This document shows, piece after piece, positions 1 to 64,000 of a DNA stretch of 64,000 nt (the first letter of the stretch is position 1; each line of letters begins with the position of its first letter). The notes under the pieces were generated by a model. That model was not told the DNA's origin. It saw nothing but the letters and a program-made list of their open reading frames with translations, and did no database searches. The position numbers and the translations under genes are program-made. The DNA comes from Theobroma cacao (Eukaryota; Streptophyta; Magnoliopsida; Malvales; Malvaceae), in contig NC_030851.1 of the NCBI RefSeq assembly GCF_000208745.1, positions 4,111,916 to 4,175,915 on the forward strand, given 5' to 3'.

Positions 1-164
1 GTGGCTTACCATTGCTTGATAATTAATTTGTTTCTTGCTCCTCTTTACTCAATTTTGTTTGTTTACCCATTTGATTGTGTTCTTTTAATTTGTATCAAAT
101 CTGTTCTATTGCTTAAAAGAGAATCTTTTTGTTTTATAGGTGGGGCATTTTAAGTATTTCAACT

Positions 165-997
165 ATGAATGATCTCATGACGAAGTCTTTCCTTAGCTAC
201 GTAGAACTCATGAAACAGGCCATGAAAGACATTGAAGCCGAGGCTGACCAGGAAATGGGCCAATTGCATCCTAGAGATGAGCAAAACCTCTCCAAATTCT
301 TTATGTTACATTGATCAAGAATGATATGGAAGAGATTACCAATCTTCTACTTAATCTCAAGACTTAAAAAGAAGAGGCAAAGACCACTGACAGTGCAAAA
401 GTTCTTAGGGGTGTTAGTGATAGAATAAACTCAGATATAGTTACCATTCTTCGAAAAGCAAGGAAAATATCAAAACCAGATCGGAATCAGTTGATCAATT
501 TACTATAGAAAATCGTAATGTCTGCAAAGAAGGGAGTCATGTTGATCGAACAAGGGTCTCGGTGACTAATGGTTTGAGGGAATAGATTGTGAAAGACCAC
601 AGAGAGGGACTGAAAAGGAGGTATCACAAAGTGACTGGACAGGAACCGAGTGAGAGGAAATGATAGAGAAGATGATTTTGGAAGGTGGTGAGCAAGAGAA
701 AGTTTCCAAAGGGAAGGCAGAATTGGCGTTGGAGAATTCAGAAAAAGGCACTAGGCTTTGAAGGCAACACAGAGGACTTTGATGGAGCTGTACCATCTTT
801 TCCTTGACATGGCTGTCAATGATATTGAAAACAATGTGGCTCAAGGTGGTGTTCATGTTAATGGTGGGACTAATGGGTTGCTCTATGCAAAGCAAATGAA
901 GAAGACAAGGAGTTGGGCTTGTTGGGTAGAGGCTTTAGTGCTGCTTCAGCTCTTGGTATGTATCATCATATCTTCTTTTTTCTTTTATAAAGGTTAA
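165..997 (+). pseudogene. SYP112-like plant syntaxin pseudogene
   Basis: Plant syntaxins of the SYP11 group are Qa-SNAREs acting in membrane fusion, notably at the cell plate. The stretch begins MNDLMTKSFLSYVELMKQ, the family N-terminus. Further conserved blocks follow in order: a three-helix-like region, a segment translating like DRTRVSVTNGLR, then HREGLKRRYHKVTGQEPSE, LMELYHLFLDMAV and a C-terminal hydrophobic tail near 900-990. The reading frame is broken repeatedly: a stop after codon 50 (near 312), stops near 367 and 507, others near 583 and 660, and a small deletion in the SNARE motif after LDMAV. It cannot make a syntaxin. No internal introns are evident, so it could be a retrocopy or a decayed intron-poor duplicate; I saw no clear A-tail or target duplication. 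Family assignment is from remembered motifs. Confidence 0.8.
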
Positions 998-1174
998 GTC
1001 GGATTCATTTCGAAGGAAGGAAAAATCCTTACATTTACAAAAGGGAGCAGCCGAGTTAACTGACTTTAACGTGGCTTAGAAAAAACAGCCATCAGCAGAA
1101 CCTGCGAAAGGCATCAGGATTCACAAAATCTGCCAACTACCTCAAAATCTATACAACTTTGGGAACTTGACAAG

Positions 1175-1947
1175 TGTGACACTGTAGAGGCCCGGCCCGG
1201 CCCAAGTTTTTATGAGTTAAGAAAATATGAGTTGGGCCGGGTCAGTTCATTATCTACATGAACCATCAAAACCTCAACCTAACCCAGTCCTTATTAGCCA
1301 TGGGTCGGGTTAGATCAATTTATTTTTTTAAAAAAATTATTTTTATAATTTTACTTAATAAATTTTCTATCAATAAAATTGTTTTATGTTTTAATTTATA
1401 AATTGAATAATAAAAACATGTTACAAACAAATAAATTACACAAAATACAAATAAATAAATAGATTACATAAATAAATTATAAATCTTTAATACAAACTAC
1501 CATCCCATAAATATAAGTATATAATCAAATAATATAAACTTTAAGACTCATTTATATCCTTCTCAATCCTCATTCTCAAGCAAAATATTTAAATCTTATT
1601 TAGACAGTAATGATGTCTCAAGTCTGAATCATTATCAATTTATTATATAATATTCATTGTCATAAAAGAAAAAATAATAATAAGTTTTAATCTAAATTAA
1701 AATTATTAATTTAACAAGTAAATATTAAAAAAATTGAAATATATAAAATAAGTACTATTATTAGTAACTAAATTATTAAATTAATTAAAATTATTAATTT
1801 TTTCAAATTCGCAAGGCAAGGCCGCCTCAACCCACTGATTTAATAAACTGACCCATTTAACCCCAATTTAAATATAGACCTAAATTTTTTAATAAAAAAT
1901 GAATCAACTTAACGAGTCAAGTCCATTTTGACAAGTCTATGTGACAG
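1175..1947. mobile_element. hAT-like non-autonomous element (tentative)
   Basis: A block with GGGCCGGG/CCCGGCCC-rich ends around an AT-rich core. The right end read on the minus strand starts TAGACTTGTCAAAATGG, resembling the TAGRG-TGTCAAA type of plant hAT ends. The left end starts TGTAGAGGCCCGGCC. It is flanked by TGTGACAC (1175-1182) and TGTGACAG (1940-1947), a 7/8 match of the 8-bp size made by hAT elements. No transposase is visible. The ends are only weakly inverted copies of each other, so family and exact borders are uncertain. Confidence 0.35.
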
Positions 1948-2164
1948 TAATCAAACAGGAAAGCAATTCGCAAGATCACTCCACAATAGAAAAAATAAGA
2001 AAGACAACCACAACCTGCAGGCCTGTTCACAGTTCTTACTTCTCCGCATGCTCGATGAGATTAGGAGAGAGTGAAATCCACCATATCCATATGAGTTTCC
2101 AAAATTGACAGAGACTCCCGAGAGAATCAGAAGCAAGAAGGACAAGCTATTGAGAAAAGATATG

Positions 2165-2607
2165 TAACAAGTCACTTAATCTATCAACTCCCAGTTTGGC
2201 GAGGTTATCTGCTATCTATTACCTATCCTCGGAGTATATTGAATCTGCCAGCCTGCTACTTTGCCTTTGAGTACAATGATTTGAAATATCAAATGTCGAG
2301 GTTTCCATGGAGCAGCCTTCGATTTGTTCATCCAAGTGACGGCGTTACTAGAATCGCTTTCAATGATGAGGTTCAATAAGTTTGCCCATAAGAAAAGCTG
2401 CATGGTCATCACCTCCCGTATCGCCAATACTTTCGCGAGGTTGGCATCCCCATCCAGTCTTCTGGGAAAACAACAGTTTAAACTCCCCTCATCATTACGT
2501 AGCACCAATTCAATCCCAAAGTTTCTCGAGCAGTCTCTGGTAGCACCATCCGTTTTAAATTTGAACCAACTTTTAGATGGTCTCTTCCAAGAAACAGTCT
2601 TCTCCAT
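2165..2607 (-). pseudogene. RNase H-like (RVT_3) remnant of a LINE-type element
   Basis: The minus-strand reading has the order of the plant RNase H-like domain found at the C-terminus of non-LTR retroelements and their relatives: FKTDGATR (first Asp), a VLRNDEG strand, a helix with AIREVM, then IIESDSSNAVTWMN (further acidic residues), and a final R-I-G-N segment. The closing AD-x-LAK motif is present (ADNLAKLGVDRLSD, about 2165-2210) but in another frame, separated by a stop, so the copy is dead. No reverse transcriptase is seen next to it. It is an isolated fragment. Confidence 0.7.
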
Positions 2608-4600
2608 GGATTTCCTCGAAGTAGACTCACGTGCAAGGAAAAGGCATACACAATGTCCATGTTGGATCCATCAACATTTGGTCACTTGGACTTGACTCAC
2701 CATATAATTCTTATTTTAATAACATCGAAAACTTGCTTGGCATTTCACAATTTCTCGTCAAAAATCATTTCGTTTCTAAAGAGTCAAAATTTTCTTAACA
2801 ATAGTACTTAGGGTCTATATGCATTTAAACTTGAGTTGATAAAAAAAGTTACTTCACTAGGGTTTATAAATACTGATTAAGGATAGTTAAATATTAATTA
2901 AAAATATTACATTTAGTGTACTATTGTCATTAAAATTTGGAAAAAATAATACACTAATTACAATTGTTTTCTTGAGTATCATCCCTAAACACTAATTATC
3001 ATTACCCTTCATAGTAAAAAGTGAGATTTTCTGATAAAAGAAAGCCAAGAGAAATTGTCTGAATGAGATCTGTCTTTCTTTTTCAACTATTATGTCAGCA
3101 TTTAAAGACCGAAATGATTGGTTAGTTGGCTGTTGCAACTAAGTAAAGGACAGACCCATGTGAGCTTGTCAAGCTCGTTTTCGAAAGAAGAGTGAGCTTT
3201 TCTTTTCTCCTGTTTCAAACCTAGCCAATGAGTAGGGTCACAAGTCACAACTCAAATGTATGGTCACAGGCAATGCCCAACACCATCTTTTCTTTTTCAC
3301 CTCCATCATATTTACGCACAAATAAATATTTATCTTTTTAATTATATTTAATTAAATTTTTATATTTTAATTTTAAATTAAACAAATTTTTATAATTAAT
3401 TATTAATTAATATGATATTTATTATTTTTATATTTATATAATAATGATATGACGTTAATATGAAAAATAAAATTATCATACAATCATGTAATTATATTAC
3501 GTGACTATTAATTATGACATGTCAATTACACATAAATAAAAAAATCATATGTCATTTGATTAGAGACGGTAAATAAATTATTAATTATAAAAATTTATTT
3601 AAAAATTAAATTTTAAAATTTTAAAAAAATATTATTTTTTTAAAAAATATATTTTAATGATAAATTTTTTTTTCAATTATCTTACTTTGATAAAAAATTT
3701 TGATAAATGTAAATATTAACATGCACTCGAACATTTAACTCATTAATTGATACATAATTTTTCTACTTAAAAAATAAAATTTTAATCTTTCTTTCTTTAA
3801 TTATAAAAAATATATATATATTTTTAAAAAATATAAATAGTAACATGCATTAAAATTAGAAAAGAACAAAGTGAAATACGCAGCGAGTATTTTCCTTTTT
3901 AAAAAACATGATACACGTTTTATGAAATTATTGTTTTTTTTAGTACTTTTTTGTGTCGTATGAACAGTAACAATAGTAGTAGGCAGGTTTCAGGAAAAAG
4001 CCAGTGCTCTCACAAACACTACAACCATGTCACAAAAAGTCGGTAGGCAAACACACAATCAATTTAGAACAAAAAGTCAAAAAAAGAAAACAAACTAATC
4101 AAATTTGACATAAACAATAAAGTATTCTTTAACATGGCAATCAAAAGATTGACATAGACGATAATCATGTTGATGTTAGATATCAAGTTACCTAGGTTGT
4201 TTTAGCCCAAGAAAATTATTAGTATTACTGTTCCCAAGAGCAGGGACAAGACACTTGAAGGAATGGGGTTGGTTTAAACCAGTATTTGTTCAAGGAGCAT
4301 CATAAGAAAAGGGTCAGAAGGATTCCATTCTGATTTGCACCGAGGTTTAAAGGACAGAAATCAGCCACGAGCATTGAAAGGGTGTCTGAACCAGGCGTGG
4401 TAGCTAGAGAATGTGGGGCTCTCTATTATTTACTTTTCCTGCTTTTACGTCCTGGAGCCATCAAGATGTCCTTCATTTCCTGCACAACCTTCATGATGTT
4501 TTTTAACTTATTCAATTGATTTAATTGAAATTTTCAATAGTTGGTAGGTAGGCAGAGCCGTTCTATTTTCTTTGTTTACCAAAAAACAATGTAACGAAGT
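2608..4600. other. AT-rich intergenic region
   Basis: No coding region is recognised. The stretch is very AT-rich and includes one copy (about 3338-3630) of a dispersed inverted-repeat family listed separately. The segment 4200-4600 is less AT-rich but shows no family motif. Confidence 0.6.
3338..3630. repeat. MITE-like inverted-repeat element, copy A
   Basis: The left end reads as AT-rich sequence running into ACAAATTTTTATAATTAATTAT. The right end, reverse-complemented, runs AAATAAATTTTTATAATTAA, so the two ends pair. The middle has ATGAC/GTCAT words (ATATGACGTTAATATGAAA) shared with the copies near 10.2 kb and 36.9 kb. No coding capacity. Borders are approximate because the ends are low-complexity. 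Confidence 0.5.
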
Positions 4601-4756
4601 CCCACTTGCGGTGGAGTTGCTTCCTCCTCCAGATATTGTCCATACATGTCGTTTTCTTTACTCCTTTGGTGTTCGAAGTTGCAACGTTTATACACGGTCT
4701 CACAAGTATTTTACCTAACTCAGCTTTTCTATCTGATGCGACATGTGGAAACGAGA

Positions 4757-5095
4757 AATCATTTGACCAAGAGCGAGAAAGAAGAGGAAGAGGTCATAGT
4801 TGTCCATGGAATTGAAGTGAAAGGAGACGCATATGTTAAGTTTGATGTGTATGTGAATGTGGTTGATGAGACAATAATGACTCCAAAGTTCAGGGAATTT
4901 GCAGGTACCTTTGCTCACATCCCCGGTGGTGGGGAGATGATGAAGAGGAAGACCGATCTCAAATTGGGCGTGTCGGAACTATTGGAAGATTTGGAAGCCG
5001 ATCAAGATGAAACCATTTGGGTAACATTGTTACCTAGGACGGCAAGCTGTAGCAACGTCACAATTGGCGGGGTACGAACCGAGCACATCAGATAA
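4757..5095 (+). pseudogene. Polyphenol oxidase C-terminal (KFDV domain) fragment
   Basis: The reading ends in HGIEVKGDAYVKFDVYVN, then FAGTFAHIPGGGEMMKRK and WVTLLPRTASC, which is the PPO1_KFDV domain. It closely matches the C-terminus of the intact PPO gene 10 kb downstream, and the similarity continues past the stop into the 3' UTR (TTCATGTCT and a later GGAGAT stretch). Similarity begins near 4757. The tyrosinase copper domain and DWL domain are absent, so the fragment cannot be an oxidase. A weak resemblance near 4665-4715 to the PPO exon 1 end (GCAACGTTTATACACGG) hints that the fragment came from a deletion copy rather than a clean break. It is a truncated relic of the local PPO duplication. 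Confidence 0.85.
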
Positions 5096-5099
5096 TTCA

Positions 5100-5865
5100 T
5101 GTCTGTTATTACCACTTTTTTGAAATATATAGTCTCTTTTACTTTTGGAGATGCCATTATACCAAATACAAGAGAAATGAATTATGTTTTCTTTTTTTTT
5201 TTTCTAATGCAAAATATTTGCTCAAATTCTTTTCAAGGGTGGAATAATTAAGTCGTCAATGAATTGAAACTCCTACCTTGTTAATGGTGCAGATTCCTTA
5301 CCTCGAAAATGGTACAAATGGTTATGGGTTCTTTTTATTGGGTTAGGTCAATTGATTTTTTTATTTATAATTTTATAATATATTGATTATTATCTTATTT
5401 CCGTATATATAATAATAAATATATATAATTTAATAAATGATTATGGACATCACACGTTTGAGTGGTGATGATAAATTTATTTAAAATTTTGGATAAATAT
5501 TCATTAATTTCTACCATGTATAGTTTTCCGTAGTTCCCCACCATTTAAACTTTAAAATAATCTAATAAAAAAATCTGAAATAGTTGTTATAGTATATGTA
5601 GTATTTGTTTGACGCAACTCTTATTCATGGCATACTTCTCTTACTATGGTTTTAAATTTCTTAGTCTAAGGATATTTTTTCTCTAAATCAAATCAATAAA
5701 TTAAATTATCATGACATAATTCGAGCAAAATTAGACCAAAAACTAATCATCATGCTATGAAAGGTAGTGCCAACATAACAACATCCCAAAAGACAAGCTC
5801 AAAGAATCACGTTCATAAAACTTGAAAATAATAATTAAGACATGCCGACAACCAGCCTGTAACGC
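5100..5865. other. Intergenic, no gene seen
   Basis: AT-rich sequence downstream of the PPO fragment. The first 100 bases resemble the PPO 3' UTR. Nothing else is recognised. Confidence 0.5.
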
Positions 5866-5867
5866 CA

Positions 5868-6228
5868 TCACCGATCAACACCAAGTGACAAATATACATC
5901 TCGCAATCTCATTTTCGCCATAATGACAGCACCATAATTTGCTTTTCTCAGCACGTTCCGAAACAAGATATATACAATTACACCACGCAACTTATAATTC
6001 AACGGCCATTTTAATAGTATAAACTTCAGTATAGTCGCAATCAAACACACCAATGGGACCAGAAAATATAACATGAAAATTCCACAAGAATTTCTCAAAA
6101 TATATACCTTCACATCTCGTAGGATGTAACTTGCTTCTAGCACAATCCTCCACGTTGAATTTTAAAAAATTTGCTTGAGGGGACTTTCCATATAGCTTCT
6201 CTTCTGTATGCCATGAACTTTGACTCAT
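5868..6228 (-). pseudogene. Second RNase H-like remnant of a LINE-type element
   Basis: Two overlapping minus-strand frames together give the order of a plant retroelement RNase H domain: FLKFNVEDCARSK (cf. the usual K-F-N-x-DG-x), a LWNFHVIFSGPIGVFDCDYTE strand-helix segment, AVEL, then a tail like VLRKANYGAVIMAK (cf. R-x-N-x-x-AD-x-LAK). It needs at least one frameshift, the first catalytic Asp is displaced and the AD of the tail is changed, so it is inactive. It differs in sequence from the remnant at 2.2-2.6 kb, indicating another element. Confidence 0.55.
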
Positions 6229-6416
6229 GTGGCCAGGACTGGCTCTGGGGTAAAACGAACAAAACCTTTATTTTAAATCTCAAATTTTTATAAGTCTTAT
6301 AATTTTATAATAATATAATTAATTATATTAAAAGTATATAAAAATTAAGAAAATTTTCTCCCAAAAGATCCAACTCCGTGAACATCCAAGAAGCAAATTA
6401 GTCAAAAAATTTGACA

Positions 6417-6443
6417 ATATATATATATATATATATATATATA
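6417..6443. repeat. (AT)n microsatellite
   Basis: About 13 AT dinucleotide units, uninterrupted. Confidence 0.95.
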
Positions 6444-6573
6444 CTATTCCCTTCCATTTTTTCCAACAGTCGTCATCATAGTTTTCTTATCTCTCTATCA
6501 ATCATTAGGACTTTTTGCCACCCAAAATAAAGGCGTTCAAAGGATATTTATTTTTCTCGCCTTTTGATAATAT

Positions 6574-6606
6574 ACTAGAGTATGACCCGTGTGTAACACA
6601 CGGGCC
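6574..6606 (-). mobile_element. Helitron-like 3' terminus (tentative)
   Basis: On the minus strand a perfect 9-bp hairpin (CCCGTGTGT, one-base loop, ACACACGGG; 6604-6586) is followed by seven bases (TCATACT) and then CTAG, with T next. A hairpin shortly before CTRR, with insertion before a T, is the hallmark of Helitron 3' ends. A second copy of the same layout, CATAGTCTAA, lies at 59078-59103. No RepHel protein or 5' TC end was identified. Confidence 0.4.
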
Positions 6607-7189
6607 TCTTTGCAATCCCTTCTTTGCTTCAACGATAAACTCTGATCTCTTTGCAATCTTTTCTTTCTCTCTCTTTGCTTCAATATCTTTTCTCTTTCTC
6701 ACTCTCTCTGCCCTCACCTGGTCAATTCTTCTTTTTAAATATATTACAGAAATTACAACTTTTCACATGACAAAATAAAAATGTGGCCAAATATGGAGCT
6801 AGTTTTGGATTTTCAAATTATATATGTTATAGATATGCACTACAAAATCTAGAAGGATAGACTAAGTTACTAATTTGAATAGTTGTCAAGGCAGATTTTA
6901 ATAACGCTCAACAGTTAATTATTTCTTTTAAAGTTTATGTTTATTATGAATATATGTGTAAATATTTATTATGTTACGATTGAAGATTTTAGACTAGACC
7001 GTCTAAATAAGCTAAACAACTTAACAAGTTAGACATAGGAGTGTAATTTGATTTGAACTTTTATATTTGATTATATATATATAGATTTTGATATAAATTA
7101 AATTATATTAAGATTAATATTTAATCCATCCACATCAAATCCCTTAATATTGTCTTTATCTTATAAATTTTATCTAGATAAAGGGTTAT

Positions 7190-9990
7190 TAGCCTAAAAA
7201 TAAGCACTTCACTTCATTTCATTTGTAAATACACACTCTTTAATGAAATCTTCTTATTTTATTAATACTTTTCTCTCATACTTGTTTTTTCATATTATAT
7301 TTTATAATACGTTATCAGCACGATTATCTAATTTATCAATTTTTGGTATTATTTAGTTTTCATCATCTTTAGGCTTCAAAAGGAGTTAATGGTTTGATTT
7401 TTAGTTTTAGCACATCAAGTAAGTGACTTGATATCTCTTTGGTGTTTTTATTTCCTAAAAATCAATCTTAATGTGAATTTTGCTATCATGTAGTATTTAT
7501 CATATTTTGTCCATTGATCAGGTTGAACATGAAAATATATATAATTATATATGATATATTCGTTTCAATTTTGAAATATGATTTTCTTAATATATGATTT
7601 TTTTATTGAATTTTTACTATAATTTTGCTCAATATATATAAATCTATCTTTGATATTATGAGATTTTGCATAAGACATTATAAATTGAATTAGTATGATA
7701 TTTATTTTTGTAATAAGTAAAAAATACTATACTTTGGGTAATCTGAAATATGTTTTGTTTTGGATTTCATGTCTTTTTTGTAGTTGAGCAAAACAACAAG
7801 CCACCAATGAAAAATCATGAACTTCGTCTATTCTTGAATTGAATGTGACTTAATTTAATAATTATGATCATGAATATAGAATAAGTCACCATAATAATTA
7901 CAATAATGGTGGTTACACTAATCACTATTCTAAGAATACGTTTACCCACTAGAGATGGATGGATACTTTTACTCACTAGAGATGGATGGATACCTTTACT
8001 CATCAGAGGTGGATGAATACCTTTACCTATCAGAAGTGAATGGCTACCTTTACCATCAGAGGTGGATATATACTTTTTACCCATCAGAGGTGGATAGATA
8101 CCCTTTACTCACTAAAAGTGAATGGATACTTTTACCCATAAGAGGTAGATGGAAAGCGAAGCGATATAAGAAAGATAAAGGTAGATAGAATAAAAAGAAT
8201 ATAAAAAATATCTATCATCGATGTGGCATGAAAGGCCATTGGTCGTATACTTGTTTTATGTCAAAACATTTTGTTAAATTTTATCAAGTATTACTGAAAG
8301 CTAAAAGAAAAAAAAATATCGAAACAAATTTTGTTCAAAATTATTTTAATCATAGCCAAGTTGTTATAACAAATCTAGATGTTGTTGTTTTTTTTTGTCC
8401 ACCCTAAAGAAGGAATTGATCATATGATTGGTGATTAAAATATACAAGAATGGAATTTCTTAAATAATTTATTGTTATGTTTAATATAATTTTATTTTTG
8501 AGATGTTTTTATATGTTCTCATTATATTTAAATGATATATTTTTATTATGTATTTTAATAGTAAATTATATATCTAATGTTATCTTATGTTAATTTGCAA
8601 GTTTCTTACTATATATGTATCTTATTTTATTGAAGAAAAATATGAATATTCATCTTAATTATACTACACAAATATTAGAATGATTGGAATTCATACCATA
8701 ATAAATCAGAAGTTTACTAATAATTTTAATATTTGGTATAACCAGTTGGGCCATCCCGAATCAATAATGATGAGAAAAATTATTGAAAATTCATATGATC
8801 ATCTATTGAAAACTCAAAAAATGTTTCTATCTGATGAATTCTCAAGTGTAGCTTATTTTCAAGGTAAATTAATTATAAGGCTATCACTAGCAAAAGTTGA
8901 GACTAAATTTCTTACATTTTTTAAATGTATTCAGGGTGATATATGTAGATTTATACATCCATCATGTGAACTATTTAGATATTTTATAATTTTAATTAAT
9001 ACATTGATTAGATGGTCACATGTATGCTTATTATTAACTTGCAATTTGGTATTTGCAAGATTACTCACCTAAATCATTCATTTGCAAGCACATTTTCTTA
9101 ATTATGCAATGAAGACTATTCGTCTTGATAATGCTGATGAATTTACATCTTAAACCTTTAATGAATATTACATATTAATTAGAATTACCGTTGAACAACC
9201 TATTGCTTATGTTAATATACAAAATAGTCCAGCAAAATCGTTTATTCCAACTAATTGCAAGGCCATTGCTTATAAAAAAAATTTTGCATTTTTGCTCAAA
9301 GGCATGTCATTTTGCATGCAGCAACACTTGTACTTGTCATGCTAACAAGTTATTATAAATTCTCTCTTATACAATTGGTTTATGGCCAGTAACTAAATAT
9401 TTCGTAATTAAAAATTTTTAGATGCGTACTATATGTTTTAATTGATCCACCATAACGCACAAAAATGGATCTTTAAAGGAGGTTAAGAATATTTGTCGAA
9501 TACGACTCTCTATTTATAATTAAATATTTAAAACCATTAACAAAAGATTTATTGACAACAAGATTTGTCGATTGTTATTTTGATGAAACAGTTTTTTCAA
9601 TATTAGAGAGAGAAAATAATTAGCTAGAAAAAGAAATTTCTTGAAATACATTATTATTATCTAATTTTGATCATCACTCAAATCAATGTGAACTTAAATA
9701 ATGTAAATTTGAAATTCAAAAATTCATTTACAAAATATAGCAAATTAGTTACCAAACATATTTACTAATTTAAAGAGAATAACTAAATCTCATATACCAA
9801 CAGTAAAAGTTTCTATTAGAATTGTTGTCCTTGCAAGACAAGACATGTTAGAATTGTGGGAAACTAATTGGTTTCAAAGATAAAATTTTCGAAAAAAAGA
9901 AGAAGTAAATATATAAGATGGTTAAAAAAGGGAAACAAAAACTCTGGAAGAAGACCTAACATAATTGATAAAATTCAAATAAATTCTTAT
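7190..9990 (+). mobile_element. Decayed Ty1/copia retrotransposon (gag to integrase)
   Basis: A long series of broken plus-strand readings gives copia parts in order. A primer-site-like GTTATCAGCACGA lies near 7311. A gag part contains eight 27-bp repeats. A zinc knuckle follows (RCGMKGHWSYTC at about 8214-8252, first Cys replaced by Tyr/His). The GAG-pre-integrase motif WYNQLGHPES is at about 8734, with GDICRFIHP and RWSHVCLL. The integrase core has TIRLDNADEF (about 9116) followed by a stop, and remnants continue to a KKRRSKYIRWLKKG-like stretch at 9890-9940. Frameshifts and stops are frequent and no reverse transcriptase is present, so it is an old relic cut off on the right. A probable 5' LTR lies upstream of 7310 but I could not define it. 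Confidence 0.75.
7941..8152 (+). repeat. 27-bp tandem repeat in copia gag
   Basis: About eight imperfect units of roughly 27 bp, each like TTTACTCATCAGAGGTGGAT followed by GGATAC. As the unit is nine codons, it translates as a nine-residue repeat of type FTHQRWMDT in the gag frame, just before the zinc knuckle. Confidence 0.85.
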
Positions 9991-10029
9991 AAATATTCAA
10001 GAAAATTATTTTTCTTTTTGCAATTACTC

Positions 10030-10318
10030 AAACTTATGCACTATTATTTTAAGTCAAATAGGCCCTTATGATAATGGTTGATTAATTAGTATTAGTCAAA
10101 ATATCACTTGTCATTTTATACTCATATGACATTAATATGAAATGTGAAAATAATTATGTGGTCATTATGTCGCGTCATCAATTAGTATGATATTTTAACA
10201 TGTAACGTGATATAAAATGACAAATGACATTTTAATGAATAACCATTGGTCAATTGTTATTAATAAAAACTTATTTGGCCCAAAATAAAATTATAAAAAC
10301 TTAATTGAACACAATAAA
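10030..10318. repeat. MITE-like inverted-repeat element, copy B
   Basis: The left end has TTATTTTAAGTCAAATA. The right end, reverse-complemented, has TTATTTTGGGCCAAATA. Further inside, TCACTTGTCATTTTATA (left) pairs with the inverse of TATAAAATGACAAATGACAT (right). The middle carries ATATGACATTAATATGAAA as in copy A. No coding capacity. Confidence 0.6.
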
Positions 10319-11535
10319 AAAATAAAGATTTGATTAAATTTTTTTGAATAAATTCAAAAATTTTCTTAGATATTATTTCTATATATTTTCTCAAATGGGA
10401 TAGAGAGGGTAATTAATACTTGTTTCTATAAGATTAAAAAACCTCTTCAAAAAAATGACAATTTTGAAAAATTAATAAACTTGAACAGAAAAGAATTAAA
10501 AATAAATTCTTAAATTAACCTCAAGCAAAAAAATATGTATCTAGAAAGCTCCAAATGAAAATAACTATTAATATTCACAATTAATGGATTTTTTACATCA
10601 CTAAAATAACTTGTGCTATATTTGTTTTTTGTTATCAAATTTAAGTGCAAACTACAAATACTTTTTTTAAAAAAAGTGCTAACTGCGTACAAAAGTGTAC
10701 ATAAAATAGGCTAAAGTCAAATGAGTAATTGATAAGTTATGATGACATCGCTATATATTTTCCTAATAAAAAGGCTAAAAAAGCATGTACAATGAATTAA
10801 GACTGAGAGCAAAACTTTGATTTGATTTGTTTTTGGTGTTTGACCATCTGCCAGCTCTGAGTCTCGTTTTTCTTTGAACCGATCTTCATAACTTCTTTTA
10901 ACTCATACTATTAATTGATGCACTTATTTTTGTAACAATAATGTTTGGATCTGTCTCTGTTCCTTTTATTTTTTCTTTCAACAACCAAGGTAGGTAAGGT
11001 ATGTAGAAAAAATCTTATAATATCTATTTAATAAACTTACAAAGTACAGGCAAACCTTATGTTGCATGTGCACATAGTTTTTATATTTTGTTAAGATTTG
11101 TAAGTACTCTCATCATTAGTTTCAAAGCTTTCGTGTCCAATCAGCCAAATGTTTTGAATTTTTTTATTAAAATAAATCAATAATAATTGAGTTAAGCGTT
11201 ATTGTTCACACATCACGTGTTAATGGCCGGTATGATGAATCAAATTCAGAACAAATATAATTGAAAAGATTGTACTACTGTTTGCCATGAATTAAACCCT
11301 AAATCACACACACGTAAAGAAGTTTGAGAATATTAATTAGTAAATAACAATCTTTAAAGTCTACAAATTTAAAATCTTTTGAGTATGATCATACCAATGT
11401 TAATTTATCGAGTTTCATCATAATTTTAAAATTAAGTGTAATTAGACAAGAGCACTATTAGAATGGGTGACAATATAAAATGTCGTCGTTTTGCAGCCCT
11501 TACCCTTTTTTTTTTAATAATAAAAACATCTACAA
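10319..11535. other. AT-rich intergenic region
   Basis: No gene recognised. Words around 10930-11000 (TTTGGATCTGTCTCTGTT and AACCAAGGTAGGTAA) recur upstream of the PPO pseudogene at about 16148-16200, suggesting the PPO duplication included a long upstream segment. Confidence 0.45.
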
Positions 11536-11946
11536 ATGAACAACTCCTTCACTTGACTTCTTAAGATTAATCCTGATCTTCTGCCGTCCTCAGGTGAAAT
11601 TGATAATGTGTAGAAAACTGTTTATTTTGTATAGTGTGTATATTTTTGGGTCTCTCGTTGATAAGAGAAGGGTATGCAGGGCTTTGTTGATCTATTGTCT
11701 ATTTATGATGCCTTTATTTGATGGTGTCTGTAAGCTGTGTTGTCTGGGTGCCAGCATGCCTGGTTGGGAGGGTTGTGCTGGCCATAATCATGGTAGGCTT
11801 GCTGGGTGCAGTCAACAGGCAGCAGGGGGCTGGTTTGTGGTTGTTTTGATATGCAGGGTTTGTTTTTGTATACCTGCATTGTGGTTGATATTTCATAGAG
11901 AAGGCATCAAAGTATGGCATTTCTTAAAAAAAAAATGAATAACTCC
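11536..11946 (+). mobile_element. Short A-tailed retroposon (5'-truncated LINE-type) with target duplication
   Basis: A G/T-rich block, compositionally unlike its AT-rich surroundings, ends in an A-run (11926-11935). It is bracketed by ATGAACAACTCC (11536-11547) and ATGAATAACTCC (11935-11946), an 11/12 direct repeat immediately after the tail. An A-tail plus a 10-15 bp target duplication is the signature of target-primed reverse transcription. The roughly 380-bp body has an open frame but no domain; G/T-rich 3' UTRs are usual in plant L1 elements. I infer a severely 5'-truncated LINE; a SINE is less likely, as no A/B box was noticed. Confidence 0.65.
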
Positions 11947-13080
11947 CAAAAATGTGCTCGGGAATATTCCTTTTTTTTAATAATATATTATATGAGTATC
12001 AACATGCCCAGATTTTATATTTATAGAGATATTCTAGATTTGGTGTCCTATTTTATAATCTAATCCTTCTTTTATAATTTTTGTTTGATTTAATTTTTAA
12101 AGTTAGTATATGGTATAAATAAGAGCTAGCCTAATAAGTAATAATAAGTTAGGCGATTTTTAATTTTTTATTTCAATTTTGAACTAAAATTTGAGAAAAA
12201 CAAATTGATCATTAGTAACTTTTATAAGAGGTAAATTAATAAGGTCTATTTTGAAAAGTAATAATCTTCTCTTCCTCAATGTTTAAATCCAAAACTTCGA
12301 AATTAAGTGTACCAAAATTCTAATTATTGTGAAGTGTCTTGTTAGGAAAAGTCTATATATATTATTTAGATAATAAAAGCAAGTTTTTGCACAAAAAACT
12401 TATTTCGTTTACAGATCTATCTATCATATTTAAACGAGTTTGAATTTAATTTAATTTGTAAAATTCAGACAAATATTGATTTTTTGCACGTATACAAAAT
12501 GAAAAAAAAACTCATTATAGTATTAAATAAATATATATATATTCTTAAAATAATACAAAATGATCTTAACCACGAGGCAACCATGTCATATATTTTAAAC
12601 CCATGCAGATAATTTGAAAGGCTTAATTATTGGCTCGTGTCCTTCTACTAGTCATTAGGCTAGAAATTAAGCTTTTTAACTTATACTATTAATTAAAAGG
12701 TTATTCCCGTGTTGCACCAGAGAAGTCGCAATCCGCTAATTATTGATGCATCGAGTAGGTGAGCATAATCTACCAATATCTTCTTTTACTTTGTTACGTA
12801 AAGAAAATACTTGCGTTCTGGTTGCACGGGTCCAAGTTGCACAAAGTCTGCATGTATTTGCACACACCATGCTGTATTTAATTTGTCTGATCTAAGGCAC
12901 ATGTTTTCAGACATGGACAGTCAATTTTTGCTGTCTTCGGGGAAATTTAATAAAGAAAATGATTCCCAGACGCCTTTTTGAATTGATAATATAATATTAT
13001 TATTGCAACGATTTTGTGTTATAACTCGTGAGAAATTTAGAGACCGTTGATTTCAATCAAAGACCAGCTGTTTGCAGTGA
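11947..13080. other. Region upstream of PPO gene
   Basis: AT-rich putative promoter DNA with no coding region. Parts (TTTTTAACTTATACTATTAATT near 12675) recur upstream of the PPO pseudogene near 16700, so the duplication extended beyond the genes. Confidence 0.4.
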
Positions 13081-13539
13081 ACATTGAATTATTTAAGTTG
13101 CAGTATTCAAGCGTAAAGTAGATCAGTCCTGTGGAAAGGGTTAGAGCGGCTTGGGAAGAGCATCAAAAGGTAAATCTATTGTCTCCTTCATTCAACTTAC
13201 AGCAATCTTTTGCTCGATTTTATTTATGCTTGATGCCCATTATTTTGCACGTTCGTCAACTTAATATGCTTCTTCTATTTAGATCCCCTCAGAAGAAAGG
13301 CCTCCGTCGGTGAAACTGGAACACAGAAGACTTATGTTGTAGAGCAAAAAAGAGGTTGGGCGTATATATTTATATGTACATGCTTGATTTGAGCTGGTGC
13401 TTTTCGTCTTGAATCAGTTAGTCACCAGACTCATTACTATCAAGGAGAAGGTCAGGAGCAGAAATTTGTCCTCCAGGAATCTTGGAGCAGTTTAAGGCTT
13501 TCGACGCAAGCTTGTTAGCAAGGTCCTGGATTTCCAGCC

Positions 13540-15409
13540 ATGGAGAAGAAGAAATGGATTCTTACAGTTGTGTTAGCCCTCATCGTGGCAATGCTGCCTT
13601 TGACTTTTCGAATCCTGGAATCGCATCAAGTTCAGCGTTTATATACGGGGTACTTTATGCAAGTTTTCTTCCTTTTTCTCGCATTGATTTGTCACTTAAT
13701 TAATAAATGTATCTTAAAAACTTATACATGACGTGTGAATCCAATTCTATCTTGATTTTTGTCTTTTTTTCCTATCAGATCTCTTTGATCTGTAACAAGT
13801 CCTTACTTTTGATTTCTCCAGGGAACTAACAGACATGATACTCGGAAAGCTGGGAGGCCGGGCTTCCAGTAACCACGACCTTAGCACAGACAAGGCTGTA
13901 GCGAGCAAATTTATCGCCCCGAACTTAACAGCGTGCCACCCATCATATGGTCGTCCAGATCTTCTTGTTCACTGTTGTCCTCCGGGGTTTGAATCGCCAG
14001 TGCCCTTTGTCGATTTCCAGTTTCCTGATCCTCAATCGCCAAAACGTGTGCGCAGGCCAGTCCAACTTGTGGACGAGAACTACATCGCCAAATACAACAA
14101 GGCTTTGTCGATCATGAAGTCCTTGCCATACGATGATCCTCGAAGTTTTGCCCGTCAAGCCAACTTGCACTGTCTCTTTTGTACTGGAGCCTACGACCAA
14201 CAAAACTCCAATACCCCTCTTAGTATTCACAGAACATGGTTATTCTTTCCCTGGCACCGCATGATGATCTACTTCCACGAACGCATCATCGGTAGTCTAA
14301 TCGGAGATGACACGTTTGCTTTTCCGGTTTGGACTTGGGACATCCCTGAAGGAATGGTGATGCCGGATATTTACGCGAACATGAATTTATCATTCTTTCA
14401 CAAGGTACGTGACTTTTCACATTTTCCACCGCGGGTGGCAGATTTGAACTACTTCGAGGAAACAAATTTGAGTCCTCAAGAGCAGTTGGATACAAACTTG
14501 GCATTTATGTATAACCAAATGGTATCTGGTGCAAAGAAGACGGAATTGTTCATGGGATGCACATATAAAGCCAATGAAGGATATTGTAATTCACCCGGCA
14601 CTGTAGAGAGTGCCCCTCACAACACTTTGCATACATGGGTAGGGAGCAATCTAGAACCTGGAAGGGAGGATATGGGTAAATTCTACTCAGCAGCAAGAGA
14701 CCCTATTTTCTATGCACATCATTCCAATATAGATCGTCTTTGGGAAGTTTGGAGGGAGATTCATAAACATGAATTGGATATCAAAGATCCAGATTGGCTA
14801 AACTCTTTCTTTTTCTTTTATGATGAGAACTTGAAGCTGGTAAAGATTAAGGTTCGTGATGTTCTTGATATCTCCAAACTTGGTTATTCTTACGAGGAGG
14901 TCGATCGTCCGTGGTTGAATAAACGTCCCACGCCTTCAGTTCCGCCAAAGGTAGCCCGTCAGATATTAAAATCGAAAGAGAATGAGAACCAATTCCGACT
15001 GTCCTCTGATTTCGGGCCCCATGGTCGAGCTCTAGACGCTAGCTTGACAGTAAAGGTTAACAGGTCTAAAAATCATTTGACCAAGAGGGAGAAAGGAGAG
15101 GAAGAGGTCATAGTTGTTCACGGCATTGAAGTGAAAGGGGACGCATATGTTAAGTTTGATGTGTATGTAAACATGGTTGATCAGACGATAATCTCTCCAA
15201 AGTCCAGGGAATTCGCGGGGACCTTCGCTCACATTCCTGGGGGTGGGGAGATGATGAAGAGGAAGATCGATCTCAAACTGGGAGTGTCAGAACTATTGGA
15301 AGATTTGGAAGCAAAGGAAGATGAAAGCATCTGGGTCACATTGTTGCCAAGGACAGCAAGTTGTAGCAGTGTAACAATTGAAGGAGTACAAATTAAGTAT
15401 ATCAAATAA
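13540..15409 (+). CDS. Polyphenol oxidase with N-terminal signal-anchor, two exons
   Basis: Binuclear copper enzyme oxidising o-diphenols to quinones. Exon 1 is 13540-13649, exon 2 13822-15409; the intron (GT at 13650, AG at 13820-13821) splits a Gly codon and gives 565 aa. CuA ligands: His153 in HCLFCTGAYD (Cys for the thioether bridge nearby), His173 and His182 in HRTWLFFPWHR. CuB: His303 and His307 in HNTLHTWVG, and the HHSNIDRLW pair near 336-337. The DWL domain starts at about 360 and the KFDV domain has KFDV at 481-484. Residues 1-37 start MEKKKWILTVVLALIVAMLP, a basic stub plus one hydrophobic segment, which looks like a signal peptide or anchor rather than the usual Ser-rich plastid transit peptide with thylakoid signal. 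All copper ligands are intact, so it should be active. The second ATG at 13835 would lack the targeting segment. A 5' UTR intron (about 13171-13281) is possible. Confidence 0.92.
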
Positions 15410-17310
15410 ATTCATGTCTTCATTAGAGAAAGAAGGAATGAGAGAAAAACTTTTGAAGTCTCCTTTATTTTGGAGATCTCATTTTTAGTCATTGAAACAA
15501 AGATAAATAATGTTTATTTAATGATGGAAAATATTGTCTTTTATTCTGTCTAGATTCAGAGTAATTTATCGAATAAAGTTATTTTTCCCTCATAGCACGT
15601 GTCATGGGCATGTTTTCAGTGGGTTAAGAGCCCTTCAATTATTTTCTTATCTATTATTTCTCAACACATTTATTATGACACGTGAATTAGTCTTGGACCA
15701 CTTATTCGTCTGACCCAACCCTATTCGTCTATGTCTATCAACAATCTTAGTTCAGCCTTACCTTTAGTACCTCTATTATTTATTTCCAAAGCTTTAATTG
15801 AAAATATTATTATCTATGATTATAATTAATATATTCGTTATATAATTAAAGAAAACATTGTTTTCATTAAAATAAATAAGATAAAATAATATAATATATA
15901 TTCAAATGGCATATTTAATGAAAAAAAAAAAACAAAAATGTCTAAATCCAAATAAGAGGTTAATTGAAATGGGGAACTGATTAGATGAGAGATATTCCAT
16001 TAGTATGGGCTAATAATAGTAGGCTAAAAGCGTATCCAACGACTTAAGGCCTAGATTTAGCAACGTGAGCAAAACTGTAGCAAATTTAACCGAAAAGGCT
16101 AAAAATTGATTGCCGTCGGCTTTGATTTCTTTATTTTGTTAATCAGGTTTGGATCTATCGTGGACTATCTCTGTTTTCTATTTTTCAAATCAAGGTAGGT
16201 AAAGAATTGTTTTTTTCCAAGAAACAAGTCAAATTTGGTATAATATCTAAAGGGGTTTTTGAATTATTAAAAAATAAATTTAAATAAAATTTTTTATATT
16301 TAAATATTTGATTTATTGATTAGTGTATAATCTTTTATTTAAAAAATAAATCCGAATACCTTTCTTCCAAAAAAATTAAAAAAAATCTATATAAATTTTT
16401 ATCACTTTTCATTACATTTAATCTAAATAAAAAATCTAAAATTTTTACCCCTGCTCGAAGCCATGGATCCTTTTTTGATGGATCAATCCAGCTAATCATG
16501 GGATATATATAAATATAAATATATATTCACGTCCTTCTTATTGCCATTTTTATCCAAATTCAAGTCCCTAATATTCTTAATGATATGGACGTGGCGTTAT
16601 AATTTAATTAAAAAACTCATTATACATGTATTTAAGGCAATCAATATAATAAACGTGACTAATGATCCTAATTAACTTGATGAGCCTATTAAATTTTTTA
16701 ACTTATGCTATTAATTGAGGAGTATTTATTGGAGAAACGACAATCACCTGGTTGTTGAGTAGTTTTTAAGATGTTATGACGGAAAATGTTTAAAATTAGA
16801 GATCCGGAAACTAAGTGGAAAAAGTATACTCTCATCAATTAATTTTATGAAGGAGAATAAGTAAGCTGTAAGTAAACTAAAATTATATATTGTTTAATTT
16901 ACATGATTCTAAGACCAATTTTTAAGTGGAATTAAATAGGTTTCCTTTTTGAATCAATGATCAATGGCCACAAAAATCTTTCCAAAATATTTTATTCTGT
17001 GTATTAAAATTTTACATATTAGGATCAAAAGCTAGTTTGATTAAGAGGAGAGGAATCCCTGTTCGAATTGCAAAAAAATAATAAGGAAAAAAATTTTAAG
17101 TGAAAGTAAATTGCATATATAGTTATTAAAATCGGACCAAATCGACGGTCAAATTGGTTGAACTGCTGACTTGATTATCGAATTAGTTCAATTCTTATGT
17201 TAGATTGGGTACGCAAATGATCTACTTCAACTTGATCAAATTCACGAGATTTGTCAGATTTTCATTAATCCCATATTTATTTAGTGGGTTACACTGATAT
17301 TGTTAGATTG
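15410..17310. other. Intergenic between PPO copies
   Basis: AT-rich. The first 130 bases are the PPO 3' UTR. From about 16020 the sequence shares scattered blocks with the region upstream of the intact PPO. From about 17310 the 5' UTR-like similarity becomes continuous (CCCCTCAGAAG near 17425 equals the block near 13284). Confidence 0.5.
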
Positions 17311-17641
17311 GGTAAATCTCGTCTCTTTTATTCAACTTCGAGCAATTGTTGCTCGACATTGTTTGTACGTTGCTATTATGTTGCATGTTCGTTAACCTAA
17401 AAAGCTGCTTCTGTTTAGATCGATCCCCTCAGAAGCAAGGCCTCTGACATTGCAACTGAATTAGAGAAAATTTTGTATGCTTGATTCAGTTGGTGGTTCT
17501 CTTCTGGGATCAGTTAGTCATCACTCATCCATCTCAGTATTATCAAGGAGATGGTCAGGAGCAGATTTTTGTCTCCAGGAATCTCGGAGCGTTTTAAGGC
17601 TTTCAAGGCAAGCTTGTTAACAAGGTCCTGGATTTCCAGCC

Positions 17642-18548
17642 ATGGAGCAGAAGAAATGGATTCTTACAGTTGTGTTAGCTCTCATCGTCGCAATGCTGCC
17701 TTTGACTATTCGAATCCTGGAATTGCATCAAGTTCAGGCAGCGTTTATATATGGGGTACTTTGTGCAAGTCTTTGTCCTGTGTTAATCATTGATTTGTCA
17801 CTTAATTAATACATGTAAAGCCAATATTACAATTGGCTATATCAATATATCAGAACAGCCTGTACATGACGTATCCATGTTAGTCTTCCTTGCTTTTTGT
17901 TCCTTGTAGATCCTTTGGACCTGTAACAAGCCCTTACTTTCGAGCTGTCCAGGGAACTAACAGACATGATTCTCGGGAAGCTGGGAGGCTCAGGCTGGGC
18001 TTCCAGTAACCACGACCTTAGCATGGACAAGGCTGTAACGAGCAAAGTTGTCGGCCCAAACTTAACAGCGTGCCATCCATCTTTTGGTAGTCCAGATCTT
18101 ATTGTTTACTGTTGCCCTCCGGGATTTGAATCGCCAGTGCTTTTTGTAGATTTCCAGTTTCCATTGACAGTAAAGGTATTTAGGTTTAAAAATCATTGGA
18201 GAGAGAGAAAAAGAAGAGGAAGAAGTCATAGTTGTGCACGGAATCGAAGTGAAAGGGGACGCATTTGTTAAATTTGATGTTTATGTAAATGTTGTTAATC
18301 ATACGATCATCATCCCAAAGTTCAGAGAATTTTCGGGGATATTTGTTCACATTCCCAAGGGTGTTGGTTTCAGGGAGAGAGATCATGGTGGGGACATTGT
18401 GAGGAGGAAGACAGTTCTTGAATTGGGGGTCTCAGAACAACTGAAAGATTTGGAAGTAGATACAGATGAAAGCATATGGATTACATCGTTGCCAAGGACG
18501 GCAGCTGCAGCAACAATTGAAGGAATACGGATAGAGTACATCAAATGA
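17642..18548 (+). pseudogene. PPO pseudogene lacking the whole copper domain
   Basis: A tandem copy of the PPO gene. Exon 1 (17642-17755) starts MEQKKWILTVVLALIVAMLP but carries a 4-nt insertion (GCAG after GTTCAG) that puts the splice junction out of phase with exon 2 (from 17953). Exon 2 matches the intact gene through FVDFQFP, then jumps at about 18162 to LTVKV. Relative to the intact gene, 339 codons (about 1,017 nt) are missing exactly in frame: all six copper ligands and the DWL domain. A 1-nt deletion near 18200 then shifts the frame before the KFDV domain (HGIEVKGDAFVKFDVYVN), which stays open to TGA at 18546-18548. With two frameshifts it is a pseudogene, although the separate KFDV frame is still intact. 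Confidence 0.9.
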
Positions 18549-19121
18549 TTGAAGTCTCCGACACCTGGAGAGCACCATACATGATTGATTTGTATTATTG
18601 CTATGCGAAGGTTCACGTATCTGTAGCTGATATGTGTATTTTTTGTATGAAAATTGATAAATTATATAGGTAAATAAGTCGTATCTGCTATTGAAATCAT
18701 GGTAAAACCTTTTAGTAACAGAGCTCACGGATTTCATATTGAACAAATTTAGCAAAACTATTCGAGTTGTGCTGTTACCAGGATTAATTGGCTAATATAT
18801 TGTATCTAAGGAATTGAAGTGGACTTTGCTTCTTGCATAGCCTGCCTTATGTTATAAGATAAGCGTTGAGTTCTAGGGACACCAAACATTTGAATCAAAA
18901 AGCAGAGTAAAAAATTTCAGACCAAATCATTTTATTCCACACAACAAGATTTTAATCACAATTCCAAGAACCTCATACAATTGTAATTATTTGCCTTCAT
19001 AGATAAAAATTTATCCTCCAATTTAACTCCTGCCCTTTGCAGGAAAGAGTCAAAAAGAAAAATAGTCAGCTTAACAAGAGTTGGCCGCGCCCTTTAGGCT
19101 TTTGTGTAAACCAGGAAACAA
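18549..19121. other. Convergent intergenic region between PPO pseudogene and laccase
   Basis: 3' flanks of two converging genes. No further feature seen; minus-strand open frames here are antisense shadows. Confidence 0.5.
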
Positions 19122-21286
19122 CTAGCAAGGTGGAAGGTCCTTGGGAGGAGGCAAAATGGATTGATCTGGTCCCTTTCCATTCTCCACCACAAAAGCTGTC
19201 TTCAAACCCCAGCCGGTATGGAGCTCCAAATGACAGTGCATGAACCAAACTCCTGAAGAATGAAAAGAATTGGTTTAGACTGTAGAGGATTACTATTATT
19301 TTTTCGTTGTTTTAAATTGCTTTCTTTCTAATGCCATGTTTATATTGAGTTTCTGGTGAATGTACCTGGATTATCAGCCCTGAACCTTATGGCGGTCCAC
19401 CCACTGGTCGGTACTCCAACTGTGTTTCTTTCAGGAGGGTCAACCAAGTTAAATTTAGCTGGGTCTTTTGCTGGGTCAAAGTTCCCGATTCCAGTCCCAA
19501 CGACAAAGAAATTGTAACCATGAAGGTGGAATGGATGGGATTCAACAGTTAGAAGATTGGTATCCTGTAGCACTAACTCAACTGTGGAATTGAAAGCAAT
19601 CTTGCTTAGCCTGGTGCCTAAAGTAGTACCAAGATTGGCAGTCAATGGAGCACCAGTGTAATTGAAAGGTTTAGGAGGGCGGTCAGGGAAATCTGTTCTA
19701 AATACTCCCTTGACGTTGAAATATTGAGCTTGAAGAAGGCCAATCTGTGGCATAACAAAGGTAATGTTGTTCAAAGATGCAGTGAGTTGTGTTCCATTCA
19801 GGCAAGTTGCACATGGGTTGATTCCTAATCCAATTGTGTAGAAGAGATGTCTGTCAACTTTAAGGGGCACATTTGCTGGGTATTGTGGAGAGTTTAGGCT
19901 CCTAAGTTTGGCATTGTATCTCAATGCAAAAGCTGTGTCATTTGGTGATGGTAGCTGAGGAAGGATTGGGAGGACAGTGTTTGGAACACCTTTATATTGA
20001 AGTATAGCCGTGGCGGTTTTGTTGTCTACGGTCAATGGTGCATCCATGAAAGGCCTAGCCGCCATGAAATATCTACCAGGTGCTTGGGTGGCTTGAACAA
20101 GAACATTTGTGGTCTGCCCTGGTGCAATTAGAATTGCTTGTGTAGTAAACGGTTTAGAATAAACTGCATCTATTTCTACCACCGTCATATTGTGGCCAGC
20201 AATGGCAAAGAAAAGTTCATCGTTGAGTGCAGCGTTGATAATTCTCAAGAGATAAGTCTTTCCTTGTTCTACCTCCATCGCAAATGTATCTGCAAAAGAA
20301 AAGAAAAAAATAAGAATGCAAGGCCTTGTATGCTGAATCCAAAAGCCGGTGCTAATACTCCGTTGAAAAAAAAGGCTAAGCTTACATTTCTCAGAACATG
20401 GGAATAATGGCCCTGGTTTTCCATTAATTGTGTGAGCATCAGATGTATTTGGCGGTAATCCCAGCTTGTTCCCTTGTTTAACAATCTCTTCAACATCGTT
20501 ATTCCACCATTCACCTGCGCCAAGTACAAGAATTATGGAAATATTAACACGTTAATTGTCTAATTAAAATAGTCCCACCAATACGGAACAATTCACCCCA
20601 CCTAAAATTATGTTAGTTTCCCTGTAAGGTTGAGGAAAAGGGAATGGGGTCCCCTGTTTTGGCATGATTACAATTGCACCATAAACTGTTGCTCTGAGCC
20701 AAAAGATATGTGCATGCCACCATAGAGTTCCTCGTTGACCCGTTACATTAAAATCGTACGTGTAACTGTGCCCTGTCTGGATAGGGCATTGTGTTATAAA
20801 AGCTGGTCCATCTGCCCATCCATTGCGAAATTGTTTCAGTCCATGCCTGCCATGACAGAATCGTATCAACAAAGCCCAATAATTGACTTCATGACATGAG
20901 AATCGCATTTTCAAAAGAAATGATGCATTTCCTACCAATGAATGGACATGTTATATTGGGCGTAGTTTGCGACATTAATGAGAACTCTGTCGCCTTCTCT
21001 CGCGTATATTGTTGGCCCTGGAAACATCCCATTGACTGTAACAACAGGTTTAGCATGGCATAGCCTGCTAACATTTTTCACTTGAATCTGAAAGAACAGA
21101 AAGCCATATTATCATTAAGAATGAAAATAAATTCAGCTAAAAGGTGAATACAACATGCCATGGATTCAATAGGCCTACATCGAATTGGTATCTTCTCACT
21201 GCTGCATCTGCAGGAAGAGAAATGAAGCCAACTAGATAGAGGAAGAAAAAGAATGACCCCGAGCAGAAAATTTTGCCTACTGCCAT
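19122..21286 (-). CDS. Laccase (plant multicopper oxidase), six exons
   Basis: Apoplastic p-diphenol oxidase; plant laccases polymerise monolignols or other phenolics. Exons on the minus strand: 21286-21179, 21087-20936, 20846-20602, 20514-20386, 20289-19366, 19252-19122. They total 1,689 nt with matching phases, giving 562 aa. The N-terminus [20 protein letters not shown] is a signal peptide, likely cut after ADA (about 28). Copper motifs: HWHG (86-89), WWHAHIFWL (His131, His133), HPFHLHGY, and [12 protein letters not shown] (525-531 plus axial Leu). Several N-x-S/T sites fit a secreted glycoprotein. The last exon ends [11 protein letters not shown]. The sequence resembles the LAC4/LAC11 side of the family more than LAC17, but I do not assign a subfamily. 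Exon 5 contains a near-perfect miR397 site. No disruption seen. Confidence 0.93.
20220..20240 (-). promoter_or_regulatory. miR397 target site in laccase mRNA
   Basis: The plus strand here is nearly the miR397 sequence itself: it shares GTTGAGTGCAGCGTTGAT, 19 of 21 positions overall matching the remembered miRNA. The laccase mRNA (minus strand) is therefore complementary, with one A:C mismatch at miRNA position 3 and a G:U pair at position 21. Positions 9-12 are perfectly paired. The site encodes the conserved INAALND segment. miR397 cleavage of laccase mRNAs is established in several plants. Confidence 0.88.
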
Positions 21287-21919
21287 TTTGTGTGCTTAAT
21301 TCTTCGAATTCCGGGTTACGTTTCTTCTGATGAGACATAGGGAGTTGAGGTTTAATGGTTTTTATAGTGTATGAAAAAGGTTAAGTAATGCTATCAGTTT
21401 GTTAAAAGGGAAGGGAGAGGGTATTGTTGAATTAGGTAAGAGGAGGAGCAGAGGTTGAACATGAACGCTTGTAAGCAAAATATGAGAGGGACTTGAAGGG
21501 TGTTACACTTGAAGATCAGAAGACGGAGAGACCAGATGTTATTGATAAAATACTAAGAAAATAAACATGAGAGCTACTTAAAACCAAACACGACCGCCCT
21601 GAGCTGGTGAGCTTTACCGTTAAGGAAAAGTGTTAAGATTTACTTCAGATTCCAGCTGCTTCGGGTTGTTCAAAAATGTTTTTTTATGCACATGACAACA
21701 GCCAGCCATATCTCACTTGGGAATAAAAAAGGATAATTAAGGTGGAAGAAGAACCCTCTTATTTAGTTATTTTAATTGAATAAACATAGGGGTGCATGTA
21801 TGTCATATGTACATGAATGTTACAATAAAGTCACTAGTCTATTGTGGACTACTACATCAAATCAATGTGTTCTTCTAGATTTGATGCAATAACAATCAAT
21901 CAGTATCTAATTATTTTCA
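21287..21919. other. Laccase promoter / pectinesterase 3' flank
   Basis: Sequence upstream of the laccase start, then the 3' flank of the next minus-strand gene. No specific element could be assigned. Confidence 0.45.
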
Positions 21920-23634
21920 TCAGCCACTGGTAATGGAACCGGGGCGCCTTTTGAAATTGGTTGGTGCAGGTCTAAGCCAAGCTCTCCCTCCAATCATGTC
22001 CATAGTCAAGAATGGTGCAGCTTCATTTTGTGATAGGCGGTGTGACCACTGAACCCTCTTTGATGCATCAGCTCCAGGTCCATAGCACTTGTATTCACCA
22101 TAATACGCAGTCCTGTCATGCAAAATAGAAAATGTTACTAAACCAGTAAACATAGATAATTTTAATTTTCAAGATTAGCTGATATATATATGTACCTTTG
22201 CTTTCTTGGGTCTTGCCAGTCATCCCATCCTTGTGGGATTATCACATTGGACATGTAGGTTTCGGCAAAGACTACCCGAGAAAAAGCACCCCACGGCCTT
22301 CCAAGGAAAGCAGCACCAATGCCAGTGATCTTGCAACCCAAGAAAGTGAAGCCGGTATTCTCTGAAGGTGAATTCCTATGTTGAGCAGTGATAGATCCAC
22401 TTTTTGTTGAAAGGGAATGCAAATGGCATCCCTACAAGGAGATAAAAGTCGTATCAACTTGTTAGTCATCCTTGAAAAATTTTTACTGCTAAAATTTTGC
22501 CATTTAAATTTGTCTCTTTTAGACAATGTAAAGCACTCACTTCATAAAAGGACGAAGCATTTCCACATATGAAATCTGTGCCTCCTTCAATGTAGCAATT
22601 TTTGAAATAATGCTTTCCGGTATCATCCAGGAGAGTATCTTGATAGGAGAGAATCCTGCATCCATAGAATGCAGCTCTGTCTCCTGATACCCTCATTGCA
22701 ACAGCCTTGCCACCCGTCCCAAATGTGTTCTACAGCCACAAATTCATTTCATTAGAATTTGGAGGTAAATCAGCGAGCTTAGGGGTAATATCAATTGATT
22801 GTTCGACTGAAATGGACTTAAATTGTGTTGGGAATATACATCAATTTTTATGTTGACTAAAATTTGAATTTGTATCAGAATTGCATCCTTGACAAACATC
22901 CTGAATGGCCTACATCCCTACAAACAAAACCTATTTATTTCAGACTGGTGCCCACAGAACATGGGAGGAAGTCCCACACAAAGCTCCAGCACTGTTTAGA
23001 GGCGCATCATATGCTGAATTTTTAGATGAAAAAGAAAGAGAAGAAAGTGAAGAGACTAGCAACAGCTCTAGGAATTGTTTATACATATAAGCCAACATAT
23101 ATAGATACCTGAATTGTGAGATATTGTCCAACAAAGTCAGAGGCCAATACAGTGAGCGCTGCAGAATCAAATATCCCCCCGCTCTCATTCCATGTTACTA
23201 TGGTGTCTTGGGCCCGAGTGCCACTCAATGTTATAAATGGCTTATCAGCAGGCACAACAATCTTTTCCCTGCTCAATGAAAGTTCAAACAAAACAAAGAG
23301 TTAAAAAGTCTGAAAAAAAAAAACAAAAACCATCTCAATTAGCCCATCAAGTTGTAGTATTTAGCTATAAACATGGTCATACACCCACACGTTACCTGTA
23401 TGTCCCTGGCTTAACCAAAATGAAGTAGAGTTCAGAGTTATTAGATGGAACAGCGTCTATTGCATCTTGTATCTTCTTAAAGTCCCCATGGCCAGCCTGA
23501 TCGACCCTCAAAAGAATGGCGGTAGACATGTCTATGGGAGCTTTGGCAGCTGCGTTAACCATAAGAAAAGCAAAAACAACTTCAAATAAAACGATAACAA
23601 TATTAGCATGGCTACAAATATTCATTCCTGCCAT
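21920..23634 (-). CDS. Pectinesterase without PMEI pro-region, five exons
   Basis: Cell-wall enzyme removing methyl esters from homogalacturonan. Exons on the minus strand: 23634-23396, 23268-23109, 22729-22541, 22431-22196, 22112-21920. Their sum of 1,017 nt encodes 338 aa with matched phases. The N-terminus (MAGMNICSHANIVIVLFEVV) is hydrophobic and secretory. Family motifs: VDQAGHGDFKKIQDAIDAVP, VKPGTYREK, YQDTLLDDTGKHYF (Asp164), GGTDFICGNASSFYE (Asp185, usual DFIFG here DFICG), and AFLGRPWGAFSRVV (Arg241, Trp243). The length and lack of an inhibitor-like pro-domain put it in the short class, like Arabidopsis PME11. I chose ATG at 23634 rather than the upstream in-frame GTG. The intron after exon 2 is 379 bp; other introns are 83-128 bp. 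Confidence 0.92.
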
Positions 23635-25170
23635 GTGCACTTGTGATGACTTCCTTCGTCTCGATGGGTGTGCAGGCCGGGAACTAGATTAAAATTCAAT
23701 CAACCTATATGATTTTCTTGTAAAGGAATAATGAAGCAAAGTTACACAATTTTGACTGGTTAATTAATAACAAAGGGGGCCTCATTATATAGTATTCTCA
23801 AAGCTAGTTTCTTATGTAATTATGGCAATAATACAGATTATAAGATAAATCATTATAATTATATTAGATCACGATATTATTATACTACGATAAGATTAAT
23901 TTAATAATATGGTAATTATTTATATATTTAAACATTTAATTCAATAATAAATGTATTTTTTTTAATTTAATAGGGTCTAGCTACCCTATTAAGATTTATT
24001 AATTACGAAATAAAAAGTATAAATGAGAGGATATAAACCGTACCTCCAAGTTACATGATTGTAAGAAAGTTTTGAAAAAATACTTAGAGTATGGAAATCC
24101 ATTTTACATGTATAACTTTTGATGATACAGTAAAACAGATATTTCCTACTATTACATTGAAATAATATATTAAAATAAAATTTAAAATAGAAAATATAAG
24201 TAAGAAAAGCACTTAGAATGAAGTGTTTCATTTTATGACAATAATTTATACTATCGTCATAAAATTGAAACACTTTCATGTTACAACACAATAATAAATG
24301 TATGTTTTCAATTAAAGAATCTAATTTTAGAATTTTATAAAACCATTCAGCCAAAGATTTTGAACTGTTAGATGGAAAGTTGACATGTTTGGCAATATGA
24401 GTGTTAGCTGATTACTTTAATTTAATCCCCGACAGGATTGGTATACTTGAACTGGAAAAAAGTCATCGGATAAGCAACTAAGGACAAATGAATTGAACTA
24501 GTAGTACTATTTAGGTAAAGGCTCCTGCCCTAAAACCCGGGGGGCGGGAGTCGACCATGACAATTATATTTTACTTGGTGGTAATTACAAGTTGCTATAC
24601 TTGTTTTATTCCTTAAATCTTTTCCTCAAACTAACAAGTAATTATTTGTACAGCTAAATAGTTAATCCTTACATGTTTTTAATTAAGAAATCAATATCGA
24701 ATCTTTCTCATTCCATAAATAAACACACAAAAATTATTATCGAACCAACTAATGGAGTCCAATTAATTTTTGAAAGTTTTGGGCCTCTCTAGATTATGCT
24801 GATTGTGAGCTACAACCTTATCTGGAGTCGAATCCAGCTCAGCTTTGAGACCTTGTTATATAATCTTATCAAATGGAGTTTGTAACATAATTATGGCAGT
24901 TATCTAGATTATATTTTAATTTAATAGAATTATTATGTGAGATTCTGATATCATTAAATTACGATATGAATAATTTAATGATATCATAATTATTTATACA
25001 TTTATATATTTAATTCAATAATAAATGCATCTTTCTGATTAAGGAATCGACTTTGAATTTTTTTCACTTCATAAATTAAAAAAAAAAACAATAATGGTTG
25101 AACAGAATCCGTCCCTACACCGAAAACTGATTGGGCCAACTAAGGGAGCCTAATTAATTTTTGAAAGTTT
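23635..25170. other. AT-rich intergenic region with a direct duplication
   Basis: No gene recognised. Around 23820-23960 and 24885-25030 the sequence shares a low-complexity motif (TTTAATTCAATAATAAATG), and around 24685 and 25050 a longer direct duplication is visible (listed separately). Confidence 0.5.
24685..24845. repeat. Direct repeat, left copy
   Basis: Shares TTAATTTTTGAAAGTTTTGG and the following GCCTC...CTGCTGATTGTG-GCTACAA...TGA/CTGGA-TCGAG-CCAGC order with 25050-25235, about 370 bp away. The right copy lies in the candidate snoRNA promoter. Confidence 0.7.
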
Positions 25171-25235
25171 TGGGCCTCACTTTGATTCTGCTGATTGTGG
25201 GCTACAATCTGATCTGAATCGAGCCCAGCCTGGTT
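25050..25235. repeat. Direct repeat, right copy
   Basis: Second copy of the segment at 24685-24845, with an insertion before the shared block. It contains two of the TGGGCY motifs of the promoter described below. Confidence 0.7.
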
Positions 25236-25334
25236 TCCAGGGCCCAGCTAAAACCCGGAGTACTTTTGATTGGCATTTTCGTAATTAGAGTCAAGATACC
25301 GGCGATAAATAATAGCCAAGTTCTGAAACCCTAA
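25171..25334 (+). promoter_or_regulatory. Site II + telo-box promoter of snoRNA locus
   Basis: TGGGCC at 25171-25176, TGGGCT at 25198-25203, AGCCCA (reverse TGGGCT) at 25222-25227 and GGCCCA at 25241-25246, followed by the telo-box AAACCCTAA at 25326-25334. This pairing is the known signature of plant ribosomal-protein and snoRNA gene promoters. Transcription would start shortly after the telo-box and run into the snoRNA candidate about 145 bp downstream. Confidence 0.65.
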
Positions 25335-25478
25335 CAACGAAACTGGTTCAGCTTCAAAACCAGATCTCTTCTTCCCTTCCTCTGCCAAAATCAAAAACTC
25401 TAGCCTTTATCTTTATCAGTTTCCATGTTTTCTGCGTTTTTATTTTGCTTATTTTGAGGATTTAATGTAGAAAGAGAA

Positions 25479-25573
25479 GGTGCGATGATGATTATAGAAA
25501 TTAAATCTCGTTAATCTGATTCGTAACATGAGGATGAACTTTTTCATCCATTCTTAAACGTCTTCTGAGCGTC
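25479..25573 (+). ncRNA. Box C/D snoRNA candidate guiding 25S rRNA methylation
   Basis: Boxes in correct order and spacing: C ATGATGA (25485-25491), D' CTGA (25516-25519), C' AGGATGA (25531-25537), D CTGA (25565-25568). GGTGC before box C pairs with GCGTC after box D (two wobbles) as a terminal stem. The 12 bases just before D' (AATCTCGTTAAT, 25504-25515) are fully complementary to ATTAACGAGATT, a conserved 25S/28S rRNA segment. ATCCATTC (25546-25553) is complementary to GAATGGAT, which directly precedes and overlaps that segment in the rRNA. The D'+5 rule predicts methylation of the fifth base, A, of ATTAACGAGATT. The rRNA sequence is from memory. Promoter context supports a real gene. No other full C/D set was found in the next 450 bp, so it may be monocistronic. 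Confidence 0.75.
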
Positions 25574-25757
25574 ATCTCTTTCTTTTTTTGGTGCTTCTGG
25601 TTTTTCCCCTGTCCCTCCTTTGTGAGAAAGAAATCATTTTTATTTGCTATTCTTTGTGGGATAATACAAACATTGTTTTAGCTTTAAAAACTTGTGTTGA
25701 AATGTCATGAGGATTCCATTTTGTTAATCTTCTGCAAATTCTGATTTTTCGGCTTGA

Positions 25758-25910
25758 ATGGGGATTAAGTGTTGTAGCATTAAGGAACGATACGATTCAG
25801 AAATTATTATGAGAACTGAAACATTTGGGATCGGTTGGAAAGTATGTGAGAAAAGTTTTGCAGATTTCCTACATGAATTAGAGGCCAATGTGTTGAGCCA
25901 GCCGATCTGA
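25758..25910 (+). other. 50-codon open frame downstream of snoRNA
   Basis: An ATG-started frame MGIKCCSIKERYDSEIIMRT... ending in TGA at 25908-25910. No family recognised and no splice context seen. It may lie in the snoRNA primary transcript. Likely chance, but recorded because the region is not AT-rich like its surroundings. Confidence 0.15.
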
Positions 25911-27610
25911 CGGGAAAGCTCGAGCCCATTGCTGCAGTCGCTGGGCCTTACAGTTGAAGAGAGGTCAACCAGGACCTGCTTTTTTGCGCCTTCAAGCCGA
26001 AAGCATTGCGATTTAAAAACTTTAGAAATTTGATGAACAAAATTTTATAAAAATAATTAAAATTAATCCAATGTATGTTAAAATTGAACATGGTTAAATT
26101 TATTATATTAACAAATTCTATCAGTTTTAATTATTAATAATATTAGTAATACTTTTTCTATATAAAATATATCTAAAAGTTTTTGTTCAATATTCCAATA
26201 ATATTTTATTAATAAAGTCTATATGTTTTTAATTTATTTTTATTTATTAAAAATATTAAAAATATTTGTATATAAAAAATATATAAATTAGTGATTGAGT
26301 TTTTTATTTGAAATTATACAATAAATTATCCTTCCTAATTGATTAACACAGAAAAAAAAATTAAATCGAAATGGTCAAATTCAATCCATATAAATTAATT
26401 ATTTAAAAGTTAATAAATACTTGCGCAAGAAGAAACGCCAGGTTTTTATTATTGTTCCTTCTCAAAATTTCCAATGCATGAAATGTATAACGTAATGACA
26501 TCAATAGTTTAATCTTTAAACTTTAAATATGATGATATTTGAGTTTTTAACTTATTAGTTGATATATAATATTTTATCTAAACATTTAATTTATTGATTG
26601 ATGCATAATTTTTTATTTAAAAAATAAAATTTAAATTCCTTCTTTTAATTTTTTTTAAAAAAAAACTTCAATATGATGATATTAATTAATAGTTTGGCGA
26701 GTCCAAGTTTTAGCCATTGTAGCCACCACCAACCGTGTAGTAGCGGTCCAGCAATGTAATAAAACAATTACATTATGGGCTATGAATCTACATTTCTAAA
26801 ATATACATGTAAATGTAATGGATGAATTTTCTGTATTTTTCTTTGAATTTTAGAAAATGAAATTTCAGCTTCTTATTTTCTAAGTGAATATATTTGTTTA
26901 CTGCTAAAGAAAATGAGAATGGTTTCAGTTGGTGGCAGAGTCAAGCTAAGAAATGTTTACAAGTCATAATTCATGAGAATTAAACTTTTCGGGTTGGTTG
27001 AAACTTGAAAGGAAACTATTTTTCCTTGAGAAAGAGGAAATTAAAGTAAATATATTTTGAAAAAATTATAAGTAGAATTCTTCCACAATTTCAGACAGAG
27101 AGAAGGGGGTTAATAAGTTTTTCAAAAGTTTTAAAATTTTATAATTTTCTTTTACTTTTTAAAAAATTATATAATTTTATCTTTACTTTTTCTTCAAAAT
27201 TTTATAATTTTATTCTTACAAATGTAAAATTTTTTATATAATTATTTTAGCAAGCCTGTTTGCTCGAGCCTATTAACGAGACCCGATTTGATTTGCTTAA
27301 TGGATGGTTAAAACCGCAGAACAACGGGCTGCGCCATGTAACGAGTAACGACTCGTGTGAATCCGATGGATCTATGACTTTTCGAGCCGACGACATGGTT
27401 AAAAGTTCAAACACGTAACTTTGTCTGGCGGCGACACCAAAATCCTACTAATCAAAAGGTTGGGTCTCGTATTTCATCCAATTTCCAACCCATCAGAACC
27501 AAAACCAACCTCCAAAAACAGGACATAAACCAAAGCTTAGAACACAAGAACTCAGGAACGAAATCCTTTTTTCTTTTCTTGCGGAAATCATTTTGGAATC
27601 AATCAACTTA
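25911..27610. other. Intergenic upstream of USP gene
   Basis: AT-rich DNA without a recognised gene. A perfect inverted octamer AATGTAAT-aaaaca-ATTACATT lies near 26754. The last 150 bases are the likely promoter and 5' UTR of the USP gene. Confidence 0.45.
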
Positions 27611-29799
27611 ATGGATACGGTTTTGGAAGATGAAGAGTACAGTTACAGAGAAGTAAAGTTGCCAACGTTGATCCCAATAGTTCCAGAGCCAGGGTTGGAG
27701 AGGGAGTCAGGGGAGAGAAGGAGAGGCAGAGATATAGTAATAGCAGTTGATCATGGTCCCAACAGCAAGCACGCCTTTGATTGGGCGCTTATTCACCTCG
27801 TCAGGCTTGCTGATACCATCCATCTTGTTCATGCTGTTTCCAGTAAGCAAAATATTTCGTGGTTATTTATTGGAAAATAATCAACAATGAGATTACTCTA
27901 TAAGTTGTTTCTCAAAATTATTTTCTGGGTTTTCTTTTAATAGGCGTCAGAAACGAGATTGTTTATGAGACCAGCCAAGGGCTTATGGAGAAGTTAGCTG
28001 TGGAGGCGTTTGAGGTTGCCATGGTTAGTACTTTCTTTTTTCTAATCCTTGTTCTGTTTTATGATTGCTTAAAGAGGTGAAATTCTGTGGTAAAATCTTC
28101 GAGGTTGTGTGCCTTGTCCAGCAAGGGAATATATTTACCTTCTGTGTGAACATTTTAACATAGGCTGATCTTAGATGCATTCCATTCTCTGTCTATGATT
28201 CCAAGAGATGAGTACATTGCTTGTGATCAGCAGATTACTTAATTTTCTAAGGGGAAAAAATGGGTAACTAAGTTTATATAAAGATAAATGTAATCTTTAC
28301 GTATTTATAGGTTCATAATGTAAAATATAGGTTGATTAGTTCCATTTCTAAAACTTTTTCTTTGTTCTTTGGACACACATGTCTAAAACTTGTAATGTGG
28401 CATTTATAGGGAAGTTTGAATGTAGATCAATAACCATCACCATCCCAATTTTTAAACTATGAATTGGTTGTCTATTTGCATCTTTAACTTTTAAATTGAT
28501 ATATTTTGATCACTTATTGTTATTGTTTTATTCCATATCGGTCCATTTTCAATATGCAAATTTTCTTTGAAGCACTCTGTCAAAGATTAAGGTATTCCAT
28601 GGTTAGAGTTATATATGTTAAACTTTATGTATGATAATTTACACTTGACTCAAGATTTATCATAGTAGTAATTTAGAATTCTGATTTATGATTTGACAAC
28701 CGAAAGGATACTAATCAAATTAAGTGGTAGGATTCAATGCACTAAGATCCTCCTCTTCCTTAATTTATTACTTTCAAATGAATGAGATTCTGAATGTATT
28801 TTGCAAACCGAATAGCAGATCTAATTTTACCTGTCATAAGATTTAAGGTTACTACATAGGTTTACATTATTAAGTTCACGTATAATATTGGAATCAAACC
28901 CACTTTATTAGATCATATTATGAGCTATAATATTGTCTCTTTATTAAGATCAAATTAGCTTAACCTGATTTAAATAAAAAATAAATTAAATAATATAAAT
29001 CCACATTTTAATTATTCAAGGAAATTGAACAATTCAAAAGTATATGTTGATCAACATGAACAGAAAAATTGAATTTTTAAGGAACATGCTAATTAAAGTG
29101 CAATCATCAATTAGTTTTCGCATCAATGCACAACAAGTTTAGGATGCAATTGGATAATTGACTCCAACCTCAGGGTGGTGTTTTATAGTCAACCCTACCT
29201 TTGCATGTCCACTTCAACTCCAATGTAGCTTAGAGGGTCAACAATCTTTTCTTTTTTCTTTTTTTTTTTTGGTTTTGAAAATGGTCAACAATCATTCAGT
29301 GTTTGGTTTCAATAACGGTAAATTGTTCTGGAATTAGGTGAAGACTACAGCTCGAATTGTAGAGGGGGATGCAGGTAAGGTTATTTGCAAGGAAGCAGAA
29401 AGGTTGAAGCCAGCAGCAGTGGTTATGGGAACCCGTGGCCGAAGCTTAATACAAAGGTTTGCTTTCCCCTTTCCTACATGCTACATCTTTCTATGTGGAT
29501 GCTTGTGCTTGTGTTACTTTGCCATTCTACAGAATAACCCCCCTTGTTTCCTTGCTCATCTCTCTTCATATTTATACTACTTTTAATTTGCAGTGTTCTT
29601 CAGGGAAGTGTGAGCGAGTATTGCTTCCACAATTGTAAATCTGCTCCTGTCATAATCGTTCCTGGGAAAGGTACTACTATTTCTCTAATTGATAGAATCC
29701 TTCCATATCATTTCGTTTACTTTATCCATTGGAATGATTCACACAGTTTTCTTTTCTACCCTTAACTTGGCAGAAGCTGGAGATGAATCACTGATATAG
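27611..29799 (+). CDS. Universal stress protein (USPA-like, ATP-binding type), five exons
   Basis: Exons: 27611-27842, 27944-28023, 29338-29456, 29594-29670, 29774-29799. They sum to 534 nt and 177 aa with consistent phases. A 40-residue acidic/basic leader (MDTVLEDEEY... to RRRGRD) precedes the domain. The domain starts DIVIAVDHGPNSKHAFDWAL (conserved Asp of the first strand) and runs through VHAVSS to VVMGTRGRSLIQ. The nucleotide-binding signature G-x2-G-x9-GS is complete: Gly135, Gly138, then Gly148-Ser149 across the exon 3/4 junction. The domain ends with APVIIVPGK. Intron 2 is long (1,314 bp). Plant proteins of this type are usually cytosolic or nuclear stress-response proteins; the precise role is unknown. 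I prefer ATG at 27611 over the in-frame TTG at 27593. Confidence 0.9.
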
Positions 29800-32700
29800 T
29801 GGAATCGGCAAACGTGGAAAACTAATACTCATCAGATTTGTCTGTTAAAAATTAATAGTCATCAGATTTGTTTGTTTGTGTGTGATGGTCCTGTATAATT
29901 TTACCATACAATTTGTTGCGTGTAATTTATTGTTTCTTATCTGATTTGCTTGATTAGCTGAAATCCTAATGTATATGAATGACTTGATTCGAAATGAACT
30001 TGATGCATGCAATATTATCTTCTATGATTGCGGGATTTTGGTCATCCTAAAAGAAAGCATGAAAGTGTGAAGCAGAAGTGCTATATATACAAGCAAAGAG
30101 GCAGTTCATAACTGTAGATGTGATCCTTTCAGAATCCACAAGACAAGCATGATTGTTTCCATGGGTTGCCAATTTGTTGATGCAACGGAGTTGCGGTCTT
30201 AACAAATCAATGGCTGCAAAGCAGCTGCTTCGCTGCAATGTCTGTGATTAGTCCAAATTTTTATCTGTGAGTAGTCCAGCTCTCAGAAAATCAGTTCCAT
30301 AAACCACTGATGGGGTGAGAATTCATTTATACAAGGTTCCAACGTCAAACTTCTCTATCCGCATCGCTCATTATGTGGGATTAGTTTTTACCACAAACTT
30401 TCCTTCTTTCACTTTACAGCAAATTGATCTCTGCGCAATGGAAACCCAAATCATGGTTGTTTACCCGTCTGATGGGTCCAGTTGATCTTTCAAGTTCATT
30501 TTACGTGTTCATTTCACCAGGCCTTGTATATGGTGTTGCGTGAAAAGCCCTTGAATGACTTTACTGGGCCTCTACCAACCCAGCTGCAAACGGGCTAACG
30601 ACCCGGGTAATGTCTGAAACTGCAGCTCTCTTCTGGGGTTTAAGCAGCTTCGATCTGATTTATAGAAACATCACTTTCACAAAAGCTTCAATTATATATG
30701 AAACTTGTCTGGACTGAGGCTTTAATTATTTCATATAGGTCCCAGACTTTGAGCAACTTATTGTGAACGCAATTTGTGGTTTGGTGTGTCTTGGTCCTAC
30801 CATCAATACTCCAGTAACAAAATCAACATAGAAAATGAATATTTTCATTTGAACTAGCCTGGTTCCTGTTTTTATACCAATTACTATATTATAGTATGCA
30901 AGTATGTAAGCCTGCCTATAGCATCCTCGCAGGAAGTGGAGTAATGGTTGCTGGCTGTTTCTCAGGATTCTTGTTCAAGGTCAAGACACAAGCACTGGGC
31001 TTTTACATGCTCCAAACGAATTCTAATGTATTGTACTGGAAGTACCCACATAACTAAGAGAATCTTTGTGGGATTTTTGCCCCTTTGTTCCTTGGAATTG
31101 CGGTTTGTGAAAGGTAGAGGGAGAAACTTGAAAGGTTTAGAAAAGAGAGAAAAAAAATTTCACAGAAACGAAATGGGCCCAAGAAAGGGAAAAGGCAATA
31201 TCATCTTTCACCATCAACACAAAACAAAGAGAATCAAAGAGATCTTGCCTGTGGATGAGGCCAGGTCCACTCCTTTCACTATTACTTATGGCTTGAAAAT
31301 GAAGGAAAGCTGAGGCTCTTGTGACTCCAAGAACAAGTAAATGCAATGAAGGTGCAGGCAACCTTCAGTGGTCCCTGCCAGAGCCGCAACCTACACTGAA
31401 AAGCCCCTTTCTTCTTCATTAAAACACTAGTAGTTTTTCGAGGATCGGTTAAAAACTATCCGTCGATAGAAACATTTCCTAGTCGTTCAGCTTTTGCCTT
31501 GTAGGAAATTCAGGTCCATAATTTTAGAATTATGATTAATCTGAAATCAAGTTACGTCCTATCGTAAAAGAGTAATTTAAAATTGGATCACAACCTCCCA
31601 AGTCACCAGTAGCCAACGACAACGGAACAAGAAAATTGAAACCAATTTTTGGCCGTGGTGTGAACATGGGACTGGCCTTATCCCTGCCCTTCTACTGCTG
31701 TAGAACCAAAACCAAGAAGCGCCCCTAAGGAAATAGCATACAGATAATGAGTCCTTGGAAATAATCTGGAAAACAGGGAGCTTTGAGAGTTTAGATTCTT
31801 TTCGCCAAGTTGACAAGTTCCTCCACCCACACGGGCAGTTAATGTACCTCCACAGTTGTATAACATTCTTGTCCAGATTTATCCATGTTGATATCAGATG
31901 CATCAAACTTTAGTTTCAATCCTTTTGTGGTTATGCGCTGTTTTAGTAAAGCCGGTATAGCTTTGGTCATGATAGGTACATCATCACTTTTATGTTAAAT
32001 AATAGACAAATGCAAATATCCATCCGCAGGAAAGCTATAAAACAAATGCTAAAGTTATATAAATTAAGTATTTCCCTTAATAACTCCACCAGCAAGCATT
32101 CTTTCTTTATCGATGTTCATAAAGGCGAAACCGTACACGTCTTAATTAATGAGAGCAGGTACGTTGACTAGAAAAGATCCAGTTTTGTTCTCCAGTTTCC
32201 TTCTGGCTCTTACATGAATTGGAAGTGAAAAATCATGCTGAATCTGGGAATATTTGGATTATTCTCTCCCTGTATTGCAGTTAACACCAGAGTTCCTGCA
32301 TCCAAGCATTACATACAATTTGTCGTTGACAAATTCCTTAGGTCCTTTCAGGATGAATCAGAGAGAATAATCTATATGGAATGATTCAAGACTGATTCAA
32401 TTTTCTCTTAAAAATAAAAGTAATATTCGATATAATTTGGAGTCACGGAAACCATTCTAAGGCGCTGAATTAACAAAGGAATGGTTGCCCTTTCACTGAC
32501 ATCCCTGTGCGTGTCTGTGCTACCAATTTTCGCCCCTTATTCCTCATTATATGGTTTAATTATCAGTGTCTCAATCAACATTATATTATTCTGTCTCAAA
32601 AGGGAGCCGAAGATGGTCCACTGGTAGGTTTCGTGTCCTATGTCCATGCTGGAGTGCTTCAAGTTGTCACTCAGGTTCATCCAACAGAGGAACAACTTGT

Positions 32701-33877
32701 GCCATTGGATTAGTCTATGCATTCCCTCAACATTACAAAATTTTTTGTGGTGCTTCTTGCATACTTTCGTTTAATGCAGTTATTGAACTAGATGTCTTTG
32801 AATGCTAGAAAATGGGGCAGTGAAAGTTCAGATAAATGTGTGATTGTTTCAAGGAGGTAAATTGGAATAGACTGATCTTTCCTTGCATTTATCCATCCAT
32901 ATCAACCTCCTTTACCCCACCTGTTCCTGGGCTATGTTGACACCCCAAATTTTTGGTCCCCTCCTCCATCCCATCAACCTTTCATTGTAATTGGAATCGA
33001 TTTTGTTGTGATTATAAACATAAAATTTGAACAAGAGAGAAAGTTTGAAGTTAATTAGTATTGCTCTTATTCATACTACTTTCCAGTATACATACAAATA
33101 TATATATACCATATGTACTTAAAGAAGCAAAAAAGAATCTGGATCAGAGACATCTGGAATTAACTCAATCGTCAATAAATCAGGACTGATATTCTGATTC
33201 ACATCTCCATCTTTAGATTGCTAGCTTCAATGGAACCTGCAAAGATCAAATTAAGCACAGTTAGATTCAATATTTTAGATCAGCAAAGGTATTACACTTC
33301 TGGTGATAGAAAAAAGACAGCAGGCGCCCTGAAATTTTCGAAGGACAGTTATAACAAGAGGACCTACTCCAACTTTCAATGGTTGCCAGTTCAATCGTTA
33401 TAAGAATTCAACAGCAAAAATGGGAATACACAGTCTTATGGTTTCTCCTTTATTTAACAAAATTAAAGGAGCAGTCGTTATTTGTTAAAGATGATTTGAT
33501 AGTTCTAATTGTAGGTTAGCTTAACTAAGGGCCCCAGTTTTGCTTTTCAGGTCTTAGGGGTACTGTACATGCACATTAGTAGGTCAAAATGTTGCTTACT
33601 CTATCTAAAAGAATAATCCAAGGGAACATAGTGCTCATTGAACAAAAATCTATGGTTTTGATCATTGTGGAGTGAAAATGATAGAAAGCTTCCTTTAAAG
33701 TAACTTTCTTCTTTTAAATCATATATAGGACACTGCTCTTCCTTCGCAAATTCATTTAACAACTGTGGGGTTCTCTTATGTCTCTATCAGCAGTAGTTAA
33801 ACCCACTTTGCTTCATTTTTTCTGGCTTGAAAAATAATCAAAACAAGAAAGAGAACATTAACAAAGACGTGTTAGCT
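29800..33877. other. Four-kilobase region without a recognised gene
   Basis: Converging 3' flanks of the USP and bHLH genes with moderately AT-rich DNA between. Open frames (for example near 30948-31313, 31577-31906 and 32507-32713) have no family motif and no coherent splice context. Unannotated noncoding RNA cannot be excluded. Confidence 0.45.
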
Positions 33878-35907
33878 TTATGTACCTGTAAATGGCTGAG
33901 ACGGAAACGATGTTGATCGTCCTTGGTCAAATGCCACATTGTAAAGATTTTGCAATTCAACATCCCATGTTGCAGAGGGTTGAATTTGCTGCATTGCAAC
34001 GCGTGATCTATAGTGAGAAACATGGTGAATACTGTAGAAGAGAGGGTAAAGCGCAACAGTGATAAGGAGCAGAGAAAATTACCGGGAAACAGGATGAGTC
34101 GAGAAACGATGCATCAGGGATTGACACAGGGGCACTGATGGTTCTTCGAGGTGCCATATCAGGAGTGTTCATTCCCATTTCCAACCCGCAACAAGAAACC
34201 ACATGTTGTACCGGACTGACCTGAAGATAAGGAGGGTTAGCCATTTCTGATGACATCCCAACCGTTGGAAAATTAGTCGTACAAGAGGGAAACACCTGTT
34301 GGGGAAAAAACAGTTCCAGCATTAGTAACAGTAACAGAAACGGTAAAAAAAAGAAAAAGGTCGTTCTGCAAAATATCTGATTTATTATCTAGGGAATTTC
34401 ACCTTACCTCTTTGGCAAAAAGATTTTCAACGTTGAAGTCAAGCCTTGGATTTACAGCAGCTAGTTTCATAGATAGGAACTGCAGATTATGAGCATACAA
34501 GACAGAAATAAGATTGTGGGTGTACATATATATTGAGAAAATGAAGAATTTTCAGGTCTTTTTTACCTCTACTTGCCGTTGAAGAGATTGGACATAATTG
34601 ATTATTTCATCAAGCATTCCTGCTTTTCCTGTGATTTTGTTGCACCCCGGAACTAAATCTTGCAGATACTTCATTCTTTCACTGATTTTTTCCCTTCTCA
34701 CCTACATAATAAAAACATAAATCAAACAAATTAAACATGATTCTGTGATGGAAGTGACCTGATAAATCAGAACACACTTTGATCACGGCCACAGAAAGTT
34801 GCTAAAGAATGGAAAAATATAAAAATTCCTACTCACTCTCTCAGCTAAGCTGTGGCTATCAGTGGCTTGGCCACGACGTGCCCGGACGTGAATATAATCA
34901 GGCTTTTGAACCTCAGAAACCTTCGAATTCTCCTTGGAAGTATCAGTCGATGATTCCTTCTTATTGTTATTGTTGTTGCTGCTGCTTTTGTTGGTATTGG
35001 GCCCTGTAATTTTTGACTCTCCCTCTTCTGCACACGCCTTGATCCTCTTGGAGTCATCTTCCGCAACAACCTAGACATATTCAAAAGAGAAACTCCACTC
35101 AATAATCTCAGCGAAACCTATCCAAACACGCTTCGAAATTATGCTCTTGGTTTCTTGCTAAAAATTGGTTCTTAGACAGAAGACACGAACTCAAAACAGA
35201 GAGCAACCAAGAACCGTAAATTTACATTTTGTTCACAAAAAAGAACTCAATGATAAAGGAAAGAAATCCCTCACAAGAAAAGCAGAGAACATATCTAGCT
35301 AGTTTGGGCTTCCGGAAAAACGATAAAGAACAGTATTAATAATAATAGAGTAATAAATAAAAAAAGACACGACCCAGACCTTTAAGTTTTGCAGCTTATC
35401 AACTTTCCTCTTCTTGAAGCTTTCTCTTCCGACGGCTGAACCAATCTTCTCAGAGACAACTGACTCCTTGCCCTTGACCTCCACCACCTCCCCTGCTACA
35501 GCCGCCGCCACAGCTGGCGGGCAGCTAGAAGTCCTTGAAATGGCGTAATTCATATCAAAACTGGGCCCATTACCGTACCCACATGGCCCAAACCCCATGT
35601 CAGGCATGTCAACCTTCACCAACTCAGGCCAGGCAGTCTCCAAACCAGGGTCAGGCTTCAGTTGCCGAGTCATCACCATGTCACCTAGCACCGAATCACC
35701 GCTCATCAAACCACCCTGAAAGCCTTCTACATGGCTGGGTTGGCTCGAAAACACCCCACTTAGCTCACTGAAATAACTTTGCTGTTGTTCTTGTTGTTGT
35801 AGTTGTTGTTGCTGAAGCTGTTCCTGTTGCCATTTCAAGCGAGCCCTTTGTCTCTCGAGCACTGTCATGTCCGAACATTGTAACATCTCTGGCAATGCTC
35901 TATTCAT
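33878..35907 (-). CDS. bHLH63: CIB1/bHLH63-like basic helix-loop-helix transcription factor, six exons
   Basis: Nuclear DNA-binding factor; Arabidopsis relatives (CIB family) bind E/G-boxes and act with cryptochrome in flowering control. Exons on the minus strand: 35907-35380, 35070-34837, 34701-34567, 34479-34408, 34295-34083, 33988-33878, giving 1,293 nt and 430 aa. The N-terminus has [18 protein letters not shown], a CIB-type motif, then a Gln tract (about residues 26-45). KKRKVDK near 170 is a likely nuclear signal. The bHLH runs from about 237: [20 protein letters not shown], with the His-Glu-Arg set that contacts CANNTG, then [20 protein letters not shown] and a helix ending [11 protein letters not shown]. 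The tail has [11 protein letters not shown] and a [16 protein letters not shown] motif. For exon 6 the acceptor at CAATGCAG is used; an acceptor 24 bases upstream in the transcript would cause early termination. Confidence 0.92.
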
Positions 35908-38900
35908 GTCAAACCCTCAAATTAAAAGTACAAAAAAAAAATTCCCAAAACCAAAACAAACTAAGTAGGAAAGTGAAAGTAAGAAAAAAGCTGGTAGTAA
36001 CAGGGAGGACAATAGCCACTAGGGAAGCAATAGTCTTGGGGATGAAGAAGATCAGGCAGGTTTGCTATATGAGTTCATGCCTAACACGAGTTCATTGTGA
36101 GGATGGTACCATATATCATTACTAGGTGATGTGCTCTTATAGATTTTTTTTATTTTTTTGTATGGAATTTTTGGTACTTTTGAGGAAGAAAGAAAGATAG
36201 AAAAAAAAGAGATTTTAATGGCAAAGAGGAGAGGGAGAGTGGGGTATATATAAAGGGCAATAAAGGTCACCGGAATATGACACCATTAGGAACCAAAGAA
36301 TTATTAAGAGAGATATTTTCCTTTTTTTTTCCTTTTTCCTCTCCTTTTTCTCAAATTTTATACAAGATACAATTCCAGTACATATTTATTAATTAATTTT
36401 AATTTTATATAGTTATTTGGTTAAATTTTTAATATATATTGGATTTTAATTACTATTTTCTAAACGTAAGTTCATAAGTATAAATTCTAAAGATATTCTA
36501 ATGCTTTGATATAATGTAGTCCCACAAAGTAGCCAGAGTAGAAATTTCCAGGAGAATCTAAACGCTTGGATAACTAATAAACTTTGGCACTTGGCTTTAA
36601 CACACGTGTTAATCTATTGGGCATTAAAATAGTAAAATAAAATAATAACATAATAGTGAAAATAATTTTTGAATTATTTTAAAAAATTTTAATAAATTTT
36701 AAATCTTTTATAATGTTAAATCAAGTTTTTATATTTTTATTTTTAAACCAAATAAATACTTATAAATAATTGTCAATTAATCATCCTTAATCAAAACACT
36801 ATTTTTTATATATTATGTGGTATTGACATATCATATTAGAAGATGACATGCTAATATAATGACATAATTATATGACATTTACATTTTATGTCAATGTTAT
36901 ATTAACATCATATGAGTATAAAATGATATATATGTTATTTTGACAAACTACAATTAGTCATTTGTTAGTTATGAGATTCTATTCGGTCAAAATTAAAAAT
37001 ACAAGACTTGATTGAATTTAGTGCATGTTTGGCTTAATTTTTTTTCAACTTATTTATCTTTTAAAAGTAAAAATCAAGTCAAACATGATCTTTTGAAAAA
37101 CTCTTAAAAAAAAGTGGTTTTTTTTAAGAACAAAATTTAAAAAAAAAACTCAAAAAAAAAAACTCAAAGAATGAGCTTTTTCTTCTCTTCTTTTAAAAAT
37201 ACAAGAAAATTTTTATTTTTGTTCTAAAAATATCCTCATTTGTTAAAAATAATTACAATATTACCTTTTTTTTTTAAAAATACATTCTACGATAATTTTA
37301 ACAAAAATTATAACTTATAAAAAAAATTTATCAAATAATTTTAACTTAATTTTAAAAACTATTATTTTTCATAAGAGTTTCATAATAATTTTTAAGTTAG
37401 AAAAAAGTCATGTCAAACAGGTTTTTAATGAAAAAATAAAAATTTATTTAAATTTTTTAAAACAATTTAAAATTTTAAAATATTTAATAAATAAATTATT
37501 ATATGTTGTAATAACTATTAGGAAACTATCAAATTGAACTCCAATGACAGATCGATGTTATTGTCAATAAGTATGATTCATAAATGATCATATCCACTAA
37601 AAAATTCACAATTTGACATCTACACATTTATAGAGAATAAAAATATAAAATCGAATATTTAAAAATTTAAATTTATTAGCCCACATATCAGGGATAATTC
37701 TATTATAGTTCAAGTTCTTCTGTTGCCATAACAACAAATGCATCCGAATTTTATGGACTGCATGTAGAATTTAGGATTGTGTGTATGGCATGAACAAAAT
37801 ATGATAAAATAAATTAAAAAAATGGAATTAGTAAATGCAAAAAAGAAAAAGAAAAATCATCAATATCTTGGTTGGAGTTAAGGAGGAGAGAGAGAGTAGA
37901 AAAATGGGACAGAGAGCCATCGAATGTATCCACAACCAGAGGCCTTGGGTTGTGGGGACCACTGACATGACCGCCACGTGGTCTTGTCCGGTGCACGGAA
38001 AAACGGCTTATTTTTTCTTTCTTTTTTTTGCCTTTCCTCTCGTCCCCTTTTCTTGTAAGAGAAACCGGAGAGAAGAGAAAAGGATAGGAAAGAAAGAGAG
38101 CTCCGTTTTATACCAAAAGTGTCAAGTTCTTCTTCAGCTCCTCCATCTTATTGATTTGTTATATTGTTAAGGGTATACGTTTTGATCCTCTTCTCAAACA
38201 TCGTTAGCTTATATTTCGAGAAATAATTAAGGGCAGAAATAATGACTCTACGTGTAAGTATTACAATTATATTTAAATCGGTGCATTTGAAATTTTAAAA
38301 ATTTATCTTCCAATTATTATAATTGAATTTTTTTTTAATTATCATTATAATTTGAGATCCCGATTTGTTTTTAATGACATTTCTATAATTAACATGGATT
38401 GCGAAATCTAATCAAAGGTTTTAGTGATTAAAGTTGGTCAACTTTATAATCAAATGGAGATCACGTGAGGTGTTGATTTGTAGTGGACGTGCTTTCAAAA
38501 CCAAAATTGGTTGTTAGTGCTTTTGATGTCACAATTCCATCCGTGACAAGGAGAGTGTTTTTGACTATGTATTAACATTTCAAATGCTTTTACCGTTGAG
38601 TTCATGTTAAAAGAATGAGTTCCCATGAATTCTAGAATCTAATGATTCCATGTTTGTAAATATTTAACAATAACCTAAATATGCTTCAACTTTTTGGTAA
38701 ATCTTCTCAATTGAAATATTACATAAGAAACTTCACTTGACCATACAAAATCTTTGAAATGATTATTCTTTAAATTGGGAAGGGAATTCTACAAATATTG
38801 TTCCATCGTTAAAAATAAATTTAAAAATTAAAAATTTTAAAAATATTTATTTTGCATGTGTATAAAATAATATTTTATAATTAAATAATAACGTAAAAGT

Positions 38901-40400
38901 TTATACATGACGACACATCAAATATAAACTTTATATATTATATATTTTTATGGTGGATATCATTTACTCTATGATTTGGTACTGTCATCCCATAAACATC
39001 TAAAAGTTTTTAAATTTATAGTGCATAGGAACTCAAAGAAAAAAGGATCATCTTCAAAGTGTTGTGTCTCTGGGCTTCCGGGCCCGCAAAGGGAGGCTGA
39101 AAGCTCGCCCTTTGTTACGTCTCCACCCACATGGGTACGTACACGTGGTAGCTACCTGTGCTCTTGATCTGACATGTCAAAGCGCTGACGTGGTCAGACG
39201 GGGTTCTGTTCTTGCGATTGGGAACTTTGGCTACCTGGGAAGTTGCAATAGATTACGGTGGACAGCTCTGAGGGACTTCTTCTTCCAATCTCACTATCTA
39301 CTCGTGGAGAGAACGGGTTCTAGGCACTGGTTGGTTGTGGACAACGAGCGTATAAAGAGCGTGGAAACTAATCATAAATTTGCCTGAGATTCTATTAGGG
39401 GACCCTTCTAAAATAGCATAGCCGTCTCCCTGAATAATTTTGTTTCTTTGTCTTTACTCTTCTCATTAAAGAATGCTTAATAACTAACTTAGTAATTAAT
39501 GTTCTGAAATTAGCAAGCAAATGCCAAGTAGGAAGGAAGTCCAATTAATTCTAAGTTTTTGACAGGAACGTTTGACGCATTTGTTTCGGCACTGTGCACG
39601 ACAAAAACGATGAAATTTCAGAAGGTGGTTGGATGCAGGTTTGATTTTAACAGCAGGAATAGAACATGACTCGTTCATGTCTTGTCGTTAAAAGGGGATA
39701 GAGTCTCCGTCATTAACTTGTCTATTACTTTGAAATATTAGAGCTTCCCTCGACTTAAGTTTATACTAAGAAAGTGATTGAACGAATAAGAAAATTTTTG
39801 TTTGGCAAAAAGGTGGAGTCCAAGCGACACCAAGATCTTTGGCTGGAAAAGTGACAACGATTTTTAATAGATTAGTATGTCTGTAGTTATTTGTCGCCTA
39901 ATTATTAATCATTAGTTGTCTTAATTTCATTCTTTTCACGATCAACATCAATAATATTTAGTTACATCGTAAAATGTCAAATAAATCAAAACTCGTCATA
40001 TGATATGACTTGATCATGCACTTGTCCAATGGTATTTTTGAAATTTTCAATTTTTTTCTTTTTTAGTAAAATATTTATTATTATTTGAATTACATACTGA
40101 TAAAACTTGATCATGCGCTCTTATATCCACCAATCATCACACCCTTATAATATCTATCAGTTTCCTTAAAATTTCAAAATTCTTTTGTCCTCTTTTGGTA
40201 GAAGTTCATAATTAAACTTCATCATCATATATCTACCATTGCTGTATCAATAAAAGTCACACCACACCGCACATGATTTTAACATGTATACTTGGAATTT
40301 AACAGCTTACAGTCGTAATCAAAGGTTTAGGTAGCTGCATATTGATTTATGCAGCCATTTGAAGCTTTGAAGCAATATTGGAAGGTAAGGGGTAGTAGTA
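35908..40400. other. Intergenic upstream of the bHLH gene
   Basis: Probable 5' UTR and promoter near 35908-36250, then AT-rich DNA with MITE copy C (36718-37016). Two perfect CACGTG G-boxes are at 37975-37980 and 39142-39147, each in a short GC-richer block. No coding gene recognised; the 39064-39387 frame lacks an ATG start and any domain. Confidence 0.5.
36718..37016. repeat. MITE-like inverted-repeat element, copy C
   Basis: The left end starts ATCAAGTTTTTATATTTTTA. The right end, reverse-complemented, starts ATCAAGTCTTGTATTTTTAA, followed in both by A/T-rich sequence and CC(A/G)AATA. The interior shares TGACAT/ATGTCA words and ATATGAGTATAAAATGA with copy B (in inverted order). Confidence 0.6.
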
Positions 40401-40515
40401 GTAGTAGATATACTTTGGAGTGGTGGGAACATGTCCAGAGAGGATGAAGGCTACTTCCATTATCACTCAAACTGGGCCCTCTTCACCTCTCCCCATCTTC
40501 CTCTACTTTATTAGT

Positions 40516-40521
<6 letters not shown>

Positions 40522-40555
<34 letters not shown>
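40522..40555. repeat. (TC)n microsatellite
   Basis: Seventeen uninterrupted TC dinucleotides. Confidence 0.97.
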
Positions 40556-40557
<2 letters not shown>

Positions 40558-43500
40558 AAGTTGCATGCACTTACACATGACCGTATACCACAACAAAGGG
40601 CAAATGGGGCCTCTCATTCTCCATCTCACTGCTTCCATCACTTTCTCTCTGGTCTTCATCAACAGAAAACTACCCTTTATAGCCCTTCAATTCCCTTTTT
40701 TTTTGGGCTATGACTCTTTCTCATCATCATACAGCTACTTTTCTACTTTATATATATTTTGGATTGACTGACTCTCCCCAGCCCTCTATACACAGTGCTT
40801 GCTTTGATCTCTAATGCTTTCCTTTTGGGCAGCCTCAAGATTGCATTAATTTAATTATCATCACATTCCTTTTCTCGATATAAGATTTATTCAAAGTCTT
40901 CTAGGTACTTTTTTTTCTTCCTGGTGTTTTGACTGTTTTCCATCTGCATCCTAACTCTCTTTTGATTCTAATTATTAAGAAGAATAAAATAAAAAAATGT
41001 CGCATAACTTTGTGCTTGCGTTTTCAATATTATTCGTTTTTATTAATCTCCGATCATAGTGACCATACCGGGACCTTACTTTGATACACTAGTATATCAA
41101 TATGTACTATATTTTACTAAAAAAAAGGAGGAGGACATTATGCAAGGAGAGAAGACGAGGCTAAGTGGTTGAAGATGATTTCCACAAGACTGAATAAGAC
41201 ATTATAAGAAACTGCATTGTTGCTCTGTGAAACGTCATTGTGCCAGTGTGGTCCAATCAGATTCAATGGTGAACCAAAATTTGAGCTTTCTGGCTAAGGT
41301 AGCGATATACGATCCCTACTCATCATCAATATATATATCTATGTATATATAAAATTTAATGCTCTAACATATATGTGCCAGGAACGTGAAAGCGAGGTGT
41401 CACTATTCCAACACGGCCTTTCATGGTGTGAATGTCTAATTTCCCAAGCAAAGTTTTATTGCCAAATCCAAAGCCATACCATAGTTGGTATCGTCCCATC
41501 TTATCTTTCCTGGATAAACCCAAAAATAATAATGATAGAGGGCAGAGACATGGCTTATAAGAAGGAGGCAATGAAATATTGCAGCAGATCCGATGTAAAG
41601 GGCATCCTAGTTCTTGCAGGCCCTCTCTTTTATAAAGGCTTTTGAGAGATAGAGAGAGAGAGAGATCAATGGAGTTGGGGCTCTTCGGACACAGTTCTGT
41701 CCCTTGTTCCATTCCCTTGAGGCTATTATTTCTAATCACATACGGACGATTTCCCTAGGTTATCTTTCTCTCCTTTAATGCAACATTTAATTTCCTTTAC
41801 CTTTTCCTTTTTTTTTTTTTTTTCTTCCTTTCTCGACATTCGATCATTATAGAATCTTAACTTCGAAAAGATTATTAATTGCAACCCCCATTTGCTTGGA
41901 GGCGGTTGGTGTTATCATTTTCGAATTGTATTAACCATGCATTTCATCTATAAAAAGAATCGAATTTACATGCATATTCCATTGAAGAAAATTCCTAAAC
42001 CCAATCCATGAATCAAGTAAAGGAACGTTTGCATCAAATTTCTGTCTCAAGTAGTGCCAGATCTCTTTACAATCTTGATCATAAAAGCCGACGATCTTGC
42101 ATGTCACGCTTGTACCATGTTTTGTGTAGTACTTCAATTTGCTTTGTTTTTCAAGAGCCGTGAGGCATCACACAACTTCTACTTATCTTTGCCAGCTTTT
42201 AAAAGTCCGAAAAAAAAAAAATACTAGTATGAAAGCTGCATCTCTAAAACCAACAAAGTTGTCTTTATGTTATAACATCATATGTAACACACACTTTTGT
42301 AAGGAAAAGAAACTCGAAACTTTGTTGGAAACCCACACTTCTAATTAGATGATGAAATGGGAGGGGAAGGTTTCATTCCTACTCAACGAAGAAACATTAA
42401 AATAAGAACAAAGCCTCCTGAAAATTTCTTTCCATACTCCCACCTAGACCGGGTTTCCTTCAATATCAAGCAAGTGTCATCATGAAAATTGTTCGTCAAT
42501 GCTACGTGTTAGCTGCTGCAAATAAAAAAACACATGGTATATGTTATATACCATTAATTATATTTAATACTCCTTTTTGACTCATTTTGTGCCATATGAT
42601 TAATAGTTTTTTAGTTAATTGTAGATGTGTTTTTTCAGATATACGCATGTGTGTAGAATGGAATGCATGTTTGCTTAATTATGCATGAAGAAGCTATACC
42701 AGATATATACCAGTGGAGGCGTTGGGGGTATAACTGGGTTAGAATGATTGAAGTTTCGGGGGTTTCAGTCTCTCTCATATGGGCTAAACAGGTAAAACAA
42801 ACAGTAAAAGGCAAAGCAAAGGTAGGTAGTCTTTTATATATATATATTCTCGAACAAGAAGAAAGGTTGTCAAGTTGAGAGAAAAAGAAATACTAAAAGG
42901 AGAAAAGAAATCAAGGGTTGGGACCTTGGACATTATTGTATGTGCATTTATGTATTGCATGAATTGGATTCGCAAGTTCCAAACCACCTGACGTTTGATA
43001 CCAATGTCTACAGTAAACTCCTCTGTTCTGTGATCCTGCCACTTGCACGCTTAAATACATTTACTTCTCTATGCTCATATATATATATTTTTTTTCTCTA
43101 TGCTCATATATAGCTAGGTAGACTGCATTTTTTTAGCAACAAAAAAATTAAAACTTGTAAACTTCTAGACTTGAAGGTTAGGATATTAAGGAATCTGTGC
43201 TAGGATATCAAGGAGAACTATTGCTACTGTGGGAGATCTAAGATTTGATTCCTAATATCACCCAATTTCACCGGAAAAGTTAGTCAATGTCGTAGAGAAT
43301 AGGCTGAACAGTAGACTGTCTTGCCAGTTCTGCAGGCCATCCATAATCAACAGGCTATCTCTCAAATTAATAACTGCGCCTCTGCGGCTAACGCCCGCAG
43401 AAATGAGGTAGTATCTCCATAGCTTCTACATTATTATGGCTATATGTCCTTTACGAGTCATAACCTGTTGGGTTAGGCAAGTGGGTCTCACCACAATTGT

Positions 43501-46500
43501 GCCCCGAACCAGTCCAGGCTCCAGTAGCAGTGAACAAGGCTCGGAAATATTGGGCACGTACGTTTGGGCCAAAATGATGATGCGCGGCATCTTTCTTGCT
43601 GGCATGCTTTCAAGTAAAAGCTAGTGAAAGCAACATCTGGACATCAATTGGTCGAAAATTTTCTATGTTTTGGCTCCATTATATGTAGAATGTCAGATAG
43701 CAATGTTCACTTGGATTATTATTAACACTGAGTATAGATATGGCTGGAACTAGACCCCTTCACCTACACGGTAAATCTGGGGCATTTGAATATGAAATTA
43801 AAAACCACAAGTCATTGCCGTCAAGCTTCAACTACGGAGAATTATAGATGTAAAACCTACTAGTACTTTTTCTTTTCTTTTCTTTCTTCAACTATGAAGA
43901 ATCAGGGGCCCATGAAATTCACCGGTAATTAATGTTGCTATCGAAGGTAGGATTTCTTTCTCGAGAAACAATAAAAAGATAAGGCTTTGTGCATGGCTTA
44001 GCTTTAATGTGACAGATTAAACTTTTTCCTGTTCCATAAAAGGGATTGGTTTTGATTCTGAAAGAAGACTATGAAGATGATAAGAAGAGTAACATTGAGA
44101 AAGACAAGAGTTGAAAGCGTCCCAGGGGGTACATAACTCGTAACTCACACACATGGAGGATGCATGCACATATATGCCATTTGGACAACAGCTGATCAGT
44201 CAAAGACCCAAAGGGACCGGTCAAAGGCAGAATACGCCAGCTGCAGCATCAAAGACAACAGTAAAGACAAGTTCTTATGTCTCTACAGCTGCTTCACCAT
44301 CATGGCAAAAGCCAACATCCCACAATCAGTGCTACTACAGTTTTTTGCAATTTGTAGCTGGTCAAGATGCTACTTGGACTCGTTGCAATTTCGATGAATT
44401 TAGTCTGTTCCGAGTAAATCCTTTACTTGTCTTTCTGACAAACTTACCTTGGAAAGCAAAGAAAAAAAACCGTGCTGTGCTCCTCCAAAGATACCAAAAA
44501 GGAGAATGGACAAATACTTACCCTTGTAATGGGGAGGATCAATGCATTTGAACAGAATAGAGTTCGAGAAAAGAGAGAGGGGAGTTCAAGAATTTGCAAA
44601 AGGAATTTTACTTTGCCATTTCTATGGCTGCACTTGTTGTTCTGTTATTCGTAACTTTTCTTTTATCATCAAAATACAAAGAGAATAATGAAAAAAATAA
44701 ATAAAAAAAAATACTGCTGCTAGACTATCTTAGTCTTAGAATAGAATAAAAACGTTGGTGACCGTCGAGCTGGAGACACAAATTTGTAGATAAAGGATTA
44801 TCCAAGTCTACATTCACATAATAATAAGAAGCTATAAAGATTATTCCAGCCAGCTAGATTGAGGGGAACTAATCTTCCCACCTAGAATCTCATCTTTAAA
44901 CCTTATCAAAGGAAATGGGATTTGACTTTCCACTGGTTTTTGTTTGTCCCCTAAAACAAAAATTCATTAAAATTATGTTTTCTTTTAGCTTTTAGGTAGT
45001 GTTGCGAACTGTAGGTTTATATATATCTGTCAACATATACATATATACCTAGATGCACTTGCATCCACTAAATTTCAGAAAAAGGGTGCTAAAAGATAAA
45101 ACCTTTTGAAATACATAGACTAACTTAATTAATGAGTGTTCCCACAACTAAAGACACAGAGATAAAAAACCCAATTTTTAGCAAAGAAGTATTGGGTTGT
45201 ATTTAAAATGATAAGCAATAGCAGAGACACTATCACATGAGAGTTTTATGGATAACCCTTTAAGAACAAAGACATAGAGGGCCTCAGTAATATTTATTTA
45301 TATAATTGTTGACAATAGATTTTGTAGTAAGGGTATTGAGGCATAAGCTGGGAATATTTTAGGGTGAGAAAGATGAAGTGATGGTGGGCGGGGAAACCAT
45401 AGGGACTAGCTGTAGGAGAGTGCTTTGAAGGATTTTGGCTACTCTCGCAAGTCTCAATGCATGCCATATCTGTCTGTTCCCATTTCCTTTCTAGGCATGA
45501 AAACCGGAAAACATATTCTTTGTTTTTATCTTTCAAAAGTGTGCAGGTCCAGCAGCTGAGCATAGATATTATTAGGGATTAAATCCGTGATTAAAATGGC
45601 AAAGTAATGCTTCATCTAGATTCATTAATTCTTTTGACATGCCTGTGTTTCTGTACATAATACATTAATGTTTGATGTGCCGTGTACACCGTATAGCATC
45701 ATCATGAAGTGAAACCTGGAGAAGGGATGCCAGCGGCCATTAAATTCAAGAACAGTTGTACGATTCCTACTATAGGTACCATTGCAGGAAAATTTAATAT
45801 GGACAACAGTACCAAATATTTTGGTCTCAATTGAAATGATCAGTCACTCCCCATGACTTTCAGGTCCTCACCTCTATGGCCGGTTGAACGTTTTCTCAAT
45901 ATTGACCATAACGATGGGCAAACTCACTCTTTGAAGCCTGAAGCTGATCAATGATAAATAGCCTGCCAATTATTCAACCCACTAGTCTATCTAATAATTA
46001 CCTTAAAACTGTTGTCATTTAGTATCTCTGTGCATTATTTAGTCATGCTTTATTAGTCATTACAAAATGATGGCAGTGGGGAGCCCAGCAAAAGGGGACT
46101 TTCATGGCTTAAGGGCTATAATAGTACAGAAGGCTTAGGGGGCATAGATTGGGCAATTAAATGTGGGTTCCTACAACTGTAAAGCTGGTGGGGAATGAGT
46201 CCTTCAAGATTATGATTGTGTTTGGTTGGGTGCAAACCAAGTCAAAAATGATTTTGAGAGAGCCAGCTGTCATGAGTTGTTGTTACAATATATGATGTAT
46301 GACGATAAGTTGAGAATTTGAGAATTGAGAGAGAGAAGGGGAAAGTTTTTCTTTGCTCTTTATCCTTTCCATAGCACTCTTGTTGAGAAGTATACTAAGA
46401 AGAAATGGTCTATGGTTGTATCATTATTTCAAGCAAGCAACTGACAGAAAGACTTGGAGGAGGCTGGAAGCCTGGAAGGGATTCTCTGAGAGGGATAAGA

Positions 46501-47068
46501 AAAAAGTAAAAAATAAAAAGATCCCCTCAAACTTTTTCAAAGGCTGCAAAATCTGATGCCTGATGGCTTTGAGATTGTTCCTATATATGCATTAACAAAC
46601 ATTGATCGAACTCCAGACGTAGGCAAGTCAAAGGGCCCCAACCTTGTATAAATCTTGAAGTGCCCAATGCCAATGGGAAATAAATAAGCCTTCTCAAACA
46701 TAATTCAGAGGTCTAATATGAATCATGATCATCCTTTTCAAACCAAATTTCAACAAATGGAAAAAAGAAAAGGATAAAAGGTTGGGGATGTTAATGGTGG
46801 AAGTTGAACTCATGTAAGCATCACCCTGCCATAATATGGTGGGGGTACTGACATATACATATTTGTCAAATGAAGATGATACTTCTTTTTCATTTAATTT
46901 TTCTATCAAACTAAGAGAAGATTAAAGCAATTGATAATCTCTGCAATGCAATCTATTAAATAGAGCCAAAGAGAGACCATGATTCTCAGCTTGGAGAAAA
47001 GGAGAGACTATGGCAACTTTGTTAAGAGAGAATAAGAGAAAGTGCAACTTATGCCCAATGCAATACAA

Positions 47069-47208
47069 AGCCCATTTTTGACCCATTAAGTTTAAAGCCC
47101 ATTTTGAGCGGGTTCAAGGCCCATTTAGAATATCGAGTTCCTTATCTCAGCCGAGAGTAAAATGGGCCTGTTTAATGCCCAAGCAAACGCTGTTAAACCC
47201 TAAACCCT
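47069..47208 (+). promoter_or_regulatory. Site II cluster + double telo-box promoter of AATF gene
   Basis: AGCCCA at 47069-47074 and 47096-47101, GGCCCA at 47118-47123, TGGGCC at 47163-47168, and the extended telo-box AAACCCTAAACCCT at 47195-47208, about 205 bp before the ATG. This is the signature of plant ribosome-biogenesis promoters and fits the predicted function. Confidence 0.8.
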
Positions 47209-47413
47209 TGTCTGATGCCGTTTACAGAAATTCAACGTCCGAAACTCATCTTTTCAATTGTTGTGAACTAAAAATTTGCAAATGACAGGGGAATTATATT
47301 GATTCCTGGCGCGGCTGATTTTTGTGTTGATTTTTTTGGGGTTTTTCGCTTTTCGATTTCGTAAGGAGGGTTGGAATTCTTAGTGTCCTTTACAAATTTA
47401 GGGTATTGGAAAA

Positions 47414-50400
47414 ATGGGGTTATCTTCGAAGCGACGTGGAAAAGCTGGAGGCAAAGATGTGGCCTTGGAGGACTTCGATGATTCGGAAGATGAGGAATTA
47501 ATGGTTAATGGGGATAGGGAAGAGGAAGAAGAAGAAGATGATGATGAAGAGGAAGATGAAGAAGAAGAAGTTGATGAAGACAATGAAGAAGAAGATAGCG
47601 ATGAAGGAGAAGAGGAAGGATCGGTAGAAGAGGACAAAGATGGTGAGATGGAAGAACTTGAAAAAGAGTACAAGGATCTTCACCATCATGAGCAGTAAGC
47701 ATTCCCCCTTCAAGTTTTTTCTTTTTCTCTTTTTAAATTTATTCTTGTATTAGCACATTAGATATTTGGTGCTTCCTTCGCATTTCTAATTTTATAGGTT
47801 AGATTGGAATTTGGTTAGTTTACTATACACATTAACAGATTTTGGGTGTGGGAACATTTTGAGATGATTGAGTTTGTTTATAATTTAATCAATGTCGCGA
47901 CTTTCTTTTTACAATAAATTCGAGAAATTCTGTTGTAGAATTGTGTGGAATCAGCGAAGAGTTTAATTTTATAGGTAAAATTATGTTGTTTCTGTAAGTT
48001 TCCTATTTTATTTTTATTTTTGGTTTTCATTTAGAGACATACTGAGGAATCTTAAGCGTCATAAGGATGAAGATATTCAGAAGGGTCAAGCAGTGAAGAA
48101 CCAAAAGGTAGTCTAATCTTTCTTTGCATTATATAAACTTGACTCTGATGGCGTTTGGCTTTCCATCGTTACGAATAACTATTATTGAGTACTGTGATCA
48201 AGGTTTCCATTTACTTTTATAGCTATCTTGTTTTTTTGGTTGTGTGCTGCTATCAACTTGCTTAACCTTCTCCTTCTTTTGCCAAGGCTCTCTGGGATAA
48301 AACTCTTGAGTTTAGATTCTTACTTCAGAAAGCATTCTCCAGTTCAAATCGACTACCGCAGGTACCCTTTTGTTCCCTTTTTGTGTCTTTTGTGTTCTTT
48401 ACTGGATTGGAATATCTTGTTTATTTATTCATATAGGATTTATGTGAGGGCTTTTCTGTCAGGACCCAGTTAGGTCTTCATTTTGTGCTGCAGATGAAGC
48501 AGTCAATGTTGCATATTCAGACCTTATTACTTCATCAAAGAGGACTTTAGATTCTTTATTGGAACTGCAGGAGGTATGGCTGTTCTCAAGAAACCTCTTG
48601 CCTGCTTATTTTCTATCTTATTTGCTTATAATATTTGACTAGTACTTGATTAGTTGTTGTGGATGTGTTAATGCCTTTAACTACCTTACCATGAAATTCC
48701 TTTTCCTCTGATTTTTTCTCTGTATTACTATCAAATTGTCAGGCTTTGCTAGAGAACAATCCATCAATCGCTCAATCTGTAGATGGTATGACACTGATTG
48801 CTTTTGTCAAATTTTATCAATATGCATCCTGTCACTTGACAGAAGCTTTATTTATATTATTTAAATGTTAGGAGCTTGATTCTCCTTGATAGTTTTGATA
48901 CACTGCCAACATCATGTGTCATGCTGTGTTTAGTTTAAGTTAATAGCTAATCTCAATCTTCTATTGATTTTAATCACATTTATCGTCTACCTCAGAAGTT
49001 CCTCTTTCTTTCAATGTAACTGAGTACTTAAATATCTATCAATTTATAATTTGACTAGATGATTATATAAACATTTAACGTCAAACTGCCAACAACTAAG
49101 CATGCACATTATGGATCTTGATAATGCTCTTATTGTCCTAACCCATGTCCTGTGCTTAAGGTAATGCTGTTCAATCATCTAAGAGCCTTTCCAGAGATTC
49201 TAAAAACTTGGACACGGAAGATGATGAAGAGTGGTTATGGATATCTCAGATGAATAGGAGGTATCTCCAGCGGTTTCTCTTTTGCTCAATTCAAACTGGT
49301 ATTTTCTGTTAAAATAGAAATGCTCATATGATCATATTCATTGGCTAAAGCGAATCTTGTAGAAAGAATGAGGTGGTTTAGCCTTTAACTGAAATTACTG
49401 AGGTGGCTGCTTTAGCCTCTTTTCTGATGTGTTCATTTATTGATCAATGCCATATTTCTCAATTGATTGTTCTTGGAGTGTTTACCAATACTATTCCGAA
49501 TATGCTCTAGATTCTTTGAGTTGTGAAGTCTACGTTTCCAGGTTGGACATCTTTAAATTAATATTTCAGGAGATGCTTTGCTGAAAAGAGTATAAGCCAT
49601 AATCTGTTACAGACCGTTTTATGGAGTCTTCTTGAAATTGCTAGGTTCAAAAATGCTGCATTGAGAATGGTGTGTTGATGCCCAGAGGCTCGCATCAGTG
49701 CATTAAGGAACATTCACAAAATTGCTTTTATGGTTTTGATAAGCTTAATCATGTGCTTTCTGCTTCCTTTTTTTCTTCTAAATGTTGTGTATCGTATTTA
49801 ATCCTCACTTGCTACAATTTTCCTTGTGCAAATAATATTTCTTGATATGAACATTTGTAAGTTAACTGGAAATCTCAATGCTTGAATCTTGTAGAATAGC
49901 AGCTTTCAGAGATAAAGCAGTTGACAAATGGCAGAGAAAGACAGAAGTCACAACTGGTGCTGCTGCAATCAAAAGCAAATTGCAAGCTTTTAATCAGGTT
50001 TGCTCCTATAAGTGATAATGAATCCATGCCCTATAGGATGTAAAATGAATCTCACTTTGCTCTTCCCTTCCAATGCCAGAACATTAGTGAACAAGTTGCT
50101 GCCTATATGAGGGATCCAAGTAGAATGATAAAGCAAATGCAACAAAGAAGATCAACCATTGGCATATTTGGGCCTGTAAGCTACTATACTTACCTAGTTT
50201 AGGGGTGCTGAATTTACGTAAAACATTAGACACAGCTCTGGTGCTGGTGCGCTCTCTGTACTGTGATTTTTTTTTCTGTTTTATTGATTACCATCTCATT
50301 GGGCAGGTTACTGAGGGCACTAAAAATGCTAATGGAGAGGTAATTTTTTTTTTCATTTATTTTAGTATAGTCTTGAATATATGAACTGGTGTTTCTATTA

Positions 50401-51167
50401 ATTTTTTTTCATTTATTTTACTAGTGTTTACAAACCTTCATTGCATAGAGATGTCTTGTTTAGGTGAAAATCATGGGGGTAAGAGAAGTTGCTGATGGTC
50501 CAGTTGTGATAAGTGCTTAGCCAAATAAAACGAGGGTTTTTCTGTCCAAAAATTTAGTATAGGTGCTATAGGAATGCTGCTTTTGTAATTAATAAATGTT
50601 ATTAATGCTGCTTTTCCTCCTGTAAAATTTTTATCTTGAATCCTTTCTTTGCTTAGGAAGCGCATCCTGAAGGTGATCCCGAACTTCTGGATGATTCCGA
50701 ATTTTACCAGCAATTGTTGAAGGAATTTTTTGAGACTGTTGACCCTACGTCATCTGGTAAATACTCTCTATGATTTAGTAAATTTTTTCTTGCATAACTA
50801 ATTGTAGACAGCTTGTGTGTTAAGAATCCTTTTTAAAAAAAAAAAAAAAATTGTTATTGATTGACCACAGAGACAGTCTTCTATGCCTTGAAAAGACTGC
50901 AAACTAAGAAGAGAAAAATCGTTGATCGGCGTGCCTCAAAGAGTCGCAAGATCAGGTCAGTTTTCATATCTTATTGAATTGGCACCAATGTAGTGCATTT
51001 CCTAATGTTCTACATTTCCTCTTTAATAACATTCTTGTAGGTACCATGTCCATGAGAAAATTGTCAATTTCATGGCTCCTGAGCCTATGAACCTTCCTGA
51101 CATGGCTCCAAAATTATTTGAGAATTTGTTTGGATTGAAAACCAAAAAACCTACTGCTCAAGTCTGA
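47414..51167 (+). CDS. AATF/Bfr2-type ribosome biogenesis protein (TRAUB domain), twelve exons
   Basis: Nucleolar protein; yeast Bfr2 (with Enp2 and Lcp5) and human AATF (with NGDN and NOL10) act in early small-subunit processing. Exons: 47414-47694, 48035-48107, 48287-48361, 48463-48573, 48743-48785, 49161-49260, 49895-49997, 50080-50175, 50307-50339, 50657-50756, 50871-50955, 51041-51167. They total 1,227 nt (408 aa) with every phase matching. The N-terminus is basic, then an almost pure Glu/Asp stretch (about 23-78). ILRNLKRHKDEDIQKGQAVK and ALWDKTLEFRFLLQKAFSSS belong to the AATF-Che1 domain, as does DEEWLWISQMNRR. The C-terminus has SEFYQQLLKEFFE, KTKKRKIVDRRASKSRKIR-like basic sequence and YHVHEKIVNFMAPEP of the TRAUB domain, ending FENLFGLKTKK. 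No disruption. Some acceptors are atypical (CCAAG, CTTAAG) but only they keep frame and conserved motifs. Confidence 0.93.
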
Positions 51168-51567
51168 TTGTTCCATACCAGGGCAAGATAGACCCGTGCC
51201 TTGAAATTTTGTAATTTTTATTCCTTTGAGATGTCTAATGAATACAAAATGGTTTTATATTTATTTATTTTATTTCTGATGTATGCACTTGAATGTAAGG
51301 ATATATTTTAGGGGTATGTAAGTCACATAAAAAATTGTTTTGTATCCCATAATTTCTATCAATTAAAGTGTCAAACATGTTACCAACTCAAAGAGGAAAA
51401 TCAAGAAAATAACAATTAAGAAATATATGTGAAATTGCTAAAGCCTGTGGCAAACTTTCTTCATGTGGAGGTTTACAACTTACGTTTTCATTTTTGAAGC
51501 ACATATCTGGAATCTGCTTTGGTGAGGTCAGAATCTGCTTCTATTTTTTATATGCAAAGTTTTCAGA

Positions 51568-51570
<3 letters not shown>

Positions 51571-51598
<28 letters not shown>
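51571..51598. repeat. (AT)n microsatellite
   Basis: About 14 AT units. Confidence 0.95.
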
Positions 51599-53769
51599 TT
51601 CAATTTATTTCTGATGCTTCCTCTTTTTGTATCGGATTGAGGCATGCCCACAAATCCATTATCAGCTTCAGGTCACTTCACTACCCGACTTTTTCTTCTC
51701 GCAAATGATTAAAACATGCTGTCGCAGGCAAGTAAACATCATATCTGTTCCTTTGTGAAATGGAAAAAGGTTTTTTCACGATTCCCTTTGGTTGGTACAC
51801 AGGGACGCGTACGTTTTATCTGCTTATCCTCAAAGCAAACAATAGCCGAGACAAGCTATTAGCCTTCCAAAATCGTAGATTCCCCCTCTCTACGAGCCAG
51901 TGGTGGACTTCTTGGGCTCTTGAAAAGTCACAGTTCCCCCTCTCAACTTTCATGGCCCAGCAAGGACATGAAAAGAGCTGGGTGCAGCCAAAGCCGTCAG
52001 GATTCTGGGGCTTGATTCCTGATAGAGAAGGCAGGCTAGGCTACGTAGACAAACTATTATTCACAACAAATTGAGTGGAATTAAAAACCCAAACCAGAGA
52101 ACCTTTCCATGGTTCGTTCCAACCTGCTAGGAAAGGACCACAAACGGCAACGAAAACGGTCAATTGGTATAGGCTATAGGCCCTAGAGAATGTACCCTTT
52201 TCCAACGTTGATGTTTAGATGTTGATAACCCAAAAATATCAATGTAAAATTCATGGGACCACCATTTAGTACCTCTCATCTACCACAAATCGGATCGACC
52301 CGTAATTAAATTGGCAAGTTACAAAAAAGCAACCATCCTTCCCCCAATTCATGCACCCAAGGCAACTTGTTTCATGGGGGCTACCATTTTTGGATTCCTA
52401 GAAGTCTTAAGTCACACGGAGGAAAATAGATTTCCAGTTTAGCCAACTGAATGGATATTTGAACTCTGTTCAGTAGGAATGATGGGGAAAAAGGATAAAG
52501 AAGGTCGAAAGCCTGTAGTCTGGTCTTGGTTAAAATTTTAATACCATTTAAGGCTTTAAAATCAGTAAGATGTAGCTTCCCATAGTTGGAATATGGTTTG
52601 CAAACTCAGTCAAAACATAGAAAAGGAGAAGATAATTGCATAAAAAAGAATAAAAAAACATTGGGTGTCTATGAAAAATGACTTTCCATATCACGAGCGT
52701 TATGACTGGCCTGGACCAGTGCTATGGTCCTCAAGACGATGACCCAACAATCATATGTGGTATCCGTTTATGGTCAGAATTAAAGAAAAAATTTCAAGGC
52801 CTTTTTGTGCTTAATATCCACATCAGTCAATTAGCTCACCTCAAAAAAAGAAGAAAGAAGATCAAAAGATTCTATCACTTTATTCACTAATTATTGATTG
52901 GGCAAAATGTTCTTGGCATAGCTATCAAAATGATCACATACGCATTGTCCATTTCTCCTCTTTTATCTCTTTAGTTTTTAGTGCTTTTTTGGATTATTCG
53001 TACGTAGAGATATTTGAGAATTTCAATGATAAAAGAAAATCCTACAAGCATGGAATTTTTTGTCAGCATTAAATTCGTCTTTAAGCTTAAACTAAACGCT
53101 TCCACAACATGTAATTTAGCCCTCAGCGGTATTGCTTACTAAGAAACTGGCATCAGGTTTTCCCTGCCAAAGTACTTGCTTGCTCCCTGACTTGATTCCT
53201 GACCAGCTTTTGATTGATCTCGTGTGACCAGCTTTTGATAGAAAAGGGAAATGGACAAAGCATAGAACAAAAGAGACTGGCCGGCTGAGCAACTGTGAAA
53301 AAAAAAGTTTACCCCACTAAATCAATCAACTGACACAGAATCCACCCCACCCTCTTATCCGAATAGAAAACCAGCAGCACCTGTTGATTGTACTGATACA
53401 TGCAACAAAAAAAACAATTCTTTCTGTGATCATCTATGTATACTGTATACACATGATCTATAGTAGGCTTTCGGCAGGTAAGCAGCTAGAAGCTTTAGGA
53501 ATACTGTTGAGGGAAAACATCCCAAGCTCCAATTCCAATGATCTGAAACGAATCAAAACTGCATCAACCACACTGCTCCCAGCTGCCCTCTTACCCTTGG
53601 GAGTATGTTTCTGAGTCCAATAGACTTCATATCAGTTCACTGCCGTCTGGGGCCAATAGTTTGAGTCTGATATGTAAAGGAGCTATCCATTTCTCTTGAA
53701 TGGTTCCAACAATTAAGACTTTTCCTTATTACTATATTACTGCTGTTACATACAACTTCATTTTGTAGA

Positions 53770-53922
53770 TTTAATCGAGGGCCGAATAAGACAGAGAAGA
53801 AAAGAATTCGTGATAAGTATCGTATGACACCCGAGGATGACAAGGTAGGAAATGGCAATGTGATAAGTTCAAGTGAAGAGGGGGATTGCTTTATTCCTGG
53901 CGTGAATGATGAATATTGTTAG
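53770..53922 (+). other. Orphan exon-like open frame
   Basis: After a plausible acceptor (pyrimidine-rich TTCATTTTGTAG) comes an open frame of 50 codons to a TAG at 53920-53922, rich in charged residues: FNRGPNKTEKKRIRDKYRMT... then SSSEEGDCFIPG. Composition looks protein-like, but there is no family match and no upstream partner exon. It could be a transposed or decayed last exon. Confidence 0.2.
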
Positions 53923-54756
53923 AACAGGACAACGCCAAATGACCACATCAATAGTAAAAAGCCTAAAGCTATACAGACAGGTTACAATTGCATGCCTGTC
54001 CACTGGGTGAAAATCTTCTAATAAAAGATCTATTTATCGGGTTTTGTTGTTTTCTGGTAAAAGTACTGTAGCACTACAACTTCTGCATTCCTTGCCAAGT
54101 CCTCTTTTAACCCAATTGATTTTTAAGAGATTAGATTTGTCTTCAACCGAGTCCCGACTTATTACCAGATTAAGATTAAAACAGCTAAAGACCCAGTTTG
54201 TGAATTCACTTGAAACACTAGTAAGTTATATTTTTCTGAAGTTGGTAACAGAATTTGCTTGGTTCAACAATTGCCAGACACCCGCTCTGCTTACTCACTT
54301 GGTTGAAAGAGAGGCTCAAGGCTTGTGTTCCTATAATTATAAATACTAGCTGCTAATTAAGAGAGCCCGTCTATGATCTATAGAGTCTAGAGTGCTTTTA
54401 GTCATAATTGTATTTAGAGAAAAAATATAAAAATTTTAGTACCCTTCCTTTGAAACTGATTCCATTCCCTCTCTTTCTTTACATTGTCCTGCTCAATCTT
54501 GTGGTTCCAAAGGAGACGGGTCATACTTATGCTACCTTTTGGCAACATAGATTCGCCAACTTGCTCCACCCAACAATCATCTCTCCACTGCTTATAAGTA
54601 GAGCGCTCATGGAAATCTTTAGCACAAGCCACTGCTCTACTAAAACCGTCTTTGCTCCTTTCTTCTCTTCTTACTCTTCTTTTCCTAGTCTGCAGTAGTC
54701 TTTTTACAAACAATCTTGAGTCCATTTTAATTTGCTTTAAACTTTGCATAGTAGTT

Positions 54757-55799
54757 ATGGCTTCAAGCTCTCTACAGTCCAGAGATTCAGTTTCATGGAC
54801 AGCAAAGCAGAACAAACTGTTCGAAAAGGCTTTGGCCAAGTACGATAAAGACACCCCTGATCGTTGGCACAATGTTGCTAAGGCTGTAGGCGGAAAAACT
54901 GCTGAAGAAGTGAAGAGACACTATGAAATCCTTGTTGAAGACCTTAAGCACATCGAGTCCGGTCGCGTTCCTATTCCTAACTACAGGTCCACTGGCAATG
55001 CAGATGAAGAAGAAAGGTAATGCTAATTGAAAATTTGGCCTCCCTTCTCTCCTATTTTTATCTTGCATGTACTGTTAATTTAGATACAATTTGCATGACT
55101 TTGTTGGGAACTTCTTTCAATCACTGTGCAATTCGTACCATCCTATGATTGCAAAGTTGCAAAAAGTAGCTGGCGCCCCAAAAATCTGTCTGAAGCCTGC
55201 AGACTGGTCACAGCATTACCCGCTTTTTTGTTGGTATCAATAAATCTGAAGGTACCTGTATAGTGTTATGGCTCTAAACAAAAGTTCGAATTCAACGAAA
55301 ACATAAATCAGTTGATAATTGCCGCATTGCTCCAAATTTAAGGACTCAGAAAAGTTAAAAGATCCATATCAGATGATTACAAGTTCCAAACTTTAGGTGG
55401 TCCATTTGATCATTCAGTCTGTCCAAAAAGCCAATTCTAGACCTCCCAAGCCCTACCACACTCCACAAACTCACTCCTTGCATTACTTTCAGTTTCTTAT
55501 CCTGTCCCTTGTTTTACAGAAATTGCACATGAACTTCAACCCAAACTCCAACTTGATTTTGAAACACATCTTCTCTTGGAAAAGGAATAAAAAAAGGGTA
55601 GATAACCTTATGAGAAAAAGATTTTTAATGTTTGAATCTGGAGAATCTTCTTACAATTCCTACCTGAGCAGCTCTCGACAATTTTTATATTATCTTTTTG
55701 CCTTTTCCTTTTTGTTTTTTTGTTAATTTCTTAAGCTGAGATTGCTTCCTTTTTCTTGCTTACTTTTGCAGGCTTATAAGGTATCTTAAGCTGCAGTGA
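54757..55799 (+). CDS. RADIALIS-like SANT/MYB protein, two exons
   Basis: A small single-repeat MYB-related protein of the RAD/RL/RSM family. RAD itself (snapdragon) antagonises a partner MYB protein in dorsoventral flower patterning. Exons are 54757-55016 and 55772-55799 (288 nt, 95 aa); the intron is 755 bp and splits an Arg codon. The SANT domain spans about 10-62: [20 protein letters not shown] (Trp14), then [20 protein letters not shown] (Trp37), and [15 protein letters not shown] with Tyr56 in place of a third Trp. The following VPIPNY segment is typical of the family. Exon 2 adds only nine residues (LIRYLKLQ preceded by the split Arg). Which paralogue it is cannot be told. Confidence 0.92.
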
Positions 55800-56601
55800 A
55801 GTCCCAAGCTTGGCCTACCCTTGTATCATATCCTAACCCCAGATCACTACGTAGACATGCGAATCAACATGTGAAAAACGGCTGTCCCTCCCTTCTCCCC
55901 AACCCCCTTTCCCTTGTCTACCTCTTGCAGTTTGCTAATTTACTTCGTGAATTGTAATGAAAACTATCTATTTTCAGTAGCTTACATAATTTCTTAATTT
56001 CCCGTGTACCCACCATTTCTTAATGCGTATCATAAAATATGATTCCTTAGACAAAAAAAAATGGTATATGCTCACTAACTATGCGAGACACCGGAGAGAC
56101 GTAAGAAGTTAGGAATCTACGGCCAATGGGTATATATTGCTTTGGAAGGAAACTCCTTTTCAAATACTATTACACATCATAATAATTCATAAAGCCTAAT
56201 TATGTCAAGGGTACATATGTATTTTAAAGGGGATGAAGAGATTTCACAGGCTTTGGAGTAATTCAATTCTTGTCTGCAAATTATTAAGGACAGAAACAGT
56301 TGAAGAGCAATGACTGTTTATATAATAGATTCAAATAATATGACAACAATCTGGATTTCCTCTTATGAGGAAGGAATTTATAATCGAGCTAGGCCGCCTT
56401 GGCGGATTATCTAAATGGGTTAAATTAATACAGAACTGGGCTTTCAGCCCTTAAAAGCCCAGGCATATGCTCAACATAAATGTGCTGAAGTTGGAACATT
56501 CTCCTAATTTTGCAAGCAAAGCTTATTTGTCAACAGGTCTTTGCCAAATCAATAGGGAGGAATAGGTTTCGAAATTAAACATAACAAAAGCAAAGGAAAT
56601 G
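55800..56601. other. Convergent intergenic region
   Basis: 3' flanks of two converging genes. No feature beyond short AT tracts. Confidence 0.5.
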
Positions 56602-58073
56602 TCACTTGTCGTTAACTCCCATGCATTCATCATGATCAGCAGCATTATCTTCTAGTAACAAAGAAGCAAGAATTTTCTTGAGGAACCTGTTACACATGAA
56701 TGGTCGCTCCATGTGAGCAAGGTGACCTGATTTCTCCATACAATGCAGCGTTGCATTCTCTCCTATTTGCCTGCCATAATGAATATACAGTCATTCGCAT
56801 GGAAAACTCATGCTTAATTAGCTAATGTAGCCTGTTTATTTTAAAGGTGAATAATTAATGAATTGCATGTACTTTTTCATGTTGCGGGCTGCATCCAGGT
56901 CAATAAGCTTGTCATCCTTTCCCCACAAAATATGTATCCTCTGCAACAATATAATACATTATCATATTTTGGCTGAAAACAAATAAATCCTGTATATGTG
57001 TGTGTATATATATATATATATATAATATAAAAAATAATAATTCTACATTTAATTATTCATACGGAAATTAAATTTCAAAGACTAATTGTTTGCTGCTTTT
57101 CTTCTGGAAAATGGATAGAAGAGTAACAAACAGATGATGAAAATTTAATTAATAAAAATGTATTAGTATTTGATTACCTGTTGATAACTTGGAATGATGA
57201 ATTCTTTGTCGCCAATGACCAAAGCCTCTAGTAGTTCAATTTTTTCCTTTCTGTTGTTAAACATGACCTACAATTATTCTCAGAACCCGAAATGAACAAC
57301 TAAATAAATTTTACAGAAGTTAATTAAATAAATTATTCTCAAATTTTGACTACACTAGCTACCTATAAGCAAGGTCCTGTTCCCCTGTTCTTTTTTTGAA
57401 TTGCTTGGTAACATGTTAAACCTTAATTATCAATACATTCATAGATTACCTCCAAGAAGTCTTTGTAGATGCGATGAGGAATCCGTGGAAGCTTGTAAGT
57501 AGCAAGTTGAAAGAGCATTCGCAAACCCTTAGCAGAGTCGGGAAGCAAGTAATCGGGCCAGCTAGAGAATCCAATCCTTTGAAGCCCAGCATTGCTTATA
57601 GAATCAGTCATGGCTATAACCGAGCCAATCAAAACCATGGCTTCGATTAAATCAGGATGCATCTCAGCCATCTTGAAACCTACAAAGCCTCCGTAGCTGA
57701 AACCTACCAAGGTGCACCTTTCCACACCCAGTTTCTTCAATCCCTTAGCCATGCACTCAGCTTGAAACTCAACTGACCGTTCAGTCTTATCAGTTATTGA
57801 ATCGCCAAAGAAGAGTAAATCTGGCACATAAACAGCATAATGTTTGGCCAAAGCTAGCACCTGAAATTGCCATGTTAGAATACCATTTGCACAGAAGCCA
57901 TGGAGGAACACCACAACAGGTTTGTATCTTTCTCTCTTGGTAGCGGTTTCATTTGGGACCCAAAAGTTCAAGACTGTTCCTGGCTCGATCTCAATGGTTC
58001 GGGGTCTCACTCCCGCTAGCTTCATCAGCCAAGGCAGCAACGGCTTGTTGTATATCTTCACGAAGTTCACCAT
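56602..58073 (-). CDS. Alpha/beta hydrolase (ABHD6/monoacylglycerol-lipase-like), four exons
   Basis: A serine hydrolase of unknown substrate. Exons on the minus strand: 58073-57450, 57267-57178, 56940-56873, 56770-56602. They sum to 951 nt and 316 aa with matched phases. The oxyanion-hole motif VVVFLHGF is at 53-60, the nucleophile elbow GFSYGGF has Ser126, the acid is in WGKDDKLIDL (Asp247 or Asp248), and the His is in SGHLAHMERP (His277). The catalytic set is complete. The N-terminus MVNFVKIYNKPLLPWLMKLA is amphipathic/hydrophobic and may bind membrane, but is not a clear signal peptide. The hydrolase fold and motif order are like plant homologues of bacterial and animal MEST/ABHD6 proteins. 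A GA-rich run precedes the ATG. Confidence 0.9.
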
Positions 58074-58830
58074 CTTTTGCTCTCTCTCTCTCTCAATTTC
58101 TGTTTACTTTATCAATTTGGCTCAATGACGAGCAGATACTTCAGAACATATGGAAGCGTAGAAGAACGTGAATTACCTAGCCACGATCACACGTTTTATC
58201 GGAATTACAAGTATAACGAACATGCCGGTTTTCACTATTTGGTTTAAAGCCAAAAAAAAAAATCAAAATGGCATTGATCCATAAATCCTTTTAACCTTAT
58301 TAATTGCTAACAGATTCATAGTTCAAGACCCAATTATTTCAATCCAAATCAGTCAAAATTTTCATTCTTCGAACTACAAACTAAATCAGATCAGCCAAGT
58401 GGAGGGCCACGTGGTCAAATCGCTTTTGGACATGTTGAATTCAAATGGGTTTTTGACTGAGCTGGGTTTGAGCAGAAGAAACTCCAAGAACGTATGTGCT
58501 GAATCAGACGAGCTAAACTTGAATGGCCCTTTGAACTAATTAAACCAGTTGAAAAGTTCTCATTGCAGTGTATACACTTTAAATGCCTGATTAACTGTTA
58601 ACAGTATATTCAACTTGATAACTAAAAAGCAGATACAAAGAAACCAAAAGTCCGACAAAGATACCAGCAAGAATAAAGATACAAGAGCTGTGATACGTAC
58701 CGTTGTAGACTCATTCAAAATACAAACGCAGAATCATCGATACAGAATGCCCAGTGTTCGGACTTGCTGTGGAGCTAAAGTGAATCAAGAGGAAAACCAG
58801 AAAATGAAGAAGAAAGTGTACTTCTTCATC
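58074..58830. other. Intergenic upstream of alpha/beta hydrolase
   Basis: Promoter-side flank of the hydrolase gene, starting with a GA-rich tract on the minus strand. No further feature; ends where the copia LTR begins. Confidence 0.45.
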
Positions 58831-59216
58831 TGTTGAAAAGAGTTATTACAACACTACTTTATATACGGAACCTCTAGCCAATAGTATATAAGCTAAACTA
58901 CCTAAACATTTACTGAACCAAGTGAAAGGTAATTAAGGTAAAACTAATCTATTACGTAAGTAAAAGAAGGCCCGAAGGGGCTTCCTCCTCTAGCCCCGTA
59001 GAAAAAAGGAAAAAACATATTAAAAAAATAAAAAGAGAGATAAAAGAAGAAAGAAAAAAATAAATAAAAAGAGGTCTCTGTGCAACGCACGGCCATAGTC
59101 TAACCATAGTAAAAGTAAAACATCTACATCTGTTATAAATAAAACACGTGAAAGTAAAATCGTGTAAGTGTTGACTTTATTCTTCAGTCTTCTTCAAGCT
59201 GTAACCAATATCAACA
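58831..59216 (-). repeat. 3' LTR of the copia element
   Basis: The 386-bp segment has TGTTGA at one end and TCAACA at the other, the inverted TG...CA ends expected of an LTR. It is bounded internally by the purine tract. A TATATAAAG box lies near 58857-58866 on the minus strand, in the promoter position. A 141-bp block inside it (58967-59107), flanked by AGTAAAAG repeats, may be a later insertion. The second LTR is outside the window, so identity could not be checked. Confidence 0.75.
59078..59103 (+). mobile_element. Second Helitron-like 3' terminus (tentative)
   Basis: A six-bp hairpin (CTGTGC-aac-GCACGG, 59078-59092), seven bases (CCATAGT) and CTAA. The arrangement and the CATA-x-TCTA words equal those at 6574-6606. 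The base after CTAA is C rather than T. Confidence 0.3.
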
Positions 59217-59265
59217 GCTTTTCTTTTATCATGTCTGCGTATGCTTATATGCTTAATACTTACCC

Positions 59266-60004
59266 TCAGGATGAAGTGTATATATTATTCATATTCATCT
59301 TGCTAGGGAGACTAAGGAAAGCTTGAGGCTGTAAAGTCTTGGTAAACAAGTCTGCAAGCTGAATATTGGTACAAACATGAATACGAACTATGAAACCAGA
59401 ACTGACCTTCTCCCTGATGAAATGGTAGTCCATTTCAATGTATTTGGTACGTTCATGGAGAACTGGATTCTAACAAATATGGATAGCAGACTGACTATCA
59501 GTGTAAAGGTTAATAGGAGAAGTATGTAAGATGCCAAAATCAGACAGTAATGACCTTAACCATAAAACTTCACAACAAGTGAAAGCCAGGGCCTTATACT
59601 CTGCTTTTGTAAAACTTATAGCAACAACCTGCTGTTTCTTTGACTTCCAACTGACCAAAGATTCACCAAGAAATAAGCAAAACCCTATCACTGATCTGCG
59701 TGTGTCAAGGCATCCAACTTAGTCACTATCTGAAAATGCAGAAAGCTGTAAATTGGACTGTGATTTCATAAGAATACCTTGACCAGGTGAATTCTTAAAA
59801 TACTTCAAAAACCGATAGGTTGCCATAAGATGCACATGTCCTGGTTTATCAATAAATTGAGAAAGAGTTTGTATTGCATATGGAATGTCTGGTCATGTAA
59901 AAGGCAAATATAAAAGTTTACCAATGAGTTGTCTGTAGGCAGTAGCATCAGGAAGCTGTTCATCATCTGGTATTTTGCCTAGTTTATGGTTGTAATCAAT
60001 CGGA
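59266..60004 (-). pseudogene. Copia pol, RNase H end
   Basis: The minus-strand reading includes the classic copia RNase H order: GFCLFLGESLVSWKSKKQQ, ISFTKAEYKAL, WLRSLLSDFG, LYTDSQSAIHIC, then (after a stop) the HERTKYIEMDYHFIREK-type segment, and finally QLADLFTKTLQ before the TGA at 59268-59266. A stop after SAIHIC and another before the VGCLDTRRS segment make it non-functional. It continues from the segment at 63136-63945 once the CACTA insertion is discounted. Confidence 0.9.
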
Positions 60005-60027
60005 CACTACCAGAAATCGAGCAACTG

Positions 60028-60560
60028 TGACAGAAAATTTTCTGTTACTATTTTTCTGTCACAAATAATGACTTATAGTGACAGAATCGTGACGATTTTG
60101 TAACAGAATTAATGATAATTTGTTTTTAAGAGTTTGTGATAGATTTAGTGACAAAATTGTGATGGTTTTTTAAATCTGTCACTACATCGGTTATGATTAA
60201 TTGAGGAGTGAAAATTTTATCTTGGCGCAAAAAATTAGTAACAAAATCTTGTGACGGAAACTGTTACAATATTAGGATTCTTTGTTTAGTGACAAAATTA
60301 GCGACGAAATTGTGACAAAAATTTATTTCAGGCAGCCCAAGTAAATAACATGTGATCAATTTAAGTATAGTTACAAATTATTGTAACAAAATAATCTGTC
60401 ACAAGTATTATTTTAATTTAATATTATATTTTTGTAACAAAAATAGTGACAGATTTATGACAAATAATTTTGAGAGAAAAAGAGGCGCTCTGCTAAATTA
60501 AAAAAAAAATTGATTGTCACAAATTTGTGACTGAAAATCTGTCACAAAGGCTATTGTCTA
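60028..60560. repeat. Left subterminal repeats of CACTA element
   Basis: Many copies, in both orientations, of a nine-base word like TGTGACAGA or its reverse TCTGTCACA, with variants such as TAACAGA and GTGACGAT. In CACTA elements such repeats bind the transposase accessory protein. Confidence 0.85.
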
Positions 60561-60631
60561 TAATATTTATATAATTTTTTTTTTAAATTACACAATTTTA
60601 TTATAATGTGCCAAAGTTAAAAATACGGAAT

Positions 60632-61920
60632 ATGGCAAGTGACTGTTCTTGGATGTATGTTCGGCTAGATAATAATGGGTTTCTTCATAATTTTAGTTGT
60701 TATCTGTTTCAATTTTCGCCAACCAAATTGGGCATGGTTGATTGATAATGTTTGGATTAAAGAAGAATGGGCAAAAAAATCCACGTTAGGTAGAAAGAAT
60801 CGCCTAACGAAGAAGGATGGTAGCATTTCCAAACATGCTAGTGGATTAATACCGATTGTTCTTCATGGGAAAAGAATGGTGTGTTTGTTATGGTATGTTT
60901 TTTGGATTGTCTTTATCATATTTCAATTTATTAACCTTTTTGTTACTTAATGAAGGAAAAAGAGCTTGGGCGTCTAGTTACTCAAGCAGAGGTGTTTGAT
61001 CACACTCACAAGCGATCTAATGGTGAATTTATTGACAAAAAGTCGAAAACTGTTAATGTGAGTGAATGTTAGCTATTTTATATATAATTATCTCATTTTT
61101 TCTATTATTACGTAAATTGCTTCACTTCAACTAGAACATAAGTTTTGCCTTTTGTTTTATTGGTGTGCCTTTGCTTTTTTTGGCTTCTACAAATATGTTT
61201 TATGGTGCTGTCCTAGGATTTTTTGTGTGGATGTCACATGCATTGTGTCCTCTGGCTTTTTAATATTTTGTTTATGATATATATAGGATGAGCTTGCTTT
61301 TCTGTTTGTATGTGCTGGGATGAGTTTGCTTTGACCTCTATATAGAGATGCTATTTTTGTTGAGGTTATGGCAATGAGTTACTTTTTTGTATGTTTTTTG
61401 AGCTAGGTTGTCTTTGCTAATAAAAATTGTGATGAATTAGTTATAATTGTTTTATTTAAATTATTACAGGAAAGATATGCTTTTGCCATACTCCAAAAGT
61501 TTGGTGAGAGTAGCACACAACTCGAATTTGATGCTGAGGCATGACATAAAATAGTCGGAGGTGTTGGCCATGCACAATTGTATGGGTTTGGAAGGGAAGA
61601 TCCGAGACACATACTTGGGACTTCTCATCCTTGGCAATCATCTCAAACTGCACCATCTTCTGAAGATGCTCAATCTTTCCAACTTGGAACTCAAGATATG
61701 AAAGAAGTTGTGAAACAAGTTTTAGAACAATTGGATGGAGTTCTAGATATAGGTTTTCATCATCTTTTGAGATATATGGCATTCAATTGCCATGTCCATT
61801 ATCTTTTGGCATTAATTCAATCGGTGATGGCAATGATGGGGAAAATCCAAGAGATGATGATGATGACAATGATATGGCAATTCCTATGGATAATAATGAC
61901 AATGTTCAAGATGCAGTAGA
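60632..61920 (+). pseudogene. Transposase_24 (Ptta/En/Spm) gene remnant in CACTA element
   Basis: Three exon-like blocks. Block 1 (about 60632-60879) has an ATG with DCSWMYVRLDNNGF, then in another frame EEWAKKSTLGRKNRLTKK and DGSISKHASG. Block 2 (about 60955-61056) reads EKELGRLVTQAEVFDHTHKR then SNGEFIDKKSKTVN. Block 3 (from about 61470) reads ERYAFAILQKFGESS, then a TGA at 61542-61544 where a Trp is expected, then KIVGGVGHAQLYGFGREDPR. Blocks 2 and 3 are the standard order of the plant En/Spm accessory protein. Introns are bounded by GT and AG. The nonsense codon and frame change in block 1 mean no full protein. Confidence 0.75.
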
Positions 61921-61930
61921 ATATATTTTA

Positions 61931-62233
61931 TTATCTAGTTGAATTCAACTAGACTCATTTAGGAATATATTTGTTATTTAGTTGAACTCAACTAGGCTCA
62001 TTTAGGTATATATTTTGTTATCTAGTTGATTTCAACTAGGCATATTTAGGTATATATTTTATAATCTTGTTGATCTCAACTAGGCTCATTTAGGTATATA
62101 TTTTGTTATCTATAGTTGATCTCAACTAGACTCACTTAGGTATATATTTTGTTATCTAGTTAATCTTAATTAGACTCGTTTAGGTTCTATATATAGTCCT
62201 TGTTCATCTAGTTGAACTCAACTTCACTTATGG
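61931..62233 (+). repeat. Tandem repeat with palindromic core in CACTA element
   Basis: About six units of 43-58 bp. Each has a near-palindrome CTAGTTGAACTCAACTAG followed by RCTCATTTAGGTATATATTT. The first unit contains the perfect palindrome CTAGTTGAATTCAACTAG. Confidence 0.9.
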
Positions 62234-62439
62234 TGTATACTATTGAATATATTATGGTTGATTTCATCAAAATTATCTATGGTGATGGATTTATTATTGT
62301 TAATGTTGTCATGTTATGAGATGGTGACATTATGATGTTGTGGTAGTTCTATTGTCACTAAAATTGATGATTGAATTTTAACAAGTACGAAATAAGTTAT
62401 TGCACATTATTTACTATGATGGATGTAATTATTTGTGAC

Positions 62440-63115
62440 AGATATTATTAATTGTGACGGATTATTTTATTAATGACAGTATATATTAGAAATCGGTGAC
62501 AGATTGTTTTTTTCATTAGTGACAGAAATTCTTAAAAAATCAATGACAAATTTTTTTATTAGTGACGGAATCTAGTAATTCATAAACATAAGTTATAACA
62601 AATTTAGTGACAATAGTGTTTAAATAGTGACAAATTTGTGACAGAATAAGGGACAATTGTCTTTTGTGATAGAAATTTATGACAAAAAATAATGACATTA
62701 TTCACATATTGTGACAAATACTAGTGACAAAACTAGTGATAATATTATCACATTGTGACAAATATTAGTGATGGAATTAGTGACAAAATAGATTTCATGA
62801 CATAATGTTGTGACAAAATGAGTTACAATATTTTACAATTGTGACAGAATATTGTGACGGATTTAGTGACTGTTTTTTTAAATTTGTGATGGAATGAAGA
62901 ACGGTTAGTTGCCCAAATTGACAAAAAATTGTGAAAAAAATTACTTTAATTTGTGACAATAAATTCGTTACGAAATAGTGACGAATTTGATAAATTTGTG
63001 ACAAAAGTATCAGTGAGGCGACTTACAGTGTAGGAAATATCCATCACAATTTTCGTCACTGATTTCTATTTGTGAAGGATTTTGGACTTTCTGTGATGGA
63101 AGAAACCATCACAGA
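62440..63115. repeat. Right subterminal repeats of CACTA element
   Basis: Dense TGTGACAAA/TGTGACAGA-type words, here mostly in one orientation, plus GTGACGGA variants, ending just before the right terminal repeat. Confidence 0.85.
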
Positions 63116-63135
63116 AACCAATTTTTCTGGTAGTG

Positions 63136-63945
63136 GGAGTTGTAGCTGGCTTTGCCCCAAGAAGACCATGCTCTTGAAGAAGATCAAGTGTATATTTCCT
63201 CTGACAAATGAAAATGCCTTTAAAAGATCTAGCTACTTCAAGACCTAAGAAGTATTTAATAGCTTTAAGATCTTTCAACTTAAATCGAGAACCGAGATAG
63301 GTCTTTACATCAATAGCTAACTGACTAGAACTAGTAGCAATTATGATGTCATTCACATAAACAAGCAATGCTATAAAGCCACCATCCTCTTTGTTCAATG
63401 TAGACAAAGAATAATCTGAAAAAGATTGATGAAAACCACACTAAAGTAGGACAATGGTGAACTTGGCATTCCATTGCCTAAAAGCTTGTTTAAACCATAT
63501 AGAGATTGATGTAGCTTATAGACAAGCTTAGCATTGGATGCATGCTCCCCCTTGACCTTAAAACCAAGAGGTAAAGTCATGTAAACTTCTTCGTCTAAAT
63601 CCCCATTTAGGAAAGCATTGTTAATGTCCAATTGAGATAAACATCGACTTTTAGCTACTGTTAAGGCTAATAAAATTCTAACGTAGTTTGTTTAGCAACA
63701 GGGATAAACGGTTTTTGATAGTCAAACCTTTCAACTTGGTTATAACCTTTAGCTATAAGATGAGTTTTATACCTTTCAACACTACCATCAGCTCTCATTT
63801 TGACTTTGTATACCCATTTACAATCAATAGGATGAGAATTAGAGGGTAAAGGGACTATACTCCATGTTCCATTATCCTTTAAAGTAGTCAATTTAGTTGT
63901 CATAGCTTTGTTGGTATATGCCTTTGAGCCAATTGGATTGATCAA
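63136..63945 (-). pseudogene. Copia pol, reverse transcriptase part
   Basis: Three overlapping minus-strand frames give the RVT_2 order: DNGTWSIVPLPSNSHPIDCK, KWVYKVKMRADGS, RYKTHLIAKGYNQ (63667-63945), then MDINNAFLNGDLDEEVYMTL, LVYKLHQSLYGL (63395-63631), then ALLVYVNDIIIA and FKLKDLKAIKYFLGLEVARS (63136-63407). The catalytic YVDD box reads YVND, and two frameshifts are needed, so it is inactive. Its downstream end meets the CACTA insertion at the GGA duplication. Confidence 0.88.
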
Positions 63946-63946
63946 G

Positions 63947-63948
<2 letters not shown>

Positions 63949-63994
<46 letters not shown>
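63949..63994. repeat. (AT)n microsatellite
   Basis: About 23 AT units within the copia element, next to the right window edge. Confidence 0.97.
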
Positions 63995-63997
<3 letters not shown>

Positions 63998-64000
63998 ATT

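Follow-up and report, generated by a model that had tools for sequence, protein, structure and literature searches.

U30, which occurs in plants and animals alike, is a box C/D snoRNA that guides a single methylation of the large ribosomal RNA, and its family is already catalogued. The plant family, RF01283 (snoU30 or AtU30, clan CL00052, Am2311), has been tabulated beside human U30 (RF00088, Am3804) (PMC3511168). A RiboMeth-seq table for Arabidopsis names U30 as the guide for the methylated A2322 of the 25S rRNA (PMC8053127), and we take Am2311 to be A2322 in older numbering. According to the same source, extra pairings of 7-15 bp accompany 45 of the 104 assigned Arabidopsis sites, with a median guide-to-extra gap of 30 nt (PMC8053127). 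Work in yeast describes an extra pairing of snR13 that overlaps the guide region and enhances modification, and mentions such an overlap for several single-site snoRNAs, whereas the extra pairing of U18 played no role (PMC5389607). Telo-box and site II elements are reported as the promoter pair of plant snoRNA and ribosomal-protein genes (PMC4660826). U30 is named among snoRNA genes in a paper on cotton (PMC11222342), and was not found in the main text of the plant snoRNA papers PMC5122169, PMC8351944 and PMC7464842.

We analysed a stretch of 64,000 nucleotides from Theobroma cacao (the window), in which an earlier note had proposed a candidate box C/D snoRNA and had suggested an Rfam search. 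A covariance-model scan of the whole 64 kb revealed a full-length match to RF01283 snoU30 at 25481-25570 on the forward strand (59.1 bits, E 2e-8, model positions 1-86 of 86), above the gathering score of 45 bits that this family requires. It is the sole gathering-level Rfam match in the window. The next-best family in a scan of 161 bases scored 22.5 bits against a threshold of 41, in a comparison that keeps only the best match per clan and hides weaker families of the same clan, including any RF00088 score. The Rfam alignment shows no difference from the RF01283 consensus in AAUCUCGUUAAUCUGA or in AUCCAUUC, the second letter of which is given there in lower case (less conserved); conservation is judged throughout from the Rfam consensus and from papers. 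With the full-length match and all boxes in place, the candidate is borne out, and the locus is almost certainly a gene for the methylation guide U30. The observation is real but known: the locus adds an ordinary member to a family that is already catalogued and whose target has been published. The earlier reading had recognised the C/D snoRNA, its D' guide, a possible extra pairing and the promoter, but had missed the identity with U30/RF01283 and its published status.

Table 1. Coordinates of the U30 gene, its internal elements and the promoter motifs upstream, numbered within the window.
Feature	Position	Strand	Remarks
Five site II elements TGGGCY	25132..25246	+ at 25132, 25171, 25198; - at 25222, 25241	five per 250 bp
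Telo-box AAACCCTA	25326..25333	+	one of five in the window
Box C/D snoRNA U30 gene with short terminal stem	25479..25573	+	RF01283 match 25481-25570
Box C ATGATGA	25485..25491	+	aligned to Rfam consensus
D' guide AATCTCGTTAAT	25504..25515	+	complement of 25S ATTAACGAGATT; selects A at target position 5
Box D' CTGA	25516..25519	+	read in the sequence
Box C' ATGAGGA	25528..25534	+	sequence and Rfam consensus
Putative accessory (extra) pairing segment ATCCATTC	25546..25553	+	complement of 25S GAATGGAT; same letters in RF01283 consensus
Box D CTGA	25565..25568	+	read in the sequence

Boxes C, D', C' and D follow one another in the order that had been claimed, within 25485-25568 (+), and are enclosed by a terminal stem (Table 1). 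This stem comprises 2 bp in the Rfam model, and 3 more pairs, 2 of them G-U, can be seen by eye outside it. The stability of the whole-RNA fold is unremarkable, with a z of -1.08 and 27 of 200 shuffles folding as well.

The guide adjoins box D' and occurs only once in the 64-kb window. The 12 of 12 match to 25S rRNA that the earlier note had reported is present as complementarity, with a guide duplex of -12.6 kcal/mol, and the target stretch is contained in a printed plant 25S primer, the grass qPCR primer GCATGAATGGATTAACGAGATTC (PMC3292489). Its complement is carried by the avocado primer AATCTCGTTAATCCATTC, which its source labels 18S and, in another row, cytochrome P450 (PMC3233532), and also by a 28S primer used in myxozoan work (PMC9402732). 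Counting back from D', the fifth base of the guide is a U whose partner is the A at position 5 of ATTAACGAGATT, and the D+5 rule supports the earlier choice of this A as the selected site. The guide is identical to the family consensus and, with its target in the plant 25S primer, fits the LSU rRNA site assigned to U30. Methylation of that site and its assignment to U30 are taken from papers on other species, and Arabidopsis A2322 would correspond to the A of ATTAACGAGATT by virtue of the shared U30 guide; the numbers A2322 and Am3804 come from these papers rather than from an rRNA alignment. An identification of the site with yeast A2280/A2281, the targets of snR13, was rejected because the Arabidopsis table assigns A2282 to U15 and A2322 to U30 (PMC8053127).

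The second segment, ATCCATTC, pairs at 8 of 8 positions with 25S GAATGGAT, which makes it a second antisense stretch near the target of 8 bp, where extra base-pairing calls for at least 7 bp. It is separated from the guide by 30 nt (25516-25545), the same as the Arabidopsis median. The rRNA partner of this segment had been placed directly 5' of the guide target; the complementarity stands, but the two partners in fact overlap by 2 nt. The 12 and 8 pairs therefore cannot all form at once, and the contiguous rRNA bases covered by both duplexes number 18 at most. The 8-bp duplex with rRNA, at -8.7 kcal/mol, is a weak contact, and the segment occurs four times in the 64-kb window when both strands are counted. 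Among 10,000 dinucleotide-shuffled versions of the D'-D spacer, 61 contained an exact Watson-Crick run of 8 bp with the 12-nt 5' flank, which includes the two overlapping bases and covers the 5' side only. When G-U pairs were allowed, 1,784 of 10,000 such shuffles reached 8 bp against this flank. When the letters of the 95 nt were shuffled, the exact 8-mer itself arose in 40 of 20,000 cases; for any exact 8-mer lying up to about 20 nt away on either side, the chance is roughly estimated at 0.037. The earlier judgement that the pairing is improbable by chance thus applies to exact complementarity, but it loses much of its force once G-U pairs are counted; the accompanying statement that extra pairing boosts methylation in yeast agrees with the report on snR13, but not with that on U18 (PMC5389607). 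On balance, we consider that ATCCATTC probably has an accessory role in U30.

The segment also has a potential partner within the RNA itself. In the minimum-energy fold, box C' and half of ATCCATTC, namely the AUCC that is able to pair with box C', are brought together in a 7-bp hairpin, GGAUGAA:UUCAUCC (25532-25549). Folded alone, this hairpin reaches -8.3 kcal/mol, similar to the value of the rRNA duplex, and a shorter form of it, with 5 bp, arises when the letters GGAuA/uAuCC of the Rfam consensus are folded. As both the rRNA pairing and the hairpin are possible, the conservation of the segment has two potential causes. The locus might thus be a real U30 gene in which ATCCATTC does not act on rRNA and its 5' half is kept by the C' hairpin or by descent, an explanation that departs from the preferred one in the role of ATCCATTC only. 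Its place in the minimum-energy fold and the five pairs formed from consensus letters speak for such a hairpin, yet it would hide box C', which the assembled RNP presumably requires. Moreover, the 3' half of the segment, AUUC, lies outside the hairpin and is nevertheless written in capitals in the Rfam consensus. The frequency with which shuffled spacers match the flank when G-U is allowed and the absence of a role for extra pairing in yeast U18 (PMC5389607) favor the hairpin explanation, whereas the rarity of exact complementarity among the shuffles and the commonness of adjacent extra pairs in Arabidopsis (PMC8053127) argue against it. We regard this explanation as possible but rather unlikely. 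At 25536-25545 the window has a G-C pair where A-U would be expected from the Rfam consensus letters; should the hairpin be real, this would count as a compensatory change. A further proposal, that ATCCATTC is a switch, appears far-fetched: the AUCC of free U30 would pair with C', and binding of 25S GAAUGGAU would free C' and so complete the C'/D' methylation centre only on the right target.

The preferred reading, a working U30 gene, is also consistent with the sequence upstream. The site II/telo-box promoter described in the earlier note is indeed present: the five site II elements form the cluster with the highest count in the window, and the telo-box stands 146-153 bases before the snoRNA. 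TeloSII genes have been defined by a telo-box AAACCCTA and a site II element TGGGCY within 1 kb (PMC4660826), and the U30 locus is a TeloSII snoRNA gene by this definition. Site II elements number 51 in the window, an enrichment that 0 of 100 shuffles reach, whereas the 5 telo-boxes are not enriched (15 of 100 shuffles reach that number). Of the five telo-boxes, only those at 25326 and 47195 have a site II element no more than 400 bp away, and it is the co-occurrence of the two motifs that is telling.

The second cluster of site II elements and telo-box is located at 47069-47202. Downstream of it lies an acidic ORF, 47414-47698 (+), which starts with MGLSSKRRGKAGG and which we take to resemble an AATF/Bfr2-like ribosome-biogenesis protein.

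Three ORFs of at least 60 aa are listed for 23500-28000, and the snoRNA is overlapped by none of them. The surroundings include a pectinesterase-like piece at 23392-23640 (-), below the Pfam cut-off with 21.2 versus 27 bits, and a universal-stress-protein-like piece at 27593-27880 (+), with 24.2 versus 24 bits. Neither a second snoRNA at the Rfam gathering level nor a tRNA was found near the U30 locus, which thus looks like an independently transcribed single gene; it could instead be intronic to a non-coding host transcript. Farther away, the window contains a polyphenol oxidase ORF with tyrosinase, DWL and KFDV domains (13796-15409), and a C-terminal stretch closely similar to it by eye, perhaps a broken tandem copy (4595-5095). 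A laccase-like multicopper oxidase ORF with Cu-oxidase and Cu-oxidase_2 domains occupies 19340-20551 (-), and an RVT_3 (RNase H-like) fragment, perhaps derived from a retroelement, lies at 2212-2670 (-).

Some annotated Arabidopsis snoRNAs were not expressed in a survey (PMC8053127), and the locus could by analogy be a non-expressed U30 duplicate, or pseudogene. This is improbable given that the boxes and the guide are all intact, that the score lies well above the gathering level and that a telo-box and a site II cluster stand upstream. Chance resemblance to a C/D snoRNA can be dismissed as vanishingly improbable: the box motifs are short and the bare 16-mer of guide and D' occurs in 52 viral and at least 118 prokaryotic stretches, but TGATGA lies within 30 nt upstream in 0 of 170 of these loci among the matches listed, and the covariance-model E value holds for the scan of all 64 kb. 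CCATTC follows within 70 nt downstream in 7 of the 170 viral and prokaryotic 16-mer loci among the matches listed, and the rRNA pattern had no matches in viral contigs. We also searched for a second, degenerate U30 copy. In the window as a whole, the best local alignments scored 15 (+) and 14 (-) against 13-18 in 20 shuffles; in the 500 bases downstream, the score was matched or beaten in 264 of 500 shuffles. The idea of such a copy was rejected.

Transcription, processing and any accessory effect in Theobroma cacao may be inferred as follows. The U30 gene would have its own promoter and be transcribed from the telo-box and site II elements, presumably by RNA polymerase II. Its transcript, once cut back to about 90 nt, would assemble with fibrillarin and the core C/D proteins. 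Pairing of the stretch upstream of box D' with 25S ATTAACGAGATT would then direct 2'-O-methylation to the A that lies five bases from D' (A2322 in Arabidopsis, Am3804 in human), while ATCCATTC probably adds a second, partly overlapping contact that may help to hold the target.

For the annotation of the cacao genome, the gain is one well-supported copy of U30 whose promoter can be recognised. Little of it is new: both the family and its target site have been published, and adjacent extra pairing has been described as a general feature of C/D snoRNAs in plants. The conserved accessory stretch of U30 may either aid methylation or compete with box C'.

The closest known system is RF01283 itself, which the cacao locus matches over its full length, with the same boxes, the same D' guide AAUCUCGUUAAU and the same AUCCAUUC segment. 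The cacao locus departs only slightly from this family, with 3 nt inserted between box C and the guide, 2 nt missing between D' and C', and another 3 nt inserted before box D. Human U30/SNORD30, the guide for 28S Am3804, belongs to the same clan and has an equivalent target, a likeness drawn from its listing in the same table (PMC3511168), but it constitutes a separate Rfam family. Yeast snR13, for which no homology is claimed, differs in that it targets A2280 and A2281, two sites instead of one and at another place in the rRNA. It is alike in action, with a D' guide whose region is overlapped by an accessory, methylation-enhancing pairing (PMC5389607).
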